Origin: Verrucomicrobiota bacterium
Lineage (GTDB): Bacteria; Verrucomicrobiota; Verrucomicrobiia; Limisphaerales; PALSA-1396
Assembly (NCBI GenBank): GCA_016200005.1
Contig: JACQFP010000054.1
Span: 1-39,250, forward strand
Reading direction: 5' to 3'
Length of the DNA stretch: 39,250 nt
The notes beneath the pieces were generated by a model, which saw only the letters and a program-made list of their open reading frames with translations, was not told the DNA's origin and ran no database searches. Positions 1 through 39,250 of the stretch are shown here, in pieces; within the stretch, counting starts at the first letter, position 1; the number at the start of each line of letters is the position of its first letter. The translations under genes and the position numbers were made by a program.

Positions 1-1
1 C

Positions 2-1201
2 ATTCGGATTGGCGGCAACGGCATAGGCCGATTGGAATCGGAAATGTTCTCCGATGCCGCTGGGAACAACCACAATGTGATTGTCTCCGGACGAACGATA
101 AATGACGGAGTGTTCCATCATGTGGCCTACGTGCGCAAGGGTGTCAATCTGGCGTTCTATATCGACGGTGTGCTGGATGTGTCCGCCAACTCAGTGGGGG
201 TCACGCGGATCAACAACGCGGCGAATCTGGTGGCGGGCCGAAGTGTTTGTGTGGGGAGTGACGGCACGTCGCCGTTCACCGGCCAGATGGATGAGATTTC
301 AATTTACAACCGGGCGCTGACGCTGGCTGAAATCCAATCGATTTACAATGCGGCCAGCGCGGGCAAATGTCCCACGCCGTCGGTGAATCATGCACCGGTC
401 GCCAACTCGCAATCCATCTCGCTCAACGAAGACACGCCGAAGGCCATCACACTGGCGGCATCCGACGCGGACGGCGACCCGTTGACTTACACCACAACAC
501 CGCCGGCGCATGGCACGTTGAGCGGCACAGCGCCGAACCTTACCTACACGCCCCATACGAATTACTTTGGGCCGGACAGTTTCACGTTCAAGGTGAACGA
601 CGGGCACGTGGATTCAGGAGAAGCGACGGTCAGCCTCAAAGTCAATCCGGTGAATGACGCGCCGGTGGCCAGGGCCACGATCTCACCCTTGGCGCAATTC
701 CCCGGACTGACGAACCTCGTCGTGATTTCGCTGAACAACTCAAACGCGACGGTCGTTCTCGATGGGTCACTCTCCAGCGATGCGGAGCATGACCCGCTGC
801 AATACTCGTGGTCGGAGGGCACGAACGTGATCGCGACTGGTGTTCTAGCCACGAACGTTTTGGACGTTGGAACGCACGTAATCACCCTGGCTGTCAGCGA
901 CGGGACGGATATTGGCGTGGACACCGTAACCGTTGAGGTAATCACGCCAGCACAGGCAGTGGGGATATTGATCTCGATGGTGGATGACGGCACGCTACCG
1001 CGAAAGAACCAGAGGCCGCTGGTCACGACGTTGAAGGCCGCGGCGGCGTCCTTCGAGGACGGACGACTGCAACCGGGCATCAATCAACTCGCCGTATTCC
1101 AAAATAAAGTGCGCGCCCAGGTGGCGCCGCTGGATCAGACGCTGGCGGACAGCCTGATCAACGCGGCGCAGGTGATTATCGATACTTTAAGCGGCCCGTG
1201 A
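2..1201 (+). CDS. C-terminal part of a secreted LamG/cadherin-like multidomain protein (5' end outside window)
   Basis: The frame is open to the left edge, so the true start lies outside the window; the TTG at 32 is only the first in-frame start codon. Domain order in the visible part: a LamG/concanavalin-A-like fold (to about residue 110, with 'FHHVAYVRKG', 'FYIDGV' and 'MDEISIYNRAL'); a tandem-type cadherin-like repeat beginning 'NHAPVANSQSISLNEDT' and ending 'DSFTFKVNDG'; a PKD/Ig-like segment with 'VVLDGSLSSDAEHDPLQYSW'; and a C-terminal helical stretch of about 75 residues ('QRPLVTTLKAAAASFEDG', 'INQLAVFQNKV') resembling a FIMAH-type domain. Such proteins are exported and bind glycans or surfaces. 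No enzyme motif is visible. The fold calls are firm; the substrate is unknown. Confidence 0.8.
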   Translation: MRIGGNGIGRLESEMFSDAAGNNHNVIVSGRTINDGVFHHVAYVRKGVNLAFYIDGVLDVSANSVGVTRINNAANLVAGRSVCVGSDGTSPFTGQMDEISIYNRALTLAEIQSIYNAASAGKCPTPSVNHAPVANSQSISLNEDTPKAITLAASDADGDPLTYTTTPPAHGTLSGTAPNLTYTPHTNYFGPDSFTFKVNDGHVDSGEATVSLKVNPVNDAPVARATISPLAQFPGLTNLVVISLNNSNATVVLDGSLSSDAEHDPLQYSWSEGTNVIATGVLATNVLDVGTHVITLAVSDGTDIGVDTVTVEVITPAQAVGILISMVDDGTLPRKNQRPLVTTLKAAAASFEDGRLQPGINQLAVFQNKVRAQVAPLDQTLADSLINAAQVIIDTLSGP

Positions 1202-1287
1202 TAGAGCGGAGTTCGCGGCTATGACAATCGTCTTCACCATGAGGCAACATGTGTAGAATCAGTTTTTTCGAGCGGTCAAGTTGATTT

Positions 1288-2493
1288 GTGATGATCAAGC
1301 TGATCGGTAATGGCACTGTTGCCTTGTTGCTCTGCTCGCGGGTTTTATTGCCGGATGCGTTCGCGGTGCCGCCGCCGAATGACATTTGTACCGGCGCTGA
1401 AGTCATTCCCACGGCCGGCCCTTTTCCCTATTACTCCGCCATCGTCGATATTACCGACGCCACCACTGCCAACGATCCGCCCGCGCTCCCTTCTTCGTGC
1501 ACGCTAAACGGAGTCACCCGCAGTGTTTGGTATGCCTTCACTCCACCCGCAACCCGGCTCTACACGCTTTCGGTCAGTGAAGATACCGCCACAACCGTGA
1601 GTGATACCGTGATGGCCATTTACACCTCAACCGGAGGATGTAACGGCCCGTTCACAAGGATCGCCTGCGACGATGACGTGGGCTATCTCCAGACGGCGAT
1701 TTCGCTGTCGCTTTCTTCGAGCACGACTTACTACATTGTGGTTTGGGAAAGTTCGACCTCCAATCCGTTCGGTGGCACCGCGGTCCAACTGCGCGTCTCT
1801 CAACCCGTCGTTCCCACCAACGACACGTGTGAGGGTGCGGAAGTGATCCCGGCCGCCGGACCGTTTCCCCATTTGACCGCGGTTGCGGACACGACGCTGG
1901 CGACGACGACGAGTGACCCGACCGCTCCAACCTGCCAATCCCAATTCACGCGCAGCATCTGGTACCGGTTTACACCGGATGCCGCCGGCGCTTACGAATT
2001 CTCGCTCTGCACCAACACGGCAACGACGGTGTACGACACATTGATCGGGATTTACACTTCTTCGGGAGCTTGCGTCGGGCCGTTCACGCGCGTGGCTTGC
2101 AACGACAATGGGGCGACCTGCGGAGGGAACAACGCCGATCTGAACTTTCGTTCCGTTCTAACACTCTCGCTCACGAGTGGCGTCGGCTATTACGTCGTGG
2201 TTTGGGAGACGGGCACCGATCCCTACATTCCAGGCGAGACCTCAATCCAGCTTCTGGTTTCCCAACTCAGGCCTCAATTTACTTCCCACGTAAGATTACC
2301 TGACGGCAGCTTCCAACTTCAGTTTACCGGGGCTCCCGGCCAGAGCTACACGATCCAAGCCTCCACCAACCTCACCGCCTGGCCTGATCTTGGAGCCGCA
2401 ACGAACCTGGGCAACGGACTGTTTGCATTTACGGACACCAACGCCAATAATTTCTCCGCCCGGTTTTATCGTGTGGTTTTGGTCGGCAATTAA
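1288..2493 (+). CDS. Secreted protein with two PPC-like β-repeats and a C-terminal β tail
   Basis: The N-terminus (residues 1-26, hydrophobic core 'GTVALLLCSRVLL', then 'DAFA') is a signal peptide. Start is GTG 1288 or, equally possible, ATG 1291; no convincing Shine-Dalgarno sequence precedes either. Two homologous repeats follow (about residues 30-170 and 177-315). Each begins 'NDxCxGAEVIPxAGPFP' and contains 'SxWYxFTP', 'TATTVxDT', 'IYTSxGxCxGPFTRxAC' and 'YYxVVWE', like bacterial pre-peptidase C-terminal (PPC) β-sandwiches. Paired cysteines suggest disulfides. Residues from about 330 form a tail with 'YTIQASTNLTAWPDL' and 'ARFYRVVL', which recurs in the partial gene at 39104-39250. No catalytic motif is seen; a structural or adhesive exported protein is likely. 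Confidence 0.8.
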   Translation: MMIKLIGNGTVALLLCSRVLLPDAFAVPPPNDICTGAEVIPTAGPFPYYSAIVDITDATTANDPPALPSSCTLNGVTRSVWYAFTPPATRLYTLSVSEDTATTVSDTVMAIYTSTGGCNGPFTRIACDDDVGYLQTAISLSLSSSTTYYIVVWESSTSNPFGGTAVQLRVSQPVVPTNDTCEGAEVIPAAGPFPHLTAVADTTLATTTSDPTAPTCQSQFTRSIWYRFTPDAAGAYEFSLCTNTATTVYDTLIGIYTSSGACVGPFTRVACNDNGATCGGNNADLNFRSVLTLSLTSGVGYYVVVWETGTDPYIPGETSIQLLVSQLRPQFTSHVRLPDGSFQLQFTGAPGQSYTIQASTNLTAWPDLGAATNLGNGLFAFTDTNANNFSARFYRVVLVGN

Positions 2494-2694
2494 CCTGGCC
2501 GCCGCCCATGCCGTGCCTGGCAATCAAGTGGGAATCCTCCTCGGCCAAGCGTAAAGTCCAATGGTGACTCGCCACCCCTTGGACGAGTGATAAAACCCTT
2601 GACCACAATAAGTTTTTGAGCGCAGCGACGACATTTTCTGATTGCAAACCATGATCGGACGTGCTATTTGTTCGAGCAAAGATAGGGCGCGGTT

Positions 2695-3375
2695 TTGAGA
2701 GGAATTGGGAGCGGGATTCGCTCTTTAATGACCTTCAGCGAGACGAAAAAGCTTGTATCAAAAACCCGGAGTTGGATCGGAGCGGTCATGGATTTTAATC
2801 TTAAAATGGCACCAGAGCAGCCCGTGACGTCACCGCATGCGACCACGCCGCGGACACGTCGCACACCAAAAACGGCTGGATTTCCATTCAAGCAAACAAT
2901 CGTCCAACTCGGCTTTTTTGCGGTATTATCCACGGCAAGTTATTTTCTGTTCAGTCACTTTTTGATGGAATCAGTGCAAGTGACCGGAGTCAGCATGGTG
3001 CCAACCCTCCACGACGGCGATCAGTACATGCTAAACCGGTGGGCATATTTCTTTCGCCCTCCGCAACGCGGCGACGTAGTCGTGATCAAGGATCCGGAAG
3101 ACAATGGTTTTGCCGTCAAACGGATCATTGCCACCTCGGGCGAAGCCATCCTTTTCAAGGACGGCAACGTCTATGTGAATAACGAGAAGCTGGTGGAGCC
3201 TTATCTCTTTGCCGGAACGACAACTTCGACCTTCTCCCACCCGAACGAGCAGTTAATCCTATTTGGGAACAACCGTTATTTTGTTCTGGGGGATAATCGT
3301 TGGAACAGCGCCGACAGCCGGTTTTACGGGCCGGTGCCGCGCAAGAACATTTTAGGACTGCTCCCATTGCAGTAG
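2695..3375 (+). CDS. lepB: Signal peptidase I
   Basis: Type I signal peptidase, which cleaves signal peptides from exported preproteins at the outer face of the inner membrane by a Ser/Lys dyad. One transmembrane segment lies at about residues 68-90. The catalytic serine is S100 in 'VSMVPTL' and the general-base lysine is K142 in 'AVKRI'; the family box 'FVLGDNRWNSADSRFYGPV' is near the C-terminus. The frame opens with TTG 2695; ATG 2728 (12 codons in) and ATG 2788 (32 codons in) are alternative starts, and the sequence does not decide between them. It stands alone and converges with rtcB, 45 bp away. Its presence fits the many exported proteins in the window. The family call is secure. Confidence 0.93.
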   Translation: MRGIGSGIRSLMTFSETKKLVSKTRSWIGAVMDFNLKMAPEQPVTSPHATTPRTRRTPKTAGFPFKQTIVQLGFFAVLSTASYFLFSHFLMESVQVTGVSMVPTLHDGDQYMLNRWAYFFRPPQRGDVVVIKDPEDNGFAVKRIIATSGEAILFKDGNVYVNNEKLVEPYLFAGTTTSTFSHPNEQLILFGNNRYFVLGDNRWNSADSRFYGPVPRKNILGLLPLQ

Positions 3376-3420
3376 CGCTTCCCTGCGCAGCGGCGCGCCC
3401 GCGGTGGCGGTTTTCCAAGT

Positions 3421-4821
3421 TCAATCTTCCGGCCGCTCGCCACTCGGCGCCATCTTCACCAACTTGGGATCAAACTGGCCCAGCACTGTCACCAAATCGC
3501 CTTGTGCCGCCATGACCTCGCGGATGTTCTTGTAAGCCATGGGGACTTCGTCGAGACCTGCGGAGATCAGCGTCACTCCCCGCTCTCGGAGGAAACGGTT
3601 CACGTCCTTCCAGTTGAATTTCTCCTTCGCCGCCTTGCGGCTCATCGCGCGACCCGCCCCGTGCGACGCGGAGTTCAGCGATGCCGGGTTGCCTTTGCCG
3701 CTCACGACGAATCCGGGCGACGCCATTGAACCTGGAATTATCCCCAATACACCTGCGCCAGCCGGCGTCGCGCCTTTGCGATGCACGATGACTTCCTGCT
3801 CGACCCCGTCAATGAGGTGGTGCTCCTTCCACGCGAAGTTGTGATGGTTCTCCAGATCGAGCAGCACTTGTGCACCCAGATTTGCCGCGATGTGTTTGTG
3901 AATCAGCGCGTGGTTCGCCGCGGCGTATCGGCCCATCAGTTCCATCGCGTTCCAGTATTCCTGACCTGCCTCTGAATCGAGCGGCAGCCACGCCAGCCGG
4001 AGCAACTCGCTGGGTAGCGCAGACCGACACCGGCCGAAGGCGATCTTGCTGTAATGATCGCACACCGCCGCACCCGTGCCGCGACTGCCGCTGTGCGACA
4101 ACAACGCCAGATAGGTTCCCGGTTCAAGGTTTTGAATCTTTCCGTGTGCCGTGAACAAACCAAACTCGACGAAATGATTTCCGCTGCCGCTGGTGCCGAG
4201 TTGCGACCATGCGCGGTCCTTGTTTTGTTGCGTAATCGGGCTGACTGACCAATCCGCGTCCAGCACGTCATGCGTGCGGCGTTGCTTGAAATTCGCGCCG
4301 ATGCCGAAACGTGTCTCCGTCTCGAGGGCGCGCGTCAGCCGGTCTTGGTTGCGCTCCAGATCGCGTACCGGCATGTCCAGGACCGTCATCTTCATCCGGC
4401 AGGCGATGTCCACGCCGACGGCGTAGGGAATCACGGCGTTGGCCGTGGCCAGCACGCCGCCGATGGGCAGGCCGTAGCCCACGTGCGCGTCCGGCATGAG
4501 CGCACCCGCCACCGCCACCGGCAACAGACACGCCTTCTCCATCTGCATCACGGCGTCGTGTTCCAGACCTTCGCCCCATTGCCGATACTTCACCCCGACT
4601 CCGAGTCGGGATGGTGGTGGTGCCAGGAGCAACGCCTTGGCAAACTGCCCACGCAACGGATCGTCCACGAACGCCGATGGATTGCGAACAATGGCCTCCA
4701 CCTCCTCGCGCAAGCGCGACTTGTCGCCGCCGCCGAGGATGAAACTGGCCGTAAAATCCGTCGCCCGTCGTGTCGCTTCACCCAGCGGCACGCCGAGACG
4801 GAGAAAATCTTTGGTGTTCAT
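3421..4821 (-). CDS. rtcB: RtcB-family RNA ligase
   Basis: RtcB joins 2',3'-cyclic-phosphate or 3'-phosphate RNA ends to 5'-OH ends using GTP and Mn2+. Conserved blocks, in order: 'MPDAHVGYGLPIGG' (residues 109-122), 'GVDIACRMK' with the metal-binding Cys141, 'GTSGSGNHFVEF', 'LLSHSGSRGTG', 'HRKGATPAG', 'IIPGSMASPGFVVSGKGN' and 'NSASHGAGR', whose His387 matches the histidine guanylylated in E. coli RtcB. The length (466 aa) is in the family range. No archease, RtcA or RtcR regulator lies beside it, so it may act in tRNA or damage repair on its own. A short palindrome (4594-4610) encodes the 'SRLGV' region of the protein. Confidence 0.93.
   Translation of the reverse strand: MNTKDFLRLGVPLGEATRRATDFTASFILGGGDKSRLREEVEAIVRNPSAFVDDPLRGQFAKALLLAPPPSRLGVGVKYRQWGEGLEHDAVMQMEKACLLPVAVAGALMPDAHVGYGLPIGGVLATANAVIPYAVGVDIACRMKMTVLDMPVRDLERNQDRLTRALETETRFGIGANFKQRRTHDVLDADWSVSPITQQNKDRAWSQLGTSGSGNHFVEFGLFTAHGKIQNLEPGTYLALLSHSGSRGTGAAVCDHYSKIAFGRCRSALPSELLRLAWLPLDSEAGQEYWNAMELMGRYAAANHALIHKHIAANLGAQVLLDLENHHNFAWKEHHLIDGVEQEVIVHRKGATPAGAGVLGIIPGSMASPGFVVSGKGNPASLNSASHGAGRAMSRKAAKEKFNWKDVNRFLRERGVTLISAGLDEVPMAYKNIREVMAAQGDLVTVLGQFDPKLVKMAPSGERPED
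4594..4610. repeat. Short perfect palindrome inside rtcB
   Basis: Arms of 7 bp (CCCGACT / AGTCGGG) flank a 3-bp loop. It lies in the poorly conserved linker of RtcB that precedes 'YRQWGEGLE', so it could be a small palindromic insertion tolerated in a loop, or chance. Confidence 0.35.
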
Positions 4822-5020
4822 TGCCCATCCAATCTACAACTCGCAGTTGGGAAGAGCGAGCGTGCGTGCAAGCCAAAATGAAGAGCACCGCGAGCACCGC
4901 AACCCGCTGGACGCGGCAGCGCCCGCAGACTCGACGGCAGCATCGGCTCGTGATCGGCCGGAGCGGACCCACGATTCATCGGAGTGGCATACGTGGTCTT
5001 CATTCGAAATAACAAATCCG

Positions 5021-5039
5021 CCTGCCTTTCGAAGGCAGG
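5021..5039. repeat. 8-bp-arm inverted repeat
   Basis: CCTGCCTT / AAGGCAGG with loop TCG. It lies between two divergent genes, so a terminator role is unlikely; an operator, a small palindromic repeat or the 5' end of a transcript are all possible. Confidence 0.45.
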
Positions 5040-5092
5040 GTTGAAAAATATCCGAGTCGTTGAGCTGACACTCATTCTTCGGGAACTTTGCC

Positions 5093-5121
5093 TTGACAGT
5101 TTTTCGCGGGGAGGTTGTCAT
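5093..5121 (+). promoter_or_regulatory. Candidate sigma-70-like promoter of the Gfo/Idh-MFS group
   Basis: TTGACA at 5093-5098, a 17-nt spacer, and TGTCAT at 5116-5121 (4 of 6 matches to TATAAT), 67 bp upstream of ATG 5189. Sequence match only. Confidence 0.35.
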
Positions 5122-5188
5122 TCGCCGCATTGCCGTGGCCGTTGTTCCTCTGCGTAGGTAGGCGTGTAGTTCTTGACTGCCGGAAACG

Positions 5189-6313
5189 ATGAGCAAGCGA
5201 AAAGTCAACGTAGCGATTATCGGCTTGGGGTTCGGAGCCGAATTCATTCCCATCTACCAACGCCACGCGCATGCCAACCTCTACGCCATCTGCCAGCGCA
5301 CGAAGAAAAAGCTGGACGCCATCGGCGACGCCTTTGGCATTGAGACCCGCTACACCGACTTCAATGAGTTGATCAAAGACCCGAACATCGACGCCGTCCA
5401 CATCAACTCGCCCATCCCCGATCACGGCTGGCAATCCATCGCCGCGCTCAAGGCCGGCAAACACGTCGCCTGCACCGTGCCGATGGCCACGAGCATCGCG
5501 GACTGCAAGAAGATCGTGGACCTCGTCAGGCAGACCAAAAAGAAATACATGATGATGGAGACGGTCGTTTATGCGCGTGAGTTTCTCTACATCAAGCAGC
5601 TTTACGACCGGGGCGAGTTGGGCAAAATCCAGTTCCTCCAGGCGAGCCATCAGCAGGACATGGACGGCTGGCCTAACTACTGGCCCGGTCTGCCGCCGAT
5701 GTGGTACGCCACTCACTGCGTTGGCCCAATGCTCGGTCTGACCAAAGCGACGGCGGAATATGTTTCGTGCTTTGGTTCGGGCACCATCCGCAAAGAACTG
5801 GTCAAGAAATATGGTTCGCCGTTCGCGGTGGAGACAGCGCACATCAAGTTCAAGAATTCCGACCTCAGCGCGCGCATCGTTCGCTCCCTCTTCGACACAG
5901 CCCGCCAGTATCGCGAAAGTATCGACGTTTATGGCTCGAAGAAATCCTTTGAGTGGACGCTCATCGAACACGAACCGCACGTGTTGCACACAGCAAAATT
6001 GCCGGAGCAAAAGATTCCGAAGAAGATCAAAGTGCCTGACTACGCGCATCTTTTGCCGAAGGGGATTCGTCCATTCACCACCAAAGGTGTCTATGACCTC
6101 GGCAAGAAAACGCACCTGAGCTTCGTTCAAGGCGCGGGCCACGGCGGTTCGCATCCACACCTGGCGCATGAGTTCATCATGTCGCTGATTGAGAAACGCG
6201 AGCCATTCCCGAATGCAAAGCAATCCGCCAACTGGACGTGCGTCGGTCTGTGTGCGCACCAATCCGCGCTCAAAGGCGGCGCGATTGTCAGACTCCCGAC
6301 ATTCACCCACTAA
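5189..6313 (+). CDS. Gfo/Idh/MocA-family protein with an altered catalytic motif
   Basis: The N-terminal Rossmann fold has 'VAIIGLGFGAEF' (glycines 12, 14 and 16), so it should bind NAD(P). The C-terminal half is the α/β dimerisation and substrate domain, with 'SHQQDMDGWPNYWPGLPPMWYATH'. In most family members the strand after 'GKHV' carries an E-K-P motif whose lysine is catalytic. Here the sequence is 'GKHVACTVPMA' (residues 91-100), with Thr96 and Val97 replacing Glu and Lys. It may use another residue or a different reaction, so 'oxidoreductase' is tentative. ATG 5189 starts the gene, preceded by GGAAACG. The stop lies 11 bp before a sugar-type MFS transporter, so a shared transcript and a carbohydrate substrate are likely. 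Confidence 0.85.
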   Translation: MSKRKVNVAIIGLGFGAEFIPIYQRHAHANLYAICQRTKKKLDAIGDAFGIETRYTDFNELIKDPNIDAVHINSPIPDHGWQSIAALKAGKHVACTVPMATSIADCKKIVDLVRQTKKKYMMMETVVYAREFLYIKQLYDRGELGKIQFLQASHQQDMDGWPNYWPGLPPMWYATHCVGPMLGLTKATAEYVSCFGSGTIRKELVKKYGSPFAVETAHIKFKNSDLSARIVRSLFDTARQYRESIDVYGSKKSFEWTLIEHEPHVLHTAKLPEQKIPKKIKVPDYAHLLPKGIRPFTTKGVYDLGKKTHLSFVQGAGHGGSHPHLAHEFIMSLIEKREPFPNAKQSANWTCVGLCAHQSALKGGAIVRLPTFTH

Positions 6314-6324
6314 CCAACAATCGC

Positions 6325-7680
6325 ATGAGTGGCACAACCAAAATTGACCGGCACGCGGAATACAACAAACCGAAACTGTTTCTTCTCAGCGTCATCGCGC
6401 TGGCGACCGCGGGCATCGGCTTCAGCATCCGCGGCGACATCGGCGGCGCGTTGCAGTCGCACTTTTTTGATCCGGTCGATAAACTCCATTCCGCCGAGAT
6501 GACCGCGAGCGTGTTGGGGATTGTGTTCATGGGATTTGCCGTGGCCATCGCGGTGGGCAGTCCGTTGCTGGACTATTTCGGCATGGGGCGGATGCTTGGC
6601 CTGTCGAGTTTCCTTTTCATCGTGGGCAACCTGGTCGCGATCTTTGCCGATCATATCAACATCGGCCTGCCGATTTTCTGGGTGGTCTGGCTCGGAATGT
6701 TGCTGGTCGGTGTCGGCCAAGGGTTGGTGGAAACGGTGATCAACCCACTGGCGGCGACGCTATACCCCGACGACAAAACCCATAAACTAAACGTGCTCCA
6801 CGCCTGGTGGCCCGGCGGCATAATCATCGGCGGGCTGATCAGTCTGGGGCTGGGATATCTCGGCGCAGGCTGGCAGATCAAACTGGCGGTTGTTTTGTTG
6901 CCAGCAGTGGCTTACGGCGCGATGACTCTCGGCGCCAAGTTTCCTCCCACGGAGCGGGTGGCCGCCGGCGTTTCCGCCAGTCAAATGTTCAAAGAACTGG
7001 CGCGACCATTGTTCATTATTTTGTGGCTGTCGATGTTTCTGACCGCCGCTTCTGAACTTGCGCCCGGCCAGTGGGTGGACATCGCATTGACGCGCACCGT
7101 CGGCATGAAAGGCATCATCCTCCTCGTTTACGTCAGCGGTTTGATGTTCGTCATGCGGCATTTCGCCGGGACATTCGCGCACAAACTTTCGCCTATCGGC
7201 CTGTTGTGGGTATCGTGCTTTCTGGCCTCGGCTGGATTGCTTTTGTTGAGCGTGGCGAACTCCCCCATCACTGGATTGCTGGCGGCGACCGTTTGGGGTG
7301 TCGGCGTCTGTTATATGTGGCCGACAATGTTGGCTTCGGCTTCGGAACGCTTTCCGCGCGGCGGCGCGCTGCTGCTTGGTTTGATGGGCACGGCGGGAAC
7401 GATGTCGATCAAGTTTGTCTTGCCCTGGATGGGGAGCATTTTTGACAAGACCAAGATCCAGGTTGCCGGCGGGGAGGAAGCGTTCAAGGCGTTGTCGGGC
7501 GACAAACTCAACGAAGTGCTCGGCGCCGCCGCTCAACAATCATTTCGCAGCGTGGCAATTCTGCCGGCGATTTTGCTGGTCGTGTTCGGTGCCATCTGGC
7601 TCTACGACCGGTCGCGCGGCGGCTATAAAGCGGAACAGATTGTTCCGAGCGACGTCGGCGTCGCTCCTGTCAGCAAGTGA
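6325..7680 (+). CDS. MFS transporter, probably sugar (FucP-like class)
   Basis: A 451-aa polytopic inner-membrane protein with about 12 hydrophobic segments, beginning 'KLFLLSVIALATAGIGFSIRG'. ATG 6325 is chosen because upstream in-frame codons overlap the preceding gene by 76 bp and encode an Arg-rich leader with no family character. 'GQGLVETVINPLAATLYPD' and 'LNVLHAWWPGGIIIGGL' resemble the FucP/glucose-galactose MFS group, with an acidic residue and NP in the fifth helix. It follows the Gfo/Idh gene by 11 bp and precedes a paralogue by 45 bp, so a three-gene transcript is likely. Its last codons coincide with a hairpin (7647-7666). The substrate cannot be told from sequence. Confidence 0.85.
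   Translation: MSGTTKIDRHAEYNKPKLFLLSVIALATAGIGFSIRGDIGGALQSHFFDPVDKLHSAEMTASVLGIVFMGFAVAIAVGSPLLDYFGMGRMLGLSSFLFIVGNLVAIFADHINIGLPIFWVVWLGMLLVGVGQGLVETVINPLAATLYPDDKTHKLNVLHAWWPGGIIIGGLISLGLGYLGAGWQIKLAVVLLPAVAYGAMTLGAKFPPTERVAAGVSASQMFKELARPLFIILWLSMFLTAASELAPGQWVDIALTRTVGMKGIILLVYVSGLMFVMRHFAGTFAHKLSPIGLLWVSCFLASAGLLLLSVANSPITGLLAATVWGVGVCYMWPTMLASASERFPRGGALLLGLMGTAGTMSIKFVLPWMGSIFDKTKIQVAGGEEAFKALSGDKLNEVLGAAAQQSFRSVAILPAILLVVFGAIWLYDRSRGGYKAEQIVPSDVGVAPVSK
7647..7666. repeat. Hairpin at the 3' end of the first MFS gene
   Basis: GAGCGACG (7647-7654), loop TCGG, CGTCGCTC (7659-7666): a perfect 8-bp stem ending 11 nt before the stop codon region. There is no T-run, so it is not a standard terminator; it may modulate mRNA stability between the two MFS genes. 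Confidence 0.5.
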
Positions 7681-7725
7681 AACTGTTCACATCAGACCGG
7701 CAAACCAAACCGATAAAATAAAACT

Positions 7726-9375
7726 ATGAGCAACATTCAAGTCAGCAACGGAGCGATCGCGCCAAATGCCAAACGGCTCTTGTGGGCGGGCTTCATGGCC
7801 ATTCTCGCGGCGGGTGTCGGCTTTTCCATCCGCGGCGGCATTCTTGCCAACTGGGGCAGGGAATTTGGTTTCACGGGCACGGAACTGGGAGACATCAGTG
7901 GCGCCTCCTTTACCAGCTTTTGTTTTGGGATCATCATTGGCGGTGTCATCGCCGATAAGATCGGCTATGGCAAACTGGTGGTCGCCGCCTTCGCCTTGCA
8001 CGCGCTGTCCGCTTTTGTGACCTTCGCGCCGACTGCTGCAATGCCGAAGGAAACGGTTTACAAGCTGCTCTATTCCGGCATGTTTCTTTTCGGCGTGGCC
8101 AACGGCACCCTCGAAGCCGTGGCTAATCCGCTGGTGGCTTCGCTTTTCCCGCATAACCGCACGCATTTTCTCAACATTCTCCATGCGAGCTGGCCAGCCG
8201 GGCTGGTGCTGGGTTCGTTTGCGGGTTGGTTGTTCGGCGACGGCATGCACTGGGGTTGGAAGGCGCAACTGGCGTTGTTCCTCATCCCCACCGCGGCTTA
8301 CGGTCTGATGTTTTTCGGCCAGAAGTTTCCAAAGTCGGAAGCCTCTGAAAAGGGAGTCAGTCTCGGCGACATGTTCAAAGACGTGGGGATTCTGGGCGCC
8401 TTGGTCATTTGCTTCCTGCTGGCACTATTCTTCAGCGGCCCGCTGGGCCTGCCCAAGGCAGCCGCCTACGGACTTTCCGGCGTACTTCTGCTGGCGGTCG
8501 CGGTGATCACGAGGTTTTCCATTGGCGCATGGCTGTTGTTCGTCCTCTTCGTCACGCATGCGCTGATCGGCGCGGTTGAACTGGGAACGGATGGCTGGAT
8601 TCAGAACATCACCGGCAATATCCTGACCACCGGCCAGGGCAAACTGCTGTTCGTTTACACTTCCATGTTGATGTTTCTGCTCCGGTTCTGCGCCAATTTC
8701 ATCGAAAAGAGATTGGGTCTGTCGCCCGTTGGCATCCTGCTGGTCTGCGCCACGCTGGCGTGCGTCGGCCTCAACCTGGTGAGCGGCATCACCACGTTCA
8801 TCGGCGCGATGCTGGCGCTCTCAGTTTACGCCCTGGGCAAAACTTTTTTCTGGCCGACGATGCTCGCCGTGGCCAGCGACCGCTTTCCTCGCACGGGCGC
8901 CATCGCGATCTCGATCATGGGCGGCATCGGCATGATGTCGGCGGGGTTGGTTGGCTCTGCGGGCCTGGGTTACGCGAAGGACCGTTTCGCCAGCGAATCG
9001 CTGCAGCAATCGAGTCCGTCCGTTTATGCTGAATACAAGGTGGAGAAACCGAAAGGCTGGCTATTCTTCAGTGACGTGCAGGCCATTGACGGCAAGAAAC
9101 TCGGCGAGGTGCAATCCAATCTGGGGAAGGCCCGCGAAGAACTGGAGAAGTCCGGAAACAAGGATCCGCAGGCCGCGCTCGACAAACTTTCAGCACCAGA
9201 AAAAGCTGTGTACGAGGCCAGCATCGCCGGTGACCGCAAAACGCTGAAAGCCGATTCCTTCATCCCGGCCACGATGGCTGCGATCTATCTACTGTTGCTG
9301 CTCTACTTCAAAGCCATTGGCGGCTACAAGGTCGTGCATCTCGCAGGAACGAGTGCTTCCCCCAAATCCGACTGA
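7726..9375 (+). CDS. MFS transporter, paralogue of the preceding gene with extra segments
   Basis: A 549-aa polytopic membrane protein homologous to the upstream transporter: '[20 protein letters not shown]', '[20 protein letters not shown]' and '[17 protein letters not shown]' match its blocks. It is about 100 residues longer. Two extra hydrophobic stretches lie around residues 222-270 (14 rather than 12 segments predicted), and a charged region of about 90 residues, partly helical or coiled ('[12 protein letters not shown]'), sits before the last membrane helix (about 415-508). The acidic motif '[11 protein letters not shown]' corresponds to 'ASELAPGQWVD' in the paralogue. Start ATG 7726. 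It is the last gene before the hairpin at 9394-9421. A sugar or related carbohydrate is the likely substrate. Confidence 0.85.
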
Positions 9376-9393
9376 ACGGTCATTGAATTACCA

Positions 9394-9421
9394 AAGGGGC
9401 GGTTCGCAAGAACCGCCCCTT
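9394..9421. terminator. Bidirectional hairpin terminator between the MFS genes and dnaE
   Basis: A perfect 11-bp stem (AAGGGGCGGTT / AACCGCCCCTT) with loop CGCAAG. It lies 18 bp after the plus-strand MFS stop and 49 bp after the minus-strand dnaE stop, where two converging transcripts would end. The flanking T-runs are short. Confidence 0.8.
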
Positions 9422-9470
9422 CCCGCTTTTGTGAGAAAAGGATTTCGTGAGGGCGCTCGCGAACGCTGAA

Positions 9471-12400
9471 TCATTCGTCCCCTGCTCCAGCATCGTCTTT
9501 TCTGCCCCACCGGCGTTGGTTGCGTTCCGGCAGTGACGTGTCCACTTTGGCGTAATAAGTCTCTTCGCCGAATCGTTCGTCTGCGGCCTGCTGCAATTGC
9601 GGCGACGGCGTCACGGAAAACTTCTCGTGCGTTTCGATGAAGATGATTTCGCCGCCGGGCCTCATCAGGCAGAGGAACAACGGACATTTGCCCGGATGCG
9701 CTGCCACCAGTTCACGAACTGACTCCAGTTGTTCCGGCGTCAAATGCGCGGTGTGCAGGCGCAGATGCACCTGCTTCGTATAGCGGCGGGGCGCTTCCTC
9801 CAGGGACATGATTTCTTGCGGAAAGATCTTTAATTTATCTTCGCTGGTGTTCACTTCCCCAACCACGAGGATGGCTTTGTTCGTCACCAGCAGTTCGCGG
9901 TGCTTGTCGTAGTTATCGTTCGTGCAGAGCACCTGCACCGACCCAGCCAAATCCTCCAGTGTCACCATCGCATACGGCTTGTTGTTTTTTTTGGAGACGC
10001 CATTTTGCACCGCGGCGATCAGCCCGCCAATGCGCGTCAGCGTCCGGTTTGCTAGCGACGACAGCGTCGCGGTATTGGCGAGCGTGTACTTTTCAAGAAT
10101 GGGAACATAGGGCGTGAGCGGATGACCCGTGACGTAAAAACCCAACAACTCCTTTTCGTGCGCGAGCAGTTCGTTCTGTGGCCATTCGGACAATTTGCTG
10201 ATCGATTCGGGCATTGAGGTCGCCCTCTCCTCCAAAGCGCCGAACAGCGACGACTGCCCGCGCGCCCGGTCGTGCGCGTTGCTTGCCGCCCGTGCCAGCG
10301 TGCGCTCAACTTGCGCGAACAACGTCGCACGGGTCTCGCCAAAGCTGTCGCACGCGCCGGATTTAATGAGCGCTTCGAGCACTTTGCGGTTGACGGTGCG
10401 GGTATCGACCCGTTCGCACAGGTCGGAAAGCGAATTGAACTTACCGCCGTCGCGTCGCGCTTTCAAAATGCTTTCGACGGCGATTTCGCCCACGCCTTTG
10501 ATGGCGGCCAGTCCGAAGCGGATGGCTTGCCCCTCACCCGACTTCGTCACCCTCTCCCCCTCCGATGAGGAGAGGGATGGGGTGAGGGAGACGTTTGACA
10601 GCCGTGCTTGCAGCGGGGCCGCCGCCGGCGCGAAGTGGACCTGGCTTTCGTTCACGTCCGGCCCCAAGACTTCGATGCCCAACGTGCGCGCTTCATTGAT
10701 GAATTGACTGAGCTTGGCCGTGTCGCTCATGTCGTTGGTCAACATGGCGCAGAGAAACTCAACCGGATAATTCGCCTTCAGATAAGCCGTTTGATAAGCA
10801 ACAATCGCGTAGGCCGCGGCGTGCGATTTGTTGAAGCCATAACCCGCAAATTTTTCCAGCAAATCGAAAATGCGGTTCGCTTTCGCGGCCGGGATGTTGT
10901 TGAGTTTGGCGCAACCTTTGACAAACGTGTCGCGCTGCTTCTGCATCTCTTCGACCTTCTTCTTGCCCATCGCGCGCCGCAGCACGTCGGCGGCGCCAAG
11001 CGAATAGCCGGCCAGCAGTTGCGCCGCCTGCATCACCTGTTCCTGGTAAATCAACACGCCGTAGGTTTCGCGCGAGATTGGTTCGAGCAACGGATGCTCG
11101 TATTCAATCTTCACCTCGCCGTGGCGTCGCTTGATGAATTCCGGGATCAGTTCCATCGGGCCGGGACGATAGAGCGCGATCAACGCGGTGATGTGTTCGA
11201 TCGAACTGATTTGAAACTTGCGGCACAGGTCGCGCATGCCGCCGGATTCCAGTTGGAAGATGCCGAGCGTGTTGGCCTTGTTCAGCAGATCGTAGGTTTT
11301 GGCGTCGTCGAGCGGAAGATTTTCAATCGGCACGTCAATACCCTTGGTCTGCTTGACCATTTCGCAGGTATTGCGGATGACGGTCAGGGTTTTCAGTCCA
11401 AGGAAATCCATCTTCAACAGGCCGAGGTCGCCGACCGGCCCCATGGCGTATTGGGTGACGATGGCGCCGCTTTCGTCCTGCTTGAGGGGCAGCAGATTCA
11501 CGAGTGGCTGGTCGCCGATGACGACGCCGGCGGCGTGCACGGAAGCGTTGCGCGTCAGGTCTTCGAGGATGAACGCGTTATCGATGAGTTCGCGAGTGGT
11601 TTCCTCAGTGTCGTAAGCCTGTTTAAGTTCGGGCGATTGCTTGAGCGCCTTCTCCAGCGTCATCTTCAAATCGAAAGGAATCATCTTGGCCAGCCGATCG
11701 CACTCGGCGTAACTCAGGCCCATCACGCGCCCCACGTCGCGCACGACCGACTTCGCGCCCATCGTGCCGAAGGTGATGATTTGAGCGACGGCATCGCGGC
11801 CGTATTTTTGCCGGACGTATTCGATGACATCAGCGCGGCGGTCGTCGGCGAAATCGATGTCGATATCGGGCGGGTTGACGCGCTCGAGATTGAGAAAGCG
11901 CTCGAACAGCAGGCCGTAACGAATCGGGTCCACGTTGGAAATCTCCAGGAGATAGGCGACGATCGAACCGGCGGCCGAACCGCGCGCCACGCAGGAGATT
12001 CCCTTGCTGTGGCCGTAACGGACAAAATCACCAACGATCAAAAAGTAACTCGTGAATCCGGATTCCTGGATCACCTTCAGTTCCGATTGCACGCGGTCAA
12101 TGACGGCTTGAACGGCTTTTGCGACTTCCGGTTGCTTGAGTCGTGGCTCGTCGGCAATCCTCTCACCCGTCCTCGCGGCCACCCTCTCCCCATCCGATGG
12201 GGAGAGGGACGGGGTGAGGGGTTCCTGCATGTCAAAAGTCGGCAGCCGCGTCGGATCATCCACCCGTTCTACGATAAATTCATGCCCCTCCGCCCGCGCG
12301 TGGATGCCGTAGCGCCGGCGGAGTCCCTCGGCGAGCAAATGGCGGAGATAACCTTCACGTGTGAAATGTTCTGGTGGATGAAAGACGGGATAATGTAATT

Positions 12401-13256
12401 TGCCAAACTCAATTTCCACATTGCACTTCTCCGCAACCTCCAGCGTGTTCGTCACCGCATCGGGCACTTCACTGAACCTCGCCTTCATTTCCTCGGCGGA
12501 CCGCAGATAAAACTGCTCCGGCACATAGCCCGCGCTCATGCGTTTAGGATCGCTCAGCAGAGATTGTGTGCCGATGCAGACAAGGCAGTCGTGCGCGTGC
12601 GAGTGGCTTTTCTCAACGTAATGAACGTCGTTGGTCGCCACGAGTTTCAAACCAAACTCCTTCGCCCACCCGATGAGATGGCGGTTGACTTTGGCCTGCT
12701 CCGGAATGCCGTGGTTCTGCAGTTCGAGATAAAAATTCTCCGGGCCGAAAACCTGTTTGAACCAGTCAATGGTTTCGCGCGCCTTGTCGAGTTGATCCTT
12801 CGCAATGAGATCGGGGATTTCGCTGGCCAGACAACCGGAAAGAACAATCAACCCTTCCTTGTGCGCGGCCAGGAGCTCCTTGTCGATGCGCGGCTTGTAG
12901 TAGTAGCCCTCCAGATGCGCCGCGGTGCCAAGTCGGATGAGACTTTGATAGCCGGCTTCGTCGCGCGCCAGCAACAGGAGGTGGTTATAAACGTCGCGGC
13001 TGCCGCTCGAGGTTTTTTTCTCGAAACGACTGCCAGGCGCGACATAAACCTCGCAGCCGATGATGGGTTTGATGCCTTTTTCGCGGGCGGCCTTGTAAAA
13101 ATCAATCGCGCCGTAAAGCACGCCGTGGTCGGTGATGGCCAGCGCCGGGAACTTCAGGTCGTGCGCCTTGTCCATCAACCGGTCGAGCCGGCAGGCGCCA
13201 TCGAGCAGCGAATACTCGGTGTGCAAATGGAGATGAACAAACTCAGCGTGCGCCAT
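9471..13256 (-). CDS. dnaE: DNA polymerase III alpha subunit, with two in-frame repeat inserts
   Basis: Replicative DNA polymerase catalytic subunit. Domain order: N-terminal PHP domain ('FVHLHLHTEYSLLDGACRLDRL'); C-family polymerase core with 'RGSAAGSIVAYLLEI' and the active-site 'PDIDIDF' (Asp464, Asp466, Asp468); helix-hairpin-helix region; and a C-terminal OB fold ('TRIGGLIAAVQNGVSKKN'). At 1261 aa it is about 100 residues longer than E. coli DnaE (1160). Part of this is two insertions coded by palindromic repeats, around residues 342-366 ('LTPSLSPSDGERVAARTGER') and 889-909 ('LTPSLSSSEGERVTKSGEG'). Both keep the frame open. Start ATG 13256. The product is probably functional. Confidence 0.95.
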   Translation of the reverse strand: MAHAEFVHLHLHTEYSLLDGACRLDRLMDKAHDLKFPALAITDHGVLYGAIDFYKAAREKGIKPIIGCEVYVAPGSRFEKKTSSGSRDVYNHLLLLARDEAGYQSLIRLGTAAHLEGYYYKPRIDKELLAAHKEGLIVLSGCLASEIPDLIAKDQLDKARETIDWFKQVFGPENFYLELQNHGIPEQAKVNRHLIGWAKEFGLKLVATNDVHYVEKSHSHAHDCLVCIGTQSLLSDPKRMSAGYVPEQFYLRSAEEMKARFSEVPDAVTNTLEVAEKCNVEIEFGKLHYPVFHPPEHFTREGYLRHLLAEGLRRRYGIHARAEGHEFIVERVDDPTRLPTFDMQEPLTPSLSPSDGERVAARTGERIADEPRLKQPEVAKAVQAVIDRVQSELKVIQESGFTSYFLIVGDFVRYGHSKGISCVARGSAAGSIVAYLLEISNVDPIRYGLLFERFLNLERVNPPDIDIDFADDRRADVIEYVRQKYGRDAVAQIITFGTMGAKSVVRDVGRVMGLSYAECDRLAKMIPFDLKMTLEKALKQSPELKQAYDTEETTRELIDNAFILEDLTRNASVHAAGVVIGDQPLVNLLPLKQDESGAIVTQYAMGPVGDLGLLKMDFLGLKTLTVIRNTCEMVKQTKGIDVPIENLPLDDAKTYDLLNKANTLGIFQLESGGMRDLCRKFQISSIEHITALIALYRPGPMELIPEFIKRRHGEVKIEYEHPLLEPISRETYGVLIYQEQVMQAAQLLAGYSLGAADVLRRAMGKKKVEEMQKQRDTFVKGCAKLNNIPAAKANRIFDLLEKFAGYGFNKSHAAAYAIVAYQTAYLKANYPVEFLCAMLTNDMSDTAKLSQFINEARTLGIEVLGPDVNESQVHFAPAAAPLQARLSNVSLTPSLSSSEGERVTKSGEGQAIRFGLAAIKGVGEIAVESILKARRDGGKFNSLSDLCERVDTRTVNRKVLEALIKSGACDSFGETRATLFAQVERTLARAASNAHDRARGQSSLFGALEERATSMPESISKLSEWPQNELLAHEKELLGFYVTGHPLTPYVPILEKYTLANTATLSSLANRTLTRIGGLIAAVQNGVSKKNNKPYAMVTLEDLAGSVQVLCTNDNYDKHRELLVTNKAILVVGEVNTSEDKLKIFPQEIMSLEEAPRRYTKQVHLRLHTAHLTPEQLESVRELVAAHPGKCPLFLCLMRPGGEIIFIETHEKFSVTPSPQLQQAADERFGEETYYAKVDTSLPERNQRRWGRKDDAGAGDE
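10531..10588. repeat. Palindromic repeat inside dnaE, copy B
   Basis: Outer arms CCCTCACCC (10531-10539) / GGGTGAGGG (10580-10588); inner arms CCCTCTCC (10550-10557) / GGAGAGGG (10569-10576). Read on the minus strand in the dnaE frame it gives 'LTPSLSSSEGERV'. Same architecture as the copies at 12162-12218 and 15326-15387. Confidence 0.85.
12162..12218. repeat. Palindromic repeat inside dnaE, copy A
   Basis: Outer arms CTCACCC (12162-12168) / GGGTGAG (12212-12218); inner arms CCCTCTCCCC (12182-12191) / GGGGAGAGGG (12199-12208) with a 7-nt loop. Translated in the dnaE frame as 'LTPSLSPSDGERV', nearly the same peptide as copy B. Confidence 0.85.
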
Positions 13257-13342
13257 GCCTTGAAATATGAGGCGTCACGCACAGAGTTCATAGTTCAAAG
13301 TTAATCGTGAATGAGCGTGCTTTGACGGAGACAGTAGCAAAA

Positions 13343-14293
13343 TCATTCCCCCGTCCTCTCCCGGTAAAACTCCAGCGTCCGGCGCAAGCCTTCCTGCCAG
13401 TTCACTTTGATCTCGTAATTCAGTTCGCGCCTGGCCGCGGAAATATCCGCCAGTGAATTTCGAACATCGCCGACGCGTGCGGGTTCAAATCGCGGTCGCA
13501 ATTGTTGTCCAGTTAAACGATTCAACTCGTCCACGAGTTGCAACAAGGAAATGCTTTGGCCGCCAGCCACATTGAATACCTTGCCGGCAACCTTCTCTGA
13601 CGGCGCTTCCGCTGCGAGAAGGTTCGCCGTCACAGCGTTTTCGACGTAAGTGAAATCGCGCGATTGTTGGCCGTCGCCAAAAATCGTCGGCGCCTGGCCG
13701 GTCAGCATGACGGTACAGAATTTGGCGATTACGCCGGAGTAAGGCGAGTCGAAGGCCTGGCGCGGACCGAACACGTTGAAGTAGCGCAGGCCCACGGTTT
13801 CCAGACCGTAAAGTTGATGGAAAAGCTGGCCGTATTTTTCCGACGCATACTTTTGCAGCGCGTACGGCGAGAGCGGGTTGGGCGGAAGTGATTCATGTTT
13901 CTTTGGTGCGTCCGAATCGCCGTAGATGGCGGAAGAGGAGGCGAACAAAAACCGTTTCACCTTTGCGTCGCACGCGGCCACCAGCAGTTTCAACGTGCCG
14001 TCGAGATTTTGCCGGTGGCTCTCCAGCGGCTCCTTCACTGAACGGGGCACGGACGGCATGGCGCCCTCGTGAAACACCCAGTCGCAACCCGGCAACAGTT
14101 TGCGGATCAAAACGTCGTCATTGAAATCGCCCTCGACAAATTCAACGGCGTCGCCCGCGCGCCGCCAGTCCAGGTTGGCGGTTTTCCCGAGGCTGAGGTT
14201 GTCCAGCACGATGACCTGCGCGCCGCGACGACACAGCGCCTCGGCCAGATGCGAACCGATGAATCCCGCGCCACCAGTGACGAAGGCTTTCAT
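13343..14293 (-). CDS. NAD-dependent nucleotide-sugar epimerase/dehydratase (GalE-like SDR)
   Basis: An extended short-chain dehydrogenase of 316 aa. The NAD-binding '[10 protein letters not shown]' is at residues 6-15, the catalytic Ser region '[11 protein letters not shown]' at 117-127, and the Y144xxxK148 pair sits in 'SPYALQK'. '[11 protein letters not shown]' and '[18 protein letters not shown]' are typical of UDP-glucose/UDP-GlcNAc 4-epimerases and 4,6-dehydratases. It should interconvert nucleotide sugars for cell-surface glycans. It lies 86 bp downstream of dnaE on the same strand and is divergent from the DUF1080 gene (219-bp gap). Exact substrate is unresolved; UDP-glucose or UDP-GlcNAc is most likely. 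Confidence 0.88.
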
Positions 14294-14512
14294 GCTTTGG
14301 AAAGAGTGGGTGCAGGATTGGTCATCTCAAGGTTTAGAAAGAGATCGACTGACATTGGCGCGGAGCTTAACAGGATCGTTGATCAGAGCGAGTTTTTTGT
14401 GCGGCACCCGGCGCCATCATCAACCGCGAGTTTTTCATTGCGATTGGCCAGCTTTTTATTGAAGTATCGGCCGACAATAATCGAACAACCAAAATCGTTA
14501 TTCTTTAATTCC

Positions 14513-15265
14513 ATGAAAAGCATCACCTTCAGAAATTGGCTCACTCCCATCACCTTGATGATCGCCGCGTTTGCCTGCGCCTCGTTATCCAGCTTTGCTG
14601 CCGACAGCGGCGAGATTCCACCACCAAAGGATGAACCCAAAATCATCGATCCTGGCCCGGTCAGCGGCCCGCCTTCGGATGCCATCGTGTTGTTCGACGG
14701 TAAAGATCTGTCGAAGTGGAAGAACGACAAGGGCGGCGATGCCAAGTGGGTGGTGGAAGACGGCGCGGCGACCGTCAACGGCACTGGCAGCATCCTCACC
14801 CGGGAGGAGTTTGGTGATTGCCAGTTGCACGTGGAATGGGCAACTCCGGCCGTCGTCAAGGGCTCGGGCCAAGGACGCGGCAACAGCGGTGTCTATTTGC
14901 AAAGCCGTTATGAGATTCAGGTGCTCGATTCCTACGACAACAAGACCTATTTCCACGGCCAGGCGGGCGGAGTTTACAAACAGTATGCGCCGCTGGTGAA
15001 CGCCTGCCGCAAGCCAGGCGAGTGGCAAAGCTACGACATCGTTTATCACGGGCCGCGGTTCGACGCCGATGGCAAAGTGACGCAACGCGCCACCGCCACC
15101 GTTCTCCACAACGGCGTGTTGATCCAGGACCACGTGGAAATTCTGGGATCGACCAACCCCGCGGGCGCGCCGAAATACAGCGCGCATCCTTTGAAACAAC
15201 CGCTCCTGCTGCAGGATCACGGCAATCCAGTCCGTTACCGCAATATCTGGATCCGGCCGTTGTAA
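14513..15265 (+). CDS. Secreted DUF1080-family (3-keto-sugar hydrolase-like) protein
   Basis: A 250-aa protein. ATG 14513 is taken because it begins a clean signal peptide ('[20 protein letters not shown]', cleavage near 'SSFAADSG'), whereas the longer upstream frame has no such character and overlaps the divergent promoter region. The mature part is one DUF1080 concanavalin-A-like β-sandwich: '[13 protein letters not shown]', '[10 protein letters not shown]', '[20 protein letters not shown]', '[16 protein letters not shown]' and the terminal '[12 protein letters not shown]'. Some members of this family hydrolyse 3-keto-disaccharides or glycosides; most are uncharacterised. A periplasmic role in sugar breakdown is inferred. 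A palindromic element begins about 35 bp downstream. Confidence 0.87.
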
Positions 15266-15301
15266 GCGGCAGGGAAAAATGTTAGAGCGGTTACCAACAT
15301 A

Positions 15302-15400
15302 AATTTCCGGATCGAAATACGCAAACCCCTCACCCGGCCTTCGGCCACCCTCTCCCCATCGGATGGGGAGAGGGATGGGGTGAGGGGCCATCCGGAAATT
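15302..15400. repeat. Nested palindromic repeat, intergenic copy C
   Basis: Three inverted repeats nest. Outermost AATTTCCGGAT (15302-15312) / ATCCGGAAATT (15390-15400) is a perfect 11-bp pair. Inside it, CCCCTCACCC (15326-15335) pairs with GGGTGAGGGG (15378-15387). The core CCCTCTCCCCATC (15348-15360) pairs with GATGGGGAGAGGG (15362-15374). A small GGC-CTTC-GGCC hairpin lies at 15336-15346. The two inner layers match the dnaE copies; the outer layer is unique to this copy. Confidence 0.85.
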
Positions 15401-15483
15401 CCTTTTGGCAAACAGTATAGTCACCGAGGTCGCGAGGCGGACGGCAGTCCGTTTCCCACGTCGGCACCGCCTGCACCGGAACT

Positions 15484-15512
15484 CCCTCTCCTCTATGGAA
15501 TGGAGGAGAGGG
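15484..15512. repeat. Palindrome with 10-bp arms
   Basis: CCCTCTCCTC (15484-15493), 9-nt loop, GAGGAGAGGG (15503-15512). Shares the CCCTCTCC arm with the neighbouring repeats. Confidence 0.75.
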
Positions 15513-15583
15513 CCGGGAAGAGGAGGAGCATTTCGACCAAGCTGGACGCGTCGCTCGGCCTCAGCGAATTGCCCTCTCCCCGA

Positions 15584-15674
15584 CCCTCTCCCACTCCTGT
15601 CTTGCCCCGTGGAATAAACGCTGCGGGAACTTCGGCAGCTACGATTGCTATTCCACGGGGCGAGTGGGAGAGGG
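15584..15674. repeat. Long nested palindrome with an asymmetric bulge
   Basis: Left arm CCCTCTCCCACTC (15584-15596) and GCCCCGTGGAAT (15604-15615) pair with ATTCCACGGGGC (15650-15661) and GAGTGGGAGAGGG (15662-15674): 25 bp in total, interrupted only by 7 unpaired nt on the left (15597-15603). The 34-nt interior contains a further GCTGC / GCAGC stem. Confidence 0.85.
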
Positions 15675-15771
15675 AGAAAACCTCGGGGGCAGTATCGAGA
15701 TGCACCGACATTGGAGGATTGCCAGTCAATCAGTTTGACTGCGGGATTGAGTTTCAGAAGTATCGCCCGAT

Positions 15772-16533
15772 ATGGACTGGATCACTCAACCCGAAATCTG
15801 GATCAGCCTGCTCACGCTGACGGTGCTCGAAATCATCCTGGGCATCGACAACATTGTTTTCATCTCCATCCTTGCGGGCAAACTGCCGGCGGCGCAACAA
15901 GCCAAAGCGCGGCAGACGGGCCTCAGTCTCGCGCTCATCACGCGCGTCCTGCTGCTGTGCGGACTGGCATTCATGGTCAAGCTCACCAAGCCGCTGTTCG
16001 AGATTCCCACGCTCGGAATTTTTCCTGAACCGCACGGAGTTTCAGGTCGTGACCTGATCCTCATCTGCGGTGGATTATTCCTGCTCTGGAAAAGCACGCA
16101 TGAAATTCATGACAAACTCGAAGGCGAAGACGGTGAAATATCCAGCCGGGTTGCGCCCAGGTTCGCCGCCACCGTCGTGCAGATTCTCCTGCTCGACATC
16201 GTATTCTCGCTGGACTCGGTCATCACCGCCGTCGGCATGGCCAGGCATCTGGGCGTGATGATCGCCGCCGTCATCATCGCACTGGTGTTCATGCTGTTCT
16301 TTGCCGGACGCATCAGCGATTTCATTCACAAGCATCCGTCGTTGAAAATGCTGGCGCTGAGTTTCCTGATGCTGATCGGTTGTGCGCTGGTGGCCGAAGG
16401 TTTCCACAAGGAAATCCCGAAGGGTTACATCTACTTCGCAATGGCCTTCTCCGTCGGCGTGGAAAGTCTCAACATCCGGATGCGCGCGAAGCAGAAGCCC
16501 GCACCGGTGGAATTGCACCAGCCGTATCGGTAA
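15772..16533 (+). CDS. TerC-family integral membrane protein
   Basis: A 253-aa inner-membrane protein with about seven hydrophobic segments. The two family signatures are present: 'LEIILGIDNIVFISILAGKLP' near the N-terminus (residues 18-38) and 'LLDIVFSLDSVITAVGMARH' in the middle, each with the paired acidic residues (GIDN, SLDS) expected to bind metal. TerC relatives export Mn2+ or help metallate exported proteins; tellurite resistance is a side phenotype. It is followed 96 bp later by fbp on the same strand. The upstream region lacks a visible Mn2+ riboswitch. Family call firm; metal-export role inferred. Confidence 0.9.
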   Translation: MDWITQPEIWISLLTLTVLEIILGIDNIVFISILAGKLPAAQQAKARQTGLSLALITRVLLLCGLAFMVKLTKPLFEIPTLGIFPEPHGVSGRDLILICGGLFLLWKSTHEIHDKLEGEDGEISSRVAPRFAATVVQILLLDIVFSLDSVITAVGMARHLGVMIAAVIIALVFMLFFAGRISDFIHKHPSLKMLALSFLMLIGCALVAEGFHKEIPKGYIYFAMAFSVGVESLNIRMRAKQKPAPVELHQPYR

Positions 16534-16629
16534 AAACCGCAACTCAAAACAGTTCACCGTGGCACGCCAGTCTCTGGCCATTTGATTTGCACGCGCCGGA
16601 CAAATCATTACATTCGTCGCGAAATTATC

Positions 16630-17622
16630 ATGCGCGATTTGCCCATCATCAAAACCGTCGAGCGCCATTTCCTTGACCGCAAGGACCGCAACCCGCACGC
16701 GACCGCTGAATTCAGTTGGCTGCTCTCCGGCATCACGCTGGCCACCAAAATCATCGCCTCGCATATCCACCGCGCCGGGCTGCTCGAAATCATTGGCGAG
16801 GCCGGTCGTGTGAACGTGCAGGGCGAGGAAGTGCAGAAGCTCGATGAAATCGCCAACGAAACGCTCGTGCGCTGTCTCGGCTATCGCGGCAACGTCGGCC
16901 TCCTCGTTTCCGAGGAAGAGGACGAACCGCACCTCATCAAAGACTCCGGCGAGGCCGGCAAATACATCGTGCTGTTCGATCCGCTCGACGGTTCGAGCAA
17001 CATCAACGCAAACGTTTCCATCGGCACGATCTTCTCGATTCTCCATCGACCAAAAGCCGATCACCCCGACGTGATGGCAGACGTTTTGCAACCAGGTCAT
17101 CGGCAGGTCGCGGCAGGCTACGTGGTCTATGGCAGCAGTACGGTGCTCGCGTACACTGCCGGTCACGGCGTGCACATGTTCACGCTCGACCCGGCCATAG
17201 GCGCGTTTGTGCTGGCGCAGGAGGACGTGAAAATGCCCACTGCGGCACGCACTTACAGCGTCAACGAGGCTTACCGCCGAAGTTTTCCCGAAGGCATCCA
17301 ACAATATCTGGATTGGGTGAAAACGGAGGATGCCAATTACAGTCTGCGTTACATCGGCTCGCTCGTGGCGGATTTTCATCGCACGCTGATTCGCGGCGGC
17401 GTGTTCCTGTATCCGCCGACGAGAAAATCACCATCGGGAAAATTGCGCCTGCTTTACGAAGCCAACCCGCTTGCGTTCATCGCCGAGCAGGCCGGCGGCG
17501 CTGCGACCGACGGCAAGCAGCGCATCCTCAACATCAAGCCCAAGGCCATGCACGAACGCACTCCGCTCATCATCGGTAGCAAGGACGAAGTCGCGCGCGT
17601 GCAATCGTTTTGGAAACCGTGA
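16630..17622 (+). CDS. fbp: Fructose-1,6-bisphosphatase, class I
   Basis: Removes the 1-phosphate of fructose 1,6-bisphosphate in gluconeogenesis (cytosolic, Mg2+-dependent). The metal site 'YIVLFDPLDGSSNI' is clear, preceded by acidic 'VSEEEDEP'. 'GYVVYGSSTVLAYT', 'RYIGSLVADFHRTLIRGGVFLYP' and 'LRLLYEANPLAFIAEQAGG' are substrate-site blocks. ATG 16630 is chosen because it begins the conserved N-terminus; the in-frame codons from 16582 add 16 residues without family character. The length (330 aa) is normal for the class. A short GC-rich inverted repeat (GCGCGCC 17627-17633 / GGCGCGC 17645-17651) just after the stop could end the transcript. Confidence 0.95.
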   Translation: MRDLPIIKTVERHFLDRKDRNPHATAEFSWLLSGITLATKIIASHIHRAGLLEIIGEAGRVNVQGEEVQKLDEIANETLVRCLGYRGNVGLLVSEEEDEPHLIKDSGEAGKYIVLFDPLDGSSNINANVSIGTIFSILHRPKADHPDVMADVLQPGHRQVAAGYVVYGSSTVLAYTAGHGVHMFTLDPAIGAFVLAQEDVKMPTAARTYSVNEAYRRSFPEGIQQYLDWVKTEDANYSLRYIGSLVADFHRTLIRGGVFLYPPTRKSPSGKLRLLYEANPLAFIAEQAGGAATDGKQRILNIKPKAMHERTPLIIGSKDEVARVQSFWKP

Positions 17623-17656
17623 AATTGCGCGCCGTTAGTCAGCAGGCGCGCCGAAC

Positions 17657-17752
17657 TCAAATGGCCAGCAGCAACTTCTTGATTTCCTTCAACCGCGCCT
17701 TGGCATCCCTCTTTATCAGGCGCGGAAACTTGCCGCCAAGTGCGATGAAATC
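17657..17752 (-). pseudogene. Orphan 3' end of mfd (duplicate C-terminus, 31 codons plus stop)
   Basis: Read on the minus strand, 17657-17752 encodes 'DFIALGGKFPRLIKRDAKAR' then 'LKEIKKLLLAI' and a stop. The true mfd C-terminus (18321-18416) reads 'DFITLGGKFPRLTKTDATAR' then 'LKEIKRLLLAI' and a stop. I count 16 nucleotide differences in 96 (83% identity), 8 of them silent, giving 26 of 31 identical residues with no indel. No helicase sequence precedes it, so it is a severed fragment. It lies on the far side of the YefM/YoeB pair, in the same orientation as mfd. The silent changes suggest it diverged while part of a working gene. Confidence 0.9.
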
Positions 17753-17756
17753 TCCG

Positions 17757-17786
17757 TTGACGGCAGGCGCATCTGGACATTATGCT
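17757..17786 (+). promoter_or_regulatory. Candidate promoter of the toxin-antitoxin operon
   Basis: TTGACG (17757-17762), 18-nt spacer, TATGCT (17781-17786). The expected start site, about 7 nt downstream, falls at or within 2 nt of the yefM ATG (17795), so the transcript may be leaderless. The promoter begins where the mfd-like fragment ends. Confidence 0.5.
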
Positions 17787-17790
17787 GTCC
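17775..17790. promoter_or_regulatory. Candidate operator palindrome of the toxin-antitoxin operon
   Basis: GGACATTATGCTGTCC: arms GGACA / TGTCC around the -10 hexamer. Phd/YefM antitoxins repress their own promoters by binding palindromes at the -10/start region, so the position fits an autoregulatory operator. Confidence 0.5.
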
Positions 17791-17794
17791 ATGT

Positions 17795-18052
17795 ATGAAG
17801 GCGATCACTTATACCGCCGCCCGCGAAGGGCTGGCCGCCACGATGGACAAGGTCTGCCGCGACCGTTCACCCATCATCATCACACGCAACCGCGACCAGT
17901 CGGTCGTGATGCTTTCGCTGGCGGATTACGAGCAGTTGGAAGAAACCGCCTATCTGCTCCGCAGCCCGGCCAACGCCCGCCGGCTCCTGTCGGCCATTGA
18001 CGGCCTGGAAAAAGGCAAGGGACGCCAGCGTAAAATTGACCTGGAGGCATGA
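17795..18052 (+). CDS. yefM: YefM/Phd-family antitoxin
   Basis: An 85-aa protein with the Phd/YefM fold: 'MKAITYTAAREGLAATMDKV' (N-terminal DNA-binding β-strand and helix), 'PIIITRNRDQSVVMLSLADY' and 'EETAYLLRSPANARRLLSAI'. The C-terminal 'LEKGKGRQRKIDLEA' is the flexible toxin-binding tail. It should neutralise the adjacent YoeB and, as a dimer or complex, repress its own promoter; a palindrome sits 5 bp upstream of the ATG. There is no Shine-Dalgarno sequence in the short space between -10 and start codon. Its last codons overlap the toxin start (ATGA at 18049). Confidence 0.93.
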   Translation: MKAITYTAAREGLAATMDKVCRDRSPIIITRNRDQSVVMLSLADYEQLEETAYLLRSPANARRLLSAIDGLEKGKGRQRKIDLEA

Positions 18053-18303
18053 AGCTCGTCTTCGCGGAACAGGCGTGGGAGGATTATCTTCATTGGCAGC
18101 AGACCGACAAACAAATCACGCGGCGCATCCACGAATTGATCAAGGACGCGACGCGGAATCCCTTCTCCGGCATTGGCAAGCCGGAGCCGTTGCGTTTCGC
18201 GCTGGCGGGTTATTGGTCGCGCCGCATCAATGGAGAACACCGGATGGTCTACAAGGTCGAAGGCAACCATCCGCTGCTGGCGCAATTGCGATACCATTAT
18301 TGA
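18049..18303 (+). CDS. yoeB: YoeB toxin (ribosome-dependent mRNA interferase)
   Basis: An 84-aa RelE-superfamily toxin that cleaves mRNA in the ribosomal A site. It matches E. coli YoeB closely, with the same length and numbering: Glu46 in 'GKPEPL', Arg59 in 'WSRRI', Arg65 in 'EHRMVY', and His83-Tyr84 at the 'RYHY' C-terminus. All catalytic residues are kept, so it should be active. The ATG overlaps the antitoxin stop by 4 bp, giving translational coupling. The stop is only 17 bp from the converging mfd stop codon. The pair is bracketed by two copies of the mfd 3' end. Confidence 0.95.
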   Translation: MKLVFAEQAWEDYLHWQQTDKQITRRIHELIKDATRNPFSGIGKPEPLRFALAGYWSRRINGEHRMVYKVEGNHPLLAQLRYHY

Positions 18304-18320
18304 AACGCCTCTGCTGTTAA

Positions 18321-21300
18321 TCAAATCGCAAGCAGCAACCTCTTGATCTCCTTCAACCGCGCTGTGGCGTCCGTCTTGGTCAAGCGGGGGAACTTGCCGC
18401 CGAGCGTGATGAAATCGCGGTGGCGCGTCAGCATCAGTTTGCCTTCCTTGACTTCGATGGTGGTCACGGCTTTTTCGGCGGCGAGGATTTTCAATTCGGC
18501 GGTTTGCAGCAACAACTCAACCGGCGGTGGCAACGGACCAAAACGGTCGCGGAGTTCCTTTAGTAATGCGCCGAGCGCGGATTTGTCCGTGGCTTGGGCG
18601 AGCTTGCGGTAAATCTCGATGCGGTGCTGCGGTTCGGGGACGTAGTGGTGAGGCAGTGAAGCGTGAAACGTGAAACGCGATGCGTAATTCGCGGAGCCCG
18701 TTTCACCTGGCACGTCTTCCATCCCCAGAAAATCCAACGCCACATGAACCTCCACGCGCGGTTTGACCTTTTCACCCTTGAGCGACGCGACACTCTGTTT
18801 GAGCAACTGGCAGTAAAGCTCGAAGCCCACCGCCGTGATGTGACCGCTTTGTTCTGCGCCGAGCAAATTGCCCGCGCCGCGGATTTCCAGGTCGCGCATG
18901 GCGATTTTGAAACCGCTGCCCAGTGTCGAGTATTGTTTCAGGGCGCTGATGCGTTTGCGGGCGTCGCTCAAGAGCCCGGCGTGACGCGGGATCAGGAGAT
19001 AGGCGTATGCTTGATGTTTGTAGCGGCCCACGCGCCCGCGCAATTGGTAAAGATCGCTCAATCCGAATCGGTCGGCGCGGTCAATGATGATGGTGTTCGC
19101 GTTCGGGATATCGAGGCCGCTTTCAATGATCGTGGTCGAGAGCAGCACGTCGGCTTCGCCATTCACGAATTGCGTCATCACTTCTTCCAGGTCGTCGCTG
19201 TGCATCTGGCCGTGGCCCACCACGATGCGCGCGTGTGGCAGAAGGGTGCGGAGTTTCTGCGCCATGGTGTCAATGGTCAGCACGCGATTGTGCAGGAAGA
19301 ACACCTGGCCGCCGCGGTTCAACTCGCGCTGGATCGCGTCGCGGATGGTGCGCTCGTCGTATGGCGTGACGATGGTTTGCACCGGCAACCGGTCCTGCGG
19401 CGGCGTCTCAATGGTGCTCATGTCGCGCGCACCGGTGAGCGCGAGGTAAAGCGTGCGTGGAATCGGTGTGGCGGTGAGCGTGAGCACATCGACGAGCCGG
19501 CGCAGGAGCTTGAACTTCTCCTTATGCAAGACGCCGAAGCGCTGTTCCTCGTCGATGACCACCAGCCCCAGGTCCTTGAACAGAATATCGTCCTGCACCA
19601 ACCGATGCGTGCCGATGACGATGTCCACGGAACCCGCAGCCAGATCCTTCACGACGCGTTGTTGTGCGCGGCGGCTGCGGAAGCGCGAGAGCAACTCGAT
19701 CCGCACCGGATAATCCGCCATCCGCTCGCGAAAGACATTGAAATGCTGCTGTGCCAGCACGGTCGTCGGCACGAGCACGGCGACTTGTTTGCCATCCATC
19801 ACGGCCTTGAAGGCGGCGCGGATGGCGACTTCCGTTTTGCCGAAGCCGACGTCGCCGCAGATCAAGCGGTCCATCGGCTTGGCGCGTTCCATATCGGACT
19901 TGGTTTCGACGATGGCGCGCATCTGGTCGGGTGTTTCCTCGTAAATGAACGCACTCTCAAATTCGCGCTGCCAGGGAACATCGGACGCGAACGCGTGACC
20001 CGGCTGCAACTCGCGCGCGGCCTGAATCGCGAGCAACTCGCTGGCGACGTCGCGCACAGCCCGCTCGGCGTGAGCTTTGGCTTTCGCCCAACGCGTGCCG
20101 GTGAGCGTGTTGAGTGGCGGTCGCGCCTTGCCCGCGCCGACGTATTTGCTGACGAGATGCGCCTCGGAGACGGGCACGTATAGTTTCGGTGATTCGTCGC
20201 CATGATTGTTCGGAGCGAATTCGATCACCAAACATTCGGTTTCGGATTTCGGACTACCAACGCTCACGGGCAGCGATTTCAATCCGAGATACCGCCCGAT
20301 GCCGTGTTGGAGATGAACAACGTAATCGCCTACTTCCAGCTCCGTGAAATCAATGTCGAGCGCGGAGCGGGCGGCGATGGCGTGCGCGGACTTGAGCCGA
20401 CGCGGACGCTGGACTTTGTAGCGTCCGAAGATTTCTGCGTCGGTGACGACCACGAGCTTGCCGGCTTCGCAAATGAAACCGCGCGTGAGCGTGCCGAGAT
20501 GAGTCCGAAGTCCAGGGTCCAAAGTCCAAAGTTGTTCGCCTTCGGGCGGCTTTGAACTTTGGGCTTTCGATCTTGGACTCACTTCCTCCCATATCTCCGT
20601 GAAGCGTTGCCGCTCGCCTTCGTTGTTGCAGAAGACGTGGACGGCGAAGCCCTGGCGCAACCAACGATGGAGTTGCGCGAAGAACTCGCGGCGTTGCGCG
20701 TCGGCGATTTGTGGCTCGGGCACACGTTCACCCAGCGGGCGAAAGGCGTCGAGTGAAGCGAAGAGTGGAGAACCGATCTCCTGGTCTTGTTGGAGTTCAC
20801 GCTTCAGCATGTCCGGGGAGCAAGCTGAAGCTTGAACTCCAACAACACCGTCGCCCTCGCTCACTTCCAATCGCGTCATGCCGCGCGAGTCGAGGTCGGC
20901 GAGAATGTTCGCCCACCGGATGAAAAACGGATCGTCCGCCGGAGCTTGCCGGGCGTATTCATCCGCGCGCAATGTCAACTGCTCCGGCTCACAAAGGACA
21001 AAAATGGTTTCGCGCGGCAGGTAGTCCAACAAGGTTGAGAGTTGAGGGTTGAGGGTTGAGGATTGGGATTTTGAATCCAAGATTCCTCGCTTAAGAATTC
21101 CCAACTCCCCGCCCGGAGGCAAAGTGACAGACACGATTTCCGCCCGCGACAGTTGTGTAAGCGGATCAAAGTGGCGCAGCGATTCCAATTCATCGCCGAA
21201 AAATTCCAGCCGCACCGGCCACGGGCTGGAGAGGGGATAGACATCCAGAATGCCGCCGCGCAAAGCAATTTCACCCTTTTGCGTCACCTGCGCTTCCGGC

Positions 21301-21887
21301 TCGTAACCTTGCTCCTCCAGCCAATCGATCAAATCGAGCGGGTCGATGCGGTCGCCGCGCACCAGCATGCTCGTGCGGCTTTTCAATTCGTCCACCGGGA
21401 ACGTTTTTTGCAGCAGAGCAGTAACACTGGTGACGACGATTTGAGATTTGAGATTACCAATCTCATATTGCCCGGCCAGCGCAACGAGGGTTTCCAAGCG
21501 TTCGCTGATGACATCCGCGTGCGGCAGCTTGCCTTCATGCGGCAGAATTTCCCACGCGGGAAAGAAGAGGGGTTGAGGATTGAGGGTTGAGGGTTGAGAG
21601 GTTGGGACCTCGGATTTCGGGTTTCGGATTTCGGATTTCAACCATGTCTCGATGTCCTGCTGAAAACTTTCCTGCGTTTTCAAACCGTCAACGACGACGA
21701 CGATGGGGCGTTGCGGGAATAAGTTTCGTAACAGAACCGCGAAGAATGGCTGGGCGGCTGGGCTGACGCCGGCACAAGACAATGCGCCGCCCTCCTCCAG
21801 TCGCTGCGCCAGGGTTTGCACAGCGGGAGTTTGCGCAACGGCGGCGAACAGGCTGCCCGTCGCCGTCGTGGATTTGTCTAACGCCAA
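18321..21887 (-). CDS. mfd: Transcription-repair coupling factor Mfd with four in-frame repeat-like inserts
   Basis: Mfd removes stalled RNA polymerase and recruits UvrA. Order: UvrB-like N-terminal region; RNA-polymerase-interaction (CarD-like) domain 'VGDYVVHLQHGIGRYLGLKS'; translocase with Walker A 'GDVGFGKTE' (K684), 'VVIDEEQRFGV' and 'LTLTATPIPRTLYLAL'; second RecA lobe 'DVLLSTTIIESGLDIPNA'; C-terminal TRCF domain. Start TTG 21887. Segments at residues about 85-107, 262-285, 434-462 and 1058-1079 look foreign: low-complexity, Ser/Pro/Asn-rich, and coded by short tandem or inverted repeats. All keep the frame and avoid the motor motifs. It is divergent from the glycosylase gene. Likely functional. 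Confidence 0.95.
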   Translation of the reverse strand: MALDKSTTATGSLFAAVAQTPAVQTLAQRLEEGGALSCAGVSPAAQPFFAVLLRNLFPQRPIVVVVDGLKTQESFQQDIETWLKSEIRNPKSEVPTSQPSTLNPQPLFFPAWEILPHEGKLPHADVISERLETLVALAGQYEIGNLKSQIVVTSVTALLQKTFPVDELKSRTSMLVRGDRIDPLDLIDWLEEQGYEPEAQVTQKGEIALRGGILDVYPLSSPWPVRLEFFGDELESLRHFDPLTQLSRAEIVSVTLPPGGELGILKRGILDSKSQSSTLNPQLSTLLDYLPRETIFVLCEPEQLTLRADEYARQAPADDPFFIRWANILADLDSRGMTRLEVSEGDGVVGVQASACSPDMLKRELQQDQEIGSPLFASLDAFRPLGERVPEPQIADAQRREFFAQLHRWLRQGFAVHVFCNNEGERQRFTEIWEEVSPRSKAQSSKPPEGEQLWTLDPGLRTHLGTLTRGFICEAGKLVVVTDAEIFGRYKVQRPRRLKSAHAIAARSALDIDFTELEVGDYVVHLQHGIGRYLGLKSLPVSVGSPKSETECLVIEFAPNNHGDESPKLYVPVSEAHLVSKYVGAGKARPPLNTLTGTRWAKAKAHAERAVRDVASELLAIQAARELQPGHAFASDVPWQREFESAFIYEETPDQMRAIVETKSDMERAKPMDRLICGDVGFGKTEVAIRAAFKAVMDGKQVAVLVPTTVLAQQHFNVFRERMADYPVRIELLSRFRSRRAQQRVVKDLAAGSVDIVIGTHRLVQDDILFKDLGLVVIDEEQRFGVLHKEKFKLLRRLVDVLTLTATPIPRTLYLALTGARDMSTIETPPQDRLPVQTIVTPYDERTIRDAIQRELNRGGQVFFLHNRVLTIDTMAQKLRTLLPHARIVVGHGQMHSDDLEEVMTQFVNGEADVLLSTTIIESGLDIPNANTIIIDRADRFGLSDLYQLRGRVGRYKHQAYAYLLIPRHAGLLSDARKRISALKQYSTLGSGFKIAMRDLEIRGAGNLLGAEQSGHITAVGFELYCQLLKQSVASLKGEKVKPRVEVHVALDFLGMEDVPGETGSANYASRFTFHASLPHHYVPEPQHRIEIYRKLAQATDKSALGALLKELRDRFGPLPPPVELLLQTAELKILAAEKAVTTIEVKEGKLMLTRHRDFITLGGKFPRLTKTDATARLKEIKRLLLAI
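18656..18706. repeat. GTGAAAC tandem/inverted repeat insert in mfd
   Basis: Three tandem 7-mers (GTGAAGC, GTGAAAC, GTGAAAC; 18656-18676) with an inverted copy GTTTCAC at 18700-18706. Read in mfd as 'ANYASRFTFHASL', inside the C-terminal domain. Confidence 0.7.
20501..20580. repeat. 80-bp imperfect palindrome inside mfd
   Basis: GAGTCCGAAG (20501-20510) pairs imperfectly with CTTGGACTC (20572-20580). AAAGTCCAAAGTT (20521-20533) pairs with AACTTTGGGCTTT (20555-20567) with one mismatch. A GCC-TTCG-GGC stem lies at the centre. In mfd it encodes 'SKAQSSKPPEGEQLWTLDPG'. Confidence 0.7.
21033..21070. repeat. GGGTTGA heptamer repeat insert in mfd, copy 2
   Basis: Near-tandem heptamers of GGGTTGA type (core TTGAGGGTTGAGGGTTGAG). 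The same core occurs at 21580-21598. Translated on the minus strand within mfd as 'SQSSTLNPQLSTLL'. Confidence 0.7.
21568..21639. repeat. GGGTTGA heptamer plus GGATTTC repeat insert in mfd, copy 1
   Basis: A GGGTTGA-type heptamer run (21568-21606) is followed by GGATTTC / GGGTTTC / GGATTTC / GGATTTC units (21612-21639). The mfd frame reads through as 'SEIRNPKSEVPTSQPSTLNP'. Confidence 0.75.
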
Positions 21888-22042
21888 GCGTTGGGAAGGT
21901 CGCAGCCGGTTGCCGGAACGTCAAGATTGGCACGTGATCGTCGGCCCTGGCTGGCGCTCGATGCACAGGACGGAGTTTGCGGTAGCCAGCAGCCCCGACA
22001 AACCACTTGACGCAGTGTGCGCAGTTGGTGGGAGATGGAAGT

Positions 22043-22600
22043 ATGTTTTCGCAAAAACTGCCGCGCTCATTTTATGACCGGGACACCATTGTGGTCGCGA
22101 GGGAATTGCTCGGAAAGTATCTGGTTCACAGGTCGCAGGACGTCGAACGTGTCGGCAGGATTGTGGAGGTTGAGGCGTACCTCGGACCGCATGATCTCGC
22201 GGCGCATTCGGCCAGGGGAAGGACCGAACGAACGAAAGTGATGTTCGGTCCGCCGGGTCACGCCTACGTATATCTGATCTACGGGATGTATCATTGCATG
22301 AACGTGGTGACCGAACGCGAAGGTCACGCGTCCGCCGTGTTGCTGCGGGCGATTGAACCAGTGAAAAATGTCGAGAGCCGGACGCAAGGCCCGGGCCTGC
22401 TTTGCCGGGCAATGCACATCGACAAGGGACTAAACGCGCATGACCTGCTCAGCGACCATTTCTACATCGCCGCGCCGTCGAAGATGGAACCCCTGTTGAT
22501 CGTCAAGCGACCGCGCGTGGGCGTGGATTACGCCAAGCACTGGGCCAGGCGGCATTTGCGGTTTTACATCAAGGGCAATCCGTTCGTCTCGCGGGCATAG
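22043..22600 (+). CDS. 3-methyladenine DNA glycosylase (AAG/MPG family)
   Basis: Base-excision repair enzyme that removes alkylated purines. A 185-aa single domain: 'ARELLGKYLVHR', 'GRIVEVEAYLGPHDLAAHSA' with catalytic Glu44 and the intercalating-site Tyr46 region (human 'ETEAY'), 'MFGPPGHAYVYLIYGMYHCM', 'VLLRAIEP' and 'TQGPGLLCRAMHID'. ATG 22043 is chosen because GGAG and GGAA precede it at suitable spacing and it opens the conserved N-terminus; the in-frame upstream codons add nothing recognisable. It is divergent from mfd (155-bp gap), placing two DNA-repair genes back to back, perhaps with shared control. Confidence 0.92.
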   Translation: MFSQKLPRSFYDRDTIVVARELLGKYLVHRSQDVERVGRIVEVEAYLGPHDLAAHSARGRTERTKVMFGPPGHAYVYLIYGMYHCMNVVTEREGHASAVLLRAIEPVKNVESRTQGPGLLCRAMHIDKGLNAHDLLSDHFYIAAPSKMEPLLIVKRPRVGVDYAKHWARRHLRFYIKGNPFVSRA

Positions 22601-22709
22601 TTTATTCGGGGGACGAGAATGGAAAGTTTTTGGCGCAGGGCGATGCAAGCGTGCGCGCGGCTTGCGGGACTTTACAACCTGGAACAGTGCGCTTAAAATG
22701 TGTTTCCGC

Positions 22710-24338
22710 ATGAAACCCAAACAAAACTTTTGGATTCCAACTGTTCTCCCGGTTCTGCTCGGGTTGATCTCTTGCACCACTTTCACGAAGGAACATCCCG
22801 CTCGCCAGTCGAAGTTAGTGCCAGCTGGATTTGCCATGGCGCAAGTGCCGACTTGGTCGCGCGCGGACCTGGATTTTTTTCTGCACGGCTCGATGAGCAC
22901 GGAGGTTGTGCCCGAAACCGTGCTGCGCGCATTCATGCGCGCCTATCCTGATTTGTTTCCGAGCACCGACTTGAGTCACCTCGGCGCGATTCCTGATAAC
23001 CAATTTGGTTGGCCGGTGGGTTTCAGCCGGAAACGCGTGCCACATCTCGGTGGATTGTCGGCGGTGGGTGTGAACTGCGCCGTCTGTCACGTTGGCGAAG
23101 TCATCCCCGCGGCCGGCGGCGCGCCGATGCGCGTGCTGGGGGTGACGAGTCACTTCGATGCGGAAGCATTTTTTGGTTCGGTGATTCTCTCCACGTTCCG
23201 CACTGCTGATCCGGGCAACATGAAAAAGTTTCTCGCGGCTTGTCTGGCAGTGAACGACCCACAGAGCGGCGACAAAGGGCAGGCATTGTTCGTGAAAGAG
23301 TGGCAGCAGCAGGAGCAACAAATTATCGCCGCAATCTCCGCCGACCCAACCGGTTCAAAGGACTTGCGGCCCGGCGCGCTGCTCCATCAAATCAGCGGTG
23401 ACGAATTGCGCATCAACTACAAACTGCTTTCAACGGGCATGGACTTGTCTGGCCTGGCGCACTCGACGCTGAAGCTTTTCCACAACATGCGCGCGGCATT
23501 GCACATTCCCGATCAACCGCCGCCGCCTGCGCCACCGAACGGACCGGGTCGCAACGATCCCTGGCGCATCCTCTCCTACTCGCTGCTCGGCGTCGTGACC
23601 GAACCTGCGCCCGTGAAGTTTGGCATCGTCTGGAACGAAGACCAGCGCACGTGGGTGCATTTCGATTCGAACACCCGCTCGCCTATCATCCGTAATCTGG
23701 CGGCTTCGCTCGGCCTCGGCGCGCCGCTCATCGAACATCACGGCGTCCTGGATTTCGCCAATCTCCAACGCCACACCGCCCTTTCGGAAGTCATCCGACC
23801 ACCGCGGTACCCGTGGACGATTGACCGCGCGGCCGCAGAGCGCGGAGCAAAAACCTACGGAGCCCGTTGCGCCTCGTGCCACGAGGGGCCGCAGACTGAT
23901 CGGCGACTCCATTTGCTGACAGAGATTCAATCCGATCCGAATCGCGCCAGAATTTTCACGCCGGCGGTAGCGGAGGGATTCAACCAGTTCTTCGCCCAAC
24001 TCCAGATTGCCGGCTACCAACCGCCGCAACCGCCGCCTTTGCGCAGCACGCAAAAATATTGGTCGCCCGGCCTGGCTGGCGTTTGGGCACGATCACCTTA
24101 CTTGCACAACGGCTCCGTGCGGACGATGCAGGAATTACTCACCCCGCCCGTCGGGCGCGCGAAAACGTTCCATCGCGGTTCGCGCGTCTTTGATGCCGCG
24201 CAGATGGGTTATTCCGATGAAGGCGCTTATGTCCTCGACACGACTGGTCCCGGCAATTCCAACTTGGGGCATGACTACGGCACCGACATTTCGGCTGATC
24301 AGAAGCGGGAACTGATTGAATACCTCAAAACCCTCTGA
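22710..24338 (+). CDS. Di-heme c-type cytochrome lipoprotein
   Basis: A 542-aa protein. ATG 22710 gives a lipoprotein signal peptide with lipobox 'LGLISC' at residues 17-22. Two CXXCH heme sites are seen: C123-A-V-C126-H127 in 'GVNCAVCHVGE' and C387-A-S-C390-H391 in 'GARCASCHEG'. A late 'YWSPGLAGVWARSPYLHNGS' block resembles the C-terminal heme domain of cytochrome-c-peroxidase-like and RoxA-like proteins. It would sit in the periplasm on a membrane and pass electrons or oxidise a substrate. It could be an electron acceptor for a sugar dehydrogenase, a peroxidase, or a RoxA-like oxygenase; the sequence does not decide. It converges with the DUF1080-LamG gene. Confidence 0.85.
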   Translation: MKPKQNFWIPTVLPVLLGLISCTTFTKEHPARQSKLVPAGFAMAQVPTWSRADLDFFLHGSMSTEVVPETVLRAFMRAYPDLFPSTDLSHLGAIPDNQFGWPVGFSRKRVPHLGGLSAVGVNCAVCHVGEVIPAAGGAPMRVLGVTSHFDAEAFFGSVILSTFRTADPGNMKKFLAACLAVNDPQSGDKGQALFVKEWQQQEQQIIAAISADPTGSKDLRPGALLHQISGDELRINYKLLSTGMDLSGLAHSTLKLFHNMRAALHIPDQPPPPAPPNGPGRNDPWRILSYSLLGVVTEPAPVKFGIVWNEDQRTWVHFDSNTRSPIIRNLAASLGLGAPLIEHHGVLDFANLQRHTALSEVIRPPRYPWTIDRAAAERGAKTYGARCASCHEGPQTDRRLHLLTEIQSDPNRARIFTPAVAEGFNQFFAQLQIAGYQPPQPPPLRSTQKYWSPGLAGVWARSPYLHNGSVRTMQELLTPPVGRAKTFHRGSRVFDAAQMGYSDEGAYVLDTTGPGNSNLGHDYGTDISADQKRELIEYLKTL

Positions 24339-24432
24339 GTCTCGGCGTCGGGAGCGACGTGAGCGAGTCGCGCGGCGTTCACTATGGCGTCCGACTTAAC
24401 TCCGTGAGCTCGTCATAGGTGAGCGCGCGTGA

Positions 24433-25827
24433 CTACAGCGCCGCTTCTTCCAGTTCGCCTTCGAAATGCCGCACGATCCTTCCTGAACCTGCTTGTGCTC
24501 CAATTAGCATGGGTTCGCGATTCATAATAAGTTTGCCGCTCCATGGCTTGCCGGCCATGCGGCGACCGTCACAGAAAAGTTCCAGCGTCTTGCCATCGTA
24601 GCGGCCGGCGAGGTCATGCCATGCTTTGGTTTCGATCTGTGAAAGCGGAAAGCTGACCCTCGCATATCCTCGCTCGGTCTTAATCTCGAATCCAATCTCC
24701 GTCTCGAATCCAATCTCCGTGCTCGGTTTGCCAACAAGATTCATGCTGGACAGGTTGAAATAGACATCGTTCCCGCCTCCACCCTTGCCAAACAGCGCTG
24801 CGTTCCACACGCCGCTGGGATCTCGCGCGCGGAGAAAGACGGTGAGTTGGGTATCTCCGGCGTGCAGATCCGGTCCGGCGTCTAAATACGCGCCGTGCAG
24901 CAACACCACGTTCGCGCCGGGGTGCGCGCCAGGCCCGGCGGCGCGCACATTCAGTTCGAACTTTTCCCAGCCGGGGATGTGTTGCAAGCGCGGTCGCGCA
25001 CCGTGCCCGCCGGTGTCCAACGACCACCAAGCCACCGCTTCGCGCTGTAACGCCACACGTTTTTGCCCGGCGGGGGATGCGGCAGATTCGGCTGCTTTCG
25101 TGGCCGGCTTGAGCACTTTGAGGCGGATGTCCTTGAACTGCGCCACCGTCGTTGGACCACTGTGGAGTTGGAGCGCCAGCACACCCTGCAATTCGTGTCG
25201 TCGCGGGTCGTTGTCCTCCACTTCGGCGGCCAGCCGGCCATTGATCCGAAGCGTAATCCGGTTGCTGACGCAAGTCAGGTGATACTCATGCCAGTCTCCG
25301 AGGCGAAACCATGCGTCGCCTTCCGCATCGGCAATTTTCGTCACGGTGCGATTGCCTTCCGTGTCGAAGACGGCGCGTTCCCCGCGCCAGGCGAGCGTGT
25401 GACGTCCAAACTCATCATACAGCCGCGCGAGCCACGGCGTCTGGAGATTGTTATCGACCTGATAGCCGCAGATGTCGTGATCGGGCAGGAGCCGGCTGCG
25501 AAACTGAAAACCGTTGTTGATGCCGCCTTCGCCGTTGATGCGCGATTTGAGTTTAAGCTCGAAGTCCGCCAACTCACCGCCTCGCCAGACGAGATACTGG
25601 TTCACCGTGCAGGGATGTTCCTTGGAGATGCGGCCCGTGATGGCGCCTTCCTCGACCGACCAGTAACTTGGATCCGGCGTTTCCCAGCTTGATAGCGAGC
25701 GGCCATCAAAGAGGGACACGAAACCGTCCGCGCCTTCGGTGGCGCGCATGGGCAACTCATCCGCGCCAATTGCATTGCCGCAAAGAAAAGTGAGCAGCAT
25801 CCATCGAATGCGGAAAATGTATCTCAT
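24433..25827 (-). CDS. Secreted two-domain protein: DUF1080 plus LamG-like
   Basis: A 464-aa exported protein with signal peptide ('IRWMLLTFLCGNAIGADE'). Residues about 30-240 form a DUF1080 β-sandwich: 'FVSLFDGRSLSSWETPD', 'YWSVEEGAITGRI', 'INNGFQFRSRLLPDHDICGY', 'WHEYHLTCVSNRITLRINGR' and 'LQLHSGPTTVAQFKDIRL'. Residues about 260-464 form a second concanavalin-A-like (LamG) domain with 'LTVFLRARDPSGVWNAALFG', 'GRYDGKTLELFCDGRRM' and 'EGELEEAAL'. It is the second DUF1080 protein in the window, probably for periplasmic glycan or keto-sugar processing. An exact 18-bp tandem duplication (24685-24720) gives 'TEIGFETEIGFE' in the LamG part. Confidence 0.87.
   Translation of the reverse strand: MRYIFRIRWMLLTFLCGNAIGADELPMRATEGADGFVSLFDGRSLSSWETPDPSYWSVEEGAITGRISKEHPCTVNQYLVWRGGELADFELKLKSRINGEGGINNGFQFRSRLLPDHDICGYQVDNNLQTPWLARLYDEFGRHTLAWRGERAVFDTEGNRTVTKIADAEGDAWFRLGDWHEYHLTCVSNRITLRINGRLAAEVEDNDPRRHELQGVLALQLHSGPTTVAQFKDIRLKVLKPATKAAESAASPAGQKRVALQREAVAWWSLDTGGHGARPRLQHIPGWEKFELNVRAAGPGAHPGANVVLLHGAYLDAGPDLHAGDTQLTVFLRARDPSGVWNAALFGKGGGGNDVYFNLSSMNLVGKPSTEIGFETEIGFEIKTERGYARVSFPLSQIETKAWHDLAGRYDGKTLELFCDGRRMAGKPWSGKLIMNREPMLIGAQAGSGRIVRHFEGELEEAAL
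24685..24720. repeat. Exact 18-bp tandem duplication in the DUF1080-LamG gene
   Basis: Two identical 18-bp units (24685-24702 and 24703-24720) encode the hexapeptide TEIGFE twice. In frame, so it only lengthens a surface loop or strand. Confidence 0.9.
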
Positions 25828-25970
25828 GCTTTGACGGCATCAGACCACACCTTGAGGCCGTTGGCAAATCTGCTCCTTCGCCGAAGACAATGGCGACTCT
25901 CAACCTGTTTCGACTTGTCGTGCTTTGAACCTGACCGTAATCTGCACGCATCAAAAACTCAGCCGTTCGA

Positions 25971-26684
25971 ATGAGAATCGCGACATTCACTGCTTTGGCG
26001 CTCGTTACATCCATCCTGTCGAGCTTCGGACAGCCCAAACAAATTGCACCACGGGATGCGAACCAGCCCGCAGCAAAAGATCCGGCCTTCGAACCGGTCA
26101 CCGACGATCCAAGACTTCCGCGAGTTTTGCTCATCGGTGATTCCATCTCTATTTGTTACACCGTGCCCGTGCGAACTCTGCTGAAGGGTAAGGCCAATGT
26201 TCACAGCATTCCGGATATCGGCGGGCCGACGACCAACGGCTTGGTGAACTTGCGGCAATGGCTGGGCGACAGCAAATGGGATGTGATTCATTTCAATTGG
26301 GGATTGCATGATTTGAGGATCATGCCGGACGGCGAGCGGCAGGTGGCGCCGGAAGTTTACGAGAAAAATTTGCGTGAACTGGTGCGCCAGTTGAAGGCGA
26401 CGGGTGCAAAATTGATCTGGGCCAGCACCACGCCGGTGCCGCAGCCGGAGGAGAAACTCGGCGTAAAGCGCCGTTCTGCCGATGTGCCGGTTTACAATAC
26501 TATCGCCAAGAACGTGATGGACGAGAATCAGATTGCCATCGACGACCTCTACAGTTTCGCGTTACCTCGGTTGGCAGAAATCCAGCTACCGGTAAACGTT
26601 CACTTTAATCCGGAAGGTTCAGTCGTGCTCGCGAAATCAGTGACCGCAATCATTGAGTCTGTTTTACCCGGAAAGAGCCAATAG
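25971..26684 (+). CDS. Secreted SGNH/GDSL-type hydrolase
   Basis: A 237-aa protein with signal peptide ('FTALALVTSILSSFGQ'). Block I 'VLLIGDSISI' gives nucleophile Ser58. The oxyanion residues appear as G84/G85 ('DIGGPTTNG') and N109 ('FNWGLHDL'). The C-terminal His211 is in 'VHFNPEG'. The Asp that usually stands two or three residues before that His is absent here ('PVNVH', Asn209), so the catalytic acid may be another residue (for example Asp191/Asp192) or be missing. Likely an esterase acting on acylated sugars in the periplasm. Start ATG 25971; it converges with the sugar isomerase-like gene. Confidence 0.85.
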   Translation: MRIATFTALALVTSILSSFGQPKQIAPRDANQPAAKDPAFEPVTDDPRLPRVLLIGDSISICYTVPVRTLLKGKANVHSIPDIGGPTTNGLVNLRQWLGDSKWDVIHFNWGLHDLRIMPDGERQVAPEVYEKNLRELVRQLKATGAKLIWASTTPVPQPEEKLGVKRRSADVPVYNTIAKNVMDENQIAIDDLYSFALPRLAEIQLPVNVHFNPEGSVVLAKSVTAIIESVLPGKSQ

Positions 26685-26775
26685 CTCCGCCCGTGAAGGG
26701 AGAAACTCCCGCGCGGAAACGGGTGGTCTGGATGGTTCGCCGTGCCTCGCGCCCGCGAACCAAGCCGGGCTTCGA
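26685..26775. terminator. Possible terminator region between converging genes
   Basis: Two modest inverted repeats lie between the SGNH (plus) and isomerase-like (minus) stops: GGGAG / CTCCC (26698-26710) and GGTTCGC / GCGAACC (26734-26761). No T-run, so weak. Confidence 0.3.
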
Positions 26776-27750
26776 TCAACGACCGAGTGCCTTGTTCACC
26801 GCCAACTTCATCTTGTCCAGACCTGCTCTTGCGACCTCCAAAGCGTCCATTGCCCAAAGTTTCCGATTGAACAACTCGAGGGACAACACGGTTTGTCCGC
26901 CCGCCGAATGCAACAAGCGGAGAATCTCCGTCACAGGGGCAACGCCGTCACCGGGATAAACGCGATAACTGTCGTCGATGCGTTCGCGCGGCGGGTCGGC
27001 GGGGTAATCGTTCATGTGCAGGACTTGAACTGCGTTCTTCCCGAGCAGTCCAAGGCCGTGAAAATCTGAGCCGCCTTTGTAAAGATGATAAACATCCACC
27101 AGCACGCAAGCCTTGGGATGGCCGGTTTCGATGGCCACACATGCGCATTCGCCCAGCCGATTGAGATTCTTTGAGAACCCCCACAGTTCAAGTTGCGGCA
27201 CGACGCCGAGCTGATCGCCCGCTTCCAGCAACGCGCGGTAACGTTCTGCAGCTTTCAGCAAATCCAGTCGCGGCAAATCAGTTGCGCCAGCCGGCGGCGC
27301 GGCCAATCGTTTGGCACCGATTTGCGCCACCAAATCCATTTCCACTTTCGCCTGCTCCAGGCCCTTCGCGCGCTTGGCCTCGTCATCCACGATCCATTGC
27401 GGGAAGGCGATTGCGCTTTCCACCGTAAGCCCAAGATCGGCGATCCGCCGTTTTAAATCTGGCAACGAACCACCCTGCTTCTGGTAAGCCGCGATGGAAT
27501 CGACCCACGGCTCGATGGCTTGATAACCGGCCTGAGCCGCGACCTCGATTTCTTTGACGATCCCCAGTTTCTGTCCGCGGATGGTGGCCGAATTCAGACA
27601 AAACAAAAAACCGGCGCTCGCATTGGCAAGGGCCGGTCTGGATTCAGGTTGCACGGTCGTTTGACAACCACTGATGAGGGTTGCGCCGACCAACACGCCC
27701 GCGCGCGTCACCGCCTGACGTCGGGAGATTTCGTCCGATTTGGCAGCCAT
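26776..27750 (-). CDS. Exported TIM-barrel sugar isomerase/epimerase-like protein
   Basis: A 324-aa protein of the xylose-isomerase-like TIM-barrel superfamily. The N-terminus has a twin-arginine motif ('ISRRQAV') and a lipobox-like 'LISGC', so it is probably exported folded by Tat and lipid-anchored. Recognisable blocks: 'LNSATIRGQKLGIVKEIEVA', 'AGYQAIEPWVDSI', 'LELWGFSKNLNRLGEC', 'CVLVDVYHLYKGGSDFHGL' and 'VLHMNDYPADPPRERIDDSY'. Such proteins isomerise, epimerise or cleave (keto)sugars using a divalent metal bound by Glu, Asp and His. It is last in the long minus-strand series, 61 bp after the DegT gene. Substrate not determinable. Confidence 0.82.
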   Translation of the reverse strand: MAAKSDEISRRQAVTRAGVLVGATLISGCQTTVQPESRPALANASAGFLFCLNSATIRGQKLGIVKEIEVAAQAGYQAIEPWVDSIAAYQKQGGSLPDLKRRIADLGLTVESAIAFPQWIVDDEAKRAKGLEQAKVEMDLVAQIGAKRLAAPPAGATDLPRLDLLKAAERYRALLEAGDQLGVVPQLELWGFSKNLNRLGECACVAIETGHPKACVLVDVYHLYKGGSDFHGLGLLGKNAVQVLHMNDYPADPPRERIDDSYRVYPGDGVAPVTEILRLLHSAGGQTVLSLELFNRKLWAMDALEVARAGLDKMKLAVNKALGR

Positions 27751-27811
27751 AGATTTGATGGAGAATCAGTCTGATTGGTTTTTGTTTTCACAAGAAGAAC
27801 CCTGGCAAGTT

Positions 27812-28921
27812 TCACGCTTTGAAAAAGTCATGAATTACCATCGCGACCTGCTGGATCTGTTCCTCTGTCAGTTCCGGATAGATCGGCAGGCTCAGACATT
27901 CGCGCGCCGCCTTTTCCACCACGGGAAAATCACCGGCGCGGTGGCCGAGCGAACCATAACATTTTTGAAGGTGGAGCGGTACCGGATAATGCAGAGCACA
28001 GCCAATTTTGTGAGCCTCCAGATGTTTCTTCAGTTCATCACGACGCGGGTGACGCACGACGTAGAGATGGTACACGCTCTCCGCGTAATCCGCTTCCCGC
28101 GGCAATTGCAGCGGCGTGTCCGCGAGCAACTCGTGATACCGCTGCGCCACGCGCCGGCGTCCCTGTGTCCATTGTTCCAGGCGCTTCAGCTTCACCCCAA
28201 GAACCGCGCCTTGAATTCCTTCCATTCGATAATTGAACCCGATCTCGTCGTGATAGTAACGCTGAGTGGAACCATGTTCGCGTAACGAACGGGCGCGGGC
28301 GGCATGTGCTTCGTCGTTTGTCACCAAGGCGCCGCCTTCGCCGCAGGCGCCCAGGTTTTTTCCAGGATAAAAACTGAAGCCGGCCAGCGCTCCGAATGTT
28401 CCGACGGTTTTGCCCCGATATTTGGCGCCGTGAGACTGACAGGCATCTTCTACCAACGACAGGCCGCGTTTGCGGCAGATCGCCAGCAAGGGATCCAGAT
28501 CGCAAGGATGCCCATACAAATGGACTGGCATGATGGCCTTGGTGCGCGGGGTAATGGCTCGCTCGACCCGTGTGGGATCCAAGGTGAAGGTCTGATCGTC
28601 AATGTCCACGAAGATCGGGCGGGCGCCGACATAAGAGATCGCCCAACTCGTCGCCACGAAGGTGTGAGGGGTGGTGATGACTTCGTCACCCGGGCCGATG
28701 TTTAGCAGCCGCATCGCCACATGAAGCGCCGAAGTGCCGCTGTTGAAACCAACCGCATGTTGCGCCCCGCAGTAGCGGGCGAAGTCGCGCTCAAATTGGG
28801 CGACATCCGGGCCGAGACAAAACGAGCAGTTGTCCAAGGTTTTGGCGATGACGGCATCGAGTTCTTTGCGCAAGGGTCGCAGTTGCGCCGGCAGATCGAG
28901 ATAAGGGATGGGTTGATTCAT
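27812..28921 (-). CDS. DegT/DnrJ/EryC1/StrS-family sugar aminotransferase
   Basis: PLP-dependent aminotransferase that adds an amino group to a keto nucleotide-sugar. ATG 28921 ('MNQPIPYLDL') is the family N-terminus; an 18-codon extension upstream is not conserved in character. Blocks: 'VGFNSGTSALHVAM', 'ITTPHTFVATSWAI', 'VEDACQSHGA' with Asp159 contacting the PLP ring, and 'FSFYPGKNLGACGEGGALVT' with the Schiff-base Lys188. The length of 369 aa is normal. It sits among nucleotide-sugar genes and is preceded by the outer-membrane barrel gene (57 bp), suggesting an amino sugar in the surface glycan. Confidence 0.92.
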   Translation of the reverse strand: MNQPIPYLDLPAQLRPLRKELDAVIAKTLDNCSFCLGPDVAQFERDFARYCGAQHAVGFNSGTSALHVAMRLLNIGPGDEVITTPHTFVATSWAISYVGARPIFVDIDDQTFTLDPTRVERAITPRTKAIMPVHLYGHPCDLDPLLAICRKRGLSLVEDACQSHGAKYRGKTVGTFGALAGFSFYPGKNLGACGEGGALVTNDEAHAARARSLREHGSTQRYYHDEIGFNYRMEGIQGAVLGVKLKRLEQWTQGRRRVAQRYHELLADTPLQLPREADYAESVYHLYVVRHPRRDELKKHLEAHKIGCALHYPVPLHLQKCYGSLGHRAGDFPVVEKAARECLSLPIYPELTEEQIQQVAMVIHDFFKA

Positions 28922-28978
28922 GATGATGGCAAAGTAGCAGCGTGATGGGTAAGGGAGAATGTCGTGACAAAACAATCA

Positions 28979-30355
28979 CTAGTATCGATATCCGAGTTCG
29001 ACTCCGACTTGCCGGCTCAAATATGAAAACCCGGAGGAGGCGGGGGAGGAGTCGTTGCGGCTATATTGGTAGAAGGCTGCCAGTGATCCACGCTTCAGGA
29101 ACAAGTAACTCAATCGCGCGTTCAACGCGTAATAATCGTCGGTGCGGAGGTTGGAGCTGCTGGCGGTGGAACCGACATACTTGACGGTGTGGTACTCGCC
29201 GCCCAGGTCGGCGTAAATTTTCTTGAACAGACGTTGGTTCAGATTCGCGCCCACGGAGGTGTTCTCGACCACCTCATTCGCGAAATAGGAGGCGGACACG
29301 GTGCGTTCTGCGCGCAGGGAAATTTTTGTCACCTCAAACGGCATGTATTCAACGGCGGCACCAAAAACTGGATTGATCACGTCACTCGCTCCCCCGACAT
29401 GAAACTGACGGTCTTCTGCACCAGCGCGCAGTTGAAAACTCAGCTTGTCAGTAGCCCGCCAATTGATCCGCCCCTGCAATTGCTCATACGTCATATCGGG
29501 GCCAGTCTCCACATCAACAAAACCAAAACCGGCGCCGATGGCGATGTTGAGACGCGGAAAGAATTGATAATTAAGCCAATCCAGCGTTGCCCATTCGCGC
29601 GAGCTTTGAAAATCCTGAGCATCTCTGAAAACCTGGCTGAGGCCCAGATCCAGCGACATTTTGCTGTTCATGCGATAGGAGCCGTTGATCCCGGTGGAAT
29701 AGGTGTCCTGGGCGGTCTGGGTACCGGTTTCGATGAGCGGCGCGGAGGAGCGAGTGAAACCTTGCGAAAGTCCAAACACCCAGTCTTCAAACGTCGTGCC
29801 GCCCGTCAAGATGACATTATGATCGAGGGTGTCCTGGAAGTTTGTCCTCGAATAAAATCTCCAAGTAGGCGTGTAATCAAGTTTCCAATGGCTGCCGATC
29901 TCCAGCAGAAACCCCGGCGCGAGTTCGTGGATGACGGTGATCACGGGCTTGTTGGTCGTGGCCAGGATTCCATCGGCATAGAGAAATCGGTACAGCAAGT
30001 GCGGCCGGAGGGTCAGCGGTCCCCACTTAAATGGTTGGTCTGCTTTTTCACCGCTTGCCGCGGTCCCCGCCGGAGCGAACACGTCCATCTCGTTGGTTTG
30101 GACCGGTCCCCACCGAAACTCCGAGGTCCCCGGCCCGCCACCGGGAGTGGTGCCCGGCGGTGACAACATGTCCGTAACGCCGGATTGCAATTGTTGCAGC
30201 GCCGGCGGCACGGCCGGTGACAGGGATCCCGGGCTGAGCACTTGTTGCGCCGGTGCGGGCTGGGCCATGGCCATCAAGAGGAGCAGCACGGTTATCAACT
30301 CAATCCCGAAACTCCTTCTCCGGGCAACCAGGCGGATCTGATTTTGAAGGTTCAT
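28979..30355 (-). CDS. Outer-membrane β-barrel protein
   Basis: A 458-aa protein. ATG 30355 opens a signal peptide ('FGIELITVLLLLMAMAQPAP', cleavage near 'APAQQ'); the longer frame upstream overlaps the next gene and is rejected. Alternating aromatic/polar strands fill the mature part ('HLLYRFLYADGI', 'GSHWKLDYTPTWRFYSRTNF', 'DLGGEYHTVKYVGS') and it ends 'GVELGYRY', with the terminal aromatic residue used in barrel assembly. A Pro/Gly-rich linker (about residues 37-90) precedes the barrel. Its place inside a polysaccharide locus suggests a role in glycan export or surface anchoring, but no Wza-like or other specific family was recognised. Confidence 0.78.
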   Translation of the reverse strand: MNLQNQIRLVARRRSFGIELITVLLLLMAMAQPAPAQQVLSPGSLSPAVPPALQQLQSGVTDMLSPPGTTPGGGPGTSEFRWGPVQTNEMDVFAPAGTAASGEKADQPFKWGPLTLRPHLLYRFLYADGILATTNKPVITVIHELAPGFLLEIGSHWKLDYTPTWRFYSRTNFQDTLDHNVILTGGTTFEDWVFGLSQGFTRSSAPLIETGTQTAQDTYSTGINGSYRMNSKMSLDLGLSQVFRDAQDFQSSREWATLDWLNYQFFPRLNIAIGAGFGFVDVETGPDMTYEQLQGRINWRATDKLSFQLRAGAEDRQFHVGGASDVINPVFGAAVEYMPFEVTKISLRAERTVSASYFANEVVENTSVGANLNQRLFKKIYADLGGEYHTVKYVGSTASSSNLRTDDYYALNARLSYLFLKRGSLAAFYQYSRNDSSPASSGFSYLSRQVGVELGYRY

Positions 30356-30422
30356 AATGACAAGTTGGTCCCCCGTTGTTTCAAACCTGAGCACGGTAAG
30401 CAAGGAGTTTCCTGATCGGGCA

Positions 30423-31397
30423 TCAATTCCAACGCAGCTCCAATGCCGGCGTCGCCGCGCGCCATTTGCGCAGGGCGTCCTCCACGGCTTCCCGGGCAGA
30501 ACGCATCCGCACGCCGGTGGCCAGCATCTTGGAAACATCGAGAATACAGTTGGACCACGGCGCTTTGGCCCCCGCGCCCCAATGCCCTTCGCCATCCCCC
30601 GAGAATTCGAAGTGATGATCCGGCTTGAGGATGCGTTGAATCATTTCAACCACCTGCCGCGTTGTAAGGACTCCGGGGTTGGTAACATTGTAGATACCGA
30701 ACGGCGCATTGCGCTCCCAGAGTTCCAGTGCTGCCCGGACAAAGTCTCCCAGGTGTGAAATCGAGTTCACTCCGTCATAAACCCTGGCGCAATGCTGAAG
30801 CTTCGACAAAAAATTGCGCGGTTCGTCCCGCTCGTTGAACGGAATGCCGGGCCGCCAGATGAAGCTTTGGCCCATTGCTTGGATCGCCTTTTCAGCCAGC
30901 GCCTTGGTACCACTGTAAAAACTCCAGGGCGCACTCTGGGACGAATAATTCGGTTCATCCCATTCGGTAAAACCGCGGATTTTTTCAGGATGCTCGGCAA
31001 AGAGCCGTCGCAATTCGGACTGGTTGAGGTTTGTTTCAGTTGAGGGTCTGCCGTCATGCACCAGCTTTGCGCCCGCGTAAATATAACCTGAAGAGACGTG
31101 TCCCCAGGGCGTGTTGGTCATCAGACACACGCGCGCGATGACTTTCGGCAGCAGAACATTGGCGCAGAGAGTTTGCTCGCGCGCCACTTCGCAGGCGTCC
31201 ACATTGGGTTTCCCCATGTAACCCGCAGCATTGATGATAAACTCAGGCTGCGTCTTGCGAACATAATCGAACAAAAGATCAAAGTTGGTGTAATCAAATG
31301 CCTGGCGAGTCAAAGGAATGAACGGCCATTGGCGTCTGCGCAATTCGGTTGCAAAAGCCTGACCGACGTAACCACTCGCTCCCAACAGCAGGATCAT
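30423..31397 (-). CDS. RmlD-like sugar-nucleotide reductase (SDR family)
   Basis: A 324-aa Rossmann protein: 'MILLLGASGYVGQAF' (GxxGxxG at residues 6-12), 'EFIINAAGYMGKPNVDAC', a Ser region 'HVSSGYIYAG' and the Y-x-x-x-K pair in 'FYSGTKALAEK'. This matches the dTDP-4-dehydrorhamnose reductase (RmlD) and sugar-nucleotide-binding group, which reduces 4-keto nucleotide sugars. An AAGGAT Shine-Dalgarno sequence precedes ATG 31397. It is 25 bp after the UDP-sugar dehydrogenase gene, so cotranscribed. No RmlA/RmlB partner is present in the window, so rhamnose itself is not established as the product. Confidence 0.82.
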   Translation of the reverse strand: MILLLGASGYVGQAFATELRRRQWPFIPLTRQAFDYTNFDLLFDYVRKTQPEFIINAAGYMGKPNVDACEVAREQTLCANVLLPKVIARVCLMTNTPWGHVSSGYIYAGAKLVHDGRPSTETNLNQSELRRLFAEHPEKIRGFTEWDEPNYSSQSAPWSFYSGTKALAEKAIQAMGQSFIWRPGIPFNERDEPRNFLSKLQHCARVYDGVNSISHLGDFVRAALELWERNAPFGIYNVTNPGVLTTRQVVEMIQRILKPDHHFEFSGDGEGHWGAGAKAPWSNCILDVSKMLATGVRMRSAREAVEDALRKWRAATPALELRWN

Positions 31398-31422
31398 AAC
31401 GGAAATCCTTCTTACCTTGTGC

Positions 31423-32709
31423 TCAAGCCTTCCAAACCTGGCCGGACTTTGATTTCACATCCGCCAGGGCATTGCGCGTATCCACGATGCAGGGCGACCA
31501 CTCCGCCAGTTCCTGATAGTTAATCGACTGATGGTTGGTGGCGATGATGACGACATCGAAACTTTGCAGTGTTTCCCTGTTCCAGCTCACCGATCGGGTG
31601 CCCGCCCAATGCGGATGCTCGCGCGTCGGGCGCACGACCGGCACGAAGGGATCGTAATAGGACACCGCCGCACCGCGTTCTCCTAGGAGGTCCATCAGAA
31701 CATAGCTGGGGGACTCGCGATCATCATCCACATTGGGCTTGTAGGCCAGGCCGAGCACCAACACCCGACTTCCGTTCAACGATTTTCGTTGTGCGTTTAG
31801 GGCTTCAGCCGTCCGGTTGATTACATAGGTTGGCATGGCGGTGTTAATCTCGCCTGCCAGTTCGATGAAGCGGGTGTTTTGACCATACTCGCGGGCTTTC
31901 CAGGTAAGATAAAATGGATCGATTGGGATACAATGACCACCCAGTCCCGGTCCTGGATAAAACGCCATGAAGCCGAAGGGTTTTGTCTTGGCCGCCTGAA
32001 TCACTTCCCAGATGTCAATGCCCATGGCCCCGTACACGAGCTTCAGTTCATTCACCAGGGCGATGTTCACACTGCGAAAAATATTCTCCAGCAGCTTGGT
32101 CGCTTCGGCGGTCCGACAGGAGGAGACGGGGACCAGCGTTTTGATGGCCTGGCCATAAAGCGCCTTGGCGCGTTCAAGGCAAGCCGGCGTGTAACCACCG
32201 ATCACTTTGGGAATCATTTGAACCTTGCTCTGCACATTGCCCGGATCCTCCCTCTCCGGCGAGAACGCCAGGTGAAAATCGACACCCGCATTCATTCCAG
32301 ACCCGGCTTCCAGCACCTCGCGCAAGTCTTCATCGGTGGTGCCCGGATAAGTCGTGGATTCCAGCACCACGAGCGTCCCCTTTGTCAGATGAGGCGCAAT
32401 CGATTTGCCGGTTTGAATAATGAACGAGATATCCGGCTCGCGGTTCTTGTTCAGCGGCGTGGGCACGCAAATGATGACTGCCTCGACTTCCCGGACTCGT
32501 CTGAGGTCGGTGGACGCGCTGAATTTGCCGGCGTTCGTCGCCTCCGCAATGCTCTCGGGAGGGATATGTTTGATATAACTCCGTCCCGCCTTGAGCGCCT
32601 CAACCTTGACGGGATCGATGTCCAGTCCCAAAACCGTCACTCCCGAACGCGCGAACTGCAGCGAAAGCGGCAGTCCAACGTAACCCAAACCGATGATTGC
32701 AATCTTCAT
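31423..32709 (-). CDS. UDP-sugar 6-dehydrogenase (UDP-GlcNAc/UDP-ManNAc type)
   Basis: NAD-dependent oxidation of the C6 hydroxyl of a UDP-hexose to a uronate. 428 aa: 'IAIIGLGYVGLPLSL' (G7, G9, G12), 'CVPTPLN', 'VLESTTYPGTT', 'FSPEREDPGN' and the catalytic Cys260 in 'GLGGHCIPIDPFYL', followed by C-terminal 'VLVLGLAYKPNVDDDRESPS'. The 'ESTTYPGTTDE' and 'HCIPIDPFYL' forms point to the WbpA/TviB class rather than plain UDP-glucose dehydrogenase. ATG 32709 is preceded by AAAGGAA at good spacing; an upstream 17-codon extension is rejected. A 238-bp gap upstream suggests a separate promoter. Confidence 0.92.
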   Translation of the reverse strand: MKIAIIGLGYVGLPLSLQFARSGVTVLGLDIDPVKVEALKAGRSYIKHIPPESIAEATNAGKFSASTDLRRVREVEAVIICVPTPLNKNREPDISFIIQTGKSIAPHLTKGTLVVLESTTYPGTTDEDLREVLEAGSGMNAGVDFHLAFSPEREDPGNVQSKVQMIPKVIGGYTPACLERAKALYGQAIKTLVPVSSCRTAEATKLLENIFRSVNIALVNELKLVYGAMGIDIWEVIQAAKTKPFGFMAFYPGPGLGGHCIPIDPFYLTWKAREYGQNTRFIELAGEINTAMPTYVINRTAEALNAQRKSLNGSRVLVLGLAYKPNVDDDRESPSYVLMDLLGERGAAVSYYDPFVPVVRPTREHPHWAGTRSVSWNRETLQSFDVVIIATNHQSINYQELAEWSPCIVDTRNALADVKSKSGQVWKA

Positions 32710-32947
32710 TTTTGTTTGTTCCTTTCTCTTTGATTCAGTGTCTGGTTTATTTTGATCCAAAATGCTTTCCAGTCCGCTTGTATCCTTCGGGAAAAGATGG
32801 TGAGTATTTGGTAAACAGATCGACGGAAGTTTTTGTCGGTAAAGCAGGCAGCGCTCTCAAGTGAAGTCTGACCGGTTACCTGACTGGTGTTTCCGGCTTG
32901 CTCTCGTAGTCCACCTTTGCTGATTCAACCGCAGGCGATCATCTCTC

Positions 32948-33601
32948 TCACTTCACCTGTCCGAGAAGCAACTTCCGGCAATGGAAGGCCTCGGCGCACC
33001 GCGTCGGTGACGCAGCCTCGATGCCGCGAACCCGCATCAGGCCGTTGAAAAGGTCCTCGGAAAACCATTGCTTGCTCCTTTGCGTGCCGAAGTAGCGCAT
33101 CAGCCATTTCACCTTCTTACGACTGATGGCATCGCTCAGCGGCACAAAGAAGTTCGGCGAACCCAAGTCGGCATCATACTTTGGGATCTCGTATTCCAGA
33201 ATGAGGTGATTCCTAAAAGTGTTCCAAGTCAACTCGCACACCATGCGATGGTCCTGGTGCAAATCGTGCCGGAAGTGAGTAAAGATGACATCGGGCGCAA
33301 AGGTTTTCTTGAGTTCCTCGAAGCAGTCCTTCACTGGCGCGCCGATGTACGGCAGGAAACCATCGCGGAAGGATTTCACCACAACTGTTTTCCGCCGCAC
33401 CCCGCGCAGGAACGCGTTCGCACTGCGCTCCGCCTCCTTCGCTCGCGCCGGATTGGAGCTGAGGACCAGCCAGTAGAACTCGAGCTTGTCCGAGCCTTCG
33501 ATCAGGCGGAGAACCGTCCCCCCGCAGCCGATCTCAATGTCATCGCTGTGCGCGCCCAGGCACAGAACCCGCCTCACCCCATCCAAATTAAACGCGATCA
33601 C
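32948..33601 (-). CDS. PIG-L (LmbE-like) zinc deacetylase
   Basis: A 217-aa hydrolase of the family that removes N-acetyl groups from sugars. The metal motif is 'LGAHSDDIEIGCGGT' (His18, Asp20, Asp21; the usual Pro is Ser19), with 'FTHFRHDLHQDHRMVCELTW' supplying the second histidine. GTG 33601 is chosen as start: it follows the upstream stop (33615) by 13 bp, has GAAGGA 7 nt before it, and leaves only a short leader before the metal motif. Longer starts would overlap the nucleotidyltransferase by about 100 bp. Likely deacetylates an N-acetylated sugar or sugar nucleotide of this locus. Confidence 0.88.
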   Translation of the reverse strand: MIAFNLDGVRRVLCLGAHSDDIEIGCGGTVLRLIEGSDKLEFYWLVLSSNPARAKEAERSANAFLRGVRRKTVVVKSFRDGFLPYIGAPVKDCFEELKKTFAPDVIFTHFRHDLHQDHRMVCELTWNTFRNHLILEYEIPKYDADLGSPNFFVPLSDAISRKKVKWLMRYFGTQRSKQWFSEDLFNGLMRVRGIEAASPTRCAEAFHCRKLLLGQVK

Positions 33602-33614
33602 GCCATTTCCTTCG

Positions 33615-34397
33615 TCAAGGCTTATGATTCCAGACAGCCCACGGCGCGTTGCCACGGCTGAACACGTCTTCCAGTTCCTGTCGCTCCTTGAACGTGTCCA
33701 TGCACGCCCAGTAGCCTTCATGCGGGTGGGTCATGAGTTTGCCTTCGCTGATCAAACGCCGGAACGGCGCCTCCACCAACTCTTCACCGTCCTGCATGAA
33801 ATTGAAAATCTCCTGCCGCAAAACGAAGAAACCGCCGTTCATCCGCGCGCCGGATTTGGCCACGTGCTCAATGCTCTTCACGCTTCCATCCGCGTCACTG
33901 TTGATCAAGTGGAAGCTGGCCCGCGGTTTGACTCCCACAAAACAAGCTATGTTTGAAGTTTGTTCGAAGGAACGGATGACCAAGGGAATCTGGACATCGG
34001 AAAGGCCGTCCGTGTAATTGGCCAGAAACATCGCTTCGCCTTGGAGATGTTTTTGCACGGCCTTCAGGCGCTGACCGATGTTGGACGTCAACCCGGTGTC
34101 CACAAACGTAATCTTCCAATCGTCAATGTCGCGGCTCAGCAGCTCCAGATCCTTCCCGCCTTTCGAGAGGACGAAGTCGTTTGACAGGCACTCGTTGTAT
34201 TCCAGGAAATAGTTTTTGATGACGTCCGCCTTGTATCCGAGACACAAGATGAAGTCCTTGTGGCCGTAGTGCGCGTAATACTTCATCACGTGCCAGAGAA
34301 TGGGCCGATAGCCGATCGGCACCATCGGCTTCGGGACCGCCTCGGAAAACTCGCGCATCCTCATGCCGAACCCGCCGCAAAAAAGGACCACCTTCAT
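33615..34397 (-). CDS. Nucleotidyltransferase, glucose-1-phosphate cytidylyltransferase-like
   Basis: A 260-aa sugar-phosphate nucleotidyltransferase, closest in pattern to RfbF (CDP-glucose synthase). N-terminal 'CGGFGMRMREFSE' is the NTP loop, then 'PKPMVPIGYRPILWHVMKYY', 'FILCLGYKADVIKNYFLEY', 'VDTGLTSNIGQRLKAV' and 'FLANYTDGLSDV' with the Mg2+ aspartate. A GGAGAG Shine-Dalgarno sequence precedes ATG 34397. The gene is 45 bp after the SAF-domain oxidoreductase gene and 13 bp before the PIG-L gene. It should activate a sugar 1-phosphate with CTP (or another NTP); no CDP-glucose 4,6-dehydratase is in view. Confidence 0.85.
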   Translation of the reverse strand: MKVVLFCGGFGMRMREFSEAVPKPMVPIGYRPILWHVMKYYAHYGHKDFILCLGYKADVIKNYFLEYNECLSNDFVLSKGGKDLELLSRDIDDWKITFVDTGLTSNIGQRLKAVQKHLQGEAMFLANYTDGLSDVQIPLVIRSFEQTSNIACFVGVKPRASFHLINSDADGSVKSIEHVAKSGARMNGGFFVLRQEIFNFMQDGEELVEAPFRRLISEGKLMTHPHEGYWACMDTFKERQELEDVFSRGNAPWAVWNHKP

Positions 34398-34442
34398 CTT
34401 AGTTTCTCTCCAATTTCAATTTGTGCTTTGTTCTTATCCGCA

Positions 34443-35852
34443 TTACTTGGAGACCCCGGAGCCGGTCAGCGCTTCCGCTCGCTTGGGTTGGGCGGTTTGC
34501 GGCCGGTGACTGGATTGGCCGCGCGCCGATACCGAGCCCGCCATCAAATCGGCCAGCCAGGTCTCGCCGCGAAAATGTCGGTACTGCTCGGCCCGCAGCC
34601 GATCGGCCAGACGATTGGGCGGCAGTTCCACGTCGTCATAAGTGATGACCGCGTCCTTCTTGACTGACCGAATTAGTTTGCAGCCTTCGACCAAACCTTC
34701 CGGCAAATAACGATTCTGGCTCATCTCATCGACATTCACGGCTTCGCCGTAAGTCATGTACCTGCCGTAATCGTCGAGCACCTCACCGGAGTTAAGGTCG
34801 CGCTTCGCCACCGCGCATACTTCAACGACAGGGCCGCCCAAGGGCTTGGCCAGTGAATCGCGGAACAGGACCACACGGGCGATGGACATCGGCGTCTCGA
34901 AGTGCACCAGATGGTACGGAATGAAAAAAGAGTAAAGCGGCCCGTCACCCATCTTGTACAGATTCAGATAATGCTGCTGCTTGGGATCCGGATGCTCCGC
35001 GAGGCAATAAACCTTCGTCAGCGGCGTGCCCACCACGTAATCGACAATGCCGCCGAGCCGGCGCAGATCGTCGATGTCATACAGTTTGCCGATCTTCATC
35101 ACGTCATCCTTGTAATCAAGCCCGCGGGACATGCCGCGCGACTTGACCACAAATCCGGTGGCATTGGCCACAATGGTCTGCTCGAAGCTGATCTTCGAAC
35201 CGTCGGCAAAACTCGTGACCATGGCGGGATTCTGTCCCCACTTTTCAGCAAAGCCTTTTTGCGTCGTCGGATTGCGATAAGGATCTTGCAAGCCTTTGAT
35301 GTTACCGACGACTCGCGGAGTCAGTCCAAGTCCCTTGACCCAGCGGTAAAGATTCATCTGAACCCCAGGCTCGTCACCGTCGCAGGCCGACATGATGGCG
35401 CCGTATTTGGCGGCATGCACTTGAAGAATTGGGCCGATGGTAGCGTCGAGTTCGGCGTTCATCAGCACCACGTCTTTCTTATGCTTGAACGCCTCGATCA
35501 CGACGTTCGCGCCGAACTCAACTGATCCTGTCACATCCACCAAGACGTCGATTTGTTCCGACCGCGCCAGGAGAAAGGCGTCTTCCGTAACCACCGCTTT
35601 GCCGGCGCGGAGAGCATCTTCCAACTGGCTCTGCGTGGTGGCGACAACGATGTCCTTAAGTCCTGAATACTCGAAGACATGAAACGCCTTTTTGAGATTG
35701 CGACAGTAAATGGCAACCATGCGCATGCCGGGAACGCTGTTGACGATCTGGTTGGTCAGACCTTGGGCCATGAACCCGGCGCCCAGCAACGCGACGCGAA
35801 TCGGTTTGCCCTGCTCGTGGCGGGCTTTCAATGCATTATCAACGATGATCAT
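34443..35852 (-). CDS. NAD(P)-binding oxidoreductase with C-terminal SAF domain (COG4091-like)
   Basis: A 469-aa protein annotated in some genomes as 'predicted homoserine dehydrogenase'. N-terminal Rossmann fold 'VALLGAGFMAQGLTNQIV'; central 'VLVDVTGSVEFGANVVIEAF' and 'DVVLMNAELDATIGPIL', then 'SACDGDEPGVQMNLYRWVKG'; C-terminal SAF-type segment 'YLPEGLVEGCKLIRSVKKDA' ending 'VELPPNR'. The final 40 residues are low-complexity. AAGGAAA precedes ATG 35852. Its place between RmlC-like and RfbF-like genes suggests a sugar-nucleotide reaction rather than homoserine metabolism; SAF domains in sialic acid synthases also bind sugars. The reaction is unknown. Confidence 0.83.
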   Translation of the reverse strand: MIIVDNALKARHEQGKPIRVALLGAGFMAQGLTNQIVNSVPGMRMVAIYCRNLKKAFHVFEYSGLKDIVVATTQSQLEDALRAGKAVVTEDAFLLARSEQIDVLVDVTGSVEFGANVVIEAFKHKKDVVLMNAELDATIGPILQVHAAKYGAIMSACDGDEPGVQMNLYRWVKGLGLTPRVVGNIKGLQDPYRNPTTQKGFAEKWGQNPAMVTSFADGSKISFEQTIVANATGFVVKSRGMSRGLDYKDDVMKIGKLYDIDDLRRLGGIVDYVVGTPLTKVYCLAEHPDPKQQHYLNLYKMGDGPLYSFFIPYHLVHFETPMSIARVVLFRDSLAKPLGGPVVEVCAVAKRDLNSGEVLDDYGRYMTYGEAVNVDEMSQNRYLPEGLVEGCKLIRSVKKDAVITYDDVELPPNRLADRLRAEQYRHFRGETWLADLMAGSVSARGQSSHRPQTAQPKRAEALTGSGVSK

Positions 35853-35928
35853 TGTTTGTTTCCTTCATGCTCTACATTAAACCTGTGAGTGCTGCCATCA
35901 CATCGACGGCAGCATTGGAGCGAATGGC

Positions 35929-36492
35929 TCAAATCGTCATCCGCCGTTTAACTTCAGACTCAATGTCCTTCAGCAGTCCGAACTTCTGGTCCTTCTCCGA
36001 AATCACGGCAACCGGCAGCGGCCACTTGAGGCCCAGGCGCGGATCGTTATACATCAAACCGCTCTCCGCGCCGGGTGCATAGAACTCGCCCACTTGATAA
36101 CTGGTTTCGGTGTCGTCCCGCAGCGCCTGGTAACCGTGGGCAAAACGCTCAGGCACATAAAGCGCAGTGTGATTGTCCTCGTTCAATTCGACGGAAATGT
36201 GCTGCAGGTAGGTCGGGCTTTCGGGGCGAAGGTCAACAATGATGTCGAGAATCGCGCCGCGCGTGGCACGCACGAGTTTAGATTCCGCCGCGGGCGGAAA
36301 CTGGAAATGCATCCCGCGTAATGTTCCCTTCTTAAAGTTAAAGGCGACATTCGCCTGTGCAATGATCGGTTTCAACCCATGCGCCTCAAACTCCTTCTGA
36401 CAATAGGCGCGCGCGAAGAATCCGCGCGAGTCCTCCCGCCGCTCGAGGTCGATGATAAAGGCGCCCTTCAGTTTCGTCTCAGTGAATATCAT
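35929..36492 (-). CDS. dTDP-4-dehydrorhamnose 3,5-epimerase-like (RmlC family)
   Basis: A 187-aa cupin epimerase of 4-keto nucleotide sugars. 'GTLRGMHFQFPP' gives the catalytic His62, 'SYQVGEFYAP' gives Tyr132 and Tyr138, and 'YNDPRLGLKWPL' the Asp150 region; the spacing matches RmlC His63/Tyr133 almost residue for residue. 'LYVPERFAHGYQAL' is the cupin core. It probably epimerises C3 and/or C5 of a 4-keto-6-deoxy sugar linked to CDP or dTDP. First of the nucleotide-sugar genes on the minus strand, 141 bp after the glycosidase gene. Confidence 0.88.
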   Translation of the reverse strand: MIFTETKLKGAFIIDLERREDSRGFFARAYCQKEFEAHGLKPIIAQANVAFNFKKGTLRGMHFQFPPAAESKLVRATRGAILDIIVDLRPESPTYLQHISVELNEDNHTALYVPERFAHGYQALRDDTETSYQVGEFYAPGAESGLMYNDPRLGLKWPLPVAVISEKDQKFGLLKDIESEVKRRMTI

Positions 36493-36633
36493 GATTGTCG
36501 TTCGCTTTGATAAGTTGAATCTGTCTGAATTGGAATGGAAAACTGTATCGCCACGGATCTAACGGTATGCAGTGTGATCATAGACCCCGGTAGAGTGGCC
36601 GAAGAGCAGACAACAAGCAACAGTTCCCGCCCC

Positions 36634-39060
36634 TCATTGTGTGAGCACGACCCGGCTGCTTTGGTTGGTGCCGAGCAGCAAGCCGCCGCCAATGTTGGCT
36701 TTTTGCAACACTACTCCACTGAGCTTCATCGACTTGGCGCTTGCCGGATCCGTCACGCCACCTTTGAATGTGCCGGTGGGCAGAGAGAAACTCATCGTCA
36801 GCCGGTTACTGCTCTGGTTGATGAGCCGGTTGTTGGCGGCCAGCGTCACCGAATTGGTGAAGTCTGCGGCAAGGTTGCCCCCAGTGAATTCCACCAATGC
36901 ATTCGTCAGGTTCAGAATGGTTTCCGAGCCGCCAACCGGCGGGACATAAACCGAACCAACCACGTCGCACTCGTTGGTAAAACCCGCCGGGTAAAACGGC
37001 GAAATGCCCCCCGCAGGCTTGATCCAACTTAACTTGCCATCAAGATCGCTGTTGGATTGGTTGGTGAACCTCAGCCAGCTTACTATCGCGCCTTTGCCAG
37101 AATAGAGCGCAACATACAAGGGCCAGTCGCCGTTCTTGGAAAGCGACACGCCTTGAGTGACTTTGGTACCGTCGGCCAGTACCCCGCCAAATCTCACCGC
37201 ACCACTGGTACTGACACGCACGGTGCCGAAACCATCACCCGCTGGAACGGATGGATCGTTGTCGGGTGGGATGAGCAGGGTGTAGCTGCCGGCGAAGGGT
37301 GCGGGATACGTTTTGGAATCAAACACCACCCGCTCACCCAGGAGCGGAGACACCCAGGTGCCGTCGGTGATGCGGCCAAGAATCTGATCGGCCTGATCGC
37401 CCTCGCCCCCTTGCAATTCCACGGTCAACGGACTGGCGCCCGGACGCTGAATGACGTTCGTAGCCTGGCCTTGCGCGTCAAGCTGGCCGCTGATGGAATA
37501 GCGGCTGGTTCCCATCTGCAGGCGTCCCGAATATGTCCCCTGCGTAGTCGTTGATAACGTGAAGAAGCCTGAGCTGCTTTGCCGGACCGCATTATCCTCG
37601 TAGAACAAACCATTGTAACTGCCTCGAGTCGGCGCGGATGAATTCATCGTCGTCTCGAGCAGCAGAACCCAGTCGCGATCGCCAACGCTGTTATTTCCGG
37701 GTGGCGTAAAGGAGTACGGACCAGTGTTGGCCAAAGGTGAACCGGGGATGGTCGTATAGTTTCCCGAGGTTGGATCATACCAACGAGCTTGTGCGCTCCC
37801 GCTCATGACAGTGAGGTCAACCGTGATATTACCCGCACGGCCGGGCGGCAGATACGCGACTAATAAACTTCCTGTGGAGGTCGCGGCAGCGGCGACATAG
37901 TCCGAACTGTCGGGCGTGCCTCCACCCGCAGTGACAAGTGTCCTCATTCCTGCAAGACCTGACGGTACCAGTTCAAACCAGGCGACGGAGTTGATGAATG
38001 CGTTCAGCCGGCCCATATCACGCGAGCCTTGGGTGTTGAGATGGCTGCGCCATCCCGCGTTGAAGGGCCAAACGTAACCGTTGCCAGAAATATATCCGCC
38101 GATCGCACTCAGCCATCCCCACCATTGAAAACGGCGCACCGGCTGGGTGGCACTCGGGTTGTAACCGTTCCCATCTGGGGGCGGACCTTCTTGATCATAC
38201 GGCTCTTCGAGCAGGAACGCCGGCTCGACAGGACTGTGGCTGTACGCCTGGCGACCCTGGCTGCTCACATCGCCAGCCCAGTTGTAAACGCCATTCAGAC
38301 TCATCAAGGAACCGAAAAGGCTCTGATCAGTGGCGTTCATTCCCGAGGCCCACTCGGCGCTGAAAAAAACGGATTGCTGTTGGGGCACGCTAGTCAGGCC
38401 GCTCAAGAGTGCATTTTCCACGTCGGCTTGAGCCGTGGTGAATGATCCGTCGTCCCCGCCCATCATCCATATCAGATTCTTTTGATTTTTATAGCGATTC
38501 GCAAGAAACGCGCCATAGACATTCATTTTAGCGGCACCATTGGCTGTCATTTCCTGCATCCAACCCTGATCAGCACCTTGGTAGCCGACATAGGAAGGAA
38601 AGAAAAAGACGACGACACCTTTGGAGTCGCAATAGTTCAGGAAGGAATCAACGTAACTCCAGTATGCCTCATTCGGCGTACTGAAATCGGGTGCTTCGCT
38701 ATTGATGTCGGAATAGGCAAGGGTTCCACTCCAGTTGGCACCATCCAGCCGCTTTAAAAATGGCAGATCTCCATTTCCGTTGAATGGCGGCTGGTTCCCT
38801 CTGGGGTCGTGATCGAGGACGTGCATCTCGATCGAATTATACCCTCGTGAGACGCTATCGGTTATGAAGGTTTGGTAATCTGTATTGGTGAGCGAAATGA
38901 CGAACCAGGCGGTACGCCCCAGTATTGGAAACGGCACATTTTTCTGATCGACCAAATATCGTCCATTAGCGCTCTTCTTCAGCGGAAAGGTGGCCGCGAT
39001 GCTCGTCACGCACAGCAAAACGCCCGCCGTGAAAAGCAGCATGTGTTGCCTCACTCTCAT
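36634..39060 (-). CDS. Secreted DUF4038 (apiosidase-like) glycosidase with long β-repeat tail
   Basis: An 808-aa protein. ATG 39060 has AAGGTGG 6 nt upstream and opens a signal peptide ('MLLFTAGVLLCVTSIAAT'); a 46-codon extension upstream is rejected. Residues about 25-400 form a DUF4038/GH140-like TIM barrel: 'ILGRTAWFVISLTNTDYQTF', 'YNSIEMHVLDHDPRG', 'NLIWMMGGDDGSFTTAQ', 'FLLEEPYDQEG' and 'RRFQWWGWLSAIGGYISG'. A collagen-binding-2-like β domain follows ('VAYLPPGRAGNITVDLTVMS', 'WYDPTSGNYTTI'). The rest is a β-rich tail ('GSYNGLFYE', 'GYFTLS'-like strands, 'GDGFGTVRVSTSGAVRFGGV'). Likely cleaves side chains of plant or self polysaccharides outside the cell. Confidence 0.85.
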   Translation of the reverse strand: MRVRQHMLLFTAGVLLCVTSIAATFPLKKSANGRYLVDQKNVPFPILGRTAWFVISLTNTDYQTFITDSVSRGYNSIEMHVLDHDPRGNQPPFNGNGDLPFLKRLDGANWSGTLAYSDINSEAPDFSTPNEAYWSYVDSFLNYCDSKGVVVFFFPSYVGYQGADQGWMQEMTANGAAKMNVYGAFLANRYKNQKNLIWMMGGDDGSFTTAQADVENALLSGLTSVPQQQSVFFSAEWASGMNATDQSLFGSLMSLNGVYNWAGDVSSQGRQAYSHSPVEPAFLLEEPYDQEGPPPDGNGYNPSATQPVRRFQWWGWLSAIGGYISGNGYVWPFNAGWRSHLNTQGSRDMGRLNAFINSVAWFELVPSGLAGMRTLVTAGGGTPDSSDYVAAAATSTGSLLVAYLPPGRAGNITVDLTVMSGSAQARWYDPTSGNYTTIPGSPLANTGPYSFTPPGNNSVGDRDWVLLLETTMNSSAPTRGSYNGLFYEDNAVRQSSSGFFTLSTTTQGTYSGRLQMGTSRYSISGQLDAQGQATNVIQRPGASPLTVELQGGEGDQADQILGRITDGTWVSPLLGERVVFDSKTYPAPFAGSYTLLIPPDNDPSVPAGDGFGTVRVSTSGAVRFGGVLADGTKVTQGVSLSKNGDWPLYVALYSGKGAIVSWLRFTNQSNSDLDGKLSWIKPAGGISPFYPAGFTNECDVVGSVYVPPVGGSETILNLTNALVEFTGGNLAADFTNSVTLAANNRLINQSSNRLTMSFSLPTGTFKGGVTDPASAKSMKLSGVVLQKANIGGGLLLGTNQSSRVVLTQ

Positions 39061-39103
39061 GTCTTGCCACCTTTGCTCATTTCGAACAGAAGAACGAAAG
39101 ACG

Positions 39104-39250
39104 TCACTTGGGCATCGACACAGCACGGTAGAATCGCACCGCATTGGTCGTAGCCTGGTCCACAAACTCCACGGACCCTGTCGTATTGTCCTGCACATCC
39201 AGTTTGCTCCAGTTGAGCAAATCGCTGGACGCTTCCAAAGCGTAACTCAC
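39104..39250 (-). CDS. C-terminal end of a secreted β-rich protein (5' part outside window)
   Basis: Reading the minus strand from the right edge gives 48 residues ending 'AVRFYRAVSMPK' and a TGA at 39104-39106. 'YALEASSDLLNWSKLD' and 'VEFVDQATTNAVRFYRAV' align with the tail of the 1288-2493 protein ('YTIQASTNLTAWPDL', 'ARFYRVVL'). This β-tail probably serves secretion or surface attachment. The gene ends 43 bp before the start of the DUF4038 gene, so they may be cotranscribed. Confidence 0.75.
   Translation of the reverse strand: MSYALEASSDLLNWSKLDVQDNTTGSVEFVDQATTNAVRFYRAVSMPK

Follow-up and report, generated by a model that had tools for sequence, protein, structure and literature searches.

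A BoxC-like palindromic repeat lies in frame within dnaE and other genes of a Verrucomicrobiota genome

The replicative polymerase gene of a Verrucomicrobiota bacterium raises the question of how the same palindromic DNA comes to lie twice, in frame, inside an essential gene. The gene is part of a stretch of 39,250 nucleotides (contig JACQFP010000054.1 of assembly GCA_016200005.1; hereafter the window), in which dnaE was recognized from its open reading frame and Pfam matches at 9471–13256 on the minus strand. Its product, the DNA polymerase III alpha subunit (1261 aa), matches PHP, DNA_pol3_alpha, DNA_pol3_finger and HHH_6, plus an OB-fold, and the DnaE of a same-genus relative is 90% identical to it over the full length. 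An earlier note on this DNA had described two double-stem palindromes in frame in dnaE and a third between genes, all of which could be read directly from the sequence. Copy 1 (12158–12221) and copy 2 (10530–10588), with the element on the plus strand and the gene on the minus strand, scored 81.5 and 72.0 bits, respectively, in a covariance model; the intergenic copy 3 (15326–15387, plus strand) scored 94.5 bits and is the top-scoring copy of the genome.

The window copies are double-stem palindromes of 59–64 nt, and the predicted fold of all three has an outer stem (CCCCTCACCC/GGGTGAGGGG) around one long hairpin (CCCTCTCCCC/GGGGAGAGGG) and one short hairpin. Folding z-scores from 200 shuffles each were −3.98 for copy 1, −2.95 for copy 2 and −6.33 for copy 3, and none of the 200 shuffles was as stable as the native sequence in any of the three cases. 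The motif ACCCTCTCCC, with up to one mismatch, occurred nine times in the window, compared with 1.44 expected. An alignment of 26 copies had the same structure, with 21 pairs, three of them changed on both sides and many invariant. Longer outer inverted-repeat arms (CCAACATAAATTTCCGGAT ... ATCCGGAAATTCCTTTTGG) are seen in the sequence around copy 3 at 15294–15408; comparable arms accompany some of the copies between genes and few of those within genes, and a rough motif count placed both long arms at 11/38 intergenic versus 0/40 internal copies. The right outer arm was found nine times in the genome at up to three mismatches, and a narrower regular expression for the long arms matched three copies. 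A composite form was observed at three loci (L009, L030 and L162), in which two long hairpins about 90 nt apart share one CCCCTCACCC/GGGTGAGGGG outer pair, and the middle of this form is similar across the three. Rfam at gathering score gave no match in these loci or in L104; an Rfam identity for the window copies was discarded, the region 9400–15800 having returned seven sub-threshold miRNA matches only.

Both dnaE copies occupy variable parts of the protein. Copy 1 is read in frame as LTPSLSPSDGERV / PLTPSLSPSDGERVAARTGER (DnaE residues about 345–367) and lies in the length-variable linker that runs from the PHP match (8–182) to the polymerase-core match (from 380). Copy 2, read as LTPSLSSSEGERV / SLTPSLSSSEGERVTKSGEG (residues about 889–910), lies in a loop within the HHH_6 match (860–979), and the structure mapping proposed in the earlier note placed it in the unaligned gap between residues 880 and 884 of Taq DnaE (alignment to PDB 2hpi). 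A survey of 39 genomes found a DnaE match in 38, and 29 relatives were aligned, with both insert sites covered in 27 of them and site 1 alone in two. Both sites are loops of variable length among the aligned relatives. The insert peptides were absent from the DnaE of all 29 at the sites that each covers, so universal conservation of these segments, which had been named as evidence against an insertion, does not hold; likewise, the covariance model (E up to 0.1) gave no match to the element in the dnaE loci of these 29 relatives.

The strict core (CACCCTCTCCCC-N2-14-GGGGAGAGGG) occurred 73 times in the 6.54-Mb genome and a reversed-pattern control 0 times, which disposes of the other contrary outcome that had been named, a lack of further genomic copies. 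A covariance model built from the 26-copy alignment, with which 150 of 2879 candidates in the genome were scored, gave at least 147 matches; at least 93 of these reached 54 bits or more, all at distinct places, and 54 of the 147, scoring less, were excluded from classification. Coding and intergenic copies, whose tally the earlier note had proposed, were then separated by a codon-pair coding score, by which an internal copy has coding signal on both sides and one open frame: 40 of the 93 were internal, 38 intergenic, 12 at a gene start and 3 doubtful, the N-terminal and doubtful copies not being counted as internal. An either-side coding test in which an open frame was not required added three copies, in UvrB, a TIM-barrel isomerase-like protein and a kinase. 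The uniform version of this test gave 41/93 copies internal and intact, 0 broken and 52 outside, compared with 506 intact, 20 broken and 312 outside among 838 random 63-nt windows from the same regions. The two location methods had 38 copies in common, and their union comprised 43/93 copies in 42 genes, all 43 in frame, stop-free and with coding signal on both sides; no gene-breaking copy was found among the 93 classified in the host genome. Called genes made up 84.6% of the regions, and the density of the element in coding DNA was about 0.16 of that in non-coding DNA; the element is therefore depleted in genes, not excluded from them. A Pfam family was found in 37 of the 42 element-carrying genes, and the carriers include ValRS, TyrRS, MnmA, GatB, NAD synthase, TrpE and MutS, as well as two UvrA paralogues, UvrB, RecQ, an HrpB-type helicase and RtcB. 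Several carriers are genes of replication and repair (DnaE twice, two UvrA, UvrB, MutS and RecQ; L098, L147, L172 and L121).

Analysis of the reading frames revealed that the frame encoding LSPSDGER is open in 38/40 internal and 30/38 intergenic copies on one strand, and in 34/40 and 32/38, respectively, on the other; the corresponding numbers for the next frame are 33/40 and 34/38 on one strand and 22/40 and 30/38 on the other. Because intergenic copies, like intragenic ones, have two mostly open frames on each strand, openness is a property of the element. The suggestion that the element's own sequence keeps a frame free of stops thus stood, but not that there is one such frame, since two of three are mostly open on each strand. 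Among the 40 internal copies, 30 used the LSPSDGER frame, nine the next and one the third, a bias with p of about 0.0007 against the per-copy open-frame expectation. Use of the same frame twice in dnaE, from which the earlier note had argued, is weak evidence alone. The core is nearly symmetric and encodes LSPSDGER in the same phase on either strand, which would allow the element to flip with the frame kept intact.

Other host proteins gave a picture similar to that of DnaE. The element was absent at the same site in 15 relatives for MnmA, 13 usable relatives for MutS and 14 usable relatives for ValRS, and the covariance model agreed. In MnmA and ValRS, the loop of the same-genus genome G001 differs from that of the host in sequence as well as in length. 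Terminal inverted repeats are present; the other trait of a MITE, a target-site duplication, was not recognized by eye in the copy flanks or in the comparisons with G001, and no clean empty site came to light. A second ValRS loop, around residue 240, carries the element in G059 (L428) and a BoxC-like copy of 34.2 bits in G015 (L239), and is without the element in the host genome and G001; a faintly similar peptide is present at this loop in the host. In the ValRS gene of G004 (L242), a repeat-like, hairpin-forming sequence lies where the host has the element; it was unscored by the covariance model and, by eye, could be a degenerate relative.

As regards its kinship, the element was compared with BoxC, also called the PIT element or TM-ECO, a G/C-rich intrastrand triplex repeat of E. 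coli (PMC4666352). As in that repeat, the strand order is C-rich, G-rich and third G-rich (CCCTCNCCC / GGGNGAGGG / GGGNGAGGG), the second loop of the core is mostly 2–3 nt long, copy number varies among relatives, and inverted cores can be paired, here in the composite form. The same source gives the pattern CCCTCNCCC-N3-6-GGGNGAGGG-N3-GGGNGAGGG with one mismatched stem position allowed, and counts 3610 copies of the TM-ECO motif in 262 proteobacterial genomes (PMC4666352). The published pattern as written fitted 0/93 copies; 49/93 fitted when the first loop was widened to 3–9 nt, 59/93 when the second was also set to 2–3 nt, and 89/93 with both looser loops and up to two mismatches. No copy has the published first loop of 3–6 nt, because the first stem is longer here, and since none of the 93 copies fits as written, we call the element BoxC-like and not a strict BoxC member. 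Unlike BoxC, 89/93 copies have an extra CTCACCC-like arm at the 5′ side, and this arm was missing directly upstream of seven E. coli cores taken from five published MG1655 stretches. E. coli cores scored 15–27 bits in the covariance model, versus 54–94.5 bits for the 93 copies, and a BLAST search for an E. coli counterpart matched 14 of 5426 genomes, over 60% of the query at E 0.04.

The location of the copies differs as well. Holder et al. 2015 report 23 copies in MG1655, always intergenic (PMC4666352), whereas 43/93 copies are intragenic here (43/93 versus 0/23; Fisher p = 6e-6). The accessible part of another survey prints no location class for BoxC, which is how it denotes families without clear predominance (PMC2267715); reports on E. 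coli therefore do not fully agree. We found no report of BoxC/PIT-type elements within coding genes in open-licence titles and abstracts, which cover the literature in part. We take the element, which resembles BoxC/PIT/TM-ECO, for a protein-coding form of an already described type of repeat.

The earlier note had likened the palindromes to the RPE elements of Rickettsia, and with regard to behavior the comparison was borne out: these are in-frame palindromes in an essential gene of an apparently unrelated lineage, and RPEs (Ogata et al.) are likewise palindromes in frame within conserved genes that the protein tolerates, according to PMC2229807 and PMC3733652. The likeness ends with in-frame insertion, because the element itself resembles BoxC/PIT/TM-ECO and differs from RPEs in length and host. 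RPEs are 105–146 bp long and described from Rickettsia in PMC2229807, whereas the present element is about 60 nt long, has a Verrucomicrobiota host and recurs in records of several phyla, a distinction drawn by description and not by sequence. Among the named loci compared, the four best protein matches of the host genome are to records titled Verrucomicrobia (57–83% identity, one of them titled Akkermansia) and not to Rickettsia. Di Nocera et al. 2013 state that some GTAG/CGTC REPs are intragenic, replication and repair genes included, and name the uvrA genes of Opitutus terrae (Verrucomicrobia) and the dnaE of R. conorii (PMC3733652); a palindromic element in a DnaE gene was thus already on record from R. 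conorii, a precedent missing from the earlier note. Like these REPs, part of the present copies are intragenic, also in replication and repair genes; unlike them, the element is longer, has three stems and shows no clear RAYT association. Neither a GTAG nor a CGTC tag was seen at either end when the 26-copy alignment was inspected by eye. By the features tested, the element is neither an RPE nor a GTAG/CGTC REP.

The strict core was present in 12/141 genomes of the class, the host genome included. Among 11 chosen genomes, in each of which the best 150 candidates at most were scored, covariance-model matches numbered at least 13 in the same-genus G001, at least 1 in G023 and at least 105 in G128; copy number is patchy between related genomes. 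Near the best matches, intact intragenic copies amounted to 15/24 in G128, 7/17 in G133 and 6/16 in G059, and apparently frame-broken ones to 1/24, 0/17 and 1/16, respectively, for comparison with 20/838 broken among the random windows of the host genome. An exact 29-nt pattern of the element was found in at least 119 stretches from records of several phyla, under titles that include Verrucomicrobia, Geomonas/Geobacter, Alpha-, Beta- and Gammaproteobacteria, Acidobacteria, Planctomycetes, Bacteroidales and Chloroflexi. Many of these records are MAGs, in which contamination is possible; isolates with the pattern include Geomonas, Limnoglobus, Devosia, Xanthomonas and Pseudomonas. The pan-bacterial matches to the 29-nt pattern (at least 134) comprised 13 intragenic, 120 not intragenic and one at a contig edge, which was left out of the statistics; among the matches listed, 6/29 in records of Verrucomicrobia relatives and 7/104 in others were intragenic. 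In the host genome, 12/26 occurrences of the pattern were intragenic, by a coding model and thresholds that differ from those of the pan-bacterial test.

Several insertion sites are shared between genomes or genes, although these cases are incidental finds with no denominator. The TrpE site is common to the host genome, G010, G015 and G003 in one orientation and to a Verrucomicrobiota MAG (L266) in the flipped orientation; the GatB site is common to the host genome and G018, and the PheS site to G059 and G037. A kinase site is common to the host genome and G001, and to G059 with the element flipped, and three paralogous kinase genes of the host genome have a common site, one of them flipped. 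A shared nadE site in G001 was set aside as dubious, one flank only being matched. At the shared TrpE, GatB and PheS sites, the element DNA is conserved beyond the third codon positions of the host gene: third-position identity was 0.85–0.95 in the element versus 0.56–0.63 in the rest of TrpE, 0.90 versus 0.57 in GatB and 1.00 versus 0.63 in PheS. For the paralogous kinases it was 0.95 and 0.76 in the element versus 0.54, and for the host and G059 kinases 0.64 versus 0.40. The site shared by the host and G001 kinases exhibited weak extra conservation of the element (third-position identity 0.60 in the element and 0.48 elsewhere; nucleotide identity 0.65 and 0.64).

We consider it likely that the inserts belong to a dispersed, non-autonomous BoxC-like repeat that has spread as selfish or neutral DNA, is tolerated and translated in flexible loops, and is re-copied or flipped there. 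Its status as a dispersed repeat, its in-frame tolerance in loops and its intrinsic open frames are supported. Such a repeat would spread by a trans-acting or a replication/recombination route; gene-breaking insertions would be lost, and those in flexible loops would be tolerated and, judging from the frame, translated, each adding about 20 mostly hydrophilic residues. An element at a tolerant site would then persist, with recombination between it and other copies rewriting or flipping it; this could account for the near-consensus DNA and the orientation switches at shared sites; these sites may alternatively reflect recurrent insertion at a tolerant site or a DNA-level constraint. A bolder formulation, of a cross-phylum palindromic family that occupies fixed tolerant sites in essential proteins and whose copies are continually rewritten and flipped by recombination and evolve in concert, is conceivable and we put it forward tentatively; if it is true, the element copies change together as DNA, and the surrounding host gene follows a course of its own.

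The high third-position identity at the shared TrpE, GatB and PheS sites, together with the recurrence of the exact 29-nt stretch in several phyla, could also point to a host function at the DNA level, such as a binding site or a replication/nucleoid signal, that keeps the element as DNA within genes. We regard this as rather unlikely, given that copy number is erratic among relatives and that the aligned relatives lack the DnaE, MnmA, MutS and ValRS copies at the corresponding sites; moreover, the accessible text of PMC4666352 links the E. coli motif to no functional class of adjoining genes and cites neither promoter nor terminator activity for it. A REP-like identity, with a RAYT/Y1 tyrosine transposase as the mover, is unlikely too. 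Short dispersed palindromes would suit such a mover, and four Y1_Tnp (PF01797) genes of the host genome score above the curated cut-off, with a full copy 2.1 kb from one and a weak partial core 1.4 kb from another; this proximity neither supports nor excludes a transposase link. However, no full copy lies within the four Y1 loci and one of them contains a weak partial core, a scan of three of the four loci for close inverted repeats yielded one 14-nt palindrome, and the aligned element ends are without the REP tags, as described above. No transposase was tied to the element.

The preferred reading, of a tolerated repeat, also has to be weighed against explanations at the level of the product. 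Preference for one frame in 30/40 copies would be in line with a useful inserted peptide kept for protein function, but the peptide turns up in numerous unrelated proteins, read in more than one frame and from either orientation of the element, and third codon positions are conserved and not residues alone, which makes this quite improbable. Still harder to sustain is removal of the element before or during translation, in the manner of an intron or a bypass: the predicted three-way structure is stable and essential genes carry the element, but removal would make frame and stops irrelevant, and 41/41 intragenic copies had an intact, stop-free frame in the test without an open-frame requirement. 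An artefact of a fragmented assembly (87 contigs, and one G001 contig that matches the host genome on one side of the element only) is scarcely credible, because in 43 cases a single open gene spans both flanks, and five assemblies have the element at one and the same TrpE site.

BoxC-like repeats have so far been described mainly as intergenic, from enterobacteria and other proteobacteria; in the present genome a related element lies within genes, in frame, almost as frequently as outside them, and does so in core enzymes of translation, replication and repair. This raises the testable questions of how such a repeat spreads without an apparent transposase and how often flexible protein loops start as palindromic DNA. 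The longer second DnaE loops with stable hairpins give a hint on the latter. Among the aligned relatives, the gene's most stable window of 84 nt fell in the second loop in 8/11 cases where this loop is long (7/10 without the host genome), compared with 1/17 where it is short (Fisher p = 0.0004; 0.0009 without the host genome). The effect was weaker for the first loop, where 3/13 long loops ranked first (combined p = 0.008 without the host genome). Short second loops were also somewhat over-stable (combined p = 0.004), so the stability of the second loop is partly a neighborhood effect. The long DnaE loops of relatives gave no match to a simple regular expression for the element. The palindrome in the DnaE loop of G001 was found once by a strict pattern, and its status as a repeat is therefore not established. 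DnaE loops of several relatives (L045, L033, L039, L057 and L032) contain long palindromes or tandem repeats with a different sequence.

Further repeats were observed beside the element. Just past copy 3, a hairpin (CCCTCTCCTC.../...GAGGAGAGGG) lies at 15485–15525 (z −2.66), and at 15573–15676 an outer CCCTCTCCCACTC stem surrounds a second, different palindrome (z −6.88). The window also contains a 101-nt direct repeat, 82% identical, at 17657–17757 and 18321–18421, and an inverted repeat at 20783–20849 with 29-nt arms that are 90% complementary and 9 nt apart. In a P-type ATPase gene (L166), another palindrome (CACCCACCCCTGACCCCTCCCAGGAGGGG...) lies upstream of the element within the same gene.
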